A stretch of 64,000 bases of DNA, taken from assembly GCA_017472685.1 (NCBI GenBank), contig JAFUOO010000012.1:1-64000 (forward strand), read 5' to 3'. Source of the stretch: Clostridia bacterium. Lineage in GTDB: Bacteria > Bacillota > Clostridia > UMGS1883. Under the pieces are notes generated by a model. That model was given only the letters and a program-made list of their open reading frames with translations. It did not search any database and had not been told where the DNA came from. Below are positions 1-64,000 of the stretch, one piece after another; the stretch's first letter is position 1; every line of letters starts with the position of its first letter. The position numbers were made by a program, and so were the translations under genes.

Positions 1-1
1 T

Positions 2-247
2 AAAAAGGGTGTTGGTTCTACAAAGAACGGTCGTGACAGTGAGTCTAAGCGTCTGGGCGCAAAGCGTGCTGACGGTCAGGCAGTTCTCGCCGGTAACATT
101 CTTGTTCGCCAGAGAGGCACAAAGATTCACCCCGGTGTGAATGTAGGCAGAGGCAGTGATGATACACTTTTCGCTCTTGTTGACGGTGTAGTAAGATTCG
201 AAAGAAAAGGCAAGGACAAGAAGCAGGTTTCTGTTTACACAGCATAA
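2..247 (+). CDS. rpmA: 50S ribosomal protein L27, C-terminal part
   Basis: The frame is open from the window edge and ends at a TAA. It encodes the last 81 residues of bL27, a component of the large ribosomal subunit near the peptidyl-transferase centre. The N-terminal part seen here ([22 protein letters not shown], written in pieces: GSTKNGRDS then KRLGAK), followed by [13 protein letters not shown] and [12 protein letters not shown], is diagnostic for the family. The real start lies upstream of the window. It is followed by a strong terminator and then obgE, the usual L27-Obg neighbourhood of Firmicutes. Confidence 0.97.
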
Positions 248-260
248 CTTATATGAATTT

Positions 261-293
261 AAAAATCCCAGAAGTTTTTCTGGGATTTTTTTA
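261..293 (+). terminator. Intrinsic terminator after rpmA
   Basis: A 13-bp perfect stem (AAAAATCCCAGAA / TTCTGGGATTTTT) with a 4-nt loop runs into a T tract. It separates the ribosomal-protein unit from obgE. Confidence 0.9.
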
Positions 294-327
294 TCATATC
301 CGAACACGGCATTAGGCACGGAGGTAA

Positions 328-1660
<1,333 letters not shown>

Positions 1661-1680
1661 AATAGGAAGGATTGATTTGA

Positions 1681-1968
1681 TTGATTACAAGTAAGCAGAG
1701 AGCTAAGCTTCGCGGCATGGCTAACGGTATAGATGCAATTTTCCAGATAGGAAAGGGCGGCATCGGTGACAATTTCTTAAAGCAGATGGAGGATGCCTTA
1801 GAGGCAAGAGAGCTTGTTAAGGTAAAGGTGTTGGAAACAGCCTTTATGACAGCTCGCGAAGCATGCGAAATTGTTTGTGAAGAAATTCACGCTGAGCCTG
1901 TAAGCTGCGTAGGTAACAAGTTCGTGGTTTATAAAGAATCCCGCGAAAACAAGAAAATCGAGTTATGA
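1681..1968 (+). CDS. yhbY: YhbY family RNA-binding protein (CRM domain)
   Basis: A 95-residue single CRM (CRS1-YhbY) domain protein of usual length. The N-terminal LTSKQRAKLRG-like start (here ITSKQRAKLRGMAN), the GKGG turn (IFQIGKGGIGDNF) and the C-terminal VGNKFVVYK strand are typical. Family members bind pre-50S particles. Translation starts at TTG with AGGAAGG about 10 nt upstream, just after the repeat at the obgE end. The stop overlaps the nadD start (ATGA), so the two are translationally coupled. Confidence 0.92.
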   Translation: MITSKQRAKLRGMANGIDAIFQIGKGGIGDNFLKQMEDALEARELVKVKVLETAFMTAREACEIVCEEIHAEPVSCVGNKFVVYKESRENKKIEL

Positions 1969-2516
1969 GAATAGGTTTATACGGCGGCAGCTTTGACCCC
2001 GTGCATATCGGGCATATGGCGGTGGCAAGATGCGCCAGAGAGCAATGCGGGCTGGATAAGGTTATTTTCATTCCCACAGGCAATATGCCCCATAAAAAGG
2101 GCACTGTTGCAACAGACGAGCAGCGTGTAAGGATGCTTGAGCTGTCCTTTGATTGTGATGCCTTTTCTGTGTCAGACTATGAAATTAACCGCGAGGAAAT
2201 AAGCTACAGCGCAGATACAGTTGAGCATTTTAAGGGCGTTTTCCCCAATGATGAAATATTTTTCATCATTGGCGGCGACAGCTATGCTTATATTGACAAA
2301 TGGTATCAGCCCGAGAGGATATTTTCTTCCTCAACAGTGCTCGTTTACCCCCGGGAGGGCGAAAAAATCCTGCCTCCTGCGGTTGGGTTGAAGGTGGAGC
2401 CTGTGCGTGTATCCTCCAGCGAAATAAGAAAAAAAATAAATTCCGGAGAAAATGTTGCAAATCTGTTGAAAAAAGAGGTTTTAGACTATATAATAGAAAA
2501 TAACCTTTATCAATAA
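1965..2516 (+). CDS. nadD: Nicotinate-nucleotide adenylyltransferase
   Basis: Transfers AMP from ATP to nicotinate mononucleotide, the penultimate step of NAD synthesis. The nucleotidyltransferase signature GGSFDPVHIGH is at residues 8-18, and the C-terminal SSSEIRKKI motif at about 150 completes the ATP site. At 183 aa it is slightly short for the family (about 190-210). It overlaps yhbY by 4 nt and is followed 13 nt later by yqeK, the standard Firmicute nadD-yqeK-rsfS order. nadA, another NAD gene, lies 36 kb away in this window. Confidence 0.96.
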   Translation: MRIGLYGGSFDPVHIGHMAVARCAREQCGLDKVIFIPTGNMPHKKGTVATDEQRVRMLELSFDCDAFSVSDYEINREEISYSADTVEHFKGVFPNDEIFFIIGGDSYAYIDKWYQPERIFSSSTVLVYPREGEKILPPAVGLKVEPVRVSSSEIRKKINSGENVANLLKKEVLDYIIENNLYQ

Positions 2517-2529
2517 GAGGAGGCGCGGT

Positions 2530-3117
2530 ATGTTAACTGAAGAAGAAATGCACCGAAAACTCAGAAGCACTCAGAAAGAAAGGCGTTATTTTCATACTAT
2601 GGGTGTTGTAAAAGAAGCCGTGAGACTGGCACCTAAATATGGTGTTGAAGTGGAAAAGGCTAAAATTGCAGCACTACTTCATGACTGTGCAAAAAATTTT
2701 GACCAGGACAGGTTTTTGGAAATTGCAGCTGAGTACGGCGTTACGCTTGATGAATATGCCCTTAAAGAGCCCGCTCTTGTACACGCATTTTTAGGAGCGG
2801 CGGTTGCTTACCGTGATTACGGTGTTACGGACAAGGAAATCCTTGACGCTATATTTTATCATACAACGGCAAGGGCAAATATGACTAATCTTGAAAAGCT
2901 TATCTATTTGGCCGATATGATTGAGCCGGGACGAACAATGCCTCAGGCAGAAGAGCTGAGACGATTGGTTGAAACTGACCTTGATGATGCGCTTATTTAT
3001 GCTATTGACTGCTCTATAAAGCACGTTATCAAAAAGGGAAGGCTCATCCATCCCGATTCAATTCATGCCCGTAATTACCTTGTTGAAAGGAGAGATGAAC
3101 TGCGTGAATGTGAATGA
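2530..3117 (+). CDS. yqeK: HD-domain hydrolase YqeK, probable diadenosine tetraphosphatase
   Basis: A 195-residue HD-superfamily protein. The metal-binding HD pair is in LLHDCAKNF (about residues 50-58); further His residues occur at HAFLGA and YHTTARANM. YqeK homologues are reported to cleave diadenosine tetraphosphate symmetrically. The ATG lies 7 nt after GGAGGCG. The end overlaps the start region of rsfS. The motif set and the position between nadD and rsfS make the call firm; the enzymatic activity is taken from the family. Confidence 0.93.
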   Translation: MLTEEEMHRKLRSTQKERRYFHTMGVVKEAVRLAPKYGVEVEKAKIAALLHDCAKNFDQDRFLEIAAEYGVTLDEYALKEPALVHAFLGAAVAYRDYGVTDKEILDAIFYHTTARANMTNLEKLIYLADMIEPGRTMPQAEELRRLVETDLDDALIYAIDCSIKHVIKKGRLIHPDSIHARNYLVERRDELRECE

Positions 3118-3472
3118 ATACGACGTTTTGCGTCAGGCAGTAACACTGCTTGACAAAAAGAAAGCACTGGATATGGTAGTGCTTGATGTAAGCGAATTAA
3201 CAGTCCTATCTCATTATTTTGTTATTTGCTCAGGTGGCTCAACAAGCCAGCTTCATGCGCTAAGCGACGAGCTGAAGGAAAAGATGGGTCAGTATGTTTT
3301 AAGATGCGAAGGCACCGAGGAATCGGGCTGGATAATCATTGACCTTGAGGGTGTTATGGTACACATTTTCAACCGTCAGATGCGCGATTACTATTCTCTT
3401 GAGCATTTATGGGAGGATACAGGCAGAATGGATATTAACGAATTGATTATCGAGGAAGAAGGAACAAAATAA
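3104..3472 (+). CDS. rsfS: Ribosomal silencing factor RsfS
   Basis: Binds uL14 on the 50S subunit and blocks joining with 30S when nutrients run low (family knowledge). The hallmark block VVLDVSELTVLSHYFVICSGGS and the later EGWI-like segment (ESGWIIIDLEGVMVHIF) and YYSLEHLW are present. The start is uncertain. GTG 3104 is preferred because AAGGAG at 3087-3092 sits about 11 nt upstream; ATG 3095 is too close to that site, and GTG 3110 is also possible. It overlaps yqeK, and its TAA shares one base with the leuS ATG. Confidence 0.93.
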   Translation: MNVNEYDVLRQAVTLLDKKKALDMVVLDVSELTVLSHYFVICSGGSTSQLHALSDELKEKMGQYVLRCEGTEESGWIIIDLEGVMVHIFNRQMRDYYSLEHLWEDTGRMDINELIIEEEGTK

Positions 3473-5874
3473 TGAAATACGATTTTAATGCTATAGAACC
3501 CAAATGGCAGAAATTCTGGGACGAAAACAACTCTTTTAAGGCTGAAAACAACTCCGAAAAGCCCAAATTCTACGCTCTTGTAGAATTCCCTTATCCTTCG
3601 GGCAGTGGTATGCACGTTGGTCACATTAAGGCATACTCCGGATTGGAGGTTGTTTCCAGAAAGAGAAGACTTGAAGGCTACAATGTGCTTTTCCCCATCG
3701 GCTTCGACGCATACGGTCTTCCCACAGAAAACACAGCTATCAAAACAGGTGTTCACCCCAGAATTGTTACAGATAACAACATTGTAAAGTTTACAAGTCA
3801 GCTCAAAAGAGTAGGCTTTTCCTTTGACTGGTCCAGAGTTGTTGACACAACCGATGAGGGCTACTACAAGTGGACACAGTGGATTTTCCTTAAGATGTTT
3901 GAAAACGGTCTTGTTTTCCGTGACAAGACAATGGTTAACTATTGCCCCAGCTGTAAGGTAGTTCTTTCAAACGAGGACTCTCAGGGCGGTAAGTGCGACA
4001 TCTGCCACAGCGATATTGTTCAGAAAACAAAGGAGGTTTGGTATCTCCGCATTACAGAGTATGCCGACAAGCTTCTTGAGGGCTTGGAAAATGTAGACTA
4101 TCTTCCCAATGTTAAGCTTCAGCAGGAAAACTGGATTGGTAAGTCTACAGGTGCCTTTGTTGACTTTACAGTTAAAGAAAACAACGAAAAGCTCCGTGTT
4201 TACACAACACGTCCCGATACACTTTATGGTGTAACCTTCATGGTTATTGCTCCCGAGCATCCCATGATTGAAAAGTATAAGGATTCCATCGCAAATTATA
4301 CTGAGCTTGAAGACTACAAAAAGGAATGTGCAAAGAAGAGCGAGTTTGAAAGAACTCAGCTTGTTAAGGACAAAACAGGCGTGTGCATTCAGGGTCTTAC
4401 AGCTATTAACCCCATTACAGAAAAGGAAATCCCCATTTTTATTTCTGACTATGTAATGATGGGCTACGGCACAGGTGCTATCATGGCTGTACCTGCGCAC
4501 GACACAAGAGACTACGACTTTGCAAAGAAGTTCGGCATTGATATTGTCGAAGTAATAAAGGGCGGAGACATTAGTGTTGAAGCATACACAGGCGACGGCG
4601 AAATGGTTAACTCCGACATCCTTAACGGCATCAAGACAAAGCAGGAAGCAATTGCTAAAATGCTCGAGGTTCTTAAGGAAAAGGGCTGCGGCGAAGCGGG
4701 CGTACAGTACAAAATGAAGGACTGGGCGTTCAACCGTCAGCGTTACTGGGGTGAGCCTATTCCCATTGTTCACTGCTCAGATTGCGGTATGGTTGCAGTT
4801 CCTTACGAGGAGCTTCCCTTACGTCTTCCTCCCGTTGATAACTTTGAGCCCGGCTCAGATGGCGAAAGCCCCCTTGCTAAGATTGAAAGCTTCGTTAAGT
4901 GTAAGTGTCCCAAGTGCGGCAAGGACGCAAAGAGAGAAACAGATACAATGCCTCAGTGGGCAGGATCAAGCTGGTATTTCCTTCGCTACTGCGACCCGGG
5001 TAACACCGAGGAATTTGCTTCTCAGGAAGCTTTAAAATACTGGATGAATGTTGACTGGTACAACGGCGGTATGGAGCACGTTACCCGTCATATGATTTAC
5101 TCCCGTTTCTGGCACAAGTTCCTTTACGATTTAGGCTTAGTTCCTACAGACGAGCCTTACGCAAAGAGAACAGCTCAGGGTCTTATCTTGGGTCCGGATG
5201 GAGATAAAATGAGTAAGAGTAAGGGTAACGTTGTTGACCCCAATGATGTTGTTGATGTTTACGGCGCAGACGTTCTCCGTGTGTACGTTCTTTTCATGGG
5301 CGACTATGAGCAGGCGGCACCCTGGAACGAAAGCAGCATGAAGGGCTGTAAGAGATTTTTAGACAGAGTATGGGAACTCAATACAAAGCTTGTAGAAGGC
5401 GACACTTACCGCGAAGAAATGGTAAGCGCTATGCACAAGACCATAAAGAAGGTAACAAGCGATATTGAAAGCATGAAGTTCAATACAGCAATTGCCGCTC
5501 TTATGACACTTGTTAACAAGATGTATGAAGTGGGCAGTGTAAACCATGCTGAATACAAAACTCTTCTTACACTTCTCAACCCCTTTGCACCTCACATGAC
5601 AGAGGAGCTTTATCACGAGCTCTTTGGCTCAATTCTTTCCGAAGGCAGCTGGGTTTCCTACGACGAGGCTCTTTGCGTTGATGCAACAGTTGAAATTGTT
5701 GTGCAGCTCAACGGCAAGGTAAAGAGCAAAATGGTTATCCCTGCAAACCTCGACCGTGAAGGCATGGAAAAGGCAGCAATGGAAAATGACGAGGTTAAAA
5801 TGCTTTTAGAGGGCAAGATGGTTGTTAAGGTTATTGCCGTGCCCGGAAAACTTGTAAATATCGTAGTTAAATAA
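3472..5874 (+). CDS. leuS: Leucine-tRNA ligase
   Basis: Class I aminoacyl-tRNA synthetase charging tRNA-Leu. At 800 aa it is the usual bacterial length. The HIGH-like motif is HVGH (about residue 48) and the KMSKS loop is GDKMSKSKGNVVDP (about 578). The CP1 editing domain lies between, with TRPDTLYG and the GTGAIMAVPAHDTRDYDFA editing site. Zinc-ribbon cysteines occur at CPSCKVVL...CDICHS. The C-terminal VQLNGKVKSKM block is typical. Start and upstream stop overlap by one base. No T-box leader is present because the gene is inside an operon. Confidence 0.98.
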   Translation: MKYDFNAIEPKWQKFWDENNSFKAENNSEKPKFYALVEFPYPSGSGMHVGHIKAYSGLEVVSRKRRLEGYNVLFPIGFDAYGLPTENTAIKTGVHPRIVTDNNIVKFTSQLKRVGFSFDWSRVVDTTDEGYYKWTQWIFLKMFENGLVFRDKTMVNYCPSCKVVLSNEDSQGGKCDICHSDIVQKTKEVWYLRITEYADKLLEGLENVDYLPNVKLQQENWIGKSTGAFVDFTVKENNEKLRVYTTRPDTLYGVTFMVIAPEHPMIEKYKDSIANYTELEDYKKECAKKSEFERTQLVKDKTGVCIQGLTAINPITEKEIPIFISDYVMMGYGTGAIMAVPAHDTRDYDFAKKFGIDIVEVIKGGDISVEAYTGDGEMVNSDILNGIKTKQEAIAKMLEVLKEKGCGEAGVQYKMKDWAFNRQRYWGEPIPIVHCSDCGMVAVPYEELPLRLPPVDNFEPGSDGESPLAKIESFVKCKCPKCGKDAKRETDTMPQWAGSSWYFLRYCDPGNTEEFASQEALKYWMNVDWYNGGMEHVTRHMIYSRFWHKFLYDLGLVPTDEPYAKRTAQGLILGPDGDKMSKSKGNVVDPNDVVDVYGADVLRVYVLFMGDYEQAAPWNESSMKGCKRFLDRVWELNTKLVEGDTYREEMVSAMHKTIKKVTSDIESMKFNTAIAALMTLVNKMYEVGSVNHAEYKTLLTLLNPFAPHMTEELYHELFGSILSEGSWVSYDEALCVDATVEIVVQLNGKVKSKMVIPANLDREGMEKAAMENDEVKMLLEGKMVVKVIAVPGKLVNIVVK

Positions 5875-5889
5875 AGAAGGTTGAACATA

Positions 5890-7377
5890 ATGAATTATAA
5901 AAGTACAAGAGACTCTTCCGTATGTGTGAAGAGCAGCGAAGCAATTGTAAAGGGTCTTTCTCACGAGGGCGGTTTGTTCCTTCCCGAAAGCATCCCTTCC
6001 GTAGATGCGGCTTTTGTTGCATCTCTCGCTCCCATGAGCTACCAGGAAAGAGCAAAGAAAATTCTTTCCTTGTTCCTTACAGATTTCACACAGGATGAAA
6101 TTGAATACTGTGTAACAGGCGCTTATGGTGACAATTTCTCTTCAAAGAAGATTGCACCCGTAGCAAAGCTTGACGAAACAAAGCACATTCTTGAACTCTG
6201 GCATGGCCCCACATGTGCATTTAAGGACATGGCGCTCCAGATTCTGCCTTATCTTCTCACAACAAGCATGAAGAAGGTAGGCATTGACAAGGAGGTTGTT
6301 ATCCTTGTTGCAACAAGCGGTGACACAGGCAAGGCGGCTCTCGAAGGCTTCAAGGATGTAGAAGGCACAAAGATTATTGTTTTCTATCCCGTGGACGGTG
6401 TAAGCCGTATCCAGAAGCTCCAGATGGCAACACAGGACGGCGAAAACGTTTATGTTGCATCTGTTAAGGGTAACTTTGACGATGCACAGAGCGGTGTTAA
6501 GATGATTTTCACAAACCCCGACTGTGAAGCAAAGCTTGACGAAAACAAGAAGGCATTTTCTTCTGCAAACAGTATTAACTGGGGCAGACTTGTTCCTCAG
6601 GTTGTTTACTATTTCTCTGCATATGCAGACATGCTCGAAAAGGGCGATATAAAGATGGGTGAGGAGATTAATGTTTGCGTGCCCACAGGTAACTTCGGTA
6701 ACATCCTTGCGGCATATTACGCAAAGTGCATGGGTCTTCCCATTAAAAAGCTCATTTGCGCCTCCAACATGAATAATGTACTTACAGATTTCATCGAAAC
6801 AGGTGTATACGACAAAAACCGCAGCTTCCACACAACAATTTCTCCCTCTATGGACATTCTTATTTCCTCTAACCTTGAAAGACTTTTGTATCTCATCTCA
6901 GGTGATGCCGACAAGGTAGCAGGTTATATGGAAAGCCTTAAGAATGAAGGTAAGTACACTGTTGAAGATGCAATAGGGGCTGTTGTTACCGAAAACTTTG
7001 CAGGCGGCTACTGTTCTGATGAAGAAGCTAAGGCAACTATCGGCGAGCATAAGAGTAAGTTTGGCTACACCATGGATACACATACAGCTGTTGCTGTAAA
7101 GGTGTATGACGATTATGTAGCAAAGACAGGCGACACTACAAAAACAGTTATCGCATCTACAGCAAGCCCCTTCAAGTTCAACGAAGCAGTTCTCACTGCA
7201 TTGGGAGAAGAGGTTGACGGCAAGGACGAGTTTGAGCTTCTTGATGCACTCAATGCGGCAAGCGGCATGGAAATCCCACAGTCTCTTAACGAGCTTCGTG
7301 TAAAGGAAGTTCGCTTTACAGATGTTTATGAGAAGACAGAAATGATTGACGCTGTTTACAAGTTCTTGAATATTTAA
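5890..7377 (+). CDS. thrC: Threonine synthase
   Basis: PLP enzyme converting O-phosphohomoserine to threonine. PLP lysine is in GPTCAFKDMALQ (about residue 111). The Ser/Thr-rich phosphate loop is ATSGDTGKAAL, and the family N-terminus YKSTRDSS plus GGLFLPE is present. The ATG at 5890 is preferred over the upstream TTG 5881 because GAAGG ends at 5880, giving normal spacing. At 495 aa it is the longer thrC2-like form. It lies 15 nt after leuS and ends in a terminator, closing the operon. Confidence 0.96.
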   Translation: MNYKSTRDSSVCVKSSEAIVKGLSHEGGLFLPESIPSVDAAFVASLAPMSYQERAKKILSLFLTDFTQDEIEYCVTGAYGDNFSSKKIAPVAKLDETKHILELWHGPTCAFKDMALQILPYLLTTSMKKVGIDKEVVILVATSGDTGKAALEGFKDVEGTKIIVFYPVDGVSRIQKLQMATQDGENVYVASVKGNFDDAQSGVKMIFTNPDCEAKLDENKKAFSSANSINWGRLVPQVVYYFSAYADMLEKGDIKMGEEINVCVPTGNFGNILAAYYAKCMGLPIKKLICASNMNNVLTDFIETGVYDKNRSFHTTISPSMDILISSNLERLLYLISGDADKVAGYMESLKNEGKYTVEDAIGAVVTENFAGGYCSDEEAKATIGEHKSKFGYTMDTHTAVAVKVYDDYVAKTGDTTKTVIASTASPFKFNEAVLTALGEEVDGKDEFELLDALNAASGMEIPQSLNELRVKEVRFTDVYEKTEMIDAVYKFLNI

Positions 7378-7383
7378 ATTAAA

Positions 7384-7425
7384 AAAGAAATCCCGGTTTC
7401 GGAATTTGAAACCGGGTTTCTTTTA
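7384..7425. terminator. Bidirectional terminator between thrC and the DUF1540 gene
   Basis: The stem AAAGAAATCCCGGTTTC / GAAACCGGGTTTCTTT has a short loop. T tracts flank it on both strands, so it can serve both convergent genes. Confidence 0.88.
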
Positions 7426-7587
7426 AAGCTTTTTCTTGAAAGTGGAGCAGTCTGTCTGCTCTTTTGTGTCGGCGCCATAGTGTGTTACTTTAATGTTGCC
7501 GGCAGAGCAGTGATTGTCCTGCGTATGGTATTCGCATGTGTTTACTTCGCAGGTGATACCCTTGATAATTTTGGAATTTGTATCCAT
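7423..7587 (-). CDS. DUF1540 domain small cysteine-rich protein
   Basis: 54 residues. Four cysteines (ITCEVNTCEYHTQDNHCSAG, then TDCSTFKKK) match the DUF1540 pattern of Firmicutes, probably a small metal-binding fold. The function is unknown. The start was chosen at ATG because AAGGAG is placed 8 nt upstream on the minus strand; the longer open frame upstream has no ribosome site. It is convergent with thrC. Confidence 0.82.
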   Translation of the reverse strand: MDTNSKIIKGITCEVNTCEYHTQDNHCSAGNIKVTHYGADTKEQTDCSTFKKKL

Positions 7588-7674
7588 TCGGTACACTCCT
7601 TTATTTAATATAAGTTTGAGCTCGTATTTATTGTGTGCCGATTTTTTTAATTTATTCGTAAAGCAGGTGAATTG

Positions 7675-8355
7675 ATGGCACTGTATGCACTCAGCGATTT
7701 GCATTTGCCCTTGGGAAACTACAAGCCCATGGATGTTTTCGGCGACAGCTGGTCAAATTATGTTGAGCGGATAAAAGAAGAATGGACAAAAACCGTTAAG
7801 GAAGACGATGTTGTCATCATTAACGGCGATTTTTGCTGGGCAACATACGTGGACGATGCCTTAGATGACTTCAAATTTCTTGCATCGCTTCCTGGCATAA
7901 AGCTTCTCAGCAAGGGAAACCATGACTATTGGTGGGAAACAAAAACCAAGCTTAACGCATTCTTAGAAAAAAATAAGCTGGAAAATATACATTTTATTCA
8001 CAACAGCACCTATATGTATCAAGGTTATGCAATATGTGCCTCCCGCGGCTGGATTACCCCTTCAGATAAGGATTTCAAAAAGACAGACGAAAAAATGTAT
8101 AGCCGTGAACTTGGAAGGCTTACTCTGTCACTTAAGGCAGGGAGAAGCGAAAACCCAAAAGGACTTATTGCAGCACTCCATTATCCGCCCGAGGACGGCT
8201 TTCTGGAAATACTTGACGAATTTGATGTAAAGTACTGCATTTACGGTCATCTCCACGGCAGACAGGCGTTAAGCCACATTCCAAAGAAGGATAATTATAT
8301 TTTAGTATCCTCCGACTTTTTGAAATTTAAACCAATTGAAATTAAACTTGATTAA
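7675..8355 (+). CDS. Metallophosphoesterase
   Basis: Calcineurin-like phosphoesterase of 226 aa. All five metal and catalytic blocks are visible: DLHLP (about residue 8), GDFCW (about 53), GNHDYWW (about 82), ALHYPP (about 165) and GHLHG (about 190). The substrate is unknown; this compact subfamily in Clostridia is usually annotated only as a phosphohydrolase. ATG 7675 is chosen after AGGTG; the TTG three bases upstream is an alternative. It is a single gene followed by its own terminator. Confidence 0.88.
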   Translation: MALYALSDLHLPLGNYKPMDVFGDSWSNYVERIKEEWTKTVKEDDVVIINGDFCWATYVDDALDDFKFLASLPGIKLLSKGNHDYWWETKTKLNAFLEKNKLENIHFIHNSTYMYQGYAICASRGWITPSDKDFKKTDEKMYSRELGRLTLSLKAGRSENPKGLIAALHYPPEDGFLEILDEFDVKYCIYGHLHGRQALSHIPKKDNYILVSSDFLKFKPIEIKLD

Positions 8356-8380
8356 AAAAAGAGGCTTTTGCCTCTTTTTT
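8354..8380. terminator. Terminator between phosphoesterase and acyltransferase genes
   Basis: AAAAAGAGGC / GCCTCTTTTT stem with a 3-4 nt loop. T tracts lie on both strands between two convergent genes. Confidence 0.87.
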
Positions 8381-9443
8381 AGTTTATTATTTTACTAATT
8401 AAAGGTATTTTTCGTAAAATCAGATATACAACCACCGACGAGGCAAAAATTGCAAGCACAAGAAGCGGTAGTGAAATAAAAGGAGTAATTGACAGTATAT
8501 CGAACTTGAAAAATGCAAATAAAGTAAGAAAGGCATCATGTATAAGATATATACAGAAGCTGCTCTTTGAAATGAATACAACAGCATTTTCGACCGCGCG
8601 GGATTTAATCCTGATGTTTTTAACAAGCAGGAAAAGCCCTATGGCACTGAAAAATACATTGGGAGTATTTGCCCCTAAGAACAGCTCGTACAAATAACAG
8701 CATTTGTAGCTCATAAGTGCTGTGCCGAAAAACGTAACTCCAACACCGACTATACCAAGAATAATCAAAGCATTGCGCAGCTTTTTGTTTATATCATAGG
8801 TGTTCAGATAGTGCCCTGCAACAAAATAAAGAAGCATACCGTAGATTGAATTTATGTGATACTGAGTGGTCATACCCGTAAAGTATGTGTTAAAGGGATA
8901 GAAGCTTCTTATAAAGGGCACCAGAATGAAAAATGTGAACAGAAAACCGATAAGATATAAAATGTTCTTTTCCGTTGCCGATTTCATATATGTACGCAAA
9001 ATAGGGGTGAGAGCATAAATAATGATAATTATATACAAATAATATAAATGATAATGTGTGTTGAAGGTTAAGAGGTTTTTTATTGTGCTTTGTATGTAGA
9101 ATAAATCAAAAACGCCTGTTTCAGCCTTGCCCAGGATGAGCATGAAAAGCGCATAGAAAAGTGCAAACACAACCAGAGCACTAACTATTCTTGGAATATA
9201 CTTTGCGTAAATACTTCGCGTTGTAATGCCTTTTTCCATGTTAAGGAAAAGTATACCGCTGCACATTACAAAAATGGGTACGGCAAAGCGTGCCAGTGAA
9301 GAGAAAAACAGCGTAAAGCAATACTCGGCTGACCATATTGGGTATGTCATAATCCCCTTAACGGTGGTATGTATTACAATAACAGAAAAAATTGCAATGG
9401 CTTTCAGCACATCGATATATATAATTCTTTTTGAGTTATCCAT
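8379..9443 (-). CDS. Acyltransferase 3 family membrane protein
   Basis: 354 aa with about ten hydrophobic segments. The N-terminal signature YIDVLKAIAIFSVIVIHTT carries the conserved His of the acyltransferase_3 (OafA/WecH-like) family, which O-acetylates surface polysaccharides or other envelope molecules. The family assignment rests on this motif and topology; the acceptor is unknown. ATG 9443 has AAGGATG 8 nt upstream on the minus strand. The gene stands alone between a terminator and a divergent transporter. Confidence 0.85.
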   Translation of the reverse strand: MDNSKRIIYIDVLKAIAIFSVIVIHTTVKGIMTYPIWSAEYCFTLFFSSLARFAVPIFVMCSGILFLNMEKGITTRSIYAKYIPRIVSALVVFALFYALFMLILGKAETGVFDLFYIQSTIKNLLTFNTHYHLYYLYIIIIIYALTPILRTYMKSATEKNILYLIGFLFTFFILVPFIRSFYPFNTYFTGMTTQYHINSIYGMLLYFVAGHYLNTYDINKKLRNALIILGIVGVGVTFFGTALMSYKCCYLYELFLGANTPNVFFSAIGLFLLVKNIRIKSRAVENAVVFISKSSFCIYLIHDAFLTLFAFFKFDILSITPFISLPLLVLAIFASSVVVYLILRKIPLISKIIN

Positions 9444-9563
9444 TGAATCACATCCTTTTTTTAATTTTATCATAACAGTATAATAATGTCAAATTGCACG
9501 ACAAAGCGGTTCATATACGGCAAAAAATATTTATATTTAGGCAAAGATTTGGTAAAATTTCTG

Positions 9564-9592
9564 TTGATTTGATAAATAAATTATGTTATTAT
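9564..9592 (+). promoter_or_regulatory. Promoter of the Na/Pi transporter gene
   Basis: TTGATT, 17-nt spacer, TATTAT, about 60 nt upstream of the ATG at 9653. Confidence 0.6.
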
Positions 9593-9652
9593 CAAAATGT
9601 ATGTAACACAATAGTTACACACAATTAACTTTTGATTACACTGGAGGACGTT

Positions 9653-11410
9653 ATGGATATTTTTGCAATACTTACTTTAGCGGGTGGTCTCGGGTTGTTC
9701 CTTTACGGTATGGAAGTAATGGGCGACAGCCTTAAAAAGCTGGCAGGCGGCAAGCTTGAAATGATTCTTTCAAAGCTCACTGCAAACAGGTTCATCGGCT
9801 TTTTGCTTGGTTTCTTCGTAACATCAATTATTCAGTCATCATCAGCCACAACAGTTATGCTTGTTGGCTTTGTAAACTCAGGCATCATGAAGCTTGGACA
9901 AACTATCGCTGTTATTATGGGTGCTAACGTTGGTACAACAGTTACAGCATGGCTTTTGAGCTTGTCGGGTATTGACGGCTCGGGTCCCATATGGCTTAAG
10001 CTTCTGAAGCCCACATCCTTCACACCTGTTCTTATGGTCATCGGTGTGGTTATGGTTATGGCATGTAAGTCTGACAAGAAAAAGAACATCGCTTCTATTT
10101 TAATCGGCTTTGCCGTTCTTATGTTCGGTATGGACATGATGAGCGGTGCCATGAGTGGTCTTAAGGACGACCCTTCATTCAGAAATCTTCTGATTGCATT
10201 TGAAAACCCCATTCTTGCAATTCTTGCAGGTACTATTCTTACGGCAATCATTCAGTCCTCTTCTGCATCTGTCGGTATTTTGCAGGCATTGGCACTGTCT
10301 TGTGACATTCCCTTTACGGTTGCAATTCCTGTTATTCTTGGTCAGAACATCGGTACAACCATCACACCTGTCATTTCGTCTATCACAGGTAACACCGAAT
10401 CAAAGAGAGTTGCAATATCCTGCGTGTATATAAAGGTTATTGGCGTTACAATCGTGTTCTCGGCATTTTCAATACTTCACAGCATTTTCGACTTCCCGTT
10501 CATGCACATGAATGCTACAATAGCAGGCATTGCTACAGTTCATACTGTATATAACGTAATCGCTGCATCCATTCTTATCTGGTTTTCTAAGCCCATTGCC
10601 GCTCTTGCTGTTAAGACAATCAGAAGCAAAAAGCAGGAAGAGGTTTCCGAATTTGACGTGCTCGACGACAGATTCCTTTCAATTCCTTCCGTTGCTGTTG
10701 AAAGATGTCGCGAATTGGTATGCACAATGAGTATGAAGGCACGTGATGCTGTTATCGATGCAACAAGCCTTATCGAAAAATACAACAAAGAGCTTGTTGA
10801 CAAAATTATTGACAGTGAAAATCTTATTGACGTATACGAAGACAAGATTTCTTCCTACCTTGTGAAAATTGCGAAAACAGACCTTTCCGATGCTGACAGC
10901 AAAACAACCACTGAGCTTTTACAGTGCATCAGCGACATTGAACGTATCAGTGACTATTCTGCAATTATCACACAGAACCTTGAAGAAATCGAGCGTAAGG
11001 AGCTTAAATTCTCCGATTCTGCACTCAGTGAGCTCAATGTTATTTCTTCTGCAGTAACAGAGCTTATCGCAATGACACATGAGGCATTTGAAAAGGATGA
11101 CCTTGCCGTTGCTAAGAATGTTGAGCCCTTAAGACAGGTTGTTGACAGACTTAAGGTCAAGATTAAGACAAACCACGTTGTAAGACTTCAGGAGGGCAAG
11201 TGCTCCATCGAAATGGGTCTTATCCTTTCTGACCTTCTTAACAACTATTCCCGTATAGCTGACCACTGCTCAAACGTTGCAGTTTGTATGCTTGAAATTG
11301 ACCGCGACAGCATGGAAGCTCATGGTCATGTAAGCAACATGGTTCACACAGAGGAATTCTTTACAGAACAGTACAAAATGTATAAGGAAAAGTATTCTAT
11401 TGCAAAGTAA
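9653..11410 (+). CDS. Na+/phosphate cotransporter (NptA/PNaS family) with PhoU-like tail
   Basis: 585 aa. The N-terminal half has two inverted PNaS repeats, each with a QSSSA motif (QSSSATTVML and QSSSASVGIL) and a GxNxGTT motif (GANVGTTVTAW and GQNIGTTITPV), which form the sodium/phosphate path. The C-terminal ~220 residues are a helical PhoU-like domain, the usual architecture in Firmicutes. ATG 9653 follows GGAGG by 5 nt; the TTG further upstream was rejected. It imports phosphate at the membrane. The gene is monocistronic with its own promoter and terminator. Confidence 0.92.
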   Translation: MDIFAILTLAGGLGLFLYGMEVMGDSLKKLAGGKLEMILSKLTANRFIGFLLGFFVTSIIQSSSATTVMLVGFVNSGIMKLGQTIAVIMGANVGTTVTAWLLSLSGIDGSGPIWLKLLKPTSFTPVLMVIGVVMVMACKSDKKKNIASILIGFAVLMFGMDMMSGAMSGLKDDPSFRNLLIAFENPILAILAGTILTAIIQSSSASVGILQALALSCDIPFTVAIPVILGQNIGTTITPVISSITGNTESKRVAISCVYIKVIGVTIVFSAFSILHSIFDFPFMHMNATIAGIATVHTVYNVIAASILIWFSKPIAALAVKTIRSKKQEEVSEFDVLDDRFLSIPSVAVERCRELVCTMSMKARDAVIDATSLIEKYNKELVDKIIDSENLIDVYEDKISSYLVKIAKTDLSDADSKTTTELLQCISDIERISDYSAIITQNLEEIERKELKFSDSALSELNVISSAVTELIAMTHEAFEKDDLAVAKNVEPLRQVVDRLKVKIKTNHVVRLQEGKCSIEMGLILSDLLNNYSRIADHCSNVAVCMLEIDRDSMEAHGHVSNMVHTEEFFTEQYKMYKEKYSIAK

Positions 11411-11417
11411 TTATTTT

Positions 11418-11450
11418 AAAACGCCGCATTTTTTTGTGCGGCGTTTTTCT
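11418..11450 (+). terminator. Terminator after Na/Pi transporter
   Basis: AAAACGCCGCA / TGCGGCGTTTTT stem with a T-rich loop and a following T tract. Confidence 0.9.
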
Positions 11451-11516
11451 TTTGGTACTTGAAGTGTTTTAAGTTTTGCGATATTATATAATTATCAATT
11501 TTAAGGAGTGGTATAA

Positions 11517-13967
11517 ATGAAAAAGTTTATGGCATTTATCATTGCACTTACAATGATTATGTCGGTAGTGCCCGCATATGCGGCAGACTACTTTTACGAT
11601 GTCACAATCGTAGTTGACGGTGAAGCCGTGGAAGAAGTTGATGCTTATATCGACAACGGTACAACATGGATTTTTCAAACTGACCTCGAAGATGCTATCG
11701 GCAAAGAGCTTGGTTACGATGCAGAAACAGGTTATGTAGCATTGAGACATGCTTGCGAAGAACTTGGTTTTACGGTTTCCTGGACACAGGAAACTCATAC
11801 CGTTACAATTACAAGCCCCGTAAAGGATGATATCGGCGGCAAGTATTACACAATCACAAACGTAGCAACAGGTAAATTACTTGCAGCAGTTGATTTCAAT
11901 AAGGAAAACAATGCTAAGCTCACCACTGTTGAAAGCGCAGTTACAGACGATGTTACATGGCGCCTGGGCACAATGGGCGAAATGAAGTTCAACCTCTCTA
12001 ACGCAGGCAGCGGTAAGTCAATCGACGTGCCCTCTGCAAGCCGCGACGCTGGCAAGGAGCTTATTACATACACCTCTAACGGCGGCGGTAACCAGTGCTG
12101 GAATTTTGAAAAGGTTGCAGACGGCGTTTACATGCTCCGTGTTGACCATTCTAATCTTTACATGGATGCCTCCGGTGATGTAATCGTGCAGGCAGAAAAG
12201 ACAGATAGTGATTTCCAGAAGTGGACAATAGAATACGTTAAGGATTCCATGCTTAATAAGGTGGTTGATTCCGAAGGCTTTAAGCTTGTAGCTCCCGTAT
12301 TACAGGATGGCTTCAAGAGATACATGTTCGGCAATCTTCCTGCGTGCTACACAGTAGCAAACAGTGCCGAAAGCTATTTTGTAGAAAATGATTTTGAAAA
12401 CGCATCACCCGAAGAACAGGCTGAAATGATTAAAACAGTATCAAGCTACACAGCCTACGGTCAGGTAACAGGCGACAAGCAAAACCGCGAAAGCGCGCCT
12501 TATGAAATCGTTTCCGTAACAGTTGACGAAAACTATGACATCTGGCGCGGAAGCCGAGAAAAGGTTTGGATTCACTCTGTTAAAATGGAAGGCGACGTAG
12601 AAGGTCAGGTACACGAGTTTGTTATGGTAACAAACGAGGAAGGCTCTGCAATGATTCAGAAAATGATTGAAGGCTTAGGGGCGTTCCCTTATGCAGTACG
12701 TCAGTACGTAAAGAGAGTTATCTGGAAGAAGGGCGACAATGCCAACAACTATAACGGAGGCGGCGACACAATCTGGGCAAGACTCAATTTTGAGCCCTCT
12801 GCGAATGCAGTTATCCAGACATTTGCGCACGAATTGGGTCATATCCTTGACACAAACCAGCTTGAAGACATGCGTATCTGGTCCTGGGCAGAGGCAATGG
12901 ATGCCGTTCCTGTATCAAGCTACGGCTCTTCCAACCAGGCAGAGGACCTGGCAGAAATGCACCGATTGTACTGGACAACTCTCGACAAGGACACAGAAAG
13001 CGCAGTAGGCGAGGTTTATCCCAACCGTCTCAAGGTGTTAAAGGGACTTCTTTACCGTGCCGACAGCATATACTATGCAGACTTTAAGGAATACGAAGAC
13101 TTTATCCTTGATATAAAGGCAAAGATAGATGCATACGGAAACGTGGAAACTGCAAAAGAACTTTCCCTTGATAAGTATTATAAGATTACAGACCCCGAAA
13201 CTAATCTTGTATGGGCAATCAAGGATTCCTCCATGGACAATACAGCTCAGCTTATTCTTGAGGAATACACAGGCGCAGACAATCAGCTCTTCTATGTTGA
13301 AAACTCTGCAGGCCTCGTTAAGTTCTACAACAAGAACAGCGACATTCCCGTTCAGCTTCACACAAGCGCTATGTACAACAAGCCCCTCACACAGTATGGC
13401 GGTACATGGGCAGTTGACGAACGATTAGAGCTTGAAAAGGTAGAGGGCGGCTACAAGATGTACTCAAAGCGCTACACATTAGGAGTTACAGCAGTAACAG
13501 TTGGTGTTGGCGAAAACTTTATGCCTTATGTAGGTCAGGATGCCGAAAGTGACACTTGGGCAATTGAAGCTGTAGCAGACCGCGAAGGCGTTGTGAGATA
13601 TGAAATCACTGCAGGTGGCAAATATCTCACAGGCAGTCCCTTTGGCTTTGCCACCGAAAAAGACGGTGACAACACAACCTGGATGCTTATGAAGGTTGGC
13701 GAAGACACATTCACAATCGTTAACATGGGCACAGGCAAGGCTATTGACATTTCCGGCGGCAATACTGCGGCAGGCGCAAAGCTCATCACATATGATTTGT
13801 CAAAGAACGACAACCAGCTTTTCTATATGGAAGAAGTTGAAGGCGGTCAGAGCCTTAAGATGAAGCACAGTGAGCTTTACCTTACAGTAAACGAGGACGG
13901 TACAATCACTCAGGAAGAAAAGAGTGACGATGCAAGCCAGGTATTTGTTTTCAATGTATTAGAATAA
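11517..13967 (+). CDS. Secreted HExxH metalloprotease with RICIN-type lectin repeats
   Basis: 816 aa with a signal peptide (MKKFMAFIIALTMIM...AYA). A short region at residues 25-100 resembles the copper-amine-oxidase N-terminal stalk domain (LRHACEELGFTVSW). RICIN/beta-trefoil-like repeats follow at about 105-245 (YYTITNVATGKLL, SNAGSGKSIDVPSA). A zinc protease core holds QTFAHELGHILDT at about 436, with a likely third ligand Glu in AEDLAEMHRLYW at about 480, a gluzincin arrangement. A second block of RICIN-like repeats fills 545-816 (YYKITDPETNLVW, NMGTGKAIDISGG). It is probably an extracellular protease that binds glycans. The exact peptidase family is not certain; it resembles ATLF/M34-like zinc domains. 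Confidence 0.75.
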   Translation: MKKFMAFIIALTMIMSVVPAYAADYFYDVTIVVDGEAVEEVDAYIDNGTTWIFQTDLEDAIGKELGYDAETGYVALRHACEELGFTVSWTQETHTVTITSPVKDDIGGKYYTITNVATGKLLAAVDFNKENNAKLTTVESAVTDDVTWRLGTMGEMKFNLSNAGSGKSIDVPSASRDAGKELITYTSNGGGNQCWNFEKVADGVYMLRVDHSNLYMDASGDVIVQAEKTDSDFQKWTIEYVKDSMLNKVVDSEGFKLVAPVLQDGFKRYMFGNLPACYTVANSAESYFVENDFENASPEEQAEMIKTVSSYTAYGQVTGDKQNRESAPYEIVSVTVDENYDIWRGSREKVWIHSVKMEGDVEGQVHEFVMVTNEEGSAMIQKMIEGLGAFPYAVRQYVKRVIWKKGDNANNYNGGGDTIWARLNFEPSANAVIQTFAHELGHILDTNQLEDMRIWSWAEAMDAVPVSSYGSSNQAEDLAEMHRLYWTTLDKDTESAVGEVYPNRLKVLKGLLYRADSIYYADFKEYEDFILDIKAKIDAYGNVETAKELSLDKYYKITDPETNLVWAIKDSSMDNTAQLILEEYTGADNQLFYVENSAGLVKFYNKNSDIPVQLHTSAMYNKPLTQYGGTWAVDERLELEKVEGGYKMYSKRYTLGVTAVTVGVGENFMPYVGQDAESDTWAIEAVADREGVVRYEITAGGKYLTGSPFGFATEKDGDNTTWMLMKVGEDTFTIVNMGTGKAIDISGGNTAAGAKLITYDLSKNDNQLFYMEEVEGGQSLKMKHSELYLTVNEDGTITQEEKSDDASQVFVFNVLE

Positions 13968-13975
13968 AAAGAATT

Positions 13976-14003
13976 AAGGCGTTGCGTAAAGCAACGCCTT
14001 TTT
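13976..14003 (+). terminator. Terminator after the metalloprotease gene
   Basis: Ten-base perfect stem AAGGCGTTGC / GCAACGCCTT with loop GTAAA, then a T tract. Confidence 0.9.
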
Positions 14004-14024
14004 GCATATATAATAATAAAATTC

Positions 14025-14053
14025 TTGAAAAAGCGGTAAAGATATGGTAAAAT
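14025..14053 (+). promoter_or_regulatory. Promoter of the PRTase-like gene
   Basis: TTGAAA, 17-nt spacer, TAAAAT, 47 nt before the ATG. Confidence 0.6.
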
Positions 14054-14099
14054 TATTTCAACAAAATTGATTTGAACGAAAACAAAAAGGAGGATTATT

Positions 14100-14747
14100 A
14101 TGCCAACATTAAACACAGAAAAGCACGGAACTAAAAGAAAAAATCTGTTTCTGCGTGTTGCAAAGGGTCATTTTGCCACAAACGACCGTCACAGCAACTA
14201 CTACATAGATGTGGTTGCGCAGAAGGCGAGACTTTCCGAAGCAAAGGCAGTTGCGGAAGAATTAAGCTCCTACTTTTATCACAATGCAGTAGTTGACACC
14301 GTTTTATGTATCGACGGAACTGAGGTTATCGGCGCATGCCTTGCAGACCAGATTACAAAGGCAGATTTTATAAGCGTGAATGCACATAAATCTATTTACG
14401 TTGTTACACCCGAAACAACAAATTCCAGCCAGCTTTTATTCCGTGACAACATCATTCCCATGATTAACGGCAAGCATGTTATGATTATGGCTGTGTCCTA
14501 TTCGTCGGGCAAAACCGTAAAAGCAGCTATTGATGCAATCAGATACTACGGCGGCAGTGTTAGTGGTGTGTGTGCAATTTTCTCAACTGTTGAAAAAACC
14601 ATTGATGACATTCCCGTTTACTCCTGCTTTGACCCCAAGTTCCTGGGCGACTATGAAACCTACAAAGCGCACGATTGTCCCCTTTGCAAACAGGGTGTAC
14701 CCCTTGATGCGCTTATCAACGGCTACGGATATTCCAAATTGAGATGA
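14100..14747 (+). CDS. Phosphoribosyltransferase-like protein (orotate PRTase-related)
   Basis: 215 aa. Its length and overall strand order fit the type I phosphoribosyltransferase fold, with a PyrE-like N-terminus (GHFATNDRHSNYYIDV). The PRPP loop, which in PyrE is VDDxxxTG, reads MIMAVSYSSGKTV, so the two acidic residues are absent. The C-terminal CPLCKQGVPLDALINGYG is shared with a clostridial subgroup often labelled orotate phosphoribosyltransferase. No pyrimidine genes are adjacent. The activity is therefore doubtful and the name is kept at fold level. ATG 14100 follows AGGAGG. Confidence 0.7.
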   Translation: MPTLNTEKHGTKRKNLFLRVAKGHFATNDRHSNYYIDVVAQKARLSEAKAVAEELSSYFYHNAVVDTVLCIDGTEVIGACLADQITKADFISVNAHKSIYVVTPETTNSSQLLFRDNIIPMINGKHVMIMAVSYSSGKTVKAAIDAIRYYGGSVSGVCAIFSTVEKTIDDIPVYSCFDPKFLGDYETYKAHDCPLCKQGVPLDALINGYGYSKLR

Positions 14748-14777
14748 AATAGAGCCACCATATGGTGGCTTTATTTC
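14746..14777 (+). terminator. Hairpin after the PRTase-like gene
   Basis: GAAATAGAGCCACC / GGTGGCTTTATTTC, nearly perfect stem around ATAT. It lacks a long T run, so termination may be partial and allow read-through to the GIY-YIG gene. Confidence 0.6.
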
Positions 14778-14795
14778 GTAAAGGTGGGTGATGAG

Positions 14796-15095
14796 GTGTA
14801 TTATGTATATATTCTCCGTTGTGAGAAAAACTGTCTGTATACGGGCATAACAAGCGATGTTGAACGCCGTTTCCGTGAGCATTGTGAGGGAAGGGGTGCA
14901 AAGTACACCAAAACCCACAAGCCCTTAGGTGTTGAAGCCGTATGGGGGGCAACAAATAAAAACGAAGCATCACGCCTTGAATACAGGATAAAAGCCCTCA
15001 GCAAGGAAGAAAAAGAAGCTTTGATTTTTAAAGGCGAAAATGAGCTTATCCTTACTCTTGGTGATGAAAGGATGCTTTTTAAAAGGCTTCTTTAA
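14796..15095 (+). CDS. GIY-YIG nuclease superfamily protein (YhbQ-like)
   Basis: About 99 aa. A single GIY-YIG domain shows VYILRC and LYTGIT with the following ERRFREH and KYTKTHKPLGVE. Small stand-alone members such as YhbQ are thought to act on DNA, but their role is not defined. GTG 14796 is favoured because AAGGTGGG lies 7 nt upstream and the family begins at YYVYIL; GTG 14784 is an alternative giving four more residues. Confidence 0.85.
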   Translation: MYYVYILRCEKNCLYTGITSDVERRFREHCEGRGAKYTKTHKPLGVEAVWGATNKNEASRLEYRIKALSKEEKEALIFKGENELILTLGDERMLFKRLL

Positions 15096-15115
15096 GTGTG
15101 CACAAAAAACTTATA

Positions 15116-15144
15116 TTGACATTTGCCTCAATTTGAGGTATAAT
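15116..15144 (+). promoter_or_regulatory. Consensus promoter of the amino-acid ABC operon
   Basis: Exact TTGACA, 17-nt spacer, exact TATAAT, 37 nt upstream of the binding-protein ATG. The spacer holds a perfect palindrome (see the operator entry). Confidence 0.85.
15126..15138 (+). promoter_or_regulatory. Candidate operator inside the ABC promoter spacer
   Basis: CCTCAA-T-TTGAGG, a perfect 6+1+6 palindrome abutting the -10 hexamer. A bound repressor here would exclude RNA polymerase. The regulator is unknown. Confidence 0.5.
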
Positions 15145-15180
15145 GAGGGCTAATGATACTAAATTTTGGAGGTTTTCATT

Positions 15181-15963
15181 ATGAAGAAAATTTTATGTTT
15201 AGTTCTTGCAGCTATGATGTGCTTATGCTTAGCAGCTTGCGGAACAAACGAAGATGTTGTAGATCCTACAGACGCAACAGAAGGCGGTAAGCACTTTGCT
15301 ATCGCAACTGACATGGGCTTTTCTCCCTTTGAGTTCCAGGATGCTGAAGGCAACATTATTGGTATTGACATGGACATTCTTGCAGCTATCGCAGAAGATC
15401 AGGGCTTTACATACGATCTTCAGTACATCGGCTGGGATGCAGCTATCGCTGCTTGTCAGGCAGGTCAGGCTGACGGTATGATTGCAGGCGCTTCCATCAC
15501 AGATGCAAGAAAAGAATCCGGTTGGATTTTTTCCGACGGTTACTACGAAGCAACTCAGGGTATGGCAGTAGCAGCTGACAGCACAATTGCAGGCTTTGCT
15601 GACCTTGCAGGAGAAACAGTTGCGGTTAAGATCGGTACAATGAGCCAGTCCTATGCAGACAGCATTAAGGACGAATACGGCTTCGATGTAATGACACTTG
15701 AAACATCTGCTGACATTTATCAGGCAGTTATGACAGGTACTGCAGCAGCTTGTATGGACGATACACCCATTCTTAAGTACTCCATCAAGACAGGCGCTCT
15801 CGAAATGAAGTTTGTTGAAGGTACAGAAAACGAACCCGCACAGTATGGCTTCGCAATCTTCAATGCAGATAATCAGGAACTTGTAGACCTTTTCAATGCA
15901 GGTCTTGCAAATATCCGTGCAAACGGCAAGTACGACGAAATCATTGCTAACTATCTTGGTTAA
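15181..15963 (+). CDS. Polar amino-acid ABC transporter, substrate-binding lipoprotein
   Basis: 260 aa. The signal peptide ends in the lipobox LAAC (Cys about residue 20), so it is anchored to the outer face of the membrane. The SBP_bac_3 fold is visible: GKHFAIATDMGFSPFEF, GIDMDILAAIAEDQGF, then GMIAGASITDARKES and the hinge segment GETVAVKIGTMSQSYA. The ligand cannot be read with certainty; relatives bind glutamine, cystine or basic amino acids. ATG 15181 has GGAGG 8 nt upstream. A hairpin separates it from the permease gene, probably raising binding-protein output. Confidence 0.92.
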   Translation: MKKILCLVLAAMMCLCLAACGTNEDVVDPTDATEGGKHFAIATDMGFSPFEFQDAEGNIIGIDMDILAAIAEDQGFTYDLQYIGWDAAIAACQAGQADGMIAGASITDARKESGWIFSDGYYEATQGMAVAADSTIAGFADLAGETVAVKIGTMSQSYADSIKDEYGFDVMTLETSADIYQAVMTGTAAACMDDTPILKYSIKTGALEMKFVEGTENEPAQYGFAIFNADNQELVDLFNAGLANIRANGKYDEIIANYLG

Positions 15964-15974
15964 TAACTAATTGT

Positions 15975-16001
15975 GAGGGCATTGGATTTTCCGATGCCCT
16001 C
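15975..16001 (+). terminator. Intercistronic hairpin (leaky attenuator) of the ABC operon
   Basis: GAGGGCATtGG / CCgATGCCCTC stem, not followed by a full T tract. Its position between binding-protein and permease genes suggests mRNA stabilisation or partial termination. Confidence 0.6.
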
Positions 16002-16027
16002 GTTACTTTATGAGAGGACGTTGCTCC

Positions 16028-16714
16028 ATGGTTCGTATTATAGAAACTTACGGTCAGATGCTTACGATAGCGATGGGCCACACCTTGCTCCTTGCTCTAT
16101 GGGGGCTTTTGTTTGGTTGTATCCTTGGTATTATTTTTGGTCTGGCAAGCGTTGTTGACAATAAAATATCGAAAACAGTATCTGCAATCTATGTTAACCT
16201 CATAAGAGGTGTGCCGATGATTGTATTGGCATATTTTGTTTATTTCGGCGTTCCTTATTGCTGGAACAATGTATTGGATCTTGATACCGTGTTCGGCGTT
16301 AAGCTTGTGCTTTCACCACTCATGGCAGGTACAATCTGTCTTGCCCTTAACTGCGGTGCTTACATGTCCGAAATTATCCGTGCAGGTATTCAGTCCATTG
16401 ACCCCGGTCAGATGGAGGCTGCACGCAGTCTCGGTCTTTCTTACTGGAGAAGTATGTTCCGTGTTGTATTGCCTCAGGCAATCAAGAACATGATCCCCAG
16501 CATAGTAAACCAGTTTATTATCACTTTGAAAGATACTTCTATTCTGTCGGTTATCGGTTTCCCGGAATTGGTAAATACTGCAAAGAACGTTGTTGCAAAA
16601 ACATTCATGTCCTTCCAGACATGGATTATTGTAGGTATAATGTATCTTGTAATTATCTTACTCTTGCAGCAGGTTGCAAATGCATTGGAGAGGAGACTTA
16701 ACCGTGGCCGTTGA
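16028..16714 (+). CDS. Polar amino-acid ABC transporter, permease
   Basis: 228 aa of the HisM/GlnP family with about five membrane helices. The EAA loop [29 protein letters not shown] (quoted in part: EAARSLGLS and LPQAIKN) contacts the ATPase. The N-terminal [11 protein letters not shown] and the [15 protein letters not shown] segment are typical. ATG 16028 is preferred over ATG 16010 because AGAGGA lies between them at normal spacing. The ATPase gene starts inside its last codons. Confidence 0.92.
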
Positions 16715-17450
16715 AAAGAATAATATAAAAATCCATGTGGAAAATCTCAAGAAAAACTTTGGTCATCTTGAGGTATTAAAGGGTGTCTCCACCGATATTT
16801 ACGAGGGTGAAGTGGTTTGTATCATCGGTCCTTCGGGCTCCGGTAAGTCCACTTTTTTAAGATGCCTTAACAGACTTGAAAATATAACTGATGGCGAAAT
16901 TATCGTTGACGGCTTCCGTATTAACGACAAAAAGCTTGACATCAACAAGGTGAGAGAAAACATCGGCATGGTGTTTCAACACTTTAACCTTTTTGCCAAC
17001 ATGAACGTACTTCGTAATCTCATGCTTGCACCTGTTGACCTTAAAAAGGCAACTAAGGAAGAGGCAGAAAAGAGAGCTATGGAGCTTCTGGAAACAGTTG
17101 GTCTTTCCGAAAAGGCAGAGGTTTACCCCAGCCAGCTTTCAGGCGGACAGAAGCAGAGAGTTGCCATTGCGCGTGCTCTTGCCATGAACCCCGACATTAT
17201 GCTCTTTGACGAGCCTACAAGTGCTCTTGACCCGGAAATGGTTGGCGAGGTTCTTGCTGTTATGAAAACACTTGCCTTAAACGGCATGACAATGGTTGTT
17301 GTAACACATGAAATGGGCTTTGCAAGAGAGGTTGCCGACCGTGTGCTCTTTATGGATGGCGGCGTTATTCTTGAAGAGGGCACACCCGAGGAAATTTTCT
17401 CAAACCCCAAGCACCCCAGAACAATTGATTTCTTAAACAAAGTTTTGTAA
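16704..17450 (+). CDS. Polar amino-acid ABC transporter, ATP-binding protein
   Basis: 248 aa of the GlnQ/HisP family. Walker A is GPSGSGKST, the Q loop is [12 protein letters not shown], the signature is [15 protein letters not shown], Walker B is [12 protein letters not shown] and the switch His is in [15 protein letters not shown] 16704 is chosen because GGAGAGGAG is 8 nt upstream; the ATG at 16674 lies deep in the permease gene. It overlaps the permease gene by 11 nt and completes a three-gene importer. Confidence 0.93.
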
Positions 17451-17454
17451 TTTT

Positions 17455-17479
17455 AAGGCGCTCTCGGCAGCGCCTTTTT
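17455..17479 (+). terminator. Terminator of the amino-acid ABC operon
   Basis: AAGGCGCT / AGCGCCTT stem followed by TTT. Confidence 0.88.
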
Positions 17480-17481
17480 GC

Positions 17482-17510
17482 TTGACTTAATTCAATTAGA
17501 GTGGTACAAT
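17482..17510 (+). promoter_or_regulatory. Promoter of the CobW gene pair
   Basis: TTGACT, 17-nt spacer, TACAAT. It starts directly after the preceding terminator. No clear Zur or Fur palindrome is visible. Confidence 0.65.
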
Positions 17511-17545
17511 GCTATAGAATAAAAAAGAAGAAAGAAGTAATGTAC

Positions 17546-18718
17546 ATGACAAAGGTTAATATTATATCGGGCTTTTTGGGAGCAGGTAAGACTACTTTTA
17601 TCAAAAGACTTATCGGCGAAGTATTCAAGGGCGAAAAGCTTGTTTTAATTGAAAACGAATTTGGCGAAATCGGCGTTGACGGCGGATTTTTACAGGACGC
17701 AGGTATCGAAATTACAGAAATGAATTCAGGCTGTATCTGTTGTAGCCTGGTGGGTGATTTCACAAAGGCATTAGAGGAAACCGTAAATACCTACAGCCCC
17801 GACAGAATTATAATTGAGCCCTCGGGCGTTGGCAAATTAAGCGACGTTATCGCAGCTGTTAATAACACCGACAATGACGACATTAAGGTTGACTCCTGCA
17901 TTACTGTTGCGGATTGTTCAAAGTGCAGAATGTACAGAAAGAACTTCGGTGAATTTTATGAGGATCAGATTCTGTACTCAAACTGCGTGCTTTTAACAAG
18001 AACAGACAAAGCTGTTGACGAAAAAATTGAACAGGCAGTTGAAATAATCCGCGACATAAACAAGGAAGCCAACATTATTACAACACATCTTGACTCTCTT
18101 TCAAAGGAGCAGATTTTGGCAGCATTTGAAAAGGGTAAGATGGAGGAAGAGCTTCTCAACGAGGCAATGCATGCTCACCACGAGCACGAACATCATCATG
18201 AACATGATGAACACTGTGATTGCGGTTGTCACGACCACGAGCATGAGCATCACCACGACCACGATGAACACTGTGATTGCGGCTGTCACGACCACGAGCA
18301 TGAGCATCATCACCACGACCACGACGAGCACTGCGAATGCGGCTGTCATGACCACGAGCATGAGCATCATCACCACGACCATGACGAACACTGTGATTGC
18401 GGCTGTCATGACCACGAGCATGATCATCACCATCATCATGCAGACGAAGCCTTCACATCCTGGGGCTTTGAAACTGTTAAAAAGTATACAAAGAATGACA
18501 TTGAAGCTATTCTCACAGAGCTTGACGGCGGTGAATATGGCGTAATTCTCCGTGCAAAGGGTATGGTGCAGTCGCCTGACGGCAGTTGGGTTTACTTTGA
18601 CTATGTTCCTCAGGAGCACGACGTGAGGGCGGGCGGTGCCTGCTACACAGGCAAGGTTTGCGTTATTGGCGCCAATTTACACGAAGAAAAGCTCGCAGAG
18701 CTCTTTAAAAGGGGTTGA
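17546..18718 (+). CDS. CobW/COG0523 metal-chaperone GTPase with His/Cys-rich repeat
   Basis: 390 aa. G3E GTPase core: Walker A GFLGAGKTTF at residues 8-17, ENEFGEIGVDG, the metal-site motif GCICCSL at about 65, and the base motif TRTDK. Between the GTPase and the C-terminal CobW domain lies a tandem repeat of 19-20 residues, four copies of the type HEHHHHDHDEHCDCGCHDHE, each with a CxCxC cluster. This would hold many Zn, Ni or Co ions. The C-terminal domain (YGVILRAKGMVQ...WVYFDYVP) is normal. Family members deliver metal using GTP. ATG 17540 is an alternative start. The metal is not readable from sequence. Confidence 0.88.
   Translation: MTKVNIISGFLGAGKTTFIKRLIGEVFKGEKLVLIENEFGEIGVDGGFLQDAGIEITEMNSGCICCSLVGDFTKALEETVNTYSPDRIIIEPSGVGKLSDVIAAVNNTDNDDIKVDSCITVADCSKCRMYRKNFGEFYEDQILYSNCVLLTRTDKAVDEKIEQAVEIIRDINKEANIITTHLDSLSKEQILAAFEKGKMEEELLNEAMHAHHEHEHHHEHDEHCDCGCHDHEHEHHHDHDEHCDCGCHDHEHEHHHHDHDEHCECGCHDHEHEHHHHDHDEHCDCGCHDHEHDHHHHHADEAFTSWGFETVKKYTKNDIEAILTELDGGEYGVILRAKGMVQSPDGSWVYFDYVPQEHDVRAGGACYTGKVCVIGANLHEEKLAELFKRG
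18178..18443 (+). repeat. In-frame tandem repeat encoding His/Cys metal-binding units
   Basis: Four units of 57-60 bp. The third and fourth units are in exact 60-bp register and nearly identical. Each unit encodes a His-rich run plus CDCGC or CECGC. DNA-level similarity suggests recent expansion or homogenisation. Confidence 0.9.
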
Positions 18719-18723
18719 TTTAA

Positions 18724-19656
18724 ATGTTCGGACAGAAAAAAGTTCCCGTATTTATAATTAACGGATTTCTGGAAAGCGGTAAAACCACTTTTATAAAAAA
18801 TGCAATTGTTAACGACCCTAAAATGCAGCGTGAAAAGGTGCTTTTAGTTGTATGCGAGGAGGGCGAGATTGAATACGAAAATCTTCCCGACAACATGAAG
18901 GTGCATTATATTGACAACAAAGAGGACGTACGCAGCGACGTCTTCGGAAAGCTCAACGAAAAGTATAAGCCCACCTTTGTTATCATAGAATATAACGGTG
19001 TGTGGGGCATGCAGACCCTTTATCAGACACCCATGCCCAAAACCTGGGGCTTAGCAGACCAGATGACAATAGTTGATGCCACAACCTTTGAAAGCTATTT
19101 TAACAACATGAAGAGCATTTTTGCAGACATGCTCCGTTCATCAACCTCTGTTATCATGAACCGTTGCACACGTCAGGATAATTTCAAGCTTTATAAGGAC
19201 TCCATAAAGCGCACCTCTCCTCAGTGTGAAATTATGTATGTCAGCGACGAGGAAGGCATACTTGATATTATGCTCGAGGAGGACTTGCCCTATAGCCTTA
19301 CCGACAGCGTTATCGTCCTCGACAAGGACACCTACGTTACTTGGTATATCGACATGATTGACAATCCCGACCGTTACGAGGGAAAGGTTGTTGAATACAT
19401 TGCCCAGGCTGCAAGACCCGACTATTTCAGAAAGGGCTACTTCCTTACAGGAAACATGGTTATGACCTGCTGTGAGGACGATATGCAGTTCTTAGGCTTT
19501 GTTTGTAAGTACGACAAGGCAGAAATGGTCGAAGAGGGCGGCTACGTAAGAGTGCGCGCCGAAATTCACACAGAAAATGCCCCCGAATATGACGAGGAGG
19601 CAGGTCCCGTGCTTCACGCAATGAGTGTTGCCCCCGTGTCAAAGCCTAAAAAATAG
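18724..19656 (+). CDS. Second CobW-like P-loop protein lacking the metal-site cysteines
   Basis: 310 aa. The N-terminus VFIINGFLESGKTTF is a CobW-type Walker A, but the position of the CxCC motif is replaced by VVCEEGEIEYENL. The usual base motif is also weak (MNRCTRQDN). The C-terminal half keeps a CobW C-terminal-like region with YFLTGNMVMTCCEDD. It lies 5 nt after the repeat-bearing CobW gene, so the two are co-transcribed and may form a heteromer. It could be a regulatory or scaffold subunit; this is inference. Confidence 0.8.
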   Translation: MFGQKKVPVFIINGFLESGKTTFIKNAIVNDPKMQREKVLLVVCEEGEIEYENLPDNMKVHYIDNKEDVRSDVFGKLNEKYKPTFVIIEYNGVWGMQTLYQTPMPKTWGLADQMTIVDATTFESYFNNMKSIFADMLRSSTSVIMNRCTRQDNFKLYKDSIKRTSPQCEIMYVSDEEGILDIMLEEDLPYSLTDSVIVLDKDTYVTWYIDMIDNPDRYEGKVVEYIAQAARPDYFRKGYFLTGNMVMTCCEDDMQFLGFVCKYDKAEMVEEGGYVRVRAEIHTENAPEYDEEAGPVLHAMSVAPVSKPKK

Positions 19657-19673
19657 AATAATAGTACAATTAA

Positions 19674-19723
19674 TGCCCATAATAACCATAGAATGGAGGA
19701 ATTCGATGGATTATTTATGGGCA
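19674..19723 (+). promoter_or_regulatory. Hairpin enclosing the spoVAE-like ribosome site and start codon
   Basis: Left arm TGCCCATAATAACCAT pairs with ATGGATTATTTATGGGCA through 16 base pairs and two single bulges. The SD (GGAGG) is in the loop and the AUG is in the stem. A T5 run follows, so it could also act as a weak terminator for the CobW genes. Confidence 0.55.
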
Positions 19724-20059
19724 TTTTTAGTTGGCGGGGCAATATGTTCCGTTGGGCAGATTTTAATTGACAAAACACACCTTACACCGGCACGCATACT
19801 TACGGGCTTTGTGTGCGCAGGGGTGCTGTTGTCGCTTATCGGTGTGTACGACAAGCTTGTGGATTTTGCAGGGGCAGGAGCCACCGTGCCGCTTACGGGC
19901 TTTGGGCACACGCTTTTCCAGGGTGTTAAGGAAGGCATACGTGAAAACGGAATTTTAGGCGTTCTTACGGGCCCTTTAACAGCTGCATCGGGAGGCATAT
20001 GCGCCGTAGTTGTTTTTTCAATCATTGCTGCTATAGTATCAAAACCGCAGATGAAGTAA
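19706..20059 (+). CDS. spoVAE: Stage V sporulation protein AE-like membrane protein
   Basis: 117 aa with three to four hydrophobic segments. The sequence WAFLVGGAICSVGQILID, LTPARI, FAGAGATVPLTGFG and GVLTGPLTAASGG closely follows SpoVAE(b), a component of the SpoVA channel that moves dipicolinic acid into the forespore and out at germination. No other spoVA gene is adjacent, which is unusual because these genes are normally in one operon (C, D, E). The start is ATG 19706 after GGAGG. It sits 49 nt after the CobW pair. Confidence 0.85.
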   Translation: MDYLWAFLVGGAICSVGQILIDKTHLTPARILTGFVCAGVLLSLIGVYDKLVDFAGAGATVPLTGFGHTLFQGVKEGIRENGILGVLTGPLTAASGGICAVVVFSIIAAIVSKPQMK

Positions 20060-20087
20060 ACACTTTTGCACAAATTGCAATATTTAG

Positions 20088-20116
20088 TTGAAAAGAATTG
20101 ACAGTTATGGTACAAT
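20088..20116 (+). promoter_or_regulatory. Promoter of ldh
   Basis: TTGAAA, 17-nt spacer, TACAAT. It is followed 13 nt later by a Rex-like operator. Confidence 0.65.
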
Positions 20117-20129
20117 ATATTGAGTAAGA

Positions 20130-20147
20130 TTGTGTGTTCATACACAA
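20130..20147 (+). promoter_or_regulatory. Rex-like operator upstream of ldh
   Basis: TTGTGTGTTCATACACAA, 18 bp, matching the Rex arrangement TTGTGN-type half-sites six bases apart. It lies just downstream of the -10 box, where binding would block transcription at low NADH/NAD ratio. Confidence 0.7.
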
Positions 20148-20172
20148 AACTTTTAAGAAAGGCGGTATCATT

Positions 20173-21105
20173 ATGAAAAGAGAAAAGGCAGTAGTTATCG
20201 GCAGCGGTTTTGTAGGCTCAACAATTGCGTATACCCTCGCAATTAAGGGCATATTTGATGACCTTGCAATTATAGACATAAATCAGGATAAGGCTGAGGG
20301 CGATGCTATTGACATCAGCCACGGCGGCGCTTTTGTAAAGCCCGTGCGCATTTCTTCGGGTGATTATAAGCTTTGCCGCGATGCCGATGTTATTATAATT
20401 ACGGCAGGCGTTGCACAGAAGCAGGGCGAAACACGCCTTGACCTTCTTCACAGAAACATTGCAGTTTTCAAAAGCATTACAGATAACATCAAGGCAGTTG
20501 TTGACCATGAGCCCATTGTTATGGTTGTTTCAAACCCTGTTGATATTTTGACTTATATAACATGGAAAATGCTCGGCTTTGACAAGAAAAAGGTTTTCGG
20601 CTCAGGCACAGTTCTTGACACATCAAGAATGAAGTATCTTTTGGGCAAAACTGCAGGCATTGACACAAGAAACGTTCACACCTATGTAATCGGCGAGCAT
20701 GGCGACAGCTCTGTTGCCGCATGGAGCTCAACAACAATTGCGGGATTAAGCCCCGAGCAGTTCAATTTAAGGCATCCTGAGGTTAACCTTCTCGGCATTC
20801 CGCACCAGGTAAAGGAAGCGGCATACGATGTTATCGATAAAAAGGGCGCTACCTACTATGCCATAGCTCTTGCAGTAGCAAGAATTTGCGAGGCATTAGC
20901 AGGCGACGAAAAGTCGGTACTCACTGTTTCTCCCGTGCTTGAAGGGGAATACGGCATGGAAAACATTGCCCTTTCGGTACCCTGCATTGTGGGCGTTAAC
21001 GGCGTTGAAGAAATAATTGAGCTTGATTTGAGTGACATTGAAATGCAAGGGCTCAGACAAAGCAGCGAAATTATGTCAAAGCTTTTGAGAGAAGCAGGTT
21101 TCTGA
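20173..21105 (+). CDS. ldh: L-lactate dehydrogenase
   Basis: 310 aa. Reduces pyruvate to L-lactate with NADH. The Rossmann loop GSGFVGSTIAY is at residues 8-18, Arg in GETRLDLL at about 88, and the catalytic His in GEHGDSSVAAW at about 178. The pattern favours lactate over malate dehydrogenase (GETRLDLLHRN). ATG 20173 follows AAAGGCGG. Regulation by redox state through Rex is inferred from the operator upstream. A CPBP gene follows 21 nt later without a terminator. Confidence 0.95.
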   Translation: MKREKAVVIGSGFVGSTIAYTLAIKGIFDDLAIIDINQDKAEGDAIDISHGGAFVKPVRISSGDYKLCRDADVIIITAGVAQKQGETRLDLLHRNIAVFKSITDNIKAVVDHEPIVMVVSNPVDILTYITWKMLGFDKKKVFGSGTVLDTSRMKYLLGKTAGIDTRNVHTYVIGEHGDSSVAAWSSTTIAGLSPEQFNLRHPEVNLLGIPHQVKEAAYDVIDKKGATYYAIALAVARICEALAGDEKSVLTVSPVLEGEYGMENIALSVPCIVGVNGVEEIIELDLSDIEMQGLRQSSEIMSKLLREAGF

Positions 21106-21126
21106 GAGGGAAGGATGTAGTGCATT

Positions 21127-21942
21127 TTGGCGAAAAACTTGGCACGCTTTATTAAAAAAATAGCGCTTGCGCTATTTTACATATCAGTGTATTTTGCATT
21201 TCTTTATATTTTATCCGAGCAGGTAAGGCTGATGGAAGAGGATGCAGAAAACTACAGAGAAATAGTTACCATACTGGCGGCTCTCGCATCAATGGCTATT
21301 TATCTTGTTGTGCTCTATCTGAGAGATATCAGGCTGAAAAGCTATGTTAAATTTAAAAGTGTAACACTTGTTGACGCTGTTCTGGCACTTACGATGGCAC
21401 TGGGCTTCCGCACACTTACAGGAGCATATCTCATGTGGTCAGAAGAGAGTGTTCCGCTCTTGCAGCAGTCAATAGAAAATGCACAGCGAAGCTACAATTT
21501 CAACACAATGACAACGGTTTGTGCCGTAAGTGTTGTTTTATCGGTGTGTGTTGTGGCACCTTTCTTTGAGGAGTTCCTTTTCAGAGGAATGGTAATGAAG
21601 GAGCTTTCAGGTGCAATGCCCGGCTTTTTTGCAGTGCTTCTGCAGGCACTTCTTTTCGGCTTGGCGCACACAGCTCTCGTGCAAGCGGTATTTTCGGCGG
21701 TATACGCAGTTATATTGGGTGCAGTTTATCTTAAGTCAAAAAATATTTCGGTGGTAATTCTGTCGCATATGTTTTTTAACATGAGCTCCGCTCTGGAAAT
21801 AAAAAATGCTGATATGGTCCCGGAGATGTTTGTAAGCGGTCTGGTGCTGACCGGGGTATCGGTTTGGTTTTTCTTTTATATTTACGGAAGAAAAAAGCCT
21901 GCACAAACAGGCAAAATTACAGGAGGCAATAACGATGTTTGA
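21127..21942 (+). CDS. CPBP (CAAX-type) intramembrane metalloprotease
   Basis: 271 aa with about seven membrane helices. The family motifs are EEFLFRGMVMK (about residue 140), FGLAHTALVQ (about 178) and SHMFFNMSS (about 216), which supply the Glu-Glu and His active-site residues. Its substrate is unknown. It starts at TTG 21127, preceded by GGATG. The stop codon overlaps the zapA start by 8 nt. Confidence 0.87.
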   Translation: MAKNLARFIKKIALALFYISVYFAFLYILSEQVRLMEEDAENYREIVTILAALASMAIYLVVLYLRDIRLKSYVKFKSVTLVDAVLALTMALGFRTLTGAYLMWSEESVPLLQQSIENAQRSYNFNTMTTVCAVSVVLSVCVVAPFFEEFLFRGMVMKELSGAMPGFFAVLLQALLFGLAHTALVQAVFSAVYAVILGAVYLKSKNISVVILSHMFFNMSSALEIKNADMVPEMFVSGLVLTGVSVWFFFYIYGRKKPAQTGKITGGNNDV

Positions 21943-22330
21943 AGAAAAAAGAAGCAAAACAAAGGTGAGAATAGGTAAGGCTGACTACATTATTTCATCC
22001 ACTGATTCCGACGAATATGTTATCAAGGTTGCAGAATATGTTGACAAGAAGCTTGACGAGCTTACAAGGGCAGACAGGCGACTTTCAACGGCCATGGCGG
22101 CAATTCTTACTGCCGTTAACGTTGCAGACGAGCTTTTCAAGTTAAAAGAGGACGGCGAAACCCTCCGCGGACAGCTTTTGCAGTACGCTGACGAGGCTGG
22201 CTCATTACGTGCTCTTAACCAGAAGCTTCAGGCAGAAAATAAGCGCCTTGCTGATGAAAACCGTAATCTGCAAGCTCAGAATGCAAGACTTGACGGCGAA
22301 CTGAAGAAATACAAGAGGTATGGCAGATAA
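21935..22330 (+). CDS. zapA: Cell-division protein ZapA
   Basis: 131 aa. The N-terminal globular domain KVRIGKADYIISSTDSDEYV plus the AAILTAVNVADEL helix match ZapA. A long C-terminal coiled coil follows (LNQKLQAENKRLADENRNL). ZapA bundles FtsZ filaments at midcell. AGGAGGC is 7 nt upstream of the ATG, inside the CPBP gene. The stop overlaps the next gene by one base. Confidence 0.9.
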   Translation: MFEEKRSKTKVRIGKADYIISSTDSDEYVIKVAEYVDKKLDELTRADRRLSTAMAAILTAVNVADELFKLKEDGETLRGQLLQYADEAGSLRALNQKLQAENKRLADENRNLQAQNARLDGELKKYKRYGR

Positions 22331-24414
22331 TGCGTAAAATAGAGCTTTTGTCACCTGCAGGTGGCATGGAGGCTTTGCATGCCGCGGTACAAAACGGAGC
22401 AGATGCCGTATATCTGGGCGAAAAAAGCTTCAGTGCACGGCAAGGGGCTGAAAATTTCGGCACAAGCGAGCTTCGTGATGCTGTAAAGTATGCTCATGAA
22501 CGAGGCGCCCTTGTGTATCTTGCCATGAATACTCTCGTTGGCAAAAACGAGCTTTCAGGCTTTGAAAAAGGTATTAACACAGCGGCAGAGTGCGGAGTAG
22601 ATGCACTTATCGTACAGGATTTCGGCTGTGCACATATGGCACGCAGCATTTGTCCCGAACTGCCAATCCACGCAAGCACTCAGATGAGTGCGCATAACGA
22701 AAAGGATGTTGAATATCTTTTAAAAAGAGGCTTTTCACGAATTGTGCTTGCCCGTGAGCTTGAATTGGAAGAAATCGAAAAAATTTATAAAAACACACGG
22801 GCATCCTTAGAGGTGTTTGTGCACGGAGCGCTGTGCGTATGTGTATCAGGGCAATGTCTTATGAGCTCTTTTATAGGCGGCAGAAGCGGCAACAGAGGTA
22901 GCTGTGCTCAGCCCTGCAGACAGCTTTATACAGCAGAAGGCAAAAAGGGCTATTTTTTAAGCCCCAGGGATTTGTGCCTTATAGATTCACTTGCCGATTT
23001 AAAAAAGGCAGGAGTCGATTCTCTTAAGATAGAGGGCAGAATGAAAAGCCCGGAGTATGTTGCAACCGTTACGGGAATGTACAGAAAATATCTCGACAGC
23101 GCGAAAAAGGTGTCCGGTGAGGATGTCCGTGAGCTGGAGAAAATTTTTGTCCGTGGCGACGGCTTTACAAAAGCATACTTTGCGCATGTAAACACCCCCG
23201 AAATGATGAACTATTCAATGTCAAACGATGGCATTTCATACCGCAGTGATAAGGATGTGCTAAAAAAAGCCGCGGCAACCTACCGCGACGGAGTCGAAAA
23301 CAAAAAGGTGCCCGTAACGGGGTATTTCCGCATGAAGCAGAATGAGGAAACCATGCTTGTGCTTTCTGATGGAATAAATTCTGCCACAGCTTACGCTACC
23401 GTACCCGAGATAGCCATAAATCGCCCCATTGACAGCACTGCTGCCAACGAGCGTATCGGCAAAATGGGGCAGACACCCTTTGTGCTTGACTATCTTGAGT
23501 GCGACATGGACGAAAACCTCACACTCAGTGCAAAGGATATAAATGCCCTAAGACGCGATTGTACAGATGCGCTCCTAAAAATGCGTGGCGCTGTTGAAAA
23601 ACGCAGTGTGGGTAAGTTTGAATATTCCTACAGCAAAAGAAAGCGTGACGGCTACAGCATAGCTGTCAGCGTTATGAATAAAGAACAGCTTGAGGGCGCA
23701 AAGAATGCAGATTTGATTTATATGCCCTTAGAGCTCTTTGCAAACAGTGACAAAAAAGATAATTATATTGTTGAATTGCCTAAAGTGACATATGATGTAA
23801 AAGCATATATTGACAGGTTGAAAGAGTGCGGAGCAAAGCGTGTTGCCGCATCAACCTACGGAGTTTTAAAGGCTCTTTCAGATGAGGGCTTTGATTGTGT
23901 TGGTAACTACGGGCTTAATGTTTATAACCCCTTAACCGCCTGCGAATACGCAAAGGAGGGCATAGGGCATTTAACTCTTTCGCCCGAGCTTGGTGCTGAC
24001 GGTATCAGAACTGTTACCGACAATACCGATGCAGTGTGCGAGGCGCTTTGTTACGGCAGGCAGATGATGATGACAACACGCGCTTGTTTAATAAAGGGCG
24101 TAAGGAAAAGATGTAACTGTGAGAAGCCATTGAGGCTTAGCGATAAAACAGGAGCTGAGTTTTTGGTGTATTCGGATAAATACGAGCACATCAACACTCT
24201 TTATAACAGCGCAGTAACCTTTATGGCAGACAAGAAAGAGGTTATAAGTTCACTTGGCGTAGATATAATCCGTCTTGTTTTCACGGACGAAACAAAAGAT
24301 ACGGTTGAAAGGGTTATCGGCATGTATAAAGGAACCAAAGAAATAGAAATGCCGAAAAAATTCACAAGAGGATATTTCTCAAATTCGGGAAAAAATAAAC
24401 AGAGAGGGAGATAG
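22330..24414 (+). CDS. Peptidase U32 family protein
   Basis: 694 aa. The U32 core begins at LLSPAGGMEALHAAVQNGADAVYLG and carries the family signature around EVFVHGALCVCVSGQC, with the cysteines of the GNRGSCAQPCRQ block. The C-terminal part is a long DUF3656-like extension with further cysteines (KRCNCEKP). Members include collagenase-like proteins and the RlhA/TrhP-type RNA hydroxylases, and the longer form here is closer to the latter. The activity is not decided by sequence. It lies between zapA and glmM, and the start overlaps the zapA stop. Confidence 0.88.
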   Translation: MRKIELLSPAGGMEALHAAVQNGADAVYLGEKSFSARQGAENFGTSELRDAVKYAHERGALVYLAMNTLVGKNELSGFEKGINTAAECGVDALIVQDFGCAHMARSICPELPIHASTQMSAHNEKDVEYLLKRGFSRIVLARELELEEIEKIYKNTRASLEVFVHGALCVCVSGQCLMSSFIGGRSGNRGSCAQPCRQLYTAEGKKGYFLSPRDLCLIDSLADLKKAGVDSLKIEGRMKSPEYVATVTGMYRKYLDSAKKVSGEDVRELEKIFVRGDGFTKAYFAHVNTPEMMNYSMSNDGISYRSDKDVLKKAAATYRDGVENKKVPVTGYFRMKQNEETMLVLSDGINSATAYATVPEIAINRPIDSTAANERIGKMGQTPFVLDYLECDMDENLTLSAKDINALRRDCTDALLKMRGAVEKRSVGKFEYSYSKRKRDGYSIAVSVMNKEQLEGAKNADLIYMPLELFANSDKKDNYIVELPKVTYDVKAYIDRLKECGAKRVAASTYGVLKALSDEGFDCVGNYGLNVYNPLTACEYAKEGIGHLTLSPELGADGIRTVTDNTDAVCEALCYGRQMMMTTRACLIKGVRKRCNCEKPLRLSDKTGAEFLVYSDKYEHINTLYNSAVTFMADKKEVISSLGVDIIRLVFTDETKDTVERVIGMYKGTKEIEMPKKFTRGYFSNSGKNKQRGR

Positions 24415-24416
24415 TA

Positions 24417-25766
24417 ATGGGTAGATTGTTTGGTACAGACGGTGTCAGAGGTGTTGCAAACGACCTTCTGACGAGCACTCTTGCTGCAGAAATAGGTAAG
24501 GCGGGCGCATGGGTGCTCTCGGGCGGAAGTGAGAAGAAGGTTAAAATTCTCATTGGTCGCGACACAAGAGTATCGGGACAGATGCTCGAAGCGGCACTTA
24601 CTGCAGGCATTTGCTCCGTAGGTGCAGATGTTTACATATTAGGCGTTGCCCCCACTCCCGCAGTGGCTTATCTTACTAAAAAATACGGCTTTGATGCGGG
24701 CGTTGTAGTGAGTGCATCTCATAACAGCTTTGAATTTAACGGTATAAAGTTTTTCGACAAGACAGGCTACAAGCTTCCCGATGAAACCGAAAATGAAATC
24801 GAGGCATATATCCTTGGCGAAAAGGATGGCATTCCCACACCTACAGGTGAAAAGGTAGGCTGCGTGCATGACTTTTCTGATAAGCTCGCTGATTACATTG
24901 AAAAGGCAGTAAGTACTGCCTCCACAACCTTTAACGGAAAGTTCTTTGTGCTTGACTGTGCTAACGGTGCATCCTATAACACTGCAAAACGTGCCTTTGA
25001 AGCTCTCGGTGCCCGCGTTGAAGTTCTCAGCGATAAGCCTGACGGGGTTAACATTAACGACAACTGCGGCTCAACCCACATGGAAAACCTTCAAAAAAAG
25101 GTTATTGAGCTTAATGCAGATGCAGGCTTTGCCTTTGACGGCGATGCCGACAGAATGCTTGCTGTTGACGAAAATGGTAACATTGTTGACGGCGATGTGA
25201 TTATGGCAATATGTGCCAACAGCATGAAGAAAAAGGGCACACTTAAGAATAACACCCTTGTTGCAACTGTAATGAGCAATCTCGGCTTATTCATTATGGG
25301 TGAAAAGTTTGGTATTGATGTTCTTAAAACAAAGGTTGGCGACAGATATGTTCTTGAAGAAATGCTCAAGGGCGGTCACGCCATAGGCGGTGAACAGTCA
25401 GGTCATGTAATTTTCCTTGACCATAACACCACAGGCGACGGTCTTGTGAGCGCAATTGCACTTGCAAGCGTAATGTGTGAGGAAGGAAAGCAGCTTTCAG
25501 CCCTTACAAATATTATAGACATCTATCCTCAGGTGCTTAAAAATGCACGTGTTGCAAAAAGCGGTGACAATTCCTACAGCGAAGATACGGTTATCATGGC
25601 AGCTATCGGGAAGCTTGAGGAAAAGTTCTCGGGTGAGGGCAGAGTGCTTATCCGTCTTTCGGGAACAGAGCCCTTGGTACGAGTTATGATTGAAGGCAAA
25701 AACCAGGACGAAATTACACGCGATGCCATTGAGTTGGCAAAGCTTATCGAGGAAAGGCTTTCATAA
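24417..25766 (+). CDS. glmM: Phosphoglucosamine mutase
   Basis: 449 aa. Converts glucosamine-6-phosphate to glucosamine-1-phosphate for UDP-GlcNAc and peptidoglycan. The N-terminus GRLFGTDGVRGVAN, phosphoserine loop VVVSASHNSFEFNG (about residue 100), metal site DGDADRML (about 240), GGEQSGH (about 322) and phosphate site RLSGTEPLVRVM (about 418) are all present. Start and upstream stop are 2 nt apart; its TAA shares a base with the next small gene. Confidence 0.97.
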   Translation: MGRLFGTDGVRGVANDLLTSTLAAEIGKAGAWVLSGGSEKKVKILIGRDTRVSGQMLEAALTAGICSVGADVYILGVAPTPAVAYLTKKYGFDAGVVVSASHNSFEFNGIKFFDKTGYKLPDETENEIEAYILGEKDGIPTPTGEKVGCVHDFSDKLADYIEKAVSTASTTFNGKFFVLDCANGASYNTAKRAFEALGARVEVLSDKPDGVNINDNCGSTHMENLQKKVIELNADAGFAFDGDADRMLAVDENGNIVDGDVIMAICANSMKKKGTLKNNTLVATVMSNLGLFIMGEKFGIDVLKTKVGDRYVLEEMLKGGHAIGGEQSGHVIFLDHNTTGDGLVSAIALASVMCEEGKQLSALTNIIDIYPQVLKNARVAKSGDNSYSEDTVIMAAIGKLEEKFSGEGRVLIRLSGTEPLVRVMIEGKNQDEITRDAIELAKLIEERLS

Positions 25767-25930
25767 TGAAACCGAAGGATTACATAGTAAAAAAGATAGA
25801 GGGCGAATACGCCACTTTGGAAGATGTTGAAACAGGCGGCGAGGTGTTTATCGCAATGGCACTGTTGCCACAAGGCTGTGATATAGGAACAACTCTGCAC
25901 TACGAGCTTTTTGAGTATACAATTGTATAA
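25766..25930 (+). CDS. Small hypothetical protein after glmM
   Basis: 54 residues beginning MKPKDYIVKKIEGEYATLED and ending YELFEYTIV. The alternating strand pattern suggests a small beta-barrel (OB- or SH3-like, as in DUF3006 proteins). ATG overlaps the glmM stop by one base, GAGGAAAGG is upstream, and codon use matches the neighbours, so it is probably real and coupled to glmM. The function is unknown. Confidence 0.65.
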   Translation: MKPKDYIVKKIEGEYATLEDVETGGEVFIAMALLPQGCDIGTTLHYELFEYTIV

Positions 25931-25972
25931 AACACCATCCATGCGGTTAAACTGTTTTTGGAGGTGATTGGA

Positions 25973-26086
25973 TTGAATAACAAAAACAATCAGAACAATA
26001 ACAACAATAACAACCAGCAGAACAACAACCAGACAAAGCAGAAGGGTAACAACCAGAAGCCTCAGCAGAATAATAAAAACCAGTAA
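25973..26086 (+). CDS. Tiny Asn/Gln-rich protein
   Basis: 37 residues, TTG start with a strong GGAGGTG site. Over half of the residues are Asn or Gln with a few Lys. It is fully hydrophilic with no cysteine. It ends directly in a strong terminator. Composition recalls Asn/Gln-rich small spore proteins, but there is no motif match, so this is only a hint. Confidence 0.5.
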   Translation: MNNKNNQNNNNNNNQQNNNQTKQKGNNQKPQQNNKNQ

Positions 26087-26123
26087 AAAAATCCGGGTGT
26101 TCGGTAGAACATCCGGATTTTTA
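26086..26123. terminator. Bidirectional terminator
   Basis: AAAAATCCGGGTGTTC / GAACATCCGGATTTTT stem around GGTA. It is shared by the small Asn/Gln-rich gene and the convergent tetR gene. Confidence 0.88.
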
Positions 26124-26126
26124 ATA

Positions 26127-26699
26127 TTAAGCCAATATTATTTCACGTTTTCTAAGTGCCGCGCTGATGCTTGGGATAAGGGAAAGTATAAAGGCGGCAA
26201 TTTCCTCTGGAGATTTGTCAAAGCCGTCCTTTACCCATTTTTCCAGCATACCGAGAACGCCCATGAACATAAAACGGAAAATGTAGTCCTTATCCTCAGA
26301 GGAAACATTGTCGTGATAGTCAAGCTCTGCAAGCCTCTTTACGGCAACCTCCGAAAAACGCACGCGGAAGGAATTGTTGAAATCGGGGCGCATAAGGATT
26401 TTGAAAAGCTCGCCGTTGGATTTCATGTATGCAAGAAATTCCGTTAAACCTTCAACACGATTGCCCTTCATGCTTACTTTGGCAAGGCAGGTATTGATTT
26501 TTTCAACGCTGTCGTTTTCAATTTCGTCGCAAAGGGCAAACTGGTCCACATAATGAAGATAAAAGGTGGAGCGGTTAATGTCAGCGTTTTCACAAATTTC
26601 CTTTATTGTAATTTTAGGAAGCGGCTTTTCCTTTAAAAGCTCTAAAAGACTGTCCTTTAATAGTGCTTTTGTCATGGTGGTACGGCGGTTTTCTTTCAT
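26127..26699 (-). CDS. TetR/AcrR family transcriptional regulator
   Basis: 190 aa. The N-terminal HTH is TKALLKDSLLELLKEKPLPKITIKEICENADINRSTFYLHY (core ITIKEICENADINRSTFY, residues 28-45). The C-terminal ligand domain is helical and unassigned. ATG 26699 has AAGGAG 8 nt upstream on the minus strand; upstream ATGs in the open frame lack one. It is divergent from the DegV gene, with palindromic TAGACA/TGTCTA sites between, so autoregulation and control of degV are likely. Confidence 0.88.
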   Translation of the reverse strand: MKENRRTTMTKALLKDSLLELLKEKPLPKITIKEICENADINRSTFYLHYVDQFALCDEIENDSVEKINTCLAKVSMKGNRVEGLTEFLAYMKSNGELFKILMRPDFNNSFRVRFSEVAVKRLAELDYHDNVSSEDKDYIFRFMFMGVLGMLEKWVKDGFDKSPEEIAAFILSLIPSISAALRKREIILA

Positions 26700-26711
26700 G
26701 GTAAATCTCCT

Positions 26712-26736
26712 TAGACAAATTTTCGAAAAGTGTCTA
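26712..26736. promoter_or_regulatory. Candidate TetR operator (tetR side)
   Basis: TAGACA-N13-TGTCTA inverted repeat directly upstream of the tetR ribosome site. The TAGACA element recurs at 26804-26809 in the degV promoter. Confidence 0.45.
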
Positions 26737-26795
26737 TTTTGCAACAAATAGAGGTGAATTTAAATACAACACAACGAATTTAAAACATCTGATTG

Positions 26796-26824
26796 TTGTT
26801 TTTTAGACACGGTGTCATTATAAT
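26796..26824 (+). promoter_or_regulatory. degV promoter with palindrome in the spacer
   Basis: TTGTTT, 17-nt spacer, TATAAT. The spacer contains GACAC-G-GTGTC (26806-26816), a perfect palindrome placed for repression by the divergent TetR protein. Confidence 0.55.
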
Positions 26825-26861
26825 ACATTATAGAGAAAATGTCAATAAAGGAGAAGAGACA

Positions 26862-27686
26862 ATGAGTTATAAAATAGTTATGGACAGTGCCGCAGAGGTT
26901 AACCCCAGACTTGTCGGTAAAGTTGTAAGTGTTCCCTTGACAGTGAGCATCAGTGGCAAGGATTATATTGCAGACGAAAATATGGACATAGATACATTCC
27001 GTGCAGAGGTGAGAGCATCCAAGGAGCCTCCCAGAAGCTCGTGCCCTTCGCCCGATGCTTTCTGCAATGCTATCGGCGAGTGCGACAGAGTTTACATTGT
27101 AGCTATCACATCTGTTTTGTCGGGCTCATATAACAGCGCAAGATTAGGTCTGCAGATGTATCTTGAAGAAAATCCCGGCAAAAAGGGCTATGCTTTTGAC
27201 TCTCTCAATGCATCCGGCGGTGAAGCACTTGTTGCAGAAAAGATTATTGAGCTCGAAGAAAAAGGATTGGAATTTGAAGAAATTGTAAAGCAGGTTGAAG
27301 AATACATACCCACAATAACAACAAACGTTGTGCTTGAAGACTTGAGCGTGCTTTACAAAAACGGCAGACTTTCCAAGGTTGCATACGTTGCAACAAGTCT
27401 TATTGACCTTGTTGCAGTTTTAGGTCTCCGTAATGGTGAGCTTGTAAAAATTGCTCAGGCAAGAGGTGTTAAGAGAGCTTTAAAAACACTTGCTGAAACA
27501 TCCATTGCCGATATTAAGGCAAAAGGCATTAAGAAAATTACAATCACTCACTCCGCAGCTCCTGAAAGAGCAGAAGCTTTGAAGGCTACACTTGAAAAAG
27601 AAATTGAAGCTGATATTGTTATTGTTCCCACAGGCGGACTTATCAGTATGTACGCTGGCGAAAAGGGTCTTGTAATAAGCTACTAA
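26862..27686 (+). CDS. DegV family fatty-acid-binding protein
   Basis: 274 aa. The pattern IVMDSAAEVNP, VPLTVSISGKDY and the fatty-acid head-group loop TSVLSGSYNSARLG are typical, with a second conserved block ITHSAAPERAEAL near the C-terminus. Such proteins (FakB-like) present fatty acids to a kinase, but no fakA gene is nearby. ATG 26862 follows AAGGAG. It probably responds to the divergent TetR regulator, which in other species senses acyl compounds; that link is inferred. Confidence 0.9.
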   Translation: MSYKIVMDSAAEVNPRLVGKVVSVPLTVSISGKDYIADENMDIDTFRAEVRASKEPPRSSCPSPDAFCNAIGECDRVYIVAITSVLSGSYNSARLGLQMYLEENPGKKGYAFDSLNASGGEALVAEKIIELEEKGLEFEEIVKQVEEYIPTITTNVVLEDLSVLYKNGRLSKVAYVATSLIDLVAVLGLRNGELVKIAQARGVKRALKTLAETSIADIKAKGIKKITITHSAAPERAEALKATLEKEIEADIVIVPTGGLISMYAGEKGLVISY

Positions 27687-27700
27687 AATATTCTATATCG

Positions 27701-27729
27701 TTGACTTTAACCCCGCACTATGATAAAAT
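27701..27729 (+). promoter_or_regulatory. Promoter inside the degV terminator
   Basis: TTGACT, 17-nt spacer, TAAAAT. The expected start (about 27736) lies in the 3' arm of the terminator hairpin, so the S26-like mRNA would lack the 5' arm. Confidence 0.6.
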
Positions 27730-27753
27730 AGAGTATCATAATGTGGGGTTTTT
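27709..27753 (+). terminator. degV terminator overlapping the S26-like leader
   Basis: Arms AACCCCGCACTATGATA and TATCATAATGTGGGGTT pair with one wobble and one mismatch, followed by TTT. The GTGGGG in the 3' arm is also the likely SD of the next gene. Confidence 0.75.
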
Positions 27754-27756
27754 GTT

Positions 27757-28188
27757 ATGGATAAAAAAATTAAATTTGAAACCGTGCGACCTTTGATAGA
27801 CGAGGCTTTTGAGAAGGGTGAAAGCTTTTCCTTTGAGCCTAACGGAGTGAGCATGCTTCCCTTTATAAAGGGCGGAAAAACAACTGTTACAATTGAAAAA
27901 TACAAGGGCGGTGCACAAAAGTACGATATTGTGTTCTACACACGCGAGGACGGAAAGTATGTTATGCACCGCATTGTGAAAATATACCCCGACGCTTTTG
28001 GCGTTTGTGGTGACAACCAGTGGTGGGTTGAAAAAGTGAACGATGAGCAGATTTTTGCCATCGTAACAAAAGTTGACGGCAAAAAGAGTATGGGTAGCTT
28101 TTTGTATCTGCGCACTCTTTGGCTGAGACGGTTTATAATACATGTTAAAAAATATATAATGAAACATTCAGGAGGTAAAAGAAAATGA
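27757..28188 (+). CDS. S24/S26-type (signal peptidase-like) protein
   Basis: 143 aa. A LexA/LepB-type serine peptidase fold is suggested by FEPNGVSMLPFIKGGKTTV (Ser about residue 30), YDIVFYTREDGKYVMHRIV, and GDNQWWVEKV. No membrane anchor precedes the domain, unlike true signal peptidase I, and the catalytic Lys is not obvious (VMHRIV in place of the Lys region). The gene overlaps the GH43 gene by 4 nt, so it may be needed for the secreted products downstream. Substrate unknown. Confidence 0.75.
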   Translation: MDKKIKFETVRPLIDEAFEKGESFSFEPNGVSMLPFIKGGKTTVTIEKYKGGAQKYDIVFYTREDGKYVMHRIVKIYPDAFGVCGDNQWWVEKVNDEQIFAIVTKVDGKKSMGSFLYLRTLWLRRFIIHVKKYIMKHSGGKRK

Positions 28189-29852
28189 AACGAGTTACAG
28201 CATGCTTGCTTGCAGTTTTACTTTTGCTGGGCATAACTGTAAGCGCAAATAACCCCATCGTAAAAGAGGACAATGCGGGTAACCGCGTATATGCAGGTGA
28301 CCCTGCGGCAATCGTTGTGGGAGACACAGTTTATCTTTTCTGCGGTCACGACACATCCACAACAAATTACTACTACATGCCCGAATGGCTTTGCTATTCC
28401 TCAAAGGACATGGTCAACTGGGAATACGAGGGTGTACCCATGAGAGCAAGCGACTTTTCCTGGGGCAGCGCTTCCGATGCATGGGCAGGCGAGGTTGAAT
28501 ACTACAACGGCAAGTATTACTTCTTCATGTGTAAAAACGCAACAGGTATTTCCGTTGGTGTCAGCGACACTATTACAGGTCCCTATAAGGACCATTTAAA
28601 CGGCAGAAAGCTCGTTGAGCCGGGCTGGACAAGAGGCAAGGTGGGCTGGGACGATATTGACCCCACTGTATGGGTTGAGCTTGATAGTGAAGGCGTTGAA
28701 CACCGTTACATTATGTGGGGTAACTCTAACCTTTACATTTCAGAGCTCAACGAAGAAATGAACAGCCTTATGGACTTAAACGGCGACGGTGCGGTTAACG
28801 GCGGCGATATTACAGAGCTTTTCATTGAGGATATGCCCCTTGGCACAACCTTTACCGAAGCCCCCTGGATTTATAAAAGAGGGGATTTGTATTATCTCTT
28901 CTTTGCAAACAACTGGCACGAGGAGCTTAGTTATGCCACAAGCGAAAGCGTGACAGGTCCCTATACCTACGGCGGCAAGCTTATGGAAGCAGGCGCATCC
29001 AGTAACACAAACCATCCTTCTGTAATTGACTTTAAGGGCAAAACATATATTTTCTATCACACCGGTGCTATGGAAAACGGCAGCGGCTACAGACGCAGTG
29101 TATGTGTTGATGAGCTTATTTTCAACGAAGATGGCTCAATTGACCTTTTCTATGAAAGCAGTGTGGGTCTGGACGGAACAAAGGTTTATATTTCGCCCGT
29201 AAGTGACCCTTCATGTAAGCTTTATCACGGCTATTTTTCAAACACAACGGATGAAACTGCATACCCTGCAGGCTCATTGGTATACTGTGATGAATTTACT
29301 GTAAACAAAGCAGACTTTGAATGGGAAATAATCCCCGGACGAGGTAACGAGGATTACGTATCCATCCAGGCTGTAAATAAGATGGGATATTTCATAACGA
29401 ATTATAATTCCTACGTTAAGCTCTTGCACGATAACGATGCACAGTCTTCAACAGCGCAGAGCATGACCTTTATCAAGCGTGACGGGCTTTGTGGCGAAGG
29501 CGTAAGCTTTGAGAGCATGACACAAAGAGGCATGTATCTCACAGTTTCCGATGGTGTGCTCACCCTTACAAACGGCTATAATAAGAAAGCGTCAAGCTTT
29601 ATAGTGACAGAGGTTAACAACCCCGATGCACTTACGGTTAATGCTGATGAAAACGGAATTCACCTTACAGGCACATACACAGGCGAAAACACAACAGTGC
29701 TTCTTTACATAAAGAATGCAGATGGCAAGGTTGTCGATTTGAAATTTGTCAGAACTAACGATACAAGAAAGCTTGACTACACATATAAGCCCGAAGCAAG
29801 CGGCACATATACTGTTGTATTTGGTGCTTTCAAAAAGAATGTGGAATTTTAA
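28185..29852 (+). CDS. Secreted glycoside hydrolase family 43-like protein
   Basis: 555 aa with signal peptide (MKRVTACLLAVLLLLGITVSA). The five-bladed propeller of GH43 is shown by its three acidic residues: Asp in VYAGDPAAIVV, Asp in WDDIDPTVWV and Glu in TFTEAPWIYKR. The C-terminal ~190 residues resemble an AbfB-type beta-trefoil binding module (VSIQAVNKMGYFITNYN). It likely releases arabinose or xylose from plant glycans. An EF-hand-like DLNGDGAVNGGD, as in dockerins, is inserted just before the catalytic Glu strand. ATG 28185 follows GGAGG and overlaps the S26-like gene. Confidence 0.85.
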   Translation: MKRVTACLLAVLLLLGITVSANNPIVKEDNAGNRVYAGDPAAIVVGDTVYLFCGHDTSTTNYYYMPEWLCYSSKDMVNWEYEGVPMRASDFSWGSASDAWAGEVEYYNGKYYFFMCKNATGISVGVSDTITGPYKDHLNGRKLVEPGWTRGKVGWDDIDPTVWVELDSEGVEHRYIMWGNSNLYISELNEEMNSLMDLNGDGAVNGGDITELFIEDMPLGTTFTEAPWIYKRGDLYYLFFANNWHEELSYATSESVTGPYTYGGKLMEAGASSNTNHPSVIDFKGKTYIFYHTGAMENGSGYRRSVCVDELIFNEDGSIDLFYESSVGLDGTKVYISPVSDPSCKLYHGYFSNTTDETAYPAGSLVYCDEFTVNKADFEWEIIPGRGNEDYVSIQAVNKMGYFITNYNSYVKLLHDNDAQSSTAQSMTFIKRDGLCGEGVSFESMTQRGMYLTVSDGVLTLTNGYNKKASSFIVTEVNNPDALTVNADENGIHLTGTYTGENTTVLLYIKNADGKVVDLKFVRTNDTRKLDYTYKPEASGTYTVVFGAFKKNVEF

Positions 29853-29864
29853 GGAGGGGATAAG

Positions 29865-31853
29865 ATGAAGAAGTTTTTATCGGTTTTACTCAGCTTAATA
29901 TGTGTTCTCAGCTTGTCCCTTAACGTGATGGCTGAAGAAACACTTCACTACACCTTTGACGGTGAGGACAGCCTCACTGTAGTGACAAACACTCTTGCCG
30001 CAGGCGGCAGCGCTAGTATAAACGACGGAGCACTCGCACTTAACGGCACATACGGCTTGAAATTGGGCGATGTGGGAACAACCTTCACTGTTTCAGCAAT
30101 GGTTGAAATAACCTCCACAGGTGGCACAAACACCATTTTCTTTAAAGATATGGACAATGTCGGTAACAAATGGACCGGTGTTATATCAAACGGCAAAAAG
30201 CCCGCTTTCTGGACACACGGAGGCGGCTTTGCATGGACAACTGTTGCCTCGGGCAGCCAGGATTTAGGCAATTTGAGCTATGTTACATATGTTGAAAATA
30301 ACGGCGTAGGCACACTTTATGTAAACGGCGAAAAGGTAGGCTCCGGCAACGTTTGTCAAGGCGCTGGTACACTTTATCTCGGCGCTACATACTGGTCTGC
30401 CGATGCTTTAAGCGGTACTATAGACAATGTTAAGCTCTATAACAGCGCACTTACTCAGGCTGAGGTTATGGCAGCATATGAAGAATATGTTGACTTTGAA
30501 AATGCAATTGAGCTTCCCAATGAGGTTATAGGCGATATTTCGCTTCCGGGTAAAATTGCATCTAAAACTGTTACATGGGCAACAAGTGACAGCAGCGTTA
30601 TTACAACAGGCGGTAAGGTAACACGCCACAGTACAGACAAAACAGTTACTCTCACCGCATCAATTGACGGAAACGTATTAAAGGAATTTGAAGTTACCGT
30701 TTTAAAGAAGCCCGTAATTGTTAACAGTGAGGTTATCCTGTCCTACAAGTTTGGCTCCGACGATGGTGAAATCATTCATGATGTATCTGGCAACGGCAAC
30801 CACGGTGCGGCATATAACGGATTGGTTATAGATAAGGACGGCGCCGTGTTTGACGGCAGTGACGATTATGTGAAAATGCCCGAGGGTGTGCTTTACGGTC
30901 ACGATGATATTACCATTACAATGACCATGAAGCCCAATGGTGCCCAGAAGCACGTTTTTGCATATGGCTTCGGCAACACTGCCGATACGGGCTATATGTT
31001 CCTTAATCCGTCGCGTCCCGATACAAACTATATAAGGTTTGCCGCAACAAAGCAGAACTATCTTTCCGAGCGCGAGGTTGTGTCCTTGCCGGGTATAAGA
31101 AGCGGAGAATGGGCAACTGTTACCATGGTGCTTTCGGGTAGCGGCAATGCATACATGTATGTTGACGGCGATTTGGTTATGGATGGCGAATTGAAAATGA
31201 CAGTAAGCTCTCTTGGTGAAACAACGCAAAACTATATTGCAAAATCCCTTTATGAGGGCGACCCATATTTCGCAGGCACCGTAAGCGAATTTACGGTATA
31301 CAATTACTGTATGAGCGAAAGCGAAATCAAACAGCTTTACGGAAAGACGGTTGAATATGCTCCCGAAACGGTAGCGGAGGATTATATCACAAGCGTATCC
31401 TTTGAAGACGGTATTGATGTTGAACTTGACACCTTCGGTCGCGACGATGTTAAAATAGGCGTTGTTGTTCTTGATGAACATAGCGAGGTTATTGAAGTTC
31501 AGGTTGTTTCCTCCTCCGACGAAATAAGATTGGAAAAGGAAGGTACAATATGCGTATTTGCCTTTAATGAGGAAGATAATATCCCCGGCACTTTATACGT
31601 AAAGGGCACAGGCGAGGGCTTTGATTTTGAATATACCCCCGGCAAGGTAGTGCTTGTAAGCGAAGAAAGCTACGAAAACGGTACTGTTATAATCGCAGGG
31701 TACGACATTGCGGGCACACTTACAGGTGTTGCTATCAAAAAAGCAGACTTAACACAGGGAACTCCCGAGGAATTAAATGGTGAATTTGACAACGCAGTTA
31801 ACTTCAAAATGCTCTATTGGGAAAATCTTGTTTCAATGATACCCGTAGAATAA
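29865..31853 (+). CDS. Secreted LamG-domain protein with atypical bacterial Ig domain
   Basis: 662 aa with signal peptide (MKKFLSVLLSLICVLSL...VMA). Order: first concanavalin-like LamG domain (residues 25-205, TLYVNGEKVGSG, SGTIDNVKLYNSALTQAEV), an aBig_2-like Ig domain (about 210-285, ASKTVTWATSDSSVITTGGKV), a second LamG domain (about 290-490, DVSGNGNHGAAYNG, GTVSEFTVYNYCMSESEI), and a C-terminal beta region of unknown type. No catalytic motif is visible. It is 12 nt after the GH43 gene and probably binds the same glycans. Confidence 0.8.
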   Translation: MKKFLSVLLSLICVLSLSLNVMAEETLHYTFDGEDSLTVVTNTLAAGGSASINDGALALNGTYGLKLGDVGTTFTVSAMVEITSTGGTNTIFFKDMDNVGNKWTGVISNGKKPAFWTHGGGFAWTTVASGSQDLGNLSYVTYVENNGVGTLYVNGEKVGSGNVCQGAGTLYLGATYWSADALSGTIDNVKLYNSALTQAEVMAAYEEYVDFENAIELPNEVIGDISLPGKIASKTVTWATSDSSVITTGGKVTRHSTDKTVTLTASIDGNVLKEFEVTVLKKPVIVNSEVILSYKFGSDDGEIIHDVSGNGNHGAAYNGLVIDKDGAVFDGSDDYVKMPEGVLYGHDDITITMTMKPNGAQKHVFAYGFGNTADTGYMFLNPSRPDTNYIRFAATKQNYLSEREVVSLPGIRSGEWATVTMVLSGSGNAYMYVDGDLVMDGELKMTVSSLGETTQNYIAKSLYEGDPYFAGTVSEFTVYNYCMSESEIKQLYGKTVEYAPETVAEDYITSVSFEDGIDVELDTFGRDDVKIGVVVLDEHSEVIEVQVVSSSDEIRLEKEGTICVFAFNEEDNIPGTLYVKGTGEGFDFEYTPGKVVLVSEESYENGTVIIAGYDIAGTLTGVAIKKADLTQGTPEELNGEFDNAVNFKMLYWENLVSMIPVE

Positions 31854-31865
31854 AGGTGATTTGTT

Positions 31866-32282
31866 ATGATACTCTTGATATTATTAGGCATTGGCTTTAT
31901 AATTTTCGGCTTGTTTTACCTTGACGATGCAGGTCTTTTCAAAATGGGCAGAATGAAGTGGTACGATGCCACCCTTATCGACGAGGTGGAGGACGAGGTG
32001 TACGACAACCTTGGCGGCACAAAAACCCGATTTTTCAAGGCATATGAATTTTGTGAAGACGGCGAAAACAAGGTTGTGCGTTCACAGCGGCCCATGAAAA
32101 AAATTACAAATAAGGTTGGCAACAAAACAAAAATCCTTGTGGACACAAAAAGCCGCAAGGCAATGGATAAGCGCGATGTAATTGCCTACCGTATAGCGGC
32201 GGCTGTTATGATTGTTATAGGAATAGCTATAATTGCAGGGGTAATTTATATAAAGACCAATGTTAAAGGGGCTGTTCTTTAA
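31866..32282 (+). CDS. Two-helix membrane protein, DUF3592-like
   Basis: 138 aa. Hydrophobic segments at residues 1-18 and about 108-132 flank a soluble middle with YDATLIDEVEDEV and KILVDTKSRKAM. The plan resembles DUF3592 proteins of unknown role. It ends with a TAA that shares one base with the sirtuin start, so the two are coupled. Confidence 0.6.
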   Translation: MILLILLGIGFIIFGLFYLDDAGLFKMGRMKWYDATLIDEVEDEVYDNLGGTKTRFFKAYEFCEDGENKVVRSQRPMKKITNKVGNKTKILVDTKSRKAMDKRDVIAYRIAAAVMIVIGIAIIAGVIYIKTNVKGAVL

Positions 32283-32995
32283 TGGATGCTGTAAAAAAGC
32301 TTAAAAGCATGATTGATGAATGTGAAAGCATTGTGTTTTTCGGCGGTGCAGGCGTTTCAACCGAAAGCGGTATTCCCGATTTCAGAAGCGTTGACGGGCT
32401 TTACAATCAAAGCTACAAATATCCGCCCGAGGTTATAATAAGCCACAGCTTCTATAAACGAAATCCCGAGGAGTTTTACCGTTTTTATAAAGACAGGATG
32501 ATTTTTAAGGATGCAAAGCCCAACAAGGCACACGAATACCTTGCACGCCTTGAAAAGACGGGCAAGCTTAGGGCTGTTGTAACACAGAACATCGATGCTC
32601 TTCATACCTTGGCAGGAAGCGAAAAGGTTTTCGAGCTCCACGGGTCCGTTATGCGTAACTACTGCGAAAAATGCGGCAGGTTTTACCCTATAGACAATAT
32701 CATACAATCCTGCGGTGTACCAAAGTGCGACTGCGGCGGCATCATCAAGCCCGATGTTGTTTTGTACGAGGAGGCGCTTGATGACAACGTTGTTGCAGGT
32801 GCCATTGATGCAATACGCAAAGCAGATATGCTCATTATCGGTGGCACAAGTTTGGTTGTATATCCTGCGGCAGGGCTCATCAATTACTTTAACGGCAAAT
32901 ATCTTGTGCTCATAAACAAAAGCACAACCGATGCCGACACTCGTGCAGATTTAGTAATACACGAGCCTATAGGCGAGGTTTTCGGTCAACTATAA
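32282..32995 (+). CDS. cobB: NAD-dependent protein deacylase (sirtuin)
   Basis: 237 aa. Rossmann NAD loop GGAGVSTESGIPDFRS (about residues 20-35), catalytic TQNIDALH (about 100) and His in FELHGSV (about 119), zinc cysteines CEKCG...CGVPKCDCGG, and the GTSLVVYPAAGL segment. It removes acyl groups from lysines using NAD. This is the usual bacterial CobB length. It lies in an operon with small membrane proteins, which gives no clue to the target. Confidence 0.95.
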   Translation: MDAVKKLKSMIDECESIVFFGGAGVSTESGIPDFRSVDGLYNQSYKYPPEVIISHSFYKRNPEEFYRFYKDRMIFKDAKPNKAHEYLARLEKTGKLRAVVTQNIDALHTLAGSEKVFELHGSVMRNYCEKCGRFYPIDNIIQSCGVPKCDCGGIIKPDVVLYEEALDDNVVAGAIDAIRKADMLIIGGTSLVVYPAAGLINYFNGKYLVLINKSTTDADTRADLVIHEPIGEVFGQL

Positions 32996-33008
32996 AAGGA
33001 GAATATAA

Positions 33009-33338
33009 ATGGCAAAATATGAGACTACCATAACAGGAAATTTTTATGAAATACTTCATAAAATCGAAGAAGGCATATTGAACACAAGCGCATCTGCAAC
33101 AGTGGAGGACAGGAGTAATTTTGAAATCGACTCAGTTAAATGTGGAGTGCTTGTTTTTGAACGCTACAGCTACATGGGCGGAAACCGTGTGAGCATGAAC
33201 GTGACAGTGTTTGGTAAGGACGATAAGGTGCATGTTTCTGCAATTACATCGGGCGGAAGCCAGGCAATGTTTTTCAAAATCAATACCTTAGGCGAGGAAG
33301 CCTTCCTTGAAAAGCTGATAGAAATATTAGAAAATTGA
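33009..33338 (+). CDS. Small protein resembling DUF6054
   Basis: 109 aa, soluble. KYETTITGNFYEILHKIEEGILN at the start and ISAITSGGSQAMFFKINTLGE near the end fit my memory of the DUF6054 family, which has no known function. AAGGAG precedes the ATG. It follows the sirtuin gene by 13 nt. Confidence 0.6.
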   Translation: MAKYETTITGNFYEILHKIEEGILNTSASATVEDRSNFEIDSVKCGVLVFERYSYMGGNRVSMNVTVFGKDDKVHVSAITSGGSQAMFFKINTLGEEAFLEKLIEILEN

Positions 33339-33353
33339 TGAGGATGTGAAACA

Positions 33354-33659
33354 ATGCATATACGTCTTGCAATCGGAATATTTATTGTGTTTTATATTAT
33401 TCAGATGTTGTTATGCTTTAAGGTGAAAAACAAGCATGTTAAAATGATACCGTTATATTTTTGCTTTGCTTTAGCTTTTCTTGCATTAATGCTGTACGCA
33501 GGCGTATTCGGTGCACCGAGCATGGGAATGCTTGGTAACGGACATGTGTTTGTCGCATTGGTGCTTCTTATTGCAATACTCATAATGCTTACGGCGCTGT
33601 TTTTAGCGATGATTACCTATATTGTTTTAGGGCTTGTAAGAAAGAGAGAGTCAGAATGA
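33354..33659 (+). CDS. Hypothetical membrane protein (three helices)
   Basis: 101 aa with hydrophobic segments at about residues 3-22, 32-52 and 65-92 and a charged end (RKRESE). No family was recognised. Base composition from here to 35.3 kb is visibly more AT-rich than the sirtuin gene. The stop overlaps the next gene by 4 nt. Confidence 0.6.
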   Translation: MHIRLAIGIFIVFYIIQMLLCFKVKNKHVKMIPLYFCFALAFLALMLYAGVFGAPSMGMLGNGHVFVALVLLIAILIMLTALFLAMITYIVLGLVRKRESE

Positions 33660-34063
33660 AAAACAAAAAACAGCTTAGCAGTGCAATTATTACCGCGGTT
33701 GGAATTTTAGAAGTTATGCCATACGGGGCGGTTTTGAATTTTGCAAGGCCTCCCGAGGAAGGAGGAGCAATCAGAGAAACATACTCTTACTTTGATTTGA
33801 CACCCTTTGGTTATGCTAATTTCGGACCGCTTTTAACTGCAATTATTTCTCTCCTGATTATGATTGTAATTATTGTATTACTGTTTACAAAAGGTCAAAA
33901 ACTGTGGTCTTTAGTTGCGGTTTTATCGGCAGTGGGGGTTATTACATCTTTAATGCCTTTAATGTATGGACTTGAATATTATACAGCTGTAGGCTTTGCA
34001 ATTACATTGCTGCTTGCAGTGCAATTTATAATAAGCATATGGGACAGGAGGAAAACACAATGA
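33656..34063 (+). CDS. Hypothetical membrane protein (four helices)
   Basis: 135 aa with membrane segments near residues 10-28, 60-82, 85-107 and 110-130. No recognised motif. It starts at ATGA overlapping the previous stop and its own TGA overlaps the SLH gene start, so three genes are translationally chained. This suggests a joint envelope role. Confidence 0.6.
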   Translation: MKNKKQLSSAIITAVGILEVMPYGAVLNFARPPEEGGAIRETYSYFDLTPFGYANFGPLLTAIISLLIMIVIIVLLFTKGQKLWSLVAVLSAVGVITSLMPLMYGLEYYTAVGFAITLLLAVQFIISIWDRRKTQ

Positions 34064-35319
34064 AAAAATTATTGTCTATCATATTAGCAATTGTAATGCT
34101 TATTACGTTAAGTGTATCGGCAATTGCAGATAAAGAAGATTACACCACTACGGTTGAAACTGCCTCTCCGGCACCTTCGGAGTGGGCAAGAGAAAGCGTT
34201 GACACGGCAAATGACCTCGGTATTACCGATAAGAAACAGTATATGTACCAAGCTTCCATTACCCGTGAAGAATTTTGTGAGCTTATTTACAATTACATAA
34301 ATGTTCTTGGAATAGAGGTTGAGGATGCAAGTGAGGATTTTGCAGACACGGATAACAAGTGCGTTGCTGTATTATATACCATGGGAATTATTAACGGCAG
34401 AACAGAAACTGAGTTTGCACCGAATGAATTTTTAACCCGTGAGGAAGCTGCAGTTATACTTAACCGTATGGTGAACAGGACGATACCTGTTCCTGTTACG
34501 GAAATGTATTTTACATTTGATGATGAAGAGCAGATTGCATCCTGGGCAATGGAGTCAGTGCAGGTAATGTGTAACATGGGTGTTATGAGTGGTGTGGGTA
34601 ATAATAAATTTGCACCCAAGGATGAATATACAACCGAGCAGGCTATTGTAACGATTGTAAGAGTTTACGAGGTGCAGCTGCCTGAAAGTGACATTATCGG
34701 CGATGCTGACAATCATAATGAAATTGTGGTGACAGAAACTATTGAGATTGACGATTTTTATATTGATGAAGCAATCAAGCTGATACAAGAGAGCGGTAAG
34801 CTTGCAGGCGATAAGGATTTTATAAGCTACTATACTGCAAACGAGGATATGGCAGAAAAAATATTGTCTCTCGGTGCTGTTGACTGGAGTAAGCCTACAG
34901 AGATTTATTATTTGGCGGCAGACCGTGAAAAGATAGTAGAAAACATCAAAGCACTTTTAGGCAAAGATGCTGAAGGCTTTGATATTGAAAAGCTGCTTGA
35001 ATTAAACAAAGTCAATTTTACTCAACTTGCGGCAATGATAAATGCATCCTACGGTGCTGAAAACCTTGCGGCACTTACTGTCCTTACTAACAGTGAGGGG
35101 TATATAATGCCTGAAGATTTTGAAAAAGACTTTGCCTTGTTTTTAAAGTACGAGGGCGAATATTCGGCTATTGTGTCCTTCTCAAGGTATGGCGAAGGAG
35201 TTATAAGTGCTAATATGTCTTTTGTAAAGAACGGTGACAAGGATAATATGTTTTCACGTATTTATGAAATTATGCAGGCATTGGGCGAGGGCAGTATAAA
35301 GATTGCGTTGGCAGAATAA
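34060..35319 (+). CDS. S-layer homology (SLH) domain protein
   Basis: 419 aa with a signal peptide (MKKLLSIILAIVMLITLSVSAIA). Three SLH-like repeats occupy about residues 35-215 (SITREEFCELIYNYI; FADTDNKCVAVLYTMGIINGR then FLTREEAAVILNRM; ASWAMESVQVMCNMGVMSG). The C-terminal half is not recognised and shows no catalytic motif. SLH domains bind secondary cell-wall polymer, so this is probably an S-layer-attached surface protein. AGGAGG precedes the ATG within the upstream gene. Confidence 0.85.
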   Translation: MKKLLSIILAIVMLITLSVSAIADKEDYTTTVETASPAPSEWARESVDTANDLGITDKKQYMYQASITREEFCELIYNYINVLGIEVEDASEDFADTDNKCVAVLYTMGIINGRTETEFAPNEFLTREEAAVILNRMVNRTIPVPVTEMYFTFDDEEQIASWAMESVQVMCNMGVMSGVGNNKFAPKDEYTTEQAIVTIVRVYEVQLPESDIIGDADNHNEIVVTETIEIDDFYIDEAIKLIQESGKLAGDKDFISYYTANEDMAEKILSLGAVDWSKPTEIYYLAADREKIVENIKALLGKDAEGFDIEKLLELNKVNFTQLAAMINASYGAENLAALTVLTNSEGYIMPEDFEKDFALFLKYEGEYSAIVSFSRYGEGVISANMSFVKNGDKDNMFSRIYEIMQALGEGSIKIALAE

Positions 35320-35331
35320 CTTGAATTAAAC

Positions 35332-35369
35332 TAAAAAGCGGGAGATTTTTAAAAATCTCTCGCTTTTTA
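35332..35369 (+). terminator. Terminator after the SLH gene
   Basis: AAAAAGCGGGAGATTTTT / AAAAATCTCTCGCTTTTT, a long near-perfect stem. Confidence 0.9.
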
Positions 35370-35370
35370 G

Positions 35371-35399
35371 TTGAAATTTCAAATTTTTAGTAGTATAAT
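35371..35399 (+). promoter_or_regulatory. Promoter of the rrf2-type gene
   Basis: TTGAAA, 17-nt spacer, TATAAT, 33 nt before the ATG at 35432. Confidence 0.65.
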
Positions 35400-35431
35400 A
35401 TAATAGCGATAATTTGGAGGGAGGTAAAGGT

Positions 35432-35863
35432 ATGAAAATCACATCTCGTGGCAGATATGCATTAAAGGTTATGATTGATATTGCCGAGCAAAGAAGCGAC
35501 GATTATATAAAGCTTAATGACATTGCTGCTCGTCAGAGCATATCGGAAAAATACCTTGAAAGCATCATTGCTTCCCTTACAAAGCAGGGGTTACTTATCG
35601 GTGTAAGAGGGAAAGGCGGCGGCTATAAGCTTTCTAAAAAGCCCGAGGAATACACCGTTGGAAGTATACTCAAGGTTACAGAGGGCTCGCTTACACCCGT
35701 AAGCTGTATGGACTGCAAGCCGAACACCTGCGTTTCCGTTGAAACGTGCAAAACGCTTCCTTTGTGGGAGGGGCTTGACAGGGTAATTGACAACTATCTC
35801 GAAAGCGTAACCATTGCAGATTTGGCATTTGGGAAAAATGCGGGTGATAACTACGTAATTTAG
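35432..35863 (+). CDS. Rrf2 family transcriptional regulator
   Basis: 143 aa. The winged HTH MKITSRGRYALKVMIDIAEQ with ARQSISEKYLESIIASLTKQGL and the wing RGKGGGYKLSK is canonical. C-terminal cysteines (CMDCKPNTC, then CKTLP) resemble IscR-type Fe-S ligands, though spacing differs. Family members IscR and CymR control Fe-S assembly or cysteine metabolism, exactly the genes that follow. ATG 35432 is preferred over the upstream start because GGAGGGAGG lies just before it. Confidence 0.92.
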   Translation: MKITSRGRYALKVMIDIAEQRSDDYIKLNDIAARQSISEKYLESIIASLTKQGLLIGVRGKGGGYKLSKKPEEYTVGSILKVTEGSLTPVSCMDCKPNTCVSVETCKTLPLWEGLDRVIDNYLESVTIADLAFGKNAGDNYVI

Positions 35864-35876
35864 CGATAAATCCCAT

Positions 35877-35899
35877 AAACCTATTGACAAAGTAGGTTT
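35877..35899 (+). promoter_or_regulatory. Candidate Rrf2 operator over the cysK -35 box
   Basis: AAACCTA-N9-TAGGTTT, perfect 7-bp inverted repeat that encloses the TTGACA hexamer of the cysK promoter. Confidence 0.55.
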
Positions 35900-35912
35900 T
35901 ATGCAATATAAT
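35884..35912 (+). promoter_or_regulatory. Consensus promoter of cysK-iscS-iscU-nadA
   Basis: Exact TTGACA, 17-nt spacer, exact TATAAT, 36 nt before the cysK ATG. Confidence 0.85.
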
Positions 35913-35947
35913 TCTTTTAAGAAATATGTTGCAGGGAGGATTAGCTT

Positions 35948-36880
35948 ATGATATATAAATCCGTTGATGAATTAATCGGAAAAACGCCTCTTTTAGAGCT
36001 TCGCAATATAGAACGGGAATTCAATCTTGAGTCTAAGCTTTTTGCCAAGCTTGAATACTTTAACCCCGGCGGCAGTGTAAAGGACAGGGTTGCAAAGGCA
36101 ATGCTTGACGATGCCGAAAAAAAGGGGCTTATCAAACCCGGCTCGGTTATAATTGAGCCCACAAGCGGCAATACGGGCATCGGGCTTGCAGCAGTGGGTA
36201 CTGCACGAGGCTACAAGGTTATAATTGTAATGCCTGACAGTATGAGCGTTGAAAGGCGCACACTTATGTCCGCATACGGTGCAGAGCTCGTTTTAACCGA
36301 CGGAAGGCTCGGCATGAGCGGTGCTATTAAGAAGGCGGAAGAATTGGCAAAGGAAATTGAAGGAAGCTTTATTCCCGGTCAGTTTGAAAACAAAGCAAAC
36401 CCCAAGGCTCACTTTTTTGCAACAGGCCCCGAAATATATTCTGACCTTGACGGCAGGGTTGACATTTTCGTAGCGGGCGTGGGTACAGGCGGCACCGTAA
36501 CAGGTGTTGGCGAATATTTAAAGAGCAAAAATAAGGATGTTAAAGTCGTTTGCGTTGAGCCAAAGAGCAGTGCGGTGCTTTCGGGCAAAGCTCCGTCAGG
36601 TCATAAAATACAGGGCATAGGCGCAGGCTTTGTGCCCGAGGTTTTAAACAGAGAAATTTGTGATGAAATTATCCCCGTAAGTGATGAAGATGCCTTTAAA
36701 TGGGGAAGACTAATCGGTAAAAAGCAAGGTGTTCTTGTGGGCATTTCTTCAGGTGCGGCACTGTGTGCAGCAGTTGAGGTTGCTCAAAGAGCAGAAAATA
36801 AAGGCAAAAACATTGTTGTGCTTTTCCCCGACACAGGTGACAGGTATCTTTCAACACAAATGTTTACCGATGAAAAGTAA
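35948..36880 (+). CDS. cysK: Cysteine synthase A (O-acetylserine sulfhydrylase)
   Basis: 310 aa. PLP enzyme making cysteine from O-acetylserine and sulfide. PLP lysine in NPGGSVKDRVA (about residue 44), substrate loop TSGNTGIG, phosphate loop GTGGTVTGVG, and the C-terminal PDTGDRYLSTQMF are all present. GGGAGG precedes the ATG. It provides cysteine for the desulfurase encoded downstream, and both are probably under the adjacent Rrf2 regulator. Confidence 0.95.
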   Translation: MIYKSVDELIGKTPLLELRNIEREFNLESKLFAKLEYFNPGGSVKDRVAKAMLDDAEKKGLIKPGSVIIEPTSGNTGIGLAAVGTARGYKVIIVMPDSMSVERRTLMSAYGAELVLTDGRLGMSGAIKKAEELAKEIEGSFIPGQFENKANPKAHFFATGPEIYSDLDGRVDIFVAGVGTGGTVTGVGEYLKSKNKDVKVVCVEPKSSAVLSGKAPSGHKIQGIGAGFVPEVLNREICDEIIPVSDEDAFKWGRLIGKKQGVLVGISSGAALCAAVEVAQRAENKGKNIVVLFPDTGDRYLSTQMFTDEK

Positions 36881-36885
36881 CTGAA

Positions 36886-37070
36886 GGAAGGATTATAGCT
36901 TGATTTCCAAGCTATAATACCTCCGGTGGATTTAATGTCCATGCGAGAATTTCGCCCGTACAGGCGAAAACGCATATGGACATAATTCACATTATACGCC
37001 TTGCATGCCACTGCAAGTGCGTAAGAGCGAAATTTTTTTCTACTTGTGGCAGAAAGGCTATGTGAATTAT
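36886..37070 (+). ncRNA. Folded leader/spacer before iscS (candidate cis-acting RNA or hairpin mobile repeat)
   Basis: Three successive hairpins fill the space between cysK and iscS. Hairpin A (36886-36924): ATTATAGCTTG / CAAGCTATAAT plus a GGAAGG/CCTCC base. Hairpin B (36937-36981): GTCC-ATGCG / CGCAT-AT-GGAC with inner TTTCGCC / GGCGAAA. Hairpin C (36982-37070): ATAATTCACAT / ATGTGAATTAT with inner GCCT/AGGC and TGCCAC/GTGGCA; its last base touches the iscS ATG and it holds the AGAAAGG ribosome site. An alternative internal stem (36996-37022) precedes a T7 run. I do not recognise a known riboswitch. Confidence 0.5.
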
Positions 37071-38261
37071 ATGAGAGTTTATGCAGATAATGCCGCAACA
37101 ACACGCATGAGTGAAGTTGCAATAAAGGCAATGATGCCTTACATGAGCGAGGTTTACGGCAATCCGTCAAGCCTTCATTCCATTGGTCAGGAAGCAAAGG
37201 AGCATCTTGATAATGCCCGTGCAATCATGGCAAAAAATCTTGGCTGTGAGCCCTTTGAAATTATTTTCACATCAGGCGGCAGCGAGGCTGACAACCAGGC
37301 AATTGTTTCTGCAGCCACGATCGGCGCAAGGAAAAACAAAAAGCACATTATTTCCACAGCCTTTGAACATCATGCTGTGCTTCACACCTTAAAGAAGCTT
37401 GAAAAGCAGGGTTATGAGGTTGAATTACTGGATGTTCACGAAAACGGCATGGTAACAGCCCAGCAGGTGAAAAATGCAATCCGTGAGGATACCTGCCTTG
37501 TTACAATCATGTATGCAAACAACGAAATCGGCTCTGTAATGCCCATTAAGGAGATTGGCGCTGTTTGTAAGGAAAAGGGCGTGCTCTTCCATACAGACGC
37601 TGTACAGGCGGCAGGACACATTAAAATCGATGTAAAAGAGCAGAATATAGATATGCTTTCGCTTTCTGCACATAAATTCCACGGTCCCAAGGGTGTTGGT
37701 GCACTTTACGTAAGACGCGGCATAATGCTTTCCAACATTATCGAGGGCGGTGCACAGGAGCGAGGCAAGAGAGCAGGCACAGAAAACATTCCTGCAATCA
37801 TGGGTATGGCGGCAGCCTTTGAAGATGCCTGCAACAATATTGATGCGCATACAGAAAAGCTCTTGAAAATGCGCGACAGACTTATTGAAGGCTTGTCGAA
37901 AATTCCTCATTCAGTTTTAAACGGTGACAGGGAAAGTCGTCTTGCAGGCAATGTGCATTTCTGCTTTGAAGGTATCGAGGGCGAAGCTCTGCTGCTTCTT
38001 CTCGACATTCAGGGTGTTTGTGCATCCTCGGGCTCTGCGTGCACATCCGGCTCACTTGACCCCAGCCATGTGCTTATGGCGATAGGCAGACCTCATGACA
38101 TTGCACACGGCTCCTTGAGACTGTCTCTTTCAGCTGAAAATACAGAGGAAGAGGTAGACCATATTTTAGCTGTTGTGCCCAAGGTGGTAGCACAGCTCAG
38201 AAACATGTCACCCGTATGGCGTGATTTACAGGAAGGAAGACGAGAATATGTTATACAGTAA
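37071..38261 (+). CDS. iscS: Cysteine desulfurase
   Basis: 396 aa. PLP enzyme that takes sulfur from cysteine. The start is MRVYADNAATTRMSE, the PLP lysine is in SLSAHKFHGPKG (about residue 202), and the persulfide cysteine is in CASSGSACTSGS (about 325), close to the NifS/IscS group. ATG 37071 is chosen because the family begins there; the open frame upstream runs through the hairpin spacer. It overlaps iscU by 14 nt. Sulfur is passed to IscU for cluster assembly. Confidence 0.95.
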   Translation: MRVYADNAATTRMSEVAIKAMMPYMSEVYGNPSSLHSIGQEAKEHLDNARAIMAKNLGCEPFEIIFTSGGSEADNQAIVSAATIGARKNKKHIISTAFEHHAVLHTLKKLEKQGYEVELLDVHENGMVTAQQVKNAIREDTCLVTIMYANNEIGSVMPIKEIGAVCKEKGVLFHTDAVQAAGHIKIDVKEQNIDMLSLSAHKFHGPKGVGALYVRRGIMLSNIIEGGAQERGKRAGTENIPAIMGMAAAFEDACNNIDAHTEKLLKMRDRLIEGLSKIPHSVLNGDRESRLAGNVHFCFEGIEGEALLLLLDIQGVCASSGSACTSGSLDPSHVLMAIGRPHDIAHGSLRLSLSAENTEEEVDHILAVVPKVVAQLRNMSPVWRDLQEGRREYVIQ

Positions 38262-38679
38262 AACAGTAATGGACCACTTTACAAACCCCAGAAACGTAGG
38301 CACAATTGACGGTGCCGACGGCGTAGGCGAGGTTGGCAACGTAAAGTGCGGCGATATAATGAAGATTTATCTTAAGATTGAAGATAACATCATCAAGGAC
38401 GTTAAGTTTGAAACCTTCGGCTGCGGCAGTGCCATTGCGGCAAGCAGCATTTCCACTGAAATGATTATGGGAAAGAGCGTTGAAGAAGCCTTAGCCCTTA
38501 CAAACAAAGAGGTTGTTGAAGCCTTAGGCGGTCTTCCTGCTCCCAAAATCCATTGCTCTGTGCTTGCAGAAGAAGCCATCAAGGCAGCTATAAAGGACTA
38601 TTATGATAAGAACGGTATTGAATACGACAAAACTCAGTTCCCCGATTGCGCAAACTGCGATCATTGTGACCATCACTAA
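38248..38679 (+). CDS. iscU: Fe-S cluster scaffold protein IscU/NifU
   Basis: 143 aa. Begins MLYSKTVMDHFTNPRNVG and has the three scaffold cysteines in VKCGDIMKIYL, GCGSAIAAS and IHCSVLAEEA, with the Asp partner in KCGD. An added tail ending CANCDHCDHH is cysteine/histidine-rich and not part of the minimal fold; it recurs, as far as I recall, in clostridial NifU-like proteins. AGGAAGG precedes the ATG inside iscS. Confidence 0.94.
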   Translation: MLYSKTVMDHFTNPRNVGTIDGADGVGEVGNVKCGDIMKIYLKIEDNIIKDVKFETFGCGSAIAASSISTEMIMGKSVEEALALTNKEVVEALGGLPAPKIHCSVLAEEAIKAAIKDYYDKNGIEYDKTQFPDCANCDHCDHH

Positions 38680-38699
38680 TTTTACAAAGGAGAAAAATT

Positions 38700-39617
38700 A
38701 TGGACACATTAACTATCCGTGACGAAATCCTCCGTTTAAAGAAAGAAAAAGATGTATGCATTCTGGCTCACAGCTACCAGTCAAAGGCAATTACCGAAAT
38801 TGCCGATTTTACAGGCGACAGCTATCAGCTCAGCGTAATGGCTTCGAAAACTGAGGCTAAAACCGTTATTATGTGTGGTGTAAGGTTTATGGCAGAAACC
38901 GTTAAAATCCTTTCGCCCGAAAAGACGGTTATTCTCTCAAGCCCCATTGCCGGCTGCCCCATGGCTGAACAGATGAGCAAGGAGTATATTGAAAACATCA
39001 AGAAAAGCTATCCCGACTATGCAGTTGTTGCGTATATCAACACCACAGCAGAGCTTAAAACCATTTGTGATGTTTGCGTTACAAGTGCGTCTGCAGTGAA
39101 GATTGTAAAGAATATTCCAAACGACAAAATTCTTTTCATTCCCGACTGTAACTTAGGTAGCTTTGTTGCGAAGAATGTTCCCGAAAAGACATTCAAGCTT
39201 CTTCACGGTGGTTGCCCCATTCACGGTAAAATAACCGGCGAAGAGGCAAGGGTGGCAAAAAGGCTTCATCCTAAGGCAAAGTTCCTTGTCCATCCCGAAT
39301 GTGTTCCGCAGGTTGTTGCACAGGCTGATTTTATCGGCTCTACAACAGCTATAATTGATTACGCAAAAGCCAGCGATGCAAAAGAATTTATTATCGGTAC
39401 AGAAATTGCTATTGCAGAATATTTGCAGTTTGAATGTCCCGACAAAAAGTTCTATCCGCTTTCATCAAAGCTTATCTGCCCCGATATGAAGGCAACAACA
39501 TTGGTTGATGTGTACAACATTTTAAAGGGTGACGGCGGCGAAGAAATACTTCTTGACGACGAAACCATCAGCAAGGCAAGAGCCTGCATTGATAAGATGA
39601 TTGAGCTCGGCGGTTGA
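38700..39617 (+). CDS. nadA: Quinolinate synthase
   Basis: 305 aa. Condenses iminoaspartate and dihydroxyacetone phosphate to quinolinate, using a [4Fe-4S] cluster. Cluster cysteines are expected in MCGVRFMAE, CVTSASAV and LICPDMKATT; substrate motifs AHSYQ, GDSYQLS and HPECVP are present. No nadB or nadC lies beside it, so aspartate oxidase must be encoded elsewhere. Its place directly after iscS-iscU fits its need for an Fe-S cluster. AAGGAG precedes the ATG. Confidence 0.95.
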   Translation: MDTLTIRDEILRLKKEKDVCILAHSYQSKAITEIADFTGDSYQLSVMASKTEAKTVIMCGVRFMAETVKILSPEKTVILSSPIAGCPMAEQMSKEYIENIKKSYPDYAVVAYINTTAELKTICDVCVTSASAVKIVKNIPNDKILFIPDCNLGSFVAKNVPEKTFKLLHGGCPIHGKITGEEARVAKRLHPKAKFLVHPECVPQVVAQADFIGSTTAIIDYAKASDAKEFIIGTEIAIAEYLQFECPDKKFYPLSSKLICPDMKATTLVDVYNILKGDGGEEILLDDETISKARACIDKMIELGG

Positions 39618-39631
39618 ACATACATAGTTAT

Positions 39632-39664
39632 AAAACGGTGGCATGATTGTGTCGCCGTTTTTAC
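39632..39664 (+). terminator. Terminator after nadA
   Basis: AAACGGTGGC / GTCGCCGTTT stem with two G-U pairs, followed by TTT. Confidence 0.75.
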
Positions 39665-39714
39665 ATAAAGATGTGGTTTAAGAGAAATAACATATCATAA
39701 GGAGAGTGTTAACT

Positions 39715-40515
39715 ATGGGATTTTTGACAGGAAAAACAGCTATTATTACAGGGGCAGGCTATGCTGCTCTTTCTGACGGCAGATGCGGCTCCATAGGCTA
39801 CGGCATTGCAACAGCATATGCTAAAGAAGGCGCAAATTTAGTTATTACAGGCCGTAATACCGCAAAGCTTGAAAAAGCAAAGGAAGAGCTTGAAAAGCTT
39901 TATGGCATAAAGGTGCTTGCACTTGCTGCAGATATTGCCGACGGCAACGACAACGAGGCTGTTGCAAAGGGTGTTGCAGAAAAGGCAATCGAAGAATTTG
40001 GACGAATTGATGTTCTTATAAACAATGCACAGGCATCTGCCTCGGGTGTTACAATTCAGGACCATACCACAGAGCAGTTTAATTTGGCAATGTATTCGGG
40101 GCTCTATGCAACCTTTTACTACATGAAGGCGTGCTATCCTTATCTTAAGGAAACAAAGGGCAGCATCATTAATTTTGCTTCGGGTGCAGGTCTTTTTGGT
40201 AACTACGGTCAGTGCTCCTATGCGGCAGCAAAGGAAGCAATACGTGGTCTCAGCCGTGTTGCTGCAACCGAATGGGCAAAAGACGGCATCAATACAAATG
40301 TTGTTTGTCCTCTTGCGTGGACAAGTCAGCTCGAAAACTTTGAAAAGGCATACCCCGAAGCCTTTAAGGCAAATGTAAAAATGCCTCCTGCAGGTCACTA
40401 CGGCGATGCTGAACTGGAAATTGGCAGAGTTTGCGTACAGCTTGCGTCGCCCGACTTTAAGTACATGAATGGTGAAACGCTCACCTTAGAAGGCGGCATG
40501 GGCTTAAGACCGTAA
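39715..40515 (+). CDS. SDR family oxidoreductase
   Basis: 266 aa. Rossmann enzyme of the short-chain dehydrogenase family. The cofactor loop is TGAG followed by an eight-residue insert (YAALSDGR) and then CGSIGYGIA; NNAQ (NNAG-like), Ser of INFASGAG and YAAAK supply the catalytic residues. The C-terminal GETLTLEGGMGLRP is typical. The substrate is unknown. ATG 39715 follows AAGGAG. The stop overlaps the DUF2752 start. Confidence 0.88.
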   Translation: MGFLTGKTAIITGAGYAALSDGRCGSIGYGIATAYAKEGANLVITGRNTAKLEKAKEELEKLYGIKVLALAADIADGNDNEAVAKGVAEKAIEEFGRIDVLINNAQASASGVTIQDHTTEQFNLAMYSGLYATFYYMKACYPYLKETKGSIINFASGAGLFGNYGQCSYAAAKEAIRGLSRVAATEWAKDGINTNVVCPLAWTSQLENFEKAYPEAFKANVKMPPAGHYGDAELEIGRVCVQLASPDFKYMNGETLTLEGGMGLRP

Positions 40516-40841
40516 TGAAAATTGCTGATTTAAAGGGCAAGCTGCTTGTCACATTAATTGTATTTACCTGCATTTTGTTGCTTTATGTTTTTGAGGTCCC
40601 GTGTGTTTTTCTCAGTTTAACGGGAGTAAAATGCCTTGGGTGCGGTATGACAAGAGCGTTTTTGGCTCTGTTAAGGCTTGATTTTAAAGGGGCATTTATA
40701 CACCATAAAATGGTATGGTCGTTGCCATTACTGTATTGGTGCTTTTTAAAGGACGGAAAACCCTTTAAAAAGAAGTTTTTAAATATTGCTGTTTATGTTG
40801 TGTTGATTATAGGGTTTGTGATAAATGTCGCATTTTGTTGA
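40515..40841 (+). CDS. DUF2752 membrane protein
   Basis: 108 aa with three hydrophobic segments. The hallmark CLGCGMTRAFLALLRLDFKGAF is present at about residue 39. The family has no assigned role. The ATG overlaps the SDR stop by one base. A strong promoter for the next gene overlaps its end. Confidence 0.85.
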   Translation: MKIADLKGKLLVTLIVFTCILLLYVFEVPCVFLSLTGVKCLGCGMTRAFLALLRLDFKGAFIHHKMVWSLPLLYWCFLKDGKPFKKKFLNIAVYVVLIIGFVINVAFC

Positions 40842-40866
40842 CAAGAAATTTTCATAATGCTATAAT
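40838..40866 (+). promoter_or_regulatory. Consensus promoter of the TM2 gene
   Basis: Exact TTGACA, 17-nt spacer, exact TATAAT, beginning in the last codon of the DUF2752 gene. Confidence 0.85.
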
Positions 40867-40894
40867 GATTTTAAAGAAAGGTTGTGATTTTAGC

Positions 40895-41197
40895 ATGTAT
40901 TGCAGTAATTGCGGTAAGCCGATAAATGATAATCAGGCAGTGTGCCTGGAATGTGGCGTAGCTGTTAAAAACGAGAAGAACAAATTAAATGGTCAGGATA
41001 AGCTTGTTGTGATTTTGATTTGTCTTTTCTTGGGCGAGTTTGGTATACACAACTTTATGCTTGGTGAAAACAAAAAAGGTATTTTCAGAATTATTGCTAC
41101 GGTTTTGCTGTGCGGTACAGGATGGATTTTTGCCTTAGTTGACCTTGTTAAAATTGCAATGGATACATACGAGGTTAACCCCAATAAGCTTATATAA
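40895..41197 (+). CDS. TM2 domain protein with N-terminal zinc ribbon
   Basis: 100 aa. MYCSNCGKPI and VCLECG form a CxxC...CxxC zinc ribbon; a TM2 domain follows with FLGEFGIHNFMLGENKKGIF and a second helix GTGWIFALVDLVKIAM. The role is unknown. ATG 40895 has AAAGG upstream; the longer frame lacks support. Confidence 0.88.
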   Translation: MYCSNCGKPINDNQAVCLECGVAVKNEKNKLNGQDKLVVILICLFLGEFGIHNFMLGENKKGIFRIIATVLLCGTGWIFALVDLVKIAMDTYEVNPNKLI

Positions 41198-41203
41198 AAC
41201 TTT

Positions 41204-41232
41204 AAGGGACCTCTAAAAAAGAGGTCCCTTTG
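41204..41232 (+). terminator. Terminator after the TM2 gene
   Basis: AAGGGACCTC / GAGGTCCCTT perfect stem with a short T run. Confidence 0.75.
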
Positions 41233-41250
41233 TAATCTGAGGGATGCAGA

Positions 41251-42591
41251 ATGACACAAAAAAATGATTTTTCGGTGGGCTCGGTAAAAAAACTTATAAT
41301 TTCTCAGGCAGTTCCGCTTACGTTAGCCCAGGCGGTGCTGCTTTTGTATAACGTGGTTGACCGTATTTACATAGGGCATCTGGATAAAATAGGCGACATT
41401 GCATTGACGGGTCTTGGCATAACCTTTCCCGTAATTGTTATAGTTGCGGCATTCACAAGCCTTTTCGGCACGGGCGGTGCAACACTTTTTTCCCTGGCAC
41501 GCGGCAAAGGCGATACGGACGAGGCAGAAAACATAACAGGCAACGTTTTTACGGCACTTTTACTCTCCTCGGTAATAATTTATGCGCTGTGCTTTTTCTT
41601 CCGTAAGCCCATATTGTTTTTATTTGGTGCAAGTGACGAATCCTTCAAATATGCAGACGCATATTTGAAAATTTACCTTTCAGGCACAGCTTTTTCAATG
41701 CTTGCCACAGGCATGAGCGGTTTTATCAACGCTCAGGGCTTTCCTCGCATAGGTATGCTGTCAACAATTGTGGGTGCAGCGGTAAACATTGTGCTCGACC
41801 CGGTTTTCATTTTCGGCTTGAACATGGGCGTTGAGGGTGCAGCGGTTGCAACGGTTATAAGTCAGGCTGTTTCAGCAAGCTTAGTTCTGGGCTTTCTTGT
41901 GAGCAAAAAGGCTATACTGCGCCTGCGTCTTTGCGCCATGAAGCTTTCTTTAAAAAGGATAGGGCGCATAATAAGCCTCGGTCTACCCGGCTTTGTTATG
42001 CAGGGCACAAACAGCCTTGTGCAGATTACCTGCAACAATCAGCTTCAGCACTACGGCGGCGATTTATATGTGGGCATAATGACTGTTTTAAATTCCGTAA
42101 GGGAAATGGTGTCGCTGCCTGTTATGGGCATAAGCCAAGGTGCACAGCCTATTTTGGGCTTTAACTACGGCGCAAAGAAGAACGAGCGCGTTAAAGAGGG
42201 CATACGCTTTACTGCAATGCTCGGCATGGTATACACGTTGGTGGCATGGCTTGTTGTAATGTTTATACCCAAACAGCTTATGGGCATTTTCTCCGAGGAT
42301 TTTACTACAATCGAGGTCGGCTCACAAATGCTTAATATATACTTTTTCGGGTTTGTTTTTATGGCATTTCAGTTTGCAGGGCAGACCGCTTTTCAGGCAC
42401 TTGGCAAAGCAAAGCAGGCAATATTCTTTTCGTTGTTTCGTAAGGTGATTATTGTTGTGCCGCTTACAATTTTCCTGCCCATGACCGCTTTGGGCGTTAA
42501 CGGCGTGTTCTGGGCTGAGCCTGTGTCAAATGCGATTGGAGGACTTGCGGCGTTTTGCGCAATGTGGTTTATGATTTACAAGAGGTTATGA
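41251..42591 (+). CDS. MATE family efflux transporter
   Basis: 446 aa with about twelve membrane helices in two halves. The N-terminal VDRIYIGHLDKIGDIALTGLGITFP, GTGGATLFSLARGKG and the second-half NSLVQITCNNQL and GISQGAQPILGFNYGAKK patterns are typical of the DinF/NorM-like MATE group. It exports cationic or other small molecules using an ion gradient; the substrate is unknown. GAGGGA precedes the ATG by 7 nt. Confidence 0.92.
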   Translation: MTQKNDFSVGSVKKLIISQAVPLTLAQAVLLLYNVVDRIYIGHLDKIGDIALTGLGITFPVIVIVAAFTSLFGTGGATLFSLARGKGDTDEAENITGNVFTALLLSSVIIYALCFFFRKPILFLFGASDESFKYADAYLKIYLSGTAFSMLATGMSGFINAQGFPRIGMLSTIVGAAVNIVLDPVFIFGLNMGVEGAAVATVISQAVSASLVLGFLVSKKAILRLRLCAMKLSLKRIGRIISLGLPGFVMQGTNSLVQITCNNQLQHYGGDLYVGIMTVLNSVREMVSLPVMGISQGAQPILGFNYGAKKNERVKEGIRFTAMLGMVYTLVAWLVVMFIPKQLMGIFSEDFTTIEVGSQMLNIYFFGFVFMAFQFAGQTAFQALGKAKQAIFFSLFRKVIIVVPLTIFLPMTALGVNGVFWAEPVSNAIGGLAAFCAMWFMIYKRL

Positions 42592-42644
42592 GAATTAACA
42601 GGCTGTCTGATAAGTGAAAACTAAAAATAAGAGAGGACATAGCT

Positions 42645-45215
42645 ATGATTAAATTTGATTGGCTTGAAGGTCGTGTGAGGGGCGGAAGCGTTACATTTGG
42701 CGTGCCGCATCATAAAGGAGAGATAAAAGACAGTAATGATTTGATTATAGAGCAGGACGGACAGGCTGTTCTTTCGCAGAATAAGAGTGTGGCATACTGG
42801 GAGGACGGGTCTGTTAAGTGGACGGCTGTTTCAGCAGTGCTTAATGCATCGGATGTATGGGTAAAAAGAGGAAATGCCCATCAGGGCGAGAGGATGGCGG
42901 TAGTGGAAACTGCCGAAGGCATTACGGTGGATAACGGCTGCTTTGAGGCAGTGTTTCATAAGAGCGGACAGGTGCTGATGAAAACCGATACCTTTTCAGT
43001 AGGTTTAAAGGCTATAAAAACGCTTGTTTCAAACGAGGGCGATATAACTGTTAAAAAGAGCATTCCGTACTACGGAGAGGTGTCGGAGTGCGCTATAGAG
43101 GATACGGGTGCTGTTAAAACAGTTATACGCATAAAGGGTACACATAAGTCTGACGGTGATTTTCTCAGGTTTATACTTCGATTTACTGTATATAAAAATT
43201 CAAATAAAACAAATATTATGCATACGTTCATCTATGACGGTGAGCCGTCAACTGATTTAATTGGCGGAATAGGTGTTTGCATAAAATACAAAATGAGCGG
43301 CAGCTGTGTAAACAGACGTGTAAAGCTAGCCGGTGATTACGGTGTTTTTCACGAGCCGTTGCAGATACTGAACACGTGGCGCCCGAGACTTAAAAAGGAA
43401 TATTACGATGCACAGATGCGCGGTGAGAAGGTTGACCTTTCACGCGTGCGTGACGAGAGAAACGGAGAGCTGTGTACAGATAAGCTTGAAAATGTGACCG
43501 TGTGGGACAGCTATAAATACATGCAGGTAACACCTGACAGCTTTACTGTTAAAAAAAGGACGGCACATGATGAGTGTACCTACATAAACGCAAATTTTGG
43601 TCACCGTGCAAAAGGGCTTCTCTATGCAGGTGACGAAAAAGGCGGGATTGCAGTTGCGATGCGTCATTTTTACGAAAAAGCGCCCTCAGCTATAAATGCA
43701 GATAAGCTTTCTTCCGATACCGCAGAGGTAACTGCATGGATTCATCCACCTGAGGCAGAAGCACTTGATATGCGCCATTATGACACGGTTTCACATGACC
43801 AGACATATTACGAAGGGTTTCCGCATGTAGGCTGCGACCCGTACGGTGTTGCAGCTACGAATGAGTTATCGGTGCTTTTATATAATCGAACTCCGTCAGA
43901 TGATGTGATTATGAATGATGCAGAAAGCGTAGCAAGACCCGCTGTGCTTGTCTCAGGCGGTGAAGTGTATAAAAATACAGGTGTGTTGGGCGTGTTCTCG
44001 CTCCCCGATAAATCAACTCCGCTTAAAGATAGGATTGAAGATGAACTTGACAAAGCAGTTAATTTTTATATAAAAGAGGTTGAGCAACGGCATTGGTACG
44101 GCTTGTTTGACTACGGTGACGTTATGCACACTTATGATTACGGCAGGCATTGCTGGAAGTATGATATGGGCGGATACGCATGGCAGAATACGGAGCTTGT
44201 GCCTACATTATGGCTGTGGTATACGTTTTTAAGAAGCGGCAGAGGCGATGTGTTCGATATTGCCGAGGCAATGAGCCGTCATGCAGCAGATGTTGACGTT
44301 TATCATATCGGCGAAAAGAAGGGCTTAGGCAGTCGCCATAACGTAATACATTGGGGAGATTCGTGCAAGGAGCCCCGCATTGCGATGGCAGGCCATCACA
44401 GGCCGCTTTATTACATCATGGGCGGTGATGCAAGAATAGGCGATGTTTTTGACGATGTGTGTGACAGTGACTTTTCAAGCCTTGCTATCGACCCGTTGGG
44501 TGAGTTTTATAAAAAAGAGGATATGAAGCTTCCGACCCATGCACGAACGGGTCCCGACTGGTCAACCTACTGCTCCAACTGGTATACGGAGTGGGAAAGA
44601 AACAGAAACACAAAATACCGTGATAAAATACAGACAGGTATAGACGACTTGAAAAAAGCGCCGCTGAGGATGATTTCCGGCTCTGATTTTGAATACGACC
44701 CGCATACGGGTCATCTTGGCTACTTTAGCGAAAATTCTACAGGCGGTGTACATCTTATGATGTGCATGGGCGGACCCCAGACATGGATGGAGCTTCAAAA
44801 CGTTCTTGACGATGATGTGTTCCGTGATATGCTTATAGAGTTGGGTGAGTTCTATTATCTTCCCGCTGAAGAAAAACGGATAAAATCGAATGGTCTTAAA
44901 AGAGCTAACGAATATGTATATCCGTACATGGCGGCGACTATGGTTGCATATGCGGCAAAGGAAACAGGGAACGAAAGGCTTGCATATAAGGTATGGCAAA
45001 CGCTTATTCATTCGCTGGCAGGCAAGGATAAAAACGAGGGCTTTGACAAAGAGGTAATAAAATACTTCAATAACGAAAGGCTTGAGGAAATATTCTGGAT
45101 AAGCACAAACTTTACGGCGCAGTGGTGTCTGAACGCTATCGTGTGCCTGGAGCTTACAGGGGAGTATATGCTTGACAGTATGGAAGAATATGAATGGGAA
45201 GACTGGGTAAAATAA
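42645..45215 (+). CDS. YetA-like / exo-rhamnogalacturonan lyase (PL26)-like protein
   Basis: 856 aa, no signal peptide, so cytoplasmic. The length equals that of YetA (about 857). An N-terminal beta region (residues 1-110), a middle beta-sandwich and a C-terminal alpha/alpha toroid fit the PcRGLX/YetA family; the stretch WYGLFDYGDVMHTYD, GGYAWQNTELVPTLWLWY and FDIAEAMSRHAADVDVYHIG is its most conserved part. Such enzymes cleave imported rhamnogalacturonan oligosaccharides. No importer or rhamnose genes lie beside it. GAGAGGAC precedes the ATG. Confidence 0.8.
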   Translation: MIKFDWLEGRVRGGSVTFGVPHHKGEIKDSNDLIIEQDGQAVLSQNKSVAYWEDGSVKWTAVSAVLNASDVWVKRGNAHQGERMAVVETAEGITVDNGCFEAVFHKSGQVLMKTDTFSVGLKAIKTLVSNEGDITVKKSIPYYGEVSECAIEDTGAVKTVIRIKGTHKSDGDFLRFILRFTVYKNSNKTNIMHTFIYDGEPSTDLIGGIGVCIKYKMSGSCVNRRVKLAGDYGVFHEPLQILNTWRPRLKKEYYDAQMRGEKVDLSRVRDERNGELCTDKLENVTVWDSYKYMQVTPDSFTVKKRTAHDECTYINANFGHRAKGLLYAGDEKGGIAVAMRHFYEKAPSAINADKLSSDTAEVTAWIHPPEAEALDMRHYDTVSHDQTYYEGFPHVGCDPYGVAATNELSVLLYNRTPSDDVIMNDAESVARPAVLVSGGEVYKNTGVLGVFSLPDKSTPLKDRIEDELDKAVNFYIKEVEQRHWYGLFDYGDVMHTYDYGRHCWKYDMGGYAWQNTELVPTLWLWYTFLRSGRGDVFDIAEAMSRHAADVDVYHIGEKKGLGSRHNVIHWGDSCKEPRIAMAGHHRPLYYIMGGDARIGDVFDDVCDSDFSSLAIDPLGEFYKKEDMKLPTHARTGPDWSTYCSNWYTEWERNRNTKYRDKIQTGIDDLKKAPLRMISGSDFEYDPHTGHLGYFSENSTGGVHLMMCMGGPQTWMELQNVLDDDVFRDMLIELGEFYYLPAEEKRIKSNGLKRANEYVYPYMAATMVAYAAKETGNERLAYKVWQTLIHSLAGKDKNEGFDKEVIKYFNNERLEEIFWISTNFTAQWCLNAIVCLELTGEYMLDSMEEYEWEDWVK

Positions 45216-45298
45216 CAATAGCTTCCGACATTTTACTTTTTATCAGCATTTATATTTTTGTCCGCAAATATTAATACTATATACGAGGTGAAATATTT

Positions 45299-45427
45299 AT
45301 GGACGATAAAAAGAAACGCGATTCACAAAAGTCAGCAACTGACAACAAGTGGACATCCACCGGACAAAACCGCCCTAACGATAAAACTGAACGCAGAGAC
45401 GGCCCCGGCGGTGAGGATGCAGAATAA
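45299..45427 (+). CDS. Small hydrophilic protein with DGPGGE tail
   Basis: 42 residues, highly charged, beginning MDDKKKRDSQKSATDNKW and ending RRDGPGGEDAE. GAGGTG is placed 9 nt before the ATG. No hydrophobic core or cysteines. The GPGG-type tail recurs in small clostridial proteins as I remember them, but I cannot name the family. Its size would suit a spore or stress protein. Confidence 0.5.
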   Translation: MDDKKKRDSQKSATDNKWTSTGQNRPNDKTERRDGPGGEDAE

Positions 45428-45462
45428 ATCTGCTTCCTTTACATATATTTTTTGAACATTAG

Positions 45463-45500
45463 CTAAGAAGCCCGACAACGAAGGTTGTCGGGCTTCTTAG
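45463..45500. terminator. Strong bidirectional hairpin
   Basis: A 16-bp perfect stem CTAAGAAGCCCGACAA / TTGTCGGGCTTCTTAG with a 6-nt loop. It includes the stop codon of the minus-strand deacetylase remnant. Flanking T runs are short. Confidence 0.7.
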
Positions 45501-45596
45501 TTTGCAAACTGTCGTCCTGTATGGTCAATAGAATAGTTTTCTTTATAAATTAAATCACCAACCTTTACAAAGGTATAGCCTTCGGTTTTCAAAGTG
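45497..45596 (-). pseudogene. 3'-end remnant of a polysaccharide deacetylase gene
   Basis: The minus strand encodes KTEGYTFVKVGDLIYKENYS, then IDHTGRQFAN and a stop. This matches the C-terminus of the intact deacetylase at 50666-51424 (KNEGYSFVKVGDLIYKENYT, IDHTGRQ) with changes that are mostly silent. Nothing else of the gene remains; sequence similarity ends at about 45600, where the promoter of the next gene begins. It is a direct repeat of 50688-50783. Confidence 0.85.
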
Positions 45597-45642
45597 TATG
45601 ATTCCGATAAATAGAAGAAGTGTATGTTTTACCGGAATTATA

Positions 45643-45671
45643 TTGAAAAGATTTAATGAGAATGATATAAT
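45643..45671 (+). promoter_or_regulatory. Promoter of the secreted-protein island
   Basis: TTGAAA, 17-nt spacer, TATAAT, 28 nt before the ATG at 45700. It begins directly after the deacetylase remnant. Confidence 0.65.
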
Positions 45672-45699
45672 GCAATCATAGATAGAGGAGCGGATATGA

Positions 45700-47334
45700 A
45701 TGAAAAAATTTATTGTTTTGATAGGTGTAATAATGTCATTATTGCTTACAATGGTAATGACAGCTATTGCTGATGAGATTCCGACAGCAAAGGTTACAGC
45801 AACGCTTGTTGGAAATGTAATCCCCGTTGCGGGAGAAAAGTTTACGATTGCAATTAACATAAGCGACATAAGTTCTGCATTGTTTGTATCAGGCGAAGTT
45901 TTACTTGATTGGTCAGAAGAGGCTGTTTCTCTTGTTGATTATTATGAAGATGAACCAGTTACTGTTACTAATAATTATTGCATAGGCAATATTTATAATG
46001 AATATGCAGGTCGTACAGGTAAATTTACTTATATATCAAATTTTGATGACGCAGAAGAGGGTCACGCTGCGATAGCTATTTATATTCCTCCTAGTGCGAG
46101 AAAGCAAGATGCTGAGTCGATTTCAGATTTTACGATGTTTGAAATGAGTTTTATGCTTAATGAAGGCTTTATATATGATGATTTCTATTTAAATATAGTC
46201 GATAGCGATGCATTTCTTACTGCAGATAAACAAACTGTTTCAAGCTACAGAGATGGTAAAATTGAGTTAGAAGGAATTGGAGAAGCGGAAAATAACAACG
46301 ATAATTACACAACAGTATCAAATGGATATTTATTGATGACTTTGGCGCAGATGAATGTCACAAATACTGATTTAAGCGTCAATATAAATATGCTTTATAA
46401 CAATGAATATAATGAAGCTGTATTGATTAAAAACAAGCAATTTACTGCTGATATTTTAATAACTAACACTGGTAGTGAAAATAAAGAGGTGATCTGTTAT
46501 ATTGCGGAATATAACTCAGACAACACATTGATTGGATTTACAAAAAGTAATACAATCACAGTTTCGCCTGAAAGCATGGTTACAGAAAATTTAGAGCATG
46601 ATTTTACCAATGATGCTGTTAAAGCTAAAGTGTTTTGCTGGAAAAACGGTGTATTAATGCCGATTGGAAAAGATATTGTTTTGACTGCAGAAGCAACTGA
46701 CTATTATGCTGATACATATGCAGATTCAAATTTTGTTGATATAAACAAGCAAATTTGCGGTGAAATTAATGTTGATAATGATGTTGATATTGTTAAAATC
46801 GTTGCTACAGAGGCAGGGAAATATGTTGTGAAATTTTCTGCGGATAATATAGCAGGCTATGTCTTACTGGATTCAGCAAACAATGCTTTAAACGCAACAG
46901 CAGTTGACAATAATTGTGCAATGTACAATTTACAAGGAAATAGCACATATTATTTAAAAATGACAGGCAGTGAAAATAACACATATCGTATAAAACCAAT
47001 GTTGGCAGAAAACGTTATAAAAAATATTGCAGAAGAAGGGTTGTTGAACGATACATATGATTGTGAGTTGTATGAATTTACACCCGAAACTACAGGGGAA
47101 TATATTATAACCGCTGTTGGTACAAACGGAGCAAAAGCATCATTATACAATTCGAGTTTTCAAAAGCTTGCAGCATCTGAAACAGGTGATACAAATGTAA
47201 GCTTTAGAATTACATGTGATATGATAACAAATGAAAAATATTATATTGCTGTTGAGCAGAAGAACGATGAAGTAACTCCGGCATCATATGAGTTGTATGT
47301 TGAAGAGCCATTTGAGATTGTTTCGATATATTGA
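45700..47334 (+). CDS. Secreted protein with cohesin-like and PPC-like domains
   Basis: 544 aa with a signal peptide (MKKFIVLIGVIMSLLLTMVMTAIA). Residues 30-190 show the strand pattern of cohesin-type modules (VIPVAGEKFTIAINISDIS, VSGEVLLDWSEEAVSLV). A middle beta region (about 215-325) has YLLMTLAQMNVTNTDLSVNINM-type strands. Two C-terminal bacterial pre-peptidase-like (PPC) domains follow at about 335-430 and 445-540 (DVDIVKIVATEAGKYVVKF; CELYEFTPETTGEYIITAVG). No catalytic site. AT-rich with less GGC/CTT codon use than neighbours. It is coupled to the protease gene downstream. Confidence 0.7.
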   Translation: MKKFIVLIGVIMSLLLTMVMTAIADEIPTAKVTATLVGNVIPVAGEKFTIAINISDISSALFVSGEVLLDWSEEAVSLVDYYEDEPVTVTNNYCIGNIYNEYAGRTGKFTYISNFDDAEEGHAAIAIYIPPSARKQDAESISDFTMFEMSFMLNEGFIYDDFYLNIVDSDAFLTADKQTVSSYRDGKIELEGIGEAENNNDNYTTVSNGYLLMTLAQMNVTNTDLSVNINMLYNNEYNEAVLIKNKQFTADILITNTGSENKEVICYIAEYNSDNTLIGFTKSNTITVSPESMVTENLEHDFTNDAVKAKVFCWKNGVLMPIGKDIVLTAEATDYYADTYADSNFVDINKQICGEINVDNDVDIVKIVATEAGKYVVKFSADNIAGYVLLDSANNALNATAVDNNCAMYNLQGNSTYYLKMTGSENNTYRIKPMLAENVIKNIAEEGLLNDTYDCELYEFTPETTGEYIITAVGTNGAKASLYNSSFQKLAASETGDTNVSFRITCDMITNEKYYIAVEQKNDEVTPASYELYVEEPFEIVSIY

Positions 47335-47347
47335 GAGGTGAATGATT

Positions 47348-48637
47348 ATGAAAAAAGTATTGTTTTTTATATACTTTTCTCTTGTTGTGATAGCAACAAA
47401 TGTGTATGTGTACGCTGAAGAAGTCATGCTGCCAAACGATGGTGTTTACACAGGATTGGATGTAATGAGCGAAGAAGAAATGGAAGCATTTCATAATACA
47501 ATTCCGATGATTGTAGATGTGAAGCCAAACAGTATAGCATTGTCCAGATTAAGTGAAGAAGAAAGTCTGTTGTTTGAGAATATTGATATTGCTGAAATTG
47601 GCGAAGAAATGATATATGCTATGCCGGGTGAAGAAACAAGTATTTTAATGTCTGAGACAACTGAATTCCCATTAAAAAGTGCAGTTGATGTTAGTAAGTC
47701 ACCTACTTTTCCGCCTATAGGAAATCAAGGTCAAACAAGTTCGTGTATGGAATGGTCGTTATGTTACTATCAACTTACTAATAACCATAATGTTATAAAT
47801 AATTTAGAAGCAAAGAAAATAAACAATGGAGTAATAGAACCTATAGAAGAGAACATCATTGCTCCGGGATTTATATTTTCACTAATTAATGGTGGTATAA
47901 ATCAGTCTGCAAATTATGAGGTTGTATGTAACGCTATAATGACACACGGTAGCCCAAATACAAATTTATATGATTTGGATATTACAACAGAAAGCTTAAG
48001 AAAATGGTGTACAGATACAAATGTTTGGTATGATGCGATATTCAATAAGCCTGAAAAAATAAGCTATAAACTGATTAATGCAAATAATGATAATTCAGTT
48101 TTAGAAAGTATAAACGATATAAAGAAAATGTTATCAAATGGTTATGTTGTTTCAATATCAACCTTTGTAAACTCTTTTGAATATACTACTGTTACAAAAA
48201 CAGGTGAATATGCGTGTAGGTATATGAAAAATGATATGCAAGGTGCGCATGCTATGACTATAGTTGGCTATGATGATACATTTGGGATTGATGTAAATGG
48301 CGATGGAGAAATAAGAAATGATGAATTAGGAGCTTTTAAAATCGCTAATTCATGGGGAGCGATTGATCAAGAGAATAATCCATATAAAGATGGGTACATT
48401 TGGATGACCTATGATGCTTTATACAACGAAAGCTTATTAAATGATATGCCGACAAATAGGCAAGGAGCCATAGATGTTTGGTATTATATAGAAGCACAAA
48501 AGAATTATACTCCTTTATTGGTTGCCGAAGTGGAAATTGCTGCGGCTCAGCGTAATTGTATATCTGTTTTATTTGGATTAGCTAAAATGGGTGACAATGA
48601 AATATACAAGTATGTGGTTTTATGTGATGCTATATGA
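47348..48637 (+). CDS. Secreted papain-like (C1) cysteine protease, N-terminal part of a frameshifted gene
   Basis: 430 aa with a signal peptide (MKKVLFFIYFSLVVIATNVYVYA). Active-site Cys lies in IGNQGQTSSCMEWSLCYY (about residue 130), His in GAHAMTIVGYDD (about 300) and Asn in FKIANSWGAI (about 335). An EF-hand-like DVNGDGEIRNDE sits between His and Asn, as in many clostridial C1 proteases. The frame stops at 48637, in the middle of a beta-sandwich domain that continues in another frame. ATG 47348 is favoured over 47342 because of GAGAGGTG. It forms an operon with the upstream secreted protein. Confidence 0.8.
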   Translation: MKKVLFFIYFSLVVIATNVYVYAEEVMLPNDGVYTGLDVMSEEEMEAFHNTIPMIVDVKPNSIALSRLSEEESLLFENIDIAEIGEEMIYAMPGEETSILMSETTEFPLKSAVDVSKSPTFPPIGNQGQTSSCMEWSLCYYQLTNNHNVINNLEAKKINNGVIEPIEENIIAPGFIFSLINGGINQSANYEVVCNAIMTHGSPNTNLYDLDITTESLRKWCTDTNVWYDAIFNKPEKISYKLINANNDNSVLESINDIKKMLSNGYVVSISTFVNSFEYTTVTKTGEYACRYMKNDMQGAHAMTIVGYDDTFGIDVNGDGEIRNDELGAFKIANSWGAIDQENNPYKDGYIWMTYDALYNESLLNDMPTNRQGAIDVWYYIEAQKNYTPLLVAEVEIAAAQRNCISVLFGLAKMGDNEIYKYVVLCDAI

Positions 48638-49088
48638 TGAGAACTGCCATGATGATACAGTAATGGAACTGAAAAAGGTCTCAATAATTGAAGTGTTAAC
48701 AGGAAAAAGAAATAATTGTGTAGATGAAACTGCAGTAATCGTTGGAGAGGATGGAGCATATAAATGCATTGATTTTACAATGGGTACATTTGTTGCTCAT
48801 GATAATCAACAAACAATAACTCTTGAATTCAACAGTAATGTGTGCGCAGAGTCCGTAAAGGAAAATATATATCTATTGACCGCAGATAGGGAAAGAATTG
48901 ACCCTATAACGTATGTTGAGAATAATAGTATAATAGTTTCACCACCTTTAACAGGTTACGAATTTGATGTGAAATACGAATTAAATATAACTTCAAATGT
49001 GGTATCCGCAGGACAGAATAGATTAACGGAAAGCTTTTTGATGCCAATATATGTCTTGGGAAAAAACAGCTATTTTAATATTGATTAA
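48591..49088 (+). CDS. C-terminal part of the frameshifted C1 protease (SbsA-like Ig region)
   Basis: The frame shifts by one base between about 48590 and 48640. The continuation reads LYDENCHDDTVMELKKVSII and then an SbsA/Big_5-like Ig domain (QQTITLEFNSNVCAESVKEN, SIIVSPPLTGYEFDVKYELN). It has no signal peptide and no convincing ribosome site of its own. It is therefore best read as the end of the protease gene, separated by a one-base change, rather than an independent gene. A sequencing error would look the same. Confidence 0.7.
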   Translation: MTMKYTSMWFYVMLYDENCHDDTVMELKKVSIIEVLTGKRNNCVDETAVIVGEDGAYKCIDFTMGTFVAHDNQQTITLEFNSNVCAESVKENIYLLTADRERIDPITYVENNSIIVSPPLTGYEFDVKYELNITSNVVSAGQNRLTESFLMPIYVLGKNSYFNID

Positions 49089-49109
49089 TTATAAAAAGGG
49101 GGAAGTCCT

Positions 49110-50597
49110 TTGAAAAAAACAATTATTTGTATTTTAACTTTTATAATTGTCTGTATAAGCGGAATTTCTGCGGCCGCGACCGGTATATGGGGCAGTGTGA
49201 GTGTATTCGATGGATTTGGAAATCGTTTATATGGAGAGGACTTGAAAATATCAATTGGATTTTTAGGAGAAATTGAATACCAACTTTCATCTTACAACAA
49301 TTTAAAACTATGGCAAGAATTAGATGAGGGAACAAAGTCATTAATTCTTTCTAACGCAGGGGAAAAAGAGTATTTTACCATATTTAAATTAAAATATGGT
49401 AATATTGACGATGTTGAAGAAACCGGTGTGTTCACGGTGAGGTTGAATTCTATAATTAATTATGGTGGCAAAAGTAGAAGCGAATTGATAGGTAGCGATT
49501 ATAGAGTTTATCATTTAAACGATGATTCTTTAGAAGAAATAGAAATTAAGTACAGCGATAAAGATTCCGTAAGGTTTGAAAGCGATGAAATTGGCGTTTA
49601 TATTCTCTACTACAATCCTAATATTTATGATGTGAAATTTTATGACGAATATCCCGAAGATTCAATGGAAGCTTTTTATGTTATTGAAAATTTAGGAAAG
49701 AGTGATGTTGTAGAATTCCCGGAAATTCCCACAAAAGACGGATATGTATTTACCGGGTGGAAGCAAGAAAATATGCAGGGGAGATACCCAACATATTTTT
49801 ATATAGACCCAAATTATTTAACTTCTTTCTATTTGTGGAATGCTTATGCTTCCTGGTGTCCTGAAGATGAATACACTCCATTGGAAGTGTCAATTGACAG
49901 TAAAAAGAAAATCACAAAAGGTAAAGAAGACGGATGTGAAATTATCCTTACACTTTCAGAGGGAATGTTTGATGAAACTATCGACGAAAATGTTGAAAAC
50001 GATTGGAAAATAGTTGGCAATGATGAGCTTTCAATATCCAATGTTGAACGAATTGACAACACAACAGCAAAGCTCACCTTATTGGGCAATAGCTCTGATA
50101 AATTCACTAAAGGTGAAATAAAAGTTGAATTTAACAGTGAGCTTTATATAAGCCATGAAGGCTTTGGTGACAATTGGGATGTTCACGAAATAGCTGACAT
50201 TCAGCTTGACGAAAACGGAATTAAAAGAAAAATGTTTATTTCTGACAACGCTGTAACCCTCCAAAAACAAAAGCGGGGAGGCAGTGGAGGCGGAGTTGAA
50301 AAGCACACCGTAGCCTTTGAAACGAACGGCGGAGAAGAAATGCAGAGCATGCGCGTTACAAACGGTCACACGCTTGAAGCTCCCGAAAGAGTTTTAAAGG
50401 AAGGCTTTGTTTTTGCAGGGTGGTATACCGATGAAGAATTAACCGAAAAATATGATTTCACCTCACCTGTAACAAAGGGCTTTACACTTTATGCTGCATG
50501 GGAAAAACCAATTGCAAAGCAGAATTTGAAACAAATATTTTTCCCAATTAAAATTATTGAAGAAGCTATTGAATTTGTGAAATCAGTTATAAGGTGA
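49110..50597 (+). CDS. Secreted InlB-repeat (Listeria-Bacteroides repeat) protein
   Basis: 495 aa, TTG start with GGGGGAAG upstream, signal peptide MKKTIICILTFIIVCISGISAAA. N-terminal region (25-270) is unrecognised beta with a partial InlB-like FPEIPTKDGYVFTGWK. A middle Ig-like part (about 275-370) has SISNVERIDNTTAKLTL. A glycine-rich linker (RGGSGGG) leads to a clear InlB B-repeat HTVAFETNGGEEM...FAGWYTDEELTEKY...FTLYAAWEK at 400-465. Codon use changes near 50260: the last third uses the host-like codons, the front is AT-rich. Probable adhesion protein. Confidence 0.75.
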   Translation: MKKTIICILTFIIVCISGISAAATGIWGSVSVFDGFGNRLYGEDLKISIGFLGEIEYQLSSYNNLKLWQELDEGTKSLILSNAGEKEYFTIFKLKYGNIDDVEETGVFTVRLNSIINYGGKSRSELIGSDYRVYHLNDDSLEEIEIKYSDKDSVRFESDEIGVYILYYNPNIYDVKFYDEYPEDSMEAFYVIENLGKSDVVEFPEIPTKDGYVFTGWKQENMQGRYPTYFYIDPNYLTSFYLWNAYASWCPEDEYTPLEVSIDSKKKITKGKEDGCEIILTLSEGMFDETIDENVENDWKIVGNDELSISNVERIDNTTAKLTLLGNSSDKFTKGEIKVEFNSELYISHEGFGDNWDVHEIADIQLDENGIKRKMFISDNAVTLQKQKRGGSGGGVEKHTVAFETNGGEEMQSMRVTNGHTLEAPERVLKEGFVFAGWYTDEELTEKYDFTSPVTKGFTLYAAWEKPIAKQNLKQIFFPIKIIEEAIEFVKSVIR

Positions 50598-50599
50598 AA

Positions 50600-50630
50600 C
50601 AAAAATCCCGACAGTTTTGTCGGGATTTTT
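50600..50630 (+). terminator. Terminator after the InlB-repeat gene
   Basis: AAAAATCCCGACA / TGTCGGGATTTTT, 13-bp perfect stem with a T tract. Confidence 0.9.
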
Positions 50631-50631
50631 A

Positions 50632-50678
50632 CACCTCATCAGTCAGCAAAGCTGATAGCTTCTCCTCAAGGAGAAGCC
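50632..50678 (+). repeat. Dispersed two-hairpin repeat, copy 2
   Basis: CACCTCATCAGTCAGC, stem TCAGC/GCTGA, then GCTTCTCC/GGAGAAGC. It shares the plan and several exact blocks with the repeat at 1605-1660. It overlaps the last four codons and the stop of the minus-strand deacetylase gene. Confidence 0.7.
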
Positions 50679-51424
50679 TGATACTGCCGTCCTGTATGGT
50701 CAATTGTGTAGTTTTCTTTATAGATTAAATCGCCGACCTTTACAAAGCTGTAACCTTCATTCTTAAGTGCTTGTAAAATACCCGGGAGGGCATCGGCTGT
50801 TTGCTTTGTGCCGTTATGGAAGAGAAGGATTGAGCCGGGCTGAACTTTACTGAAAATACGTGTTTGCATTTCTTCTTCGGTGAGTTCTTTCCAGTCAAGG
50901 CTGTCGCAGTCCCACTGAATACAGTAGCGACCTGTTTCCTTGCAGGCTAATATGGAATTGTTTGTATAATCACCTGAGGGCGCACGACAAAGATTGGGGC
51001 GAATGCCTATTGTGCTTTCAATTATGCTGTCGCATTTATCCATATCGGCAATTATTTCGTCCTTGGAAAGGGTGGAGTATAGGGTGTGGTTATAGCTGTG
51101 GGAAGCTATTTCATGCCCTGCGGAGTGGAGCTTTTTCAGGCTTTCAGGAAAGCGCTCAGCCCAGTCGCCAGTTACAAAAAAGGTTGATGGGCAGTTTTGC
51201 TCCTTTAAAACAGTAATAATTTTGTCAATATCATCGTCGTTCCATGCACTATCAAAGGTAACGGCGATTTTCTTTTCCGTAGTTTCAACTGAATAAATGG
51301 GAAGCTCCTTTGCGCCAACCGATGTTTCAATAGTTTCCATAAAAGTTGGCAGAGATAACAGCGCAATAAACAGAAGCATTGCGGCAAGTGCCAGAGTCTT
51401 TTTTGTCAATATAAAAATTTTCAA
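50666..51424 (-). CDS. Polysaccharide deacetylase, PdaA-like
   Basis: 252 aa with an N-terminal membrane anchor or signal (LALAAMLLFIALLSLP). NodB-domain motifs are all present: VTFDSAWNDD (Asp-Asp), SHSYNHT (metal His pair), RAPSGDYT, DSLDWK and ILLFHNG. It removes acetyl groups from peptidoglycan sugars. Pairing with CwlD points to the PdaA role in making muramic-delta-lactam in spore cortex. It starts at TTG, overlapping the cwlD stop (TTGA), with GAGGA upstream. The last residues QASP and the stop are encoded by the dispersed repeat; the remnant at 45.5 kb ends FAN instead. Confidence 0.9.
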   Translation of the reverse strand: MKIFILTKKTLALAAMLLFIALLSLPTFMETIETSVGAKELPIYSVETTEKKIAVTFDSAWNDDDIDKIITVLKEQNCPSTFFVTGDWAERFPESLKKLHSAGHEIASHSYNHTLYSTLSKDEIIADMDKCDSIIESTIGIRPNLCRAPSGDYTNNSILACKETGRYCIQWDCDSLDWKELTEEEMQTRIFSKVQPGSILLFHNGTKQTADALPGILQALKNEGYSFVKVGDLIYKENYTIDHTGRQYQASP

Positions 51425-52149
51425 TTTAAATCCTCGCTTTTAATAAGATTGACTTTTTCATAGTCTTCAACGTTGCGGTAATATTCGCCAATACCGTCAC
51501 AAATTGCGCTTGCTATCCGTGCCTGATAGGTGCTTTGGGTCAAAAGCTCTGTTTCCTCAGCGTTGGACAGAAAGCCGCACTCCACTATAACAGCAGGCAC
51601 GGTTGCATTTTTCATAAGAAACAGCGACTTTTCTGCTTGCTTGATGCTTCTTGTTTGCACCTTTGGGTCAATTTCCTTGATTTTATCCATTATAAGCTGA
51701 GCAAGCAGAGTTGACTGCACAAAATTAGACGAATACAAAACCTCAGCGCCACGGTATTTTGACTGGGTAAATTTGTTTATATGTATGCTTACAAACATAT
51801 CGCAGGGTGTTTCGGTCATGATGTCAAGCCGTTTGTACATGTCGGTTTTCTTCTTTTTGTCAAGCCCGTCTTCGCCCTCACGCGTGAGCACAACCTTGTA
51901 GCCACGCTCGGTAAGCTCTTCTTTTAATTTCAATGCTATAGCAAGATTTAAGGGGCTTTCCGTTACGCCTGTTTTACTCACGGCTCCTCCATCAGGCAGT
52001 CCGTGCCCGGGGTCAACAATTACCGTGCGTATGTTTTCGTGGTGAAAGCTCACCACGGGTGCACTCCTTACAGAAAATGCGAGAGCAATGAATATAAAAA
52101 GAAGACCCATAACAAAAATTACAATGCCTCGTTTAATAACTATTAACAA
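51421..52149 (-). CDS. cwlD: N-acetylmuramoyl-L-alanine amidase CwlD
   Basis: 242 aa with an N-terminal membrane segment (IVIFVMGLLFIFIALAFSV). Amidase_3 zinc ligands are His in VDPGHGLPDGGA, Glu in GVTESPLNLAIA and His in FVSIHINKF, with the catalytic Glu in VIVECGFLSN. CwlD cleaves the stem peptide from muramic acid so that PdaA can act, giving the delta-lactam recognised by germination enzymes. TTG 52149 is chosen because GAGGTG is 6 nt upstream on the minus strand. It overlaps the deacetylase gene, so the pair is one operon. Confidence 0.9.
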   Translation of the reverse strand: MLIVIKRGIVIFVMGLLFIFIALAFSVRSAPVVSFHHENIRTVIVDPGHGLPDGGAVSKTGVTESPLNLAIALKLKEELTERGYKVVLTREGEDGLDKKKKTDMYKRLDIMTETPCDMFVSIHINKFTQSKYRGAEVLYSSNFVQSTLLAQLIMDKIKEIDPKVQTRSIKQAEKSLFLMKNATVPAVIVECGFLSNAEETELLTQSTYQARIASAICDGIGEYYRNVEDYEKVNLIKSEDLN

Positions 52150-52285
52150 TAAGTTCACCTCGTTTATATACCTTATGTGTATACTGTAGAAAAAATGCAA
52201 ACGCTTTATAGTAATAGGGAATTGAATTGTTGCATATAATTATTAAAAAGCAATACAGTAAGTGTACATAAAGGAGTTGTCGCAA

Positions 52286-52891
52286 ATGGAAAACAATAAT
52301 TTTATAAGTTTGCAGGGTAGGGTAGACGGAGATGTGGAATTCAGCCACAGAGTGCTTGATGAGGATTTTTACAAATTTATGCTTAATGTGTCGAGGCTGT
52401 CGGGAGTGGTGGATTCTTTGCCGGTAACCGTGCCCAAAAGACTTCTGGAAAATATTGTGCTTAATGATGGCGATGCAATTTCCCTTACGGGACAACTCAG
52501 AAGCTATAACAAATACCAGGAAAACAGAACAAGGCTGATACTTACGGCGTTTGCAAAATCCATAGAAGCGGTAGGCGATGAAGATGAAAACCCAAACAAC
52601 GTAATGCTCAACGGCTATGTATGCAAACTGCCCACCTATCGGAAAACGCCTTTCGGGCGGGAGATAACCGATGTTATAATAGCAGTGAACAGAGCCTTTA
52701 ACCGCTCAGACTATATACCTACCATATGCTGGGGCAAAAATGCAGTTCTGTGCCGTGATTTGCCCGTGGGCGCAAACGTGCTCATAAAAGGACGGCTGCA
52801 GTCACGTGAATATACAAAACGCCTGGGCGAGGATTTTGAAATCAGAACTGCCTATGAGGTTTCCGTGGGAGAAATTGAAGAAATTTCGTAA
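52286..52891 (+). CDS. Tandem OB-fold single-stranded DNA-binding-like protein
   Basis: 201 aa. Two OB folds: residues 1-95 (FISLQGRVDGDVEFSHRV, DAISLTGQLRSYNKY) and 108-200 (VMLNGYVCKLPTYRKTPFGRE, IIAVNRAF, YIPTICWGKNA), the second clearly SSB-like. There is no acidic SSB tail, so it is unlikely to be the main replicative SSB. ATG 52286 follows AAAGGAG; the upstream in-frame start is unsupported. It is divergent from cwlD. Confidence 0.8.
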   Translation: MENNNFISLQGRVDGDVEFSHRVLDEDFYKFMLNVSRLSGVVDSLPVTVPKRLLENIVLNDGDAISLTGQLRSYNKYQENRTRLILTAFAKSIEAVGDEDENPNNVMLNGYVCKLPTYRKTPFGREITDVIIAVNRAFNRSDYIPTICWGKNAVLCRDLPVGANVLIKGRLQSREYTKRLGEDFEIRTAYEVSVGEIEEIS

Positions 52892-52899
52892 TAAATATA

Positions 52900-52928
52900 T
52901 TGCAAGTGCACCGAAAATATAGTATAAT
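52900..52928 (+). promoter_or_regulatory. Promoter of ruvX
   Basis: TTGCAA, 17-nt spacer, TATAAT, 31 nt before the ATG at 52959. Confidence 0.65.
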
Positions 52929-52958
52929 TTATTTGTTAATAAAACTGTGAGGTGCAAC

Positions 52959-53369
52959 ATGCGTATTATTGGACTTGATTATGGCGAGGCACGTATTGGC
53001 GTAGCCGTAAGCGATTTGCTCGGAACAATTGCAAACCCCCTTGACACAATAAGTGAAAAGGACCGTGAAAAGCAGCTTGAAAAGGTCCTTGAGGTTATTG
53101 AAAGGGAAAAGGCTGAAAAAATTGTTGTAGGGCTTCCAAAAAGGATGGACGGCACCTTAGGTCACAGAGCAGAGTACACCAAGGCTTTTGCCGAGGAGCT
53201 CAGCTCACGCTCTTCACTTCCGCTTGTCATGTGGGACGAAAGGCTTTCCTCCTCGGAGGCGCACCGCATGCTTGATGCTGGTGGGGTGAGCGGTAAAAAA
53301 CGTAAGACAAAGGTTGACAAGATTGCAGCTGTTCTTATTCTGCAAACCTATCTTGACAGCCAAATATAA
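52959..53369 (+). CDS. ruvX: Holliday junction resolvase-like protein RuvX (YqgF)
   Basis: 136 aa, RNase H-like fold. Acidic active-site residues lie in GLDYGEARIGVAVSD, MWDERLSSSEA and KVDKIAAVLILQTYL. YqgF proteins process pre-16S rRNA ends and have been linked to Holliday junctions. ATG 52959 has GAGGTG 5 nt upstream. It is followed by the DUF1292 gene, the normal Firmicute order. Confidence 0.93.
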   Translation: MRIIGLDYGEARIGVAVSDLLGTIANPLDTISEKDREKQLEKVLEVIEREKAEKIVVGLPKRMDGTLGHRAEYTKAFAEELSSRSSLPLVMWDERLSSSEAHRMLDAGGVSGKKRKTKVDKIAAVLILQTYLDSQI

Positions 53370-53387
53370 ATGAAAGGAAGAAAAACA

Positions 53388-53648
53388 ATGGATAACAATA
53401 AGGACGAAATTCTTGAAACTATGGAGGACTTTGACGTTTTAGACGAAATCGATTATGAAGGTGCGACATATTTTGCAATGACACCTATCGACGATGACAG
53501 CGATGAAGCAGGCGAAGTTTTCATCATGAAGCTTGTTGAAATTGACGGTGCTGAAATGCTCGAAAGCGTTGAAGACGACGAATTGTTTGACAAGATTTAC
53601 GAAATCTTCAAGGAAAACAACAAAGACGAATTTGACTTTGCTGACTGA
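53388..53648 (+). CDS. DUF1292 protein (YrzB-like)
   Basis: 86 aa, very acidic. Core YEGATYFAMTPID...DEAGEVFIMKLVE and the C-terminal DDELFDKIYEIFKE match DUF1292. The role is unknown, but the gene almost always follows ruvX in Firmicutes. ATG 53388 is preceded by AAGGAAG. Confidence 0.88.
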   Translation: MDNNKDEILETMEDFDVLDEIDYEGATYFAMTPIDDDSDEAGEVFIMKLVEIDGAEMLESVEDDELFDKIYEIFKENNKDEFDFAD

Positions 53649-53682
53649 TTTTAATTTAAACTATACATCAACAAATTAATAA

Positions 53683-53878
53683 TGCGCTCTGCGGTGTGCG
53701 TATTTTCGGGGCACTATTTGAACCAACACTTTTATCTAGGGAGAAAAACTCTCGGTCCGCTGCGTGCAAGCTCTCCCTCGGGAAACCGACGAAGAGAGAA
53801 GCCCATAACCGGAACGGATTTCACCCACCTGCTATGCAGGTTTCAAATAAGCCTCTTTTACGGCATTGCGGGGCATTT
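53683..53878 (+). ncRNA. ssrS: Probable 6S RNA
   Basis: About 195 nt without a supported ORF. The ends pair (GCTCTGCGGTGT with GCATTGCGGGGC, using G-U pairs), and a second helix joins TATTTGAACC to GGTTTCAAATA. A central hairpin CTCTCGGTC / GACGAAGAGAG and a small ACCTGC-TAT-GCAGGT hairpin on the 3' strand complete an extended rod, as in 6S RNA, which binds the housekeeping RNA polymerase. The segment TTTGAACCAACAC agrees with clostridial 6S sequences as I recall them. Exact ends are estimates. Confidence 0.6.
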
Positions 53879-53913
53879 GTTGTATAATGCTACATAGGAC
53901 GGAGTAGAGGGAA

Positions 53914-54345
53914 ATGAGCAAAATTAAATGTAACAAATGCGGTGCTGATATTAAGATTAATACAATATTCCTTGAAAAGGCAGGCTGCGAAAACTGCGGA
54001 AACAGGATTGATTTTGCAGCTATGGACCAGCTTAACGGGTTGAGACAGTCTCTTATGCTCGGCACAGCCATTGTGTGCGGTGTTGCACTTTTGATTTTTA
54101 TGCTTTCCATGGGTATCGGCTTTGGTGAGCTTGGTGCCATCTGGGCAAGCATGAGTGCAGGTGCTGCAGGCATGCTTCTTCTTGCAGCTTGTGTTATTGT
54201 TCTCATTGTGGGAACATTGGAGAGAGTTATAGGCTGCTCCATATATGAGCAGTGGCGCAAAAGAGAAGAAGAACTCGAAAAAATTGCCGAGGAGAAGCGT
54301 CGCCAGGATGCACTGCAGGCAATGATGGATTGCGACAACGAATAA
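53914..54345 (+). CDS. Zinc-ribbon membrane protein
   Basis: 143 aa. CNKCGADIKI and CENCGNRIDF form a treble-clef zinc ribbon, followed by two membrane helices (about 45-68 and 78-105) and a charged coiled-coil end (KREEELEKIAEEKRRQDAL). Family unknown. A TATAAT at 53884 is the probable -10 box. GAGGGA precedes the ATG. Confidence 0.7.
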   Translation: MSKIKCNKCGADIKINTIFLEKAGCENCGNRIDFAAMDQLNGLRQSLMLGTAIVCGVALLIFMLSMGIGFGELGAIWASMSAGAAGMLLLAACVIVLIVGTLERVIGCSIYEQWRKREEELEKIAEEKRRQDALQAMMDCDNE

Positions 54346-54357
54346 TTGACAAACAAC

Positions 54358-54390
54358 AAAAAAACCGATGCAAATGCATCGGTTTTTTCT
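54358..54390. terminator. Bidirectional terminator
   Basis: AAAAAAACCGATGCA / TGCATCGGTTTTTT stem between the convergent zinc-ribbon and mreB genes. Confidence 0.9.
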
Positions 54391-55377
54391 TTACTGAAGT
54401 AAATTTTTCTTTAACAGGAATTTGCCTGTGCCCTTAGAAACTGTGTTCATGGGGTCCTCGGGAATTATTACTTTAATGCCTGTTGCCTTGGAAATAAGCT
54501 TATCAAAGCCGTAAAGGAAACTGCTGCCGCCTGTGAGAATAATACCGCGGTCAGAAATGTCACCTGCAAGCTCTGGCGGTGTCTGCTCAAGAACATTTAT
54601 GATTTCTTCAATAATTGTGTTAACGGGCTCCTGCAGTGCTTCCATAATTTCGCCTGAGGAAATAAGCATTGACTGGGGAAGACCTGAAACAAGGCTTCTG
54701 CCCTTGATTTCACAGTTCATGTTATCGGGACGCTCTGCAACACAGCCGATATCCTTTTTGACATGCTCTGCTGTTTTTTCGCCTATTATTATTGCAAATT
54801 TCTTACGTACATAACGTACAATGGCATCGTCAAAACGGTCGCCTGCTATCTTAAGTGAGCTTGATGCCACAATACCGTTCATTGAGATAACGGCAATGTC
54901 GGTAACACCGCCGCCGATGTCAACAACCATTGTGCCTGAGGGGCGCGAAATATCGCAGCCTGCACCTATTGCGGCTGCAATGGGAGAGGAAACAATATTC
55001 ACCTTGCGTGCACCGCTCTTTAAAAGAGCGTCCATAACCGCTCTTTTTTCAACCTCTGTTGCCCCACCGGGAACAGAAACCACAACCAAGGGCTTTATAA
55101 TGTTGTGGGAGCATACCTTTTTTATAAAAACCGTGAGCATTTCTTCGGTTGCCTTATAGTCGGAAATAACCCCATCCTTCATGGGATGAACAGCGATAAT
55201 GCCCATGGGTGTTCTGCCGAGCATAACCTCGCTGGTAAGACCTACAGCATGTATAGTTTTGCTGGAACGGTACATTGTAACAATTGACGGCTCGTTCAAC
55301 ACAATGCCTTTTTTTGTACTTATGCGGACATTGGATGTTCCTAAATCCAAGCCGATTTCGTGTATGTAGTTAAACAT
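54391..55377 (-). CDS. mreB: Rod-shape-determining protein MreB/Mbl
   Basis: 328 aa actin-like ATPase that guides lateral wall synthesis. Phosphate-1 GLDLGTSNVRI, phosphate-2 VVDIGGGVTDIAVIS and the adenosine motif GIILTGGSSFLYGFDKLI are present. It stands alone without mreC/mreD, so it is more likely an Mbl- or MreBH-type paralogue than the operon-linked MreB. ATG 55377 has AAAGGACGG upstream on the minus strand; the longer frame lacks a site. Confidence 0.9.
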   Translation of the reverse strand: MFNYIHEIGLDLGTSNVRISTKKGIVLNEPSIVTMYRSSKTIHAVGLTSEVMLGRTPMGIIAVHPMKDGVISDYKATEEMLTVFIKKVCSHNIIKPLVVVSVPGGATEVEKRAVMDALLKSGARKVNIVSSPIAAAIGAGCDISRPSGTMVVDIGGGVTDIAVISMNGIVASSSLKIAGDRFDDAIVRYVRKKFAIIIGEKTAEHVKKDIGCVAERPDNMNCEIKGRSLVSGLPQSMLISSGEIMEALQEPVNTIIEEIINVLEQTPPELAGDISDRGIILTGGSSFLYGFDKLISKATGIKVIIPEDPMNTVSKGTGKFLLKKNLLQ

Positions 55378-55481
55378 TTTTCCGTGACACCGTCCTTTCT
55401 GTTGGTAACTGAATATTAATACAAATATTTTATCAAAAGATTGGCGATAAATCAACAGGTTTTTGTTTTATTTTGTAGCAC

Positions 55482-55510
55482 TTGACAAAAAATCGTAATT
55501 GATATAATAT
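55482..55510 (+). promoter_or_regulatory. Promoter of the CNNM/CBS gene
   Basis: TTGACA then TAATAT at 17-nt spacing (or TATAAT at 15 nt), 38 nt before the ATG at 55548. Confidence 0.55.
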
Positions 55511-55547
55511 ATACGGGAAATTTATAATAAAGGATTTGATTAAGTTT

Positions 55548-56819
55548 ATGGACAGTAGTCTATGGTTCGTACTGGTAATTCTCATTTGTTTCTCCGCATA
55601 CTTTTCTGCAAGCGAAACGGCATTTTCGTCTTTTAACCGTGCCCGAATGAAAAACATGGCACAAAACGGTAACAAAAAGGCAGCTCTTGCTCTTAACATG
55701 AGTGAAAATTTTGAAAAGCTGATTTCTACTTTGCTCATAGGTAACAACATCGTTAACATTTCAGCATCCACAATTGCAACGCTTCTTTTTGCAAAGCTTA
55801 TTGCTGATGCTAATCTTGCAGCTACAACTTCTACAGTTGTAATGACTCTTCTGATACTTATCTTTGGCGAAATTACACCTAAGTCTATGGCGAAGCAGGC
55901 ACCCGAGGCATTTGCCATGTTTTCGGCACCTTTTCTTAACGCCCTGTGCTTCATTCTCACACCCTTAAGCTTTTTCTTCATGACATGGCAGAAGAAGATT
56001 GTAAACAAGGTGTTTGACTTCGGTGCCGACGATAAAATCACTGAAGATGAGCTTCTTACAATTGTTGATGAGGCTCAGCAGGACGGCGGTATCAACATTC
56101 AGGAAAGTGAGCTTATAAAAAATGCCATTGAATTCAACGACATTGAAGTACACGAGGTTTTAACTCCCCGTGTTGATGTTGTAGCAATTGATGTTGAATG
56201 GGATAAGGAAAAAATTGCAGAAATTTTTGACGAATCCGGATTTTCAAGACTACCTGTATACAAGGATACTATTGATAATATCATCGGCGTACTTACGCAC
56301 CGCGACTTTGTCCTTGAGGAAAAGAGCGAAATTTTCAGAATTGAAAGCGCAATCAAGCCTGTGAAATTCATTTTCTCTACAATGAAAATTTCAAAGCTTT
56401 TAAGACTTTTACAGGAAAATAAGTCCCACATTGTTGTTGTAAGTGACGAGTACGGCGGCACAGAGGGCATTGTAACATTGGAAGACATTATCGAAGCTCT
56501 TGTAGGCGAAATCTGGGATGAATATGACAGCGTTGAACAAAGTGAGTTTGAAAAAATCTCCGACGATGTTTATAAGGTCAATGCATCTGCTACACTGGAG
56601 GATATGTTCGAGTTTTTTGAATTGAGATTTGACGAGGAAGAAAACGACGACATTAACACCGTAGGTGGCTTTGTGGCATCTCAGCTTGAAAAAATTCCCG
56701 ATGTGGGCGACACCTTTGAGTATGAGCATTTGAAGTTTACCGTTACAAGCACTGACTCTGCAAGAGTTCTGAGCGTACTTGTAAAGGTGGGCGAAAGGGT
56801 AGAAAAAGAAGAAGATTAA
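55548..56819 (+). CDS. CNNM/CBS-domain membrane transporter (hemolysin C family)
   Basis: 423 aa. DUF21/CNNM membrane domain (residues 1-175, with SASETAFSSFNRARMKNMA and IFGEITPKSMAKQ), a CBS pair (about 195-325, EVLTPRVDVVAIDVE, GVLTHRDFV, VSDEYGGTEGIVTLED), and a CorC_HlyC domain at the end (NTVGGFVASQLEKIPDVGD). Related proteins export Mg2+ or Co2+. ATG 55548 is favoured; TTG 55536 lies too close to AAAGGA. Confidence 0.92.
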   Translation: MDSSLWFVLVILICFSAYFSASETAFSSFNRARMKNMAQNGNKKAALALNMSENFEKLISTLLIGNNIVNISASTIATLLFAKLIADANLAATTSTVVMTLLILIFGEITPKSMAKQAPEAFAMFSAPFLNALCFILTPLSFFFMTWQKKIVNKVFDFGADDKITEDELLTIVDEAQQDGGINIQESELIKNAIEFNDIEVHEVLTPRVDVVAIDVEWDKEKIAEIFDESGFSRLPVYKDTIDNIIGVLTHRDFVLEEKSEIFRIESAIKPVKFIFSTMKISKLLRLLQENKSHIVVVSDEYGGTEGIVTLEDIIEALVGEIWDEYDSVEQSEFEKISDDVYKVNASATLEDMFEFFELRFDEEENDDINTVGGFVASQLEKIPDVGDTFEYEHLKFTVTSTDSARVLSVLVKVGERVEKEED

Positions 56820-56823
56820 CACC

Positions 56824-56857
56824 AAGGAGCGATTTTTTGTAAAATCGCTCCTTTATT
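56824..56857 (+). terminator. Terminator after the CNNM gene
   Basis: AAGGAGCGATTTT / AAAATCGCTCCTT stem with a short loop and T-rich tail. Confidence 0.88.
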
Positions 56858-56892
56858 TGCAAAATTTTTTTAAAAAGTAGTGAAAAAAACTG

Positions 56893-56921
56893 TTGTAAAA
56901 TATGTGTTCAGATGCTATAAT
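56893..56921 (+). promoter_or_regulatory. Promoter of the CofE-like gene
   Basis: TTGTAA, 17-nt spacer, TATAAT. Confidence 0.65.
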
Positions 56922-56984
56922 AATTGATGGTATTTTAGCAGAAGCTAATTCTGTTAAAAATTTTACATGATAGAGGGGATCACA

Positions 56985-58184
56985 ATGGCAAACAAGGAAA
57001 GAAGAGTCGGCACAGTATCAAGAGGTATTCGTTGTCCCATTATCCGCGAAGGTGACGATCTTGCAGCGATTGTAGCAACAAGCGTTCTTGAAGCGGCAGA
57101 ATGTGAAGGCTTTGCTATAAATGACAGAGATGTTATTTCTATAACCGAGTCTATAGTGGCAAGAGCACAGGGTAACTACGCATCTGTTGATGATATTGCT
57201 CAGGACGTAAAGGCTAAGCTTGGCGGAGAAACCGTAGGCGTTATTTTCCCCATTCTTTCCCGTAACCGCTTTGCTATTTGCTTAAGAGGTATTGCAAAGG
57301 CGGCAAAAAAGGTTGTTCTTATGCTCAGCTATCCTTCCGATGAAGTGGGTAACGAGCTCATAAGCATTGATAAAATTGAAGAAGCAGGTATCAATCCTTA
57401 CAGCGATGTACTTTCTCTTGAAAGATACCGCGAGCTTTTCGGCGAAAACAAGCACGAATTTACAGGTGTTGACTACGTTCAGTATTACGGTGATGTAGTC
57501 AAGGAATGCGGTGCTGATGTTGAAATTATTTTTGCAAATCAGCCCAAAGCAATTTTAGACTACGCTGATTGTATCATAAACTGTGATATTCACACACGTG
57601 CACGCACAAAGCGCATTCTCCTTGCTGCAGGCGCAAAGGTAGTATGTTCTCTTGACGATATTCTCAATGCCCCCGTTAACGGCTCAGGCTGCAACGAAAA
57701 GTATGGTCTTCTGGGCTCCAATAAGTCCACAGAGGACAAGGTTAAGCTTTTCCCCAGAGACTGTAAGGACCTTGTTCTTGACATTCAGAAGAAGATTATG
57801 GATGCTACAGGCAAGCATGTTGAAGTTATGGTATACGGCGATGGTGCCTTCAAGGATCCTCAGGGCAAAATCTGGGAGCTTGCTGACCCGGTTGTATCGC
57901 CTGCATTTACAGACGGTCTTGTAGGCACACCTAATGAGCTGAAGCTCAAGTATCTTGCTGATAACGATTTTGCAGACCTTTCAGGCGAAGCGTTGAAGGA
58001 AGCTATTTCCAAGAGCATCAAGGAAAAGGACGGCAATCTTGTGGGCAACATGGCTTCTCAGGGTACAACACCCCGTCAAATTACAGACCTTATCGGCTCA
58101 CTTTGTGACCTTACAAGTGGCTCGGGTGATAAGGGTACACCTGTTGTGCTTGTACAGGGCTATTTTGATAATTATACAAACTAA
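56985..58184 (+). CDS. F420-0:gamma-glutamyl ligase (CofE)-like protein
   Basis: 399 aa. The CofE fold is indicated by VSRGIRCPIIREGDDLAAIV, DVISITESIVARAQGNY, DIHTRARTKRILLAAG and VYGDGAFKDPQG. True CofE adds glutamate to coenzyme F420, which Clostridia of this type are not known to make, and no other F420 gene is here. Length exceeds archaeal CofE (about 250) by about 150 residues. It may ligate amino acids onto another cofactor or metabolite. ATG 56985 follows GAGGGG. Confidence 0.8.
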   Translation: MANKERRVGTVSRGIRCPIIREGDDLAAIVATSVLEAAECEGFAINDRDVISITESIVARAQGNYASVDDIAQDVKAKLGGETVGVIFPILSRNRFAICLRGIAKAAKKVVLMLSYPSDEVGNELISIDKIEEAGINPYSDVLSLERYRELFGENKHEFTGVDYVQYYGDVVKECGADVEIIFANQPKAILDYADCIINCDIHTRARTKRILLAAGAKVVCSLDDILNAPVNGSGCNEKYGLLGSNKSTEDKVKLFPRDCKDLVLDIQKKIMDATGKHVEVMVYGDGAFKDPQGKIWELADPVVSPAFTDGLVGTPNELKLKYLADNDFADLSGEALKEAISKSIKEKDGNLVGNMASQGTTPRQITDLIGSLCDLTSGSGDKGTPVVLVQGYFDNYTN

Positions 58185-58193
58185 GAGCGTTAT

Positions 58194-58228
58194 AATGAGT
58201 CTGACCTTTGTGTCGGACTCATTTTTTT
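58194..58228 (+). terminator. Terminator after the CofE-like gene
   Basis: AATGAGTCTGAC / GTCGGACTCATT stem with a 6-nt loop and T7. Confidence 0.9.
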
Positions 58229-58246
58229 GTTATTCGTGCCATTTTG

Positions 58247-58275
58247 TTGAAATCGAAAAATCGGTGTGATAATAT
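58247..58275 (+). promoter_or_regulatory. Promoter of the BspA-like gene
   Basis: TTGAAA, 17-nt spacer, TAATAT, about 30 nt before the ATG. Confidence 0.5.
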
Positions 58276-58305
58276 AATATCACAAATAAGTAAGGAGAGA
58301 ATGAC

Positions 58306-61083
58306 ATGAGGAAAGGTATACAAATTGCGGCATTCATTATAATTATGGCGACAATTTTATCGTTTTGCTGTATATGTGCAAGTGCTGAGGAAAGCGGCAC
58401 TTGCGGCGAGGCTTTGGTATGGAGCCTCAGTGACGACGGTGTTCTTACAATATCGGGCACAGGCAATATGGACGACTGGTATTCGGGTAGCCCCGGCTGG
58501 TATAAGTACAGAAACGATATACAGGAGGTTGTAATCTGCGAAGGGGTAACAAGCATAGGAGACAAAGCTTTTTCCACATATTACAGCTTCAGCAGTATGA
58601 CAATAGCGTCAACTGTACGTGATTTCGGGACAGGCTGTATAGACAGAATGGACGATGCTACATACTATGGATATACATATTCTTTGGCAGAATATTACGT
58701 TAAGCAAAAGGGTTATACCTTCAAATCCATTGGTGTGATGGCTGATTGCGTTGTATACAGCGGCAGGTTCTGTGAAATGGATTACACAATAACAAGCCGT
58801 GGCGTGCTTACAATCAGTGGTAATGGTGATATAGATGAAGAATGGACAACCTATTCGTCTTACATCAAGAAGGTTGTTCTCGGCGTTGGTGTGAGAAGTA
58901 TCCGTACTGCATTTCTGGCAGATACGCCCAACGTGACGGAAATTACAATTCCCTACACAACAGTATATATCAACGGATTCCATACCGAATTACCTGCAAG
59001 CCTCACAATAAGAGGGTATAAGAATTCTGATGCAGAAGCCTTTGCGAAGAAATACAATAAAACCTTTGTAAACATAGGAACAATACCCTTTTACACCATG
59101 GCAGAAGGGCAGAGCGAGGGTATAAGCTGGAAGCTTACAAGCGACGGAAAGCTTGTGATTAACGGCACAGGAACACTTACAACAGAAATGACCGATGATA
59201 TCGGACCCTATGCACTGAAGGTAAAAACGGTTATCATAGGCGAGGGCATCAGCGGAATTGATTATTGGGTTATAGGCTATTTCTTTAACGAAACACTTGA
59301 AGAAATATATTTACCGTCTACTATCAGAGAAATTGATTATAACTGGATAGACAGAGACCTTGCGCCAAAATTATACTGCTACAAGTATTCGGCTATAGGT
59401 GACCAGTGTGAGAACAAGACAAGCTATCACAATTATACATACGAATTTGTAGGTGAAGCACCCGTGTGGCTTCTTGAAGAGGGAGCATACCTTGATAAGT
59501 TTACCTGGAGCGTTGACAATCACCGCAATCTTGTTGTTGAAGGCGAGGGCGAATTGCCTGCCCTGGAAGATTTTGATGACCCTGTATGGCAGGAGTATCT
59601 TGACAATGTGAGGACGATTACCCTTGGTAAGGATATTACCCTTATCGGTGACGGCAATTTTGAAAAGGTATGGGTAACAGGTAATAGCGGAAGTTACTGG
59701 AGAACACTTGGTGACCTGGAAAAGGTTTACGGCTACAAAAATACAATTGCCGAAAAAATGGCAGAGGGGCTTGGTATAGAGTTTGTAAGTCTGGGCATTG
59801 TGGAAGAACGGTCGGTTATCCTTGAGGGGCAACTTACGGATACCATAAGCTATACTATTGACAATTACGGTACACTTACAGTATCAGGCGAGGGGGCAAT
59901 CCCCGACTATGAAATAGGTACACAGCCCTGGGGTGCTCAGTATTACGATTATTCGCCTGTAAGGGACATTATTATATCAGACAATATTACCTATATAGGC
60001 GAAAACTTCTGCAGCTCATTGTGTAAGAGTGTGACAATCGGAAAAGACGTGAAGGAAATCGGAATGAGGGCATTTTACGGCTGTGGCAAGCTTGAAAGTG
60101 TAAGACTTCCTGAGGGATTGGAGTATATTGCTGAATCCTTGTTTGAAGGTTGTGTAGCCCTCAGAAACATATACATTCCCGAAAGTGTAGTTATGATAAA
60201 GAAGAGTGCCTTCAACAGATGCACAAAGCTTTCGGTTGAAGGCTACGAAAATACTGTAGCAAGCAGACTTTGCGAAAAGGCAGGCTTTGAATTTATATCC
60301 TGCGGAAAGCGACAGGAAAGCTACAGCATGCAGGGAAATCTTTCGGATACGGTTTTATGGAAGCTTGAAAGCAATGGTACACTTACCATTTCGGGCGAGG
60401 GTGCGGTTTTGGGTTACACGGAGCTTGAATACAGCAAAAGAGCACTCTGGTATAACGAATACGGTGTAAATGTGACAGAGCTTATTATCGGGGAAGGCAT
60501 CACGACAATAGGCTCATACGCCTTTACATACACAAATATTGTAAGCCTTAAGCTGCCTGACAGCGTAGCAACAATCGGCAAGGGCGCTTTTGGAGCGAAT
60601 GCTGACCTTAAGTGGGTATGGCTGTCAGAAGCAATGGAAAGCATTCCTACGTACGCATTTTATGAAAGCGGCGTGAAATACGTATATATTCCCGAAAGCG
60701 TAAAGGTGATTAATATTAACGCATTCTATCTGACAGAACTCGAAGAGGTATATTATGGAGGAAACTCTGCTTACTGGACCACAAGCGTTGAAGGTACTGA
60801 CAGGATTTTAGGCGCATCGGTAAGCTTTGATTCAAATCTTAACGGTGTTGTAGGTGCAGCATACGATTCAGAATCGCTGACACTTGAGGTTAATGCAGAG
60901 CTGTCGGATAATGAAAAGGCATATGCGGCAACCTACAAGGACAATACACTTACAAAGCTTGTGTCCATCAGTGAAACAGGCGAATACACCTTTGAGGCTG
61001 ACTGTGACAGAGTAAAGGTATTCATCTGGAGTACGGACAAAACTTACGAGCCGCTCTGTGATGTTTATGAAAGAAGCTTTTAA
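58306..61083 (+). CDS. Secreted BspA-type leucine-rich repeat protein
   Basis: 925 aa with a signal peptide (IQIAAFIIIMATILSFCCICASA). Six modules of about 110-150 residues each begin with a W-x-L/I strand plus the pattern GxLTISGxG (SDDGVLTISGTG, SRGVLTISGNG, SDGKLVINGTG, NLVVEGEG, NYGTLTVSGEG, SNGTLTISGEG). They continue into LRR_5 units (VTSIGDKAFS, VKEIGMRAFYGCGKL, VATIGKGAFGANADL), and several end with GYxNS/TxAExxAxxxGxxF. The C-terminal ~85 residues form a different beta domain. No anchor was seen. Such proteins bind host or cell-surface ligands. Confidence 0.88.
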   Translation: MRKGIQIAAFIIIMATILSFCCICASAEESGTCGEALVWSLSDDGVLTISGTGNMDDWYSGSPGWYKYRNDIQEVVICEGVTSIGDKAFSTYYSFSSMTIASTVRDFGTGCIDRMDDATYYGYTYSLAEYYVKQKGYTFKSIGVMADCVVYSGRFCEMDYTITSRGVLTISGNGDIDEEWTTYSSYIKKVVLGVGVRSIRTAFLADTPNVTEITIPYTTVYINGFHTELPASLTIRGYKNSDAEAFAKKYNKTFVNIGTIPFYTMAEGQSEGISWKLTSDGKLVINGTGTLTTEMTDDIGPYALKVKTVIIGEGISGIDYWVIGYFFNETLEEIYLPSTIREIDYNWIDRDLAPKLYCYKYSAIGDQCENKTSYHNYTYEFVGEAPVWLLEEGAYLDKFTWSVDNHRNLVVEGEGELPALEDFDDPVWQEYLDNVRTITLGKDITLIGDGNFEKVWVTGNSGSYWRTLGDLEKVYGYKNTIAEKMAEGLGIEFVSLGIVEERSVILEGQLTDTISYTIDNYGTLTVSGEGAIPDYEIGTQPWGAQYYDYSPVRDIIISDNITYIGENFCSSLCKSVTIGKDVKEIGMRAFYGCGKLESVRLPEGLEYIAESLFEGCVALRNIYIPESVVMIKKSAFNRCTKLSVEGYENTVASRLCEKAGFEFISCGKRQESYSMQGNLSDTVLWKLESNGTLTISGEGAVLGYTELEYSKRALWYNEYGVNVTELIIGEGITTIGSYAFTYTNIVSLKLPDSVATIGKGAFGANADLKWVWLSEAMESIPTYAFYESGVKYVYIPESVKVININAFYLTELEEVYYGGNSAYWTTSVEGTDRILGASVSFDSNLNGVVGAAYDSESLTLEVNAELSDNEKAYAATYKDNTLTKLVSISETGEYTFEADCDRVKVFIWSTDKTYEPLCDVYERSF

Positions 61084-61094
61084 TTAATATGTTC

Positions 61095-61157
61095 TACCGA
61101 AGAAGGCTTGTGTATTGGAGTAACCACAATGCACACTTTCTTCGGTATTCTTTTTTT
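61095..61157 (+). terminator. Terminator after the BspA-like gene
   Basis: TACCGAAGAA / TTCTTCGGTA stem with a long loop, itself partly paired, followed by T7. Confidence 0.75.
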
Positions 61158-61177
61158 GCGTTCTGCAAGAAAAAATG

Positions 61178-61206
61178 TTGATTTTTTGCATAGCTTATAT
61201 TATAAT
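61178..61206 (+). promoter_or_regulatory. Promoter of the aminotransferase gene
   Basis: TTGATT, 17-nt spacer, TATAAT, 39 nt before the ATG at 61246. Confidence 0.7.
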
Positions 61207-61245
61207 ATCAAAGATAAGTTATACAAACTGAAAGGACTGATTTAA

Positions 61246-62439
61246 ATGTATTTATCAGAAAAATTTTCTTCAATCAGCCCTTCCGCAACATTGGCTATTG
61301 ACTCCAAGTTCAAGGCAATGAAGGCAGAAGGTATGGATGTTGTAGGCTTCGGCGCAGGTGAGCCCGATTTCCCCACACCTCGTCACATTAAGGATGCCGC
61401 AATTTTCGCTATTGAAAATAATATAACAAAGTACACACCTGCTTCCGGTACTGTTGACATCAAAAAGGCAGTATGCGAAAAGTTCTTAAAGGAAAACGGT
61501 CTGGAATATAAACCCGAAAATATCGTTGTTTCTAACGGTGCAAAGCACTCCTTGAACAACGCTCTCGGTGCAATTTTAAACCCCGGAGACGAGGTTATCA
61601 TTCCCGCACCCTGCTGGGTAAGCTATCCTGAAATGGTGCTTCTTGCCGACGGTGTTCCCGTTATTGTGAACTCTACAGAAGAGGAAGGCTTTTTGCCCAC
61701 CATCGAAAAAATCAGAGCGGCCGTTACAGATAAGACCAGAGCAATTATCATAAACAACCCTTCCAACCCCACAGGTATGTGCTATCCCGAAGAGGCTCTT
61801 CGCCAGATTGCAGCACTTTGTGTGGAAAAGAATATCTATATCATTGCTGACGAAATTTATGAAAGCCTTGTATACGCAGGCAGAAAGAATTTCTCCATTG
61901 CAACTATCAGCGAAGAGGTTAAGGATTTGACTATCGTTGTTAACGGCGTTTCCAAGACATATGCAATGACAGGCTGGAGAATTGGTTACACAGCATCCAA
62001 CGCACGCCTTGCAAAGGTAATGGGTAACGTACAGTCTCATGCAACGAGCAACCCCAACTCCATTGCACAGCATGCCGCTATTGCTGCACTCACAGGTCCC
62101 CAGGAGCCCGTGCTCGAAATGAAGGCAGCTTTTGAAGAAAGAAGAAACCACATGGTTGAAAGAATGAACAATATTGACGGTGTAAGCTGTATTATGCCCG
62201 ACGGTGCGTTCTATATCATGATGAACATTTCCAAGCTTATCGGCAAGGAAATTGACGGAACTGTTATAACAGGCAGCGATGCTTTTGCGGAAAAATTCCT
62301 TGAAATTGAAAAGGTTGCCGTTGTCCCCGGTAAGAGCTTCGGTACAGATATCCATGTAAGATGGAGCTATGCAACAAGCATGGAAAACATTGATAAGGGT
62401 CTTGACAGGTTGGAATCTTTCATTTCAAAGCTTAAGTAA
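61246..62439 (+). CDS. aspC: Class I pyridoxal-phosphate aminotransferase (aspartate aminotransferase-like)
   Basis: 397 aa. Typical I-beta aspartate aminotransferase: SISPSATLAIDSKFKAMKAEG, GAGEPDFPTP, NNPSNPTGMCY, ADEIYE and PLP lysine in NGVSKTYAMTGWRIGY (about residue 238), then Arg in HVRWSYATS near the end for the substrate carboxylate. It exchanges amino groups between aspartate and 2-oxoglutarate. proC follows 19 nt later, so the two likely form one unit. Confidence 0.92.
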   Translation: MYLSEKFSSISPSATLAIDSKFKAMKAEGMDVVGFGAGEPDFPTPRHIKDAAIFAIENNITKYTPASGTVDIKKAVCEKFLKENGLEYKPENIVVSNGAKHSLNNALGAILNPGDEVIIPAPCWVSYPEMVLLADGVPVIVNSTEEEGFLPTIEKIRAAVTDKTRAIIINNPSNPTGMCYPEEALRQIAALCVEKNIYIIADEIYESLVYAGRKNFSIATISEEVKDLTIVVNGVSKTYAMTGWRIGYTASNARLAKVMGNVQSHATSNPNSIAQHAAIAALTGPQEPVLEMKAAFEERRNHMVERMNNIDGVSCIMPDGAFYIMMNISKLIGKEIDGTVITGSDAFAEKFLEIEKVAVVPGKSFGTDIHVRWSYATSMENIDKGLDRLESFISKLK

Positions 62440-62458
62440 TTAAAGAGGAGACAAAATC

Positions 62459-63259
62459 ATGAAACTTGGTGTTATTGGCGCAGGAAATATGTCCTCTGCA
62501 ATTCTGCAGGGCGTAATCAAGGCAGGTGCCTTTAAGGTTGAAGACATTTATGTAAGCGAAATTCTTGACGATAAGCTTAAGAAAGCTGCTGAACTTGGTG
62601 TTCATACAACCCGTGACGCAAGAGAGGTTGTTGAAAACAGCGACTATATCATGTTCGGTGTAAAGCCTAACGTAATTTTAAAGGTTATGGATGGCGTGAA
62701 GAATTTTATCGGCGATAAGGTTGTTATTTCTATCGCTGCTGGTATAAGCGTTGACAGCATGAAGGCTGTGCTCGGCAATAAGGCAAAGGTTGTGCGCACA
62801 ATGCCCAACATGCCTGCTCTTGTTGGCGAAGGCATGACAGCTGTGTGTAAGGCTGACGATGTATCCGAAGAAGAAATGGCAGTTGTTCTTGACATCTTTA
62901 ACTCCATCGGCAAGACTGCACTTCTGCCCGAAACACTTATAAATACTGCAACTGCTACTAACGGTAGCGGTCCCGCATATGTATTTATGATGATTGAAGC
63001 CATGGCTGATGCTGCCGTACTTCACGGAATTCCCCGTGATACAGCATATCTTCTTGTATCACAGACAATTCTCGGTGCAGCAAAGCTTGCACTTGAAACA
63101 GGCACACACCCCGGTCAGCTTAAGGATATGGTATGTTCTCCCGGCGGTACAGCCATCGAAGCTGTATATCAGCTTGAGCTTGACGGCTTCCGTGCATCCT
63201 TGATTAACGCAATTGACCGTTGTGTTAAGAAGGCAAACAGCATGGGCGAGAAGAAGTAA
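62459..63259 (+). CDS. proC: Pyrroline-5-carboxylate reductase
   Basis: 266 aa. Last step of proline synthesis. N-terminal Rossmann loop VIGAGNMSSAILQG, then VVRTMPNMPALVGEGMTA and the signature ATNGSGPAYVFMMIEAMADAAVLHG in the dimer domain, ending in TPGGT-like SPGGTAIEAVY. RBS AGAGGAG precedes the ATG. proA and proB are not in the window. Confidence 0.96.
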   Translation: MKLGVIGAGNMSSAILQGVIKAGAFKVEDIYVSEILDDKLKKAAELGVHTTRDAREVVENSDYIMFGVKPNVILKVMDGVKNFIGDKVVISIAAGISVDSMKAVLGNKAKVVRTMPNMPALVGEGMTAVCKADDVSEEEMAVVLDIFNSIGKTALLPETLINTATATNGSGPAYVFMMIEAMADAAVLHGIPRDTAYLLVSQTILGAAKLALETGTHPGQLKDMVCSPGGTAIEAVYQLELDGFRASLINAIDRCVKKANSMGEKK

Positions 63260-63283
63260 AATATCAGGACAAGAATTCATAAT

Positions 63284-63333
63284 CTCTCCGTTTCTGTCAT
63301 AGTCATATAAGGACAGAACGGAGGGGTTTTTTG
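63284..63333 (+). terminator. proC terminator overlapping the spoIIM start region
   Basis: CTCCGTT-t-CTGTC / GACAG-AACGGAG stem followed by T6. The GGAGGGG in its 3' end is also the SD of spoIIM, whose TTG start is inside the T run. Confidence 0.75.
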
Positions 63334-63879
63334 TTTAGGAGAAAAAACGGACAATGCAGAATTATTCTTATAAGCCTTGCTGCCATGTTTGCACTTGGGT
63401 TGATTTTGGGAACTTTAGCGCTGTTTTACTTGCCTGACGAAATCAGAACAGAAGCAACAGAGGCATTGAACATGCCCACAGGGGAAAGCTTTACCAATTT
63501 GTTAAAGGAAAACTTTTTCTTTGAGGTTTTTTGGAGCGTCATACTCTGGATTCTGGGCAGTAGCGCTGTCACAGCGCCGTTTACGGGGGCTGTTATTGCG
63601 TTGCGCGGCTTTGCAATCGGTTTTTCTGTGGCTTTCATTTCGGGTGGAGATTTTAATAACACACTTTTCCTTTTCGGCAGTATTTTGCCCCAATGCCTGA
63701 CTGCTCTTCCGTTTATGAGCTTTGCCGCTATGCTGTGTGTAATATATGCCCAGGAAAAAAGATATAAAGACGGCAACAGCTTAAAGTATTTCTTGTACGG
63801 GGCAATGTTTGTGTGTCTGGCCTTATTTGTGGCAGCGGCAGAGAGCGGACTGACGGTTTTAGTGAAAAAATGTTTTTAA
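63331..63879 (+). CDS. spoIIM: Stage II sporulation protein M
   Basis: 182 aa with about five membrane helices. Part of the SpoIIDMP machine that drives engulfment in the mother cell. The order of helices with GAVIALRGFAIGFSVAFISGG and FGSILPQCLTALP is typical. TTG start at 63331 with GGAGGGG 4 nt upstream. It is followed by xerD, the same order as in many spore formers. Confidence 0.88.
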   Translation: MFRRKNGQCRIILISLAAMFALGLILGTLALFYLPDEIRTEATEALNMPTGESFTNLLKENFFFEVFWSVILWILGSSAVTAPFTGAVIALRGFAIGFSVAFISGGDFNNTLFLFGSILPQCLTALPFMSFAAMLCVIYAQEKRYKDGNSLKYFLYGAMFVCLALFVAAAESGLTVLVKKCF

Positions 63880-63884
63880 AACTC

Positions 63885-63913
63885 TTGAGAAACTAAAAGC
63901 TTTGGTGTAGAAT
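63885..63913 (+). promoter_or_regulatory. Promoter of xerD
   Basis: TTGAGA, 17-nt spacer, TAGAAT, 24 nt before the ATG. Confidence 0.6.
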
Positions 63914-63936
63914 TATAGGCGAGAGGAGGGGTGGGC

Positions 63937-64000
63937 ATGAAAAAAGTTCTGACAGCGTACAAAAGCTATCTTGATGATAATTGCTCGGAAAATACGCGCC
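63937..64000 (+). CDS. xerD: Tyrosine recombinase XerD, N-terminal start only
   Basis: Only 21 codons are in the window. MKKVLTAYKSYLDDNCSENT fits the SAM-like N-terminal domain of Xer recombinases (YLxxErglSxNT-type pattern). GGAGGGG precedes the ATG. The position after spoIIM supports the call; the catalytic domain lies outside. Confidence 0.65.
   Translation, partial: MKKVLTAYKSYLDDNCSENTR

Follow-up and report, generated by a model that had tools for sequence, protein, structure and literature searches.

A probably mobile three-hairpin repeat with a putative two-state ribosome-binding site in front of iscS and unrelated genes of Clostridia

The cysteine desulfurase gene iscS of a Clostridia bacterium (GCA_017472685.1) is preceded by a strongly folded spacer, raising the question of whether this spacer is a regulatory RNA belonging to the gene or a repeat that landed in front of it. 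The window, a stretch of 64,000 nucleotides (contig JAFUOO010000012.1, positions 1 to 64,000), carries at this locus genes for an Rrf2 regulator, a cysK-like enzyme, iscS, a NifU/IscU-like gene and nadA. An initial annotation, made from the letters alone, described a three-hairpin spacer of 185 nt between cysK and iscS, and offered as explanations either an RNA that regulates Fe-S assembly in cis, in response to cysteine or Fe-S state, or a hairpin-type mobile repeat. The three hairpins lie where it placed them; the gap between the genes is 190 nt, because cysK ends at 36880, and the 185-nt segment itself is indeed folded, with an energy of -69.6 kcal/mol against -41.3 +/- 3.7 in dinucleotide shuffles (z -7.7; 0/200). 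The features of the locus are as follows.

35948..36880, + strand: cysK-like PLP enzyme (PF00291), the upstream neighbour, outside the element
36886..36898, + strand: host flank, the native Shine-Dalgarno (SD) and spacer of iscS (GGAAGGATTATAG), known from the empty-site orthologue in G003; now the lower left arm of hairpin A
36892..36918, + strand: hairpin A, 11 bp (ATTATAGCTTG / CAAGCTATAAT), arms 36892-36902 and 36908-36918
36920..36929, + strand: linker CCTCCGGTGG, able to pair with the native SD upstream; in many, not all copies
36936..36982, + strand: hairpin B; two-base AT bulge in the 3' strand, conserved; lower stem covarying
36982..36992, + strand: hairpin C, 5' outer arm ATAATTCACAT, partner of 37060-37070
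36995..37023, + strand: alternative (anti-sequestering) hairpin TACGCCTTGCA..TGCAAGTGCGTA, conserved in other copies
36998..37011, + strand: SD-sequestering stem, 5' strand (GCCTTGCATGCCAC); CAT in the iscS copy against TCT/TCC in the family
37046..37058, + strand: SD-sequestering stem, 3' strand, with the element's ribosome site (GTGGCAGAAAGGC), nearly invariant in 99 copies
37060..37070, + strand: hairpin C, 3' outer arm ATGTGAATTAT; the last bases of this arm contain the right end of the element
37071..38261, + strand: iscS, aminotransferase class V (PF00266), start conserved in orthologues

As first described, hairpin C reaches the iscS start, its last base adjoining the ATG at 37071, and holds the motif AGAAAGG (37051-37057) in its 3' strand.

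The segment is one copy of an interspersed element of ~150-170 nt, consisting of hairpin A, the bulged hairpin B, and hairpin C with AGAAAGG. The own-genome search proposed with the initial annotation gave eight good matches, seven of them, besides the iscS copy, at unrelated loci (E below 1e-6), and further copies were found in congeners, in two members of the same family and in a different family. Of 391 genomes sampled from the class, 55 have matches to a covariance model of B and C, the weaker matches including other repeat types that have only hairpin B in common. A pattern scan of named genomes found at least 119 contig stretches of other Clostridia, nearly all from gut or rumen assemblies; the pattern required an intact hairpin C, so that decayed copies elsewhere may be under-sampled. 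Among the matches listed is one cultured strain, Ructibacterium gallinarum DSM 107454. Most of the genomes are draft assemblies, and gene calls are simple ORF calls. The element has no match in the plasmid or phage collections, and no description of it was found in the literature searched. Screening of the window against 4227 Rfam 15 families gave no match at the gathering threshold except, elsewhere, a 6S RNA (RF00013, 87.6 bits, 53683-53878 on the + strand); at permissive thresholds the element had no match at E <= 5 and its type II relative, described below, none at E <= 2, in line with the initial annotation, which recognised no known riboswitch class.

Copies of the element stand directly before start codons. 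An ORF start lies within 80 nt of the motif end in 117 of the 123 copies listed, against 46% of random positions, and GGCTATG is most often 9 nt away from the start codon, a sharp peak (68/115 copies). Eight copies lack an ORF start in a stricter window: four are internal to tandem arrays, in two the contig stops directly after the ATG, and in two only a short frame follows the ATG. No copy in this sample points away from a gene. On the upstream side, an SD-like motif occurs within 22 nt of hairpin A in 60 of the 66 copies with a recognised A core (random stretches, 23%), and in most of those 66 it lies 3-6 nt upstream of A. The downstream genes, named from their translated starts and in some cases checked by profile, are unrelated (uvrB, cysE, hlyIII, trpS, purC, dut, mnmE, recX, feoA, prmA, dnaK, nusG, asnB, murG and others), and no common pathway, such as would make the coherent gene set of a riboswitch, was found among them. 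At two loci (L146, L249) the gene behind the element has a start resembling that of a large serine recombinase (513 aa).

Insertion of the element can be seen from orthologous leaders that lack it. It is absent from iscS in the congeners G003 (95% identical protein) and G002 (92%) and from the iscS orthologues of nine other inspected relatives; the leader in G003 reads GAAGGATTACAG-ATATG, compared with GGAAGGATTATAG-element-TATATG here. Seven such filled/empty contrasts were obtained (iscS, uvrB, trpS, hlyIII, argF, cysE and a hydrogenase-like gene), the filled argF site carrying the type II 3' module. At most compared sites the element parts the native SD from its ATG, and at cysE it lies upstream of the SD. 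No terminal inverted repeat or target duplication was recognised by eye in the filled/empty pairs or at tandem junctions, the exact ends of the element being uncertain by a few bases. Copies also cluster by host genome: for 25 of 45 copies the most similar other copy came from the same genome, where 3.9 would be expected and 2000 permutations gave no more than 12, and the resemblance extends to same-genome copies standing at unrelated genes. Multiple copies, filled and empty sites and clustering by genome support the suggestion that a mobile hairpin repeat had landed in the operon. Tandem arrays occur at L197:5041-5585 (four copies, period about 159) and at L229 (at least two copies); in these arrays the next copy begins behind the ribosome site of the preceding one, in L229 right behind its AGAAAGGCTATGG. 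The arrays could have been enlarged by tandem duplication instead of repeated insertion.

The letters of hairpin A vary between copies with pairing retained, the consensus in other copies being TAACGTGA..TCACGTTA or TAGTGTGA..TCACACTA. Swapping arms between copies shortens the pairing by about 1-2 bp on average, a small loss because the shared core (TAACGTGA or TAGTGTGA) accounts for most of the stem; inverted duplication of the host flank at insertion is a possible origin of hairpin A. In the cysE leaders of two species (L003 and L027), the arms of hairpin A differ by compensatory double changes (TATA/TATA and TGCA/TGCA in the stem). A leader peptide starting at a GTG in hairpin A was considered and rejected, the reading frames not being conserved; reading of the sequences revealed no conserved frame through the element, and the frames differ between copies.

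Pairing in B and C is supported by compensatory change. The lower stem of hairpin B covaries (GTCC/GGAC, GCCC/GGGC, GCAC/GTGC), and in the outer helix of hairpin C changes on both sides occur at all eight modelled pairs (99 copies). Within hairpin C, the SD-sequestering stem is paired in 97.1% of cells, with double changes at 14 of 21 pairs (99 copies), a level that 0/500 shuffles reached and that no slid register approached. The competing stem which the initial annotation placed at 36996-37022 is real (here 36995-37023); this alternative hairpin reaches 82.8% paired cells, whereas slid registers do not exceed 56%. Double changes occur at four of its pairs, a number reached by 138/500 shuffles, so that its support comes mainly from conservation. 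Shuffling its 3' half made it less stable in 70% of copies. In folding predictions at 37 C, the nascent RNA without the 3' strand forms the alternative hairpin in 91 of 96 copies, and in the complete RNA the closed SD is the more stable state, with a median advantage of about 12 kcal/mol; in the iscS copy this advantage is only about 1-2 kcal/mol, because CAT replaces the usual TCT/TCC in the sequestering strand. Folding predictions and comparative counts describe two exclusive, conserved folds that would control the SD, as in a riboswitch. Two exclusive folds had been anticipated, with a different pairing, between loop bases GCGAAATT (37027-37034) and AATTTCGC (36948-36955) of hairpin B; these letters are present, but the loop of hairpin C is variable in other copies, so this pairing is not a conserved switch, and the conserved alternatives are the SD-sequestering stem and the 36995-37023 hairpin. 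An intrinsic terminator formed by the latter with the following T7 run is not favoured, as ~ten bases separate stem and T run, and other copies have no T run there.

Template switching at quasi-palindromes, or a role of the hairpins as DNA in transposition, could also produce compensatory change, which alone is therefore no proof of an RNA role. The conserved SD and the alternative hairpin, which lies outside the main stem, argue for a probable role in translation. Because compensatory change and a conserved alternative fold are found in the copies of a repeat, the regulatory and mobile readings, which the initial annotation had set against each other, are not exclusive, and its interpretation is partly supported: the mobile repeat carries a conserved two-state ribosome-binding site.

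The SD of the element is probably used, judging from its retention in decayed copies. In four of these (L009, L010, L036, L038) only the last ~20 nt remain, always with AGAAAGG, directly before the ATG, and with no other SD-like motif. The hydrogenase-like gene has AAGGAGA before its ATG in G001 and G002; this motif is lost in G000 and G003, and G003 retains only TTTGTGGAAGAAAGGCTACGTGAGTTATG of the element. The AGAAAGG-ATG spacing of about 13-14 nt is an oddity, being longer than canonical.

Hairpin B, with its AT bulge and covarying stems, is common to three repeat types. Type I is the iscS-leader element. Type II (leaders L005, L006, L063, L064, L066-L069 and L073) has the same hairpins A and B, followed by an unrelated 3' module (AATCTCTTATC..GATAAGAG / GGCGGCGGAATGGAG-N6-ATG) that stands directly before start codons, with GGAG six bases from the ATG, and has the same sequester/anti-sequester layout. 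In type III (L011, L030, L034-L037, L070, L075, L076, L150 and L184), hairpin B is part of MITE-like repeats, which have ends such as TCCTATAAAGCAA / TTGCTTTATAGGA and often lie beside terminators. The recurrence of hairpin B in three sequence contexts suggests that they may have a common trans-acting partner. No larger insert flanked by B and C, such as would point to a related autonomous element with a transposase, was found within the loci examined.

With a probability of about 0.72, we take this to be an interspersed, MITE-like repeat, non-autonomous, which lodges in translation leaders and carries a two-state ribosome-binding site. It is present in multiple copies and absent from orthologous sites of congeners, its 3' end abuts the start codon, and at most compared sites it has come between the native SD and the ATG. 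A new SD (AGAAAGG) comes with hairpin C, and both the sequestering stem and a competing hairpin are conserved across species. By restoring a ribosome site, the element would make its own disruptive position in leaders tolerable. As the RNA is being made, the upstream hairpin (36995-37023) would be the earlier to form, so that the SD emerges unpaired; the C stem, being more stable, could then take up the SD and reduce initiation if neither ribosomes nor a factor prevented this. In the case of iscS, the copy may have drifted towards the open state.

Several known systems resemble this element in part. Bacterial MITEs are likewise short, non-coding, hairpin-rich and multi-copy, with insertion seen from empty sites, but the present element is confined to leaders in this sample and has a conserved two-state RNA fold, and because terminal inverted repeats and target duplications, unlike in MITEs, were not recognised, it is MITE-like in its working and is not filed as a MITE. 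REP/BIME and IS200/IS605-derived palindromic elements have bulged hairpins with a conserved bulge and no evident target duplication, features shared by the present element, which differs in having no associated Y1/RAYT and in lying upstream of genes and carrying an SD. Translational riboswitch expression platforms hold the SD in one of two exclusive conserved stems (sequester/anti-sequester), as does the present element; by contrast, the latter is mobile and has no recognised ligand core, Rfam match or coherent regulon, and for lack of such a regulon it is sequester/anti-sequester-like in its working and is not filed as a riboswitch platform. The pneumococcal BOX, RUP and SPRITE repeats are small, interspersed and strongly folded, BOX being multi-module, and are thought to be non-autonomous and to affect co-transcribed genes; they are over-represented between convergent genes (PMC3049150). 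The likeness to these small folded interspersed repeats is one of kind, with no sequence relation claimed, and the present element differs in standing directly before start codons, where it probably replaces the ribosome-binding site.

The element may instead be a true regulatory leader, controlled by a ligand or a protein and spread by selection on regulation and not by selfish mobility, a possibility that we take seriously but regard as doubtful. Conservation of both exclusive folds and of the SD extends over many families, the type II module has the same sequester/anti-sequester layout in unrelated sequence, and all positions among the matches listed are 5' of genes. Such a leader would be hard to reconcile with the lack of a common pathway (uvrB, trpS, purC, dut, mnmE, dnaK, nusG, asnB, murG, cysE, iscS), the patchy presence at orthologous genes between congeners, the clustering of copies by genome and the lack of an invariant, ligand-pocket-like core outside the SD stem. 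A further, rather unlikely reading is that of a transposable riboregulator, whose insertion would be actively directed at regions of translation initiation, including, in the L229 array, the gap between its own SD and the ATG, placing captured genes under a common two-state ribosome site, possibly with a trans factor acting at hairpin B.

It is also quite unlikely that the hairpins act mainly as DNA, as single-stranded recognition structures for an HUH (Y1/RAYT-like) transposase, with secondary effects in RNA. The bulged hairpin B with covarying stems in three repeat types and the lack of an obvious target duplication would fit such a role, but Y1 transposases (PF01797) are absent from the incomplete assemblies G000, G055 and G087, which have 6-11 copies, and are equally common in genomes without the element; a Y1 transposase was accordingly rejected as the mobiliser, and recognition as DNA alone leaves the SD conservation, the alternative hairpin and the leader-only location unexplained. 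That the cysK-iscS operon has a riboswitch of its own, responsive to Fe-S or cysteine, as the initial annotation had envisaged, is effectively ruled out: the element stands before iscS and, elsewhere, before cysE, feoA and the hydrogenase-like gene, but it is missing from iscS of congeners and other inspected family members and recurs at many loci, mostly before genes without a link to sulfur or iron.

The common view of short interspersed repeats is that they land harmlessly between genes. The present element, read here as a MITE-like settler of translation leaders, occurs in many gut Clostridia at start codons of genes that are essential or housekeeping, and probably swaps their ribosome-binding site for one with two possible folds. 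It raises the question of how insertion becomes confined to translation leaders, and the many natural filled/empty pairs offer a means of measuring how a mobile element rewires translation.
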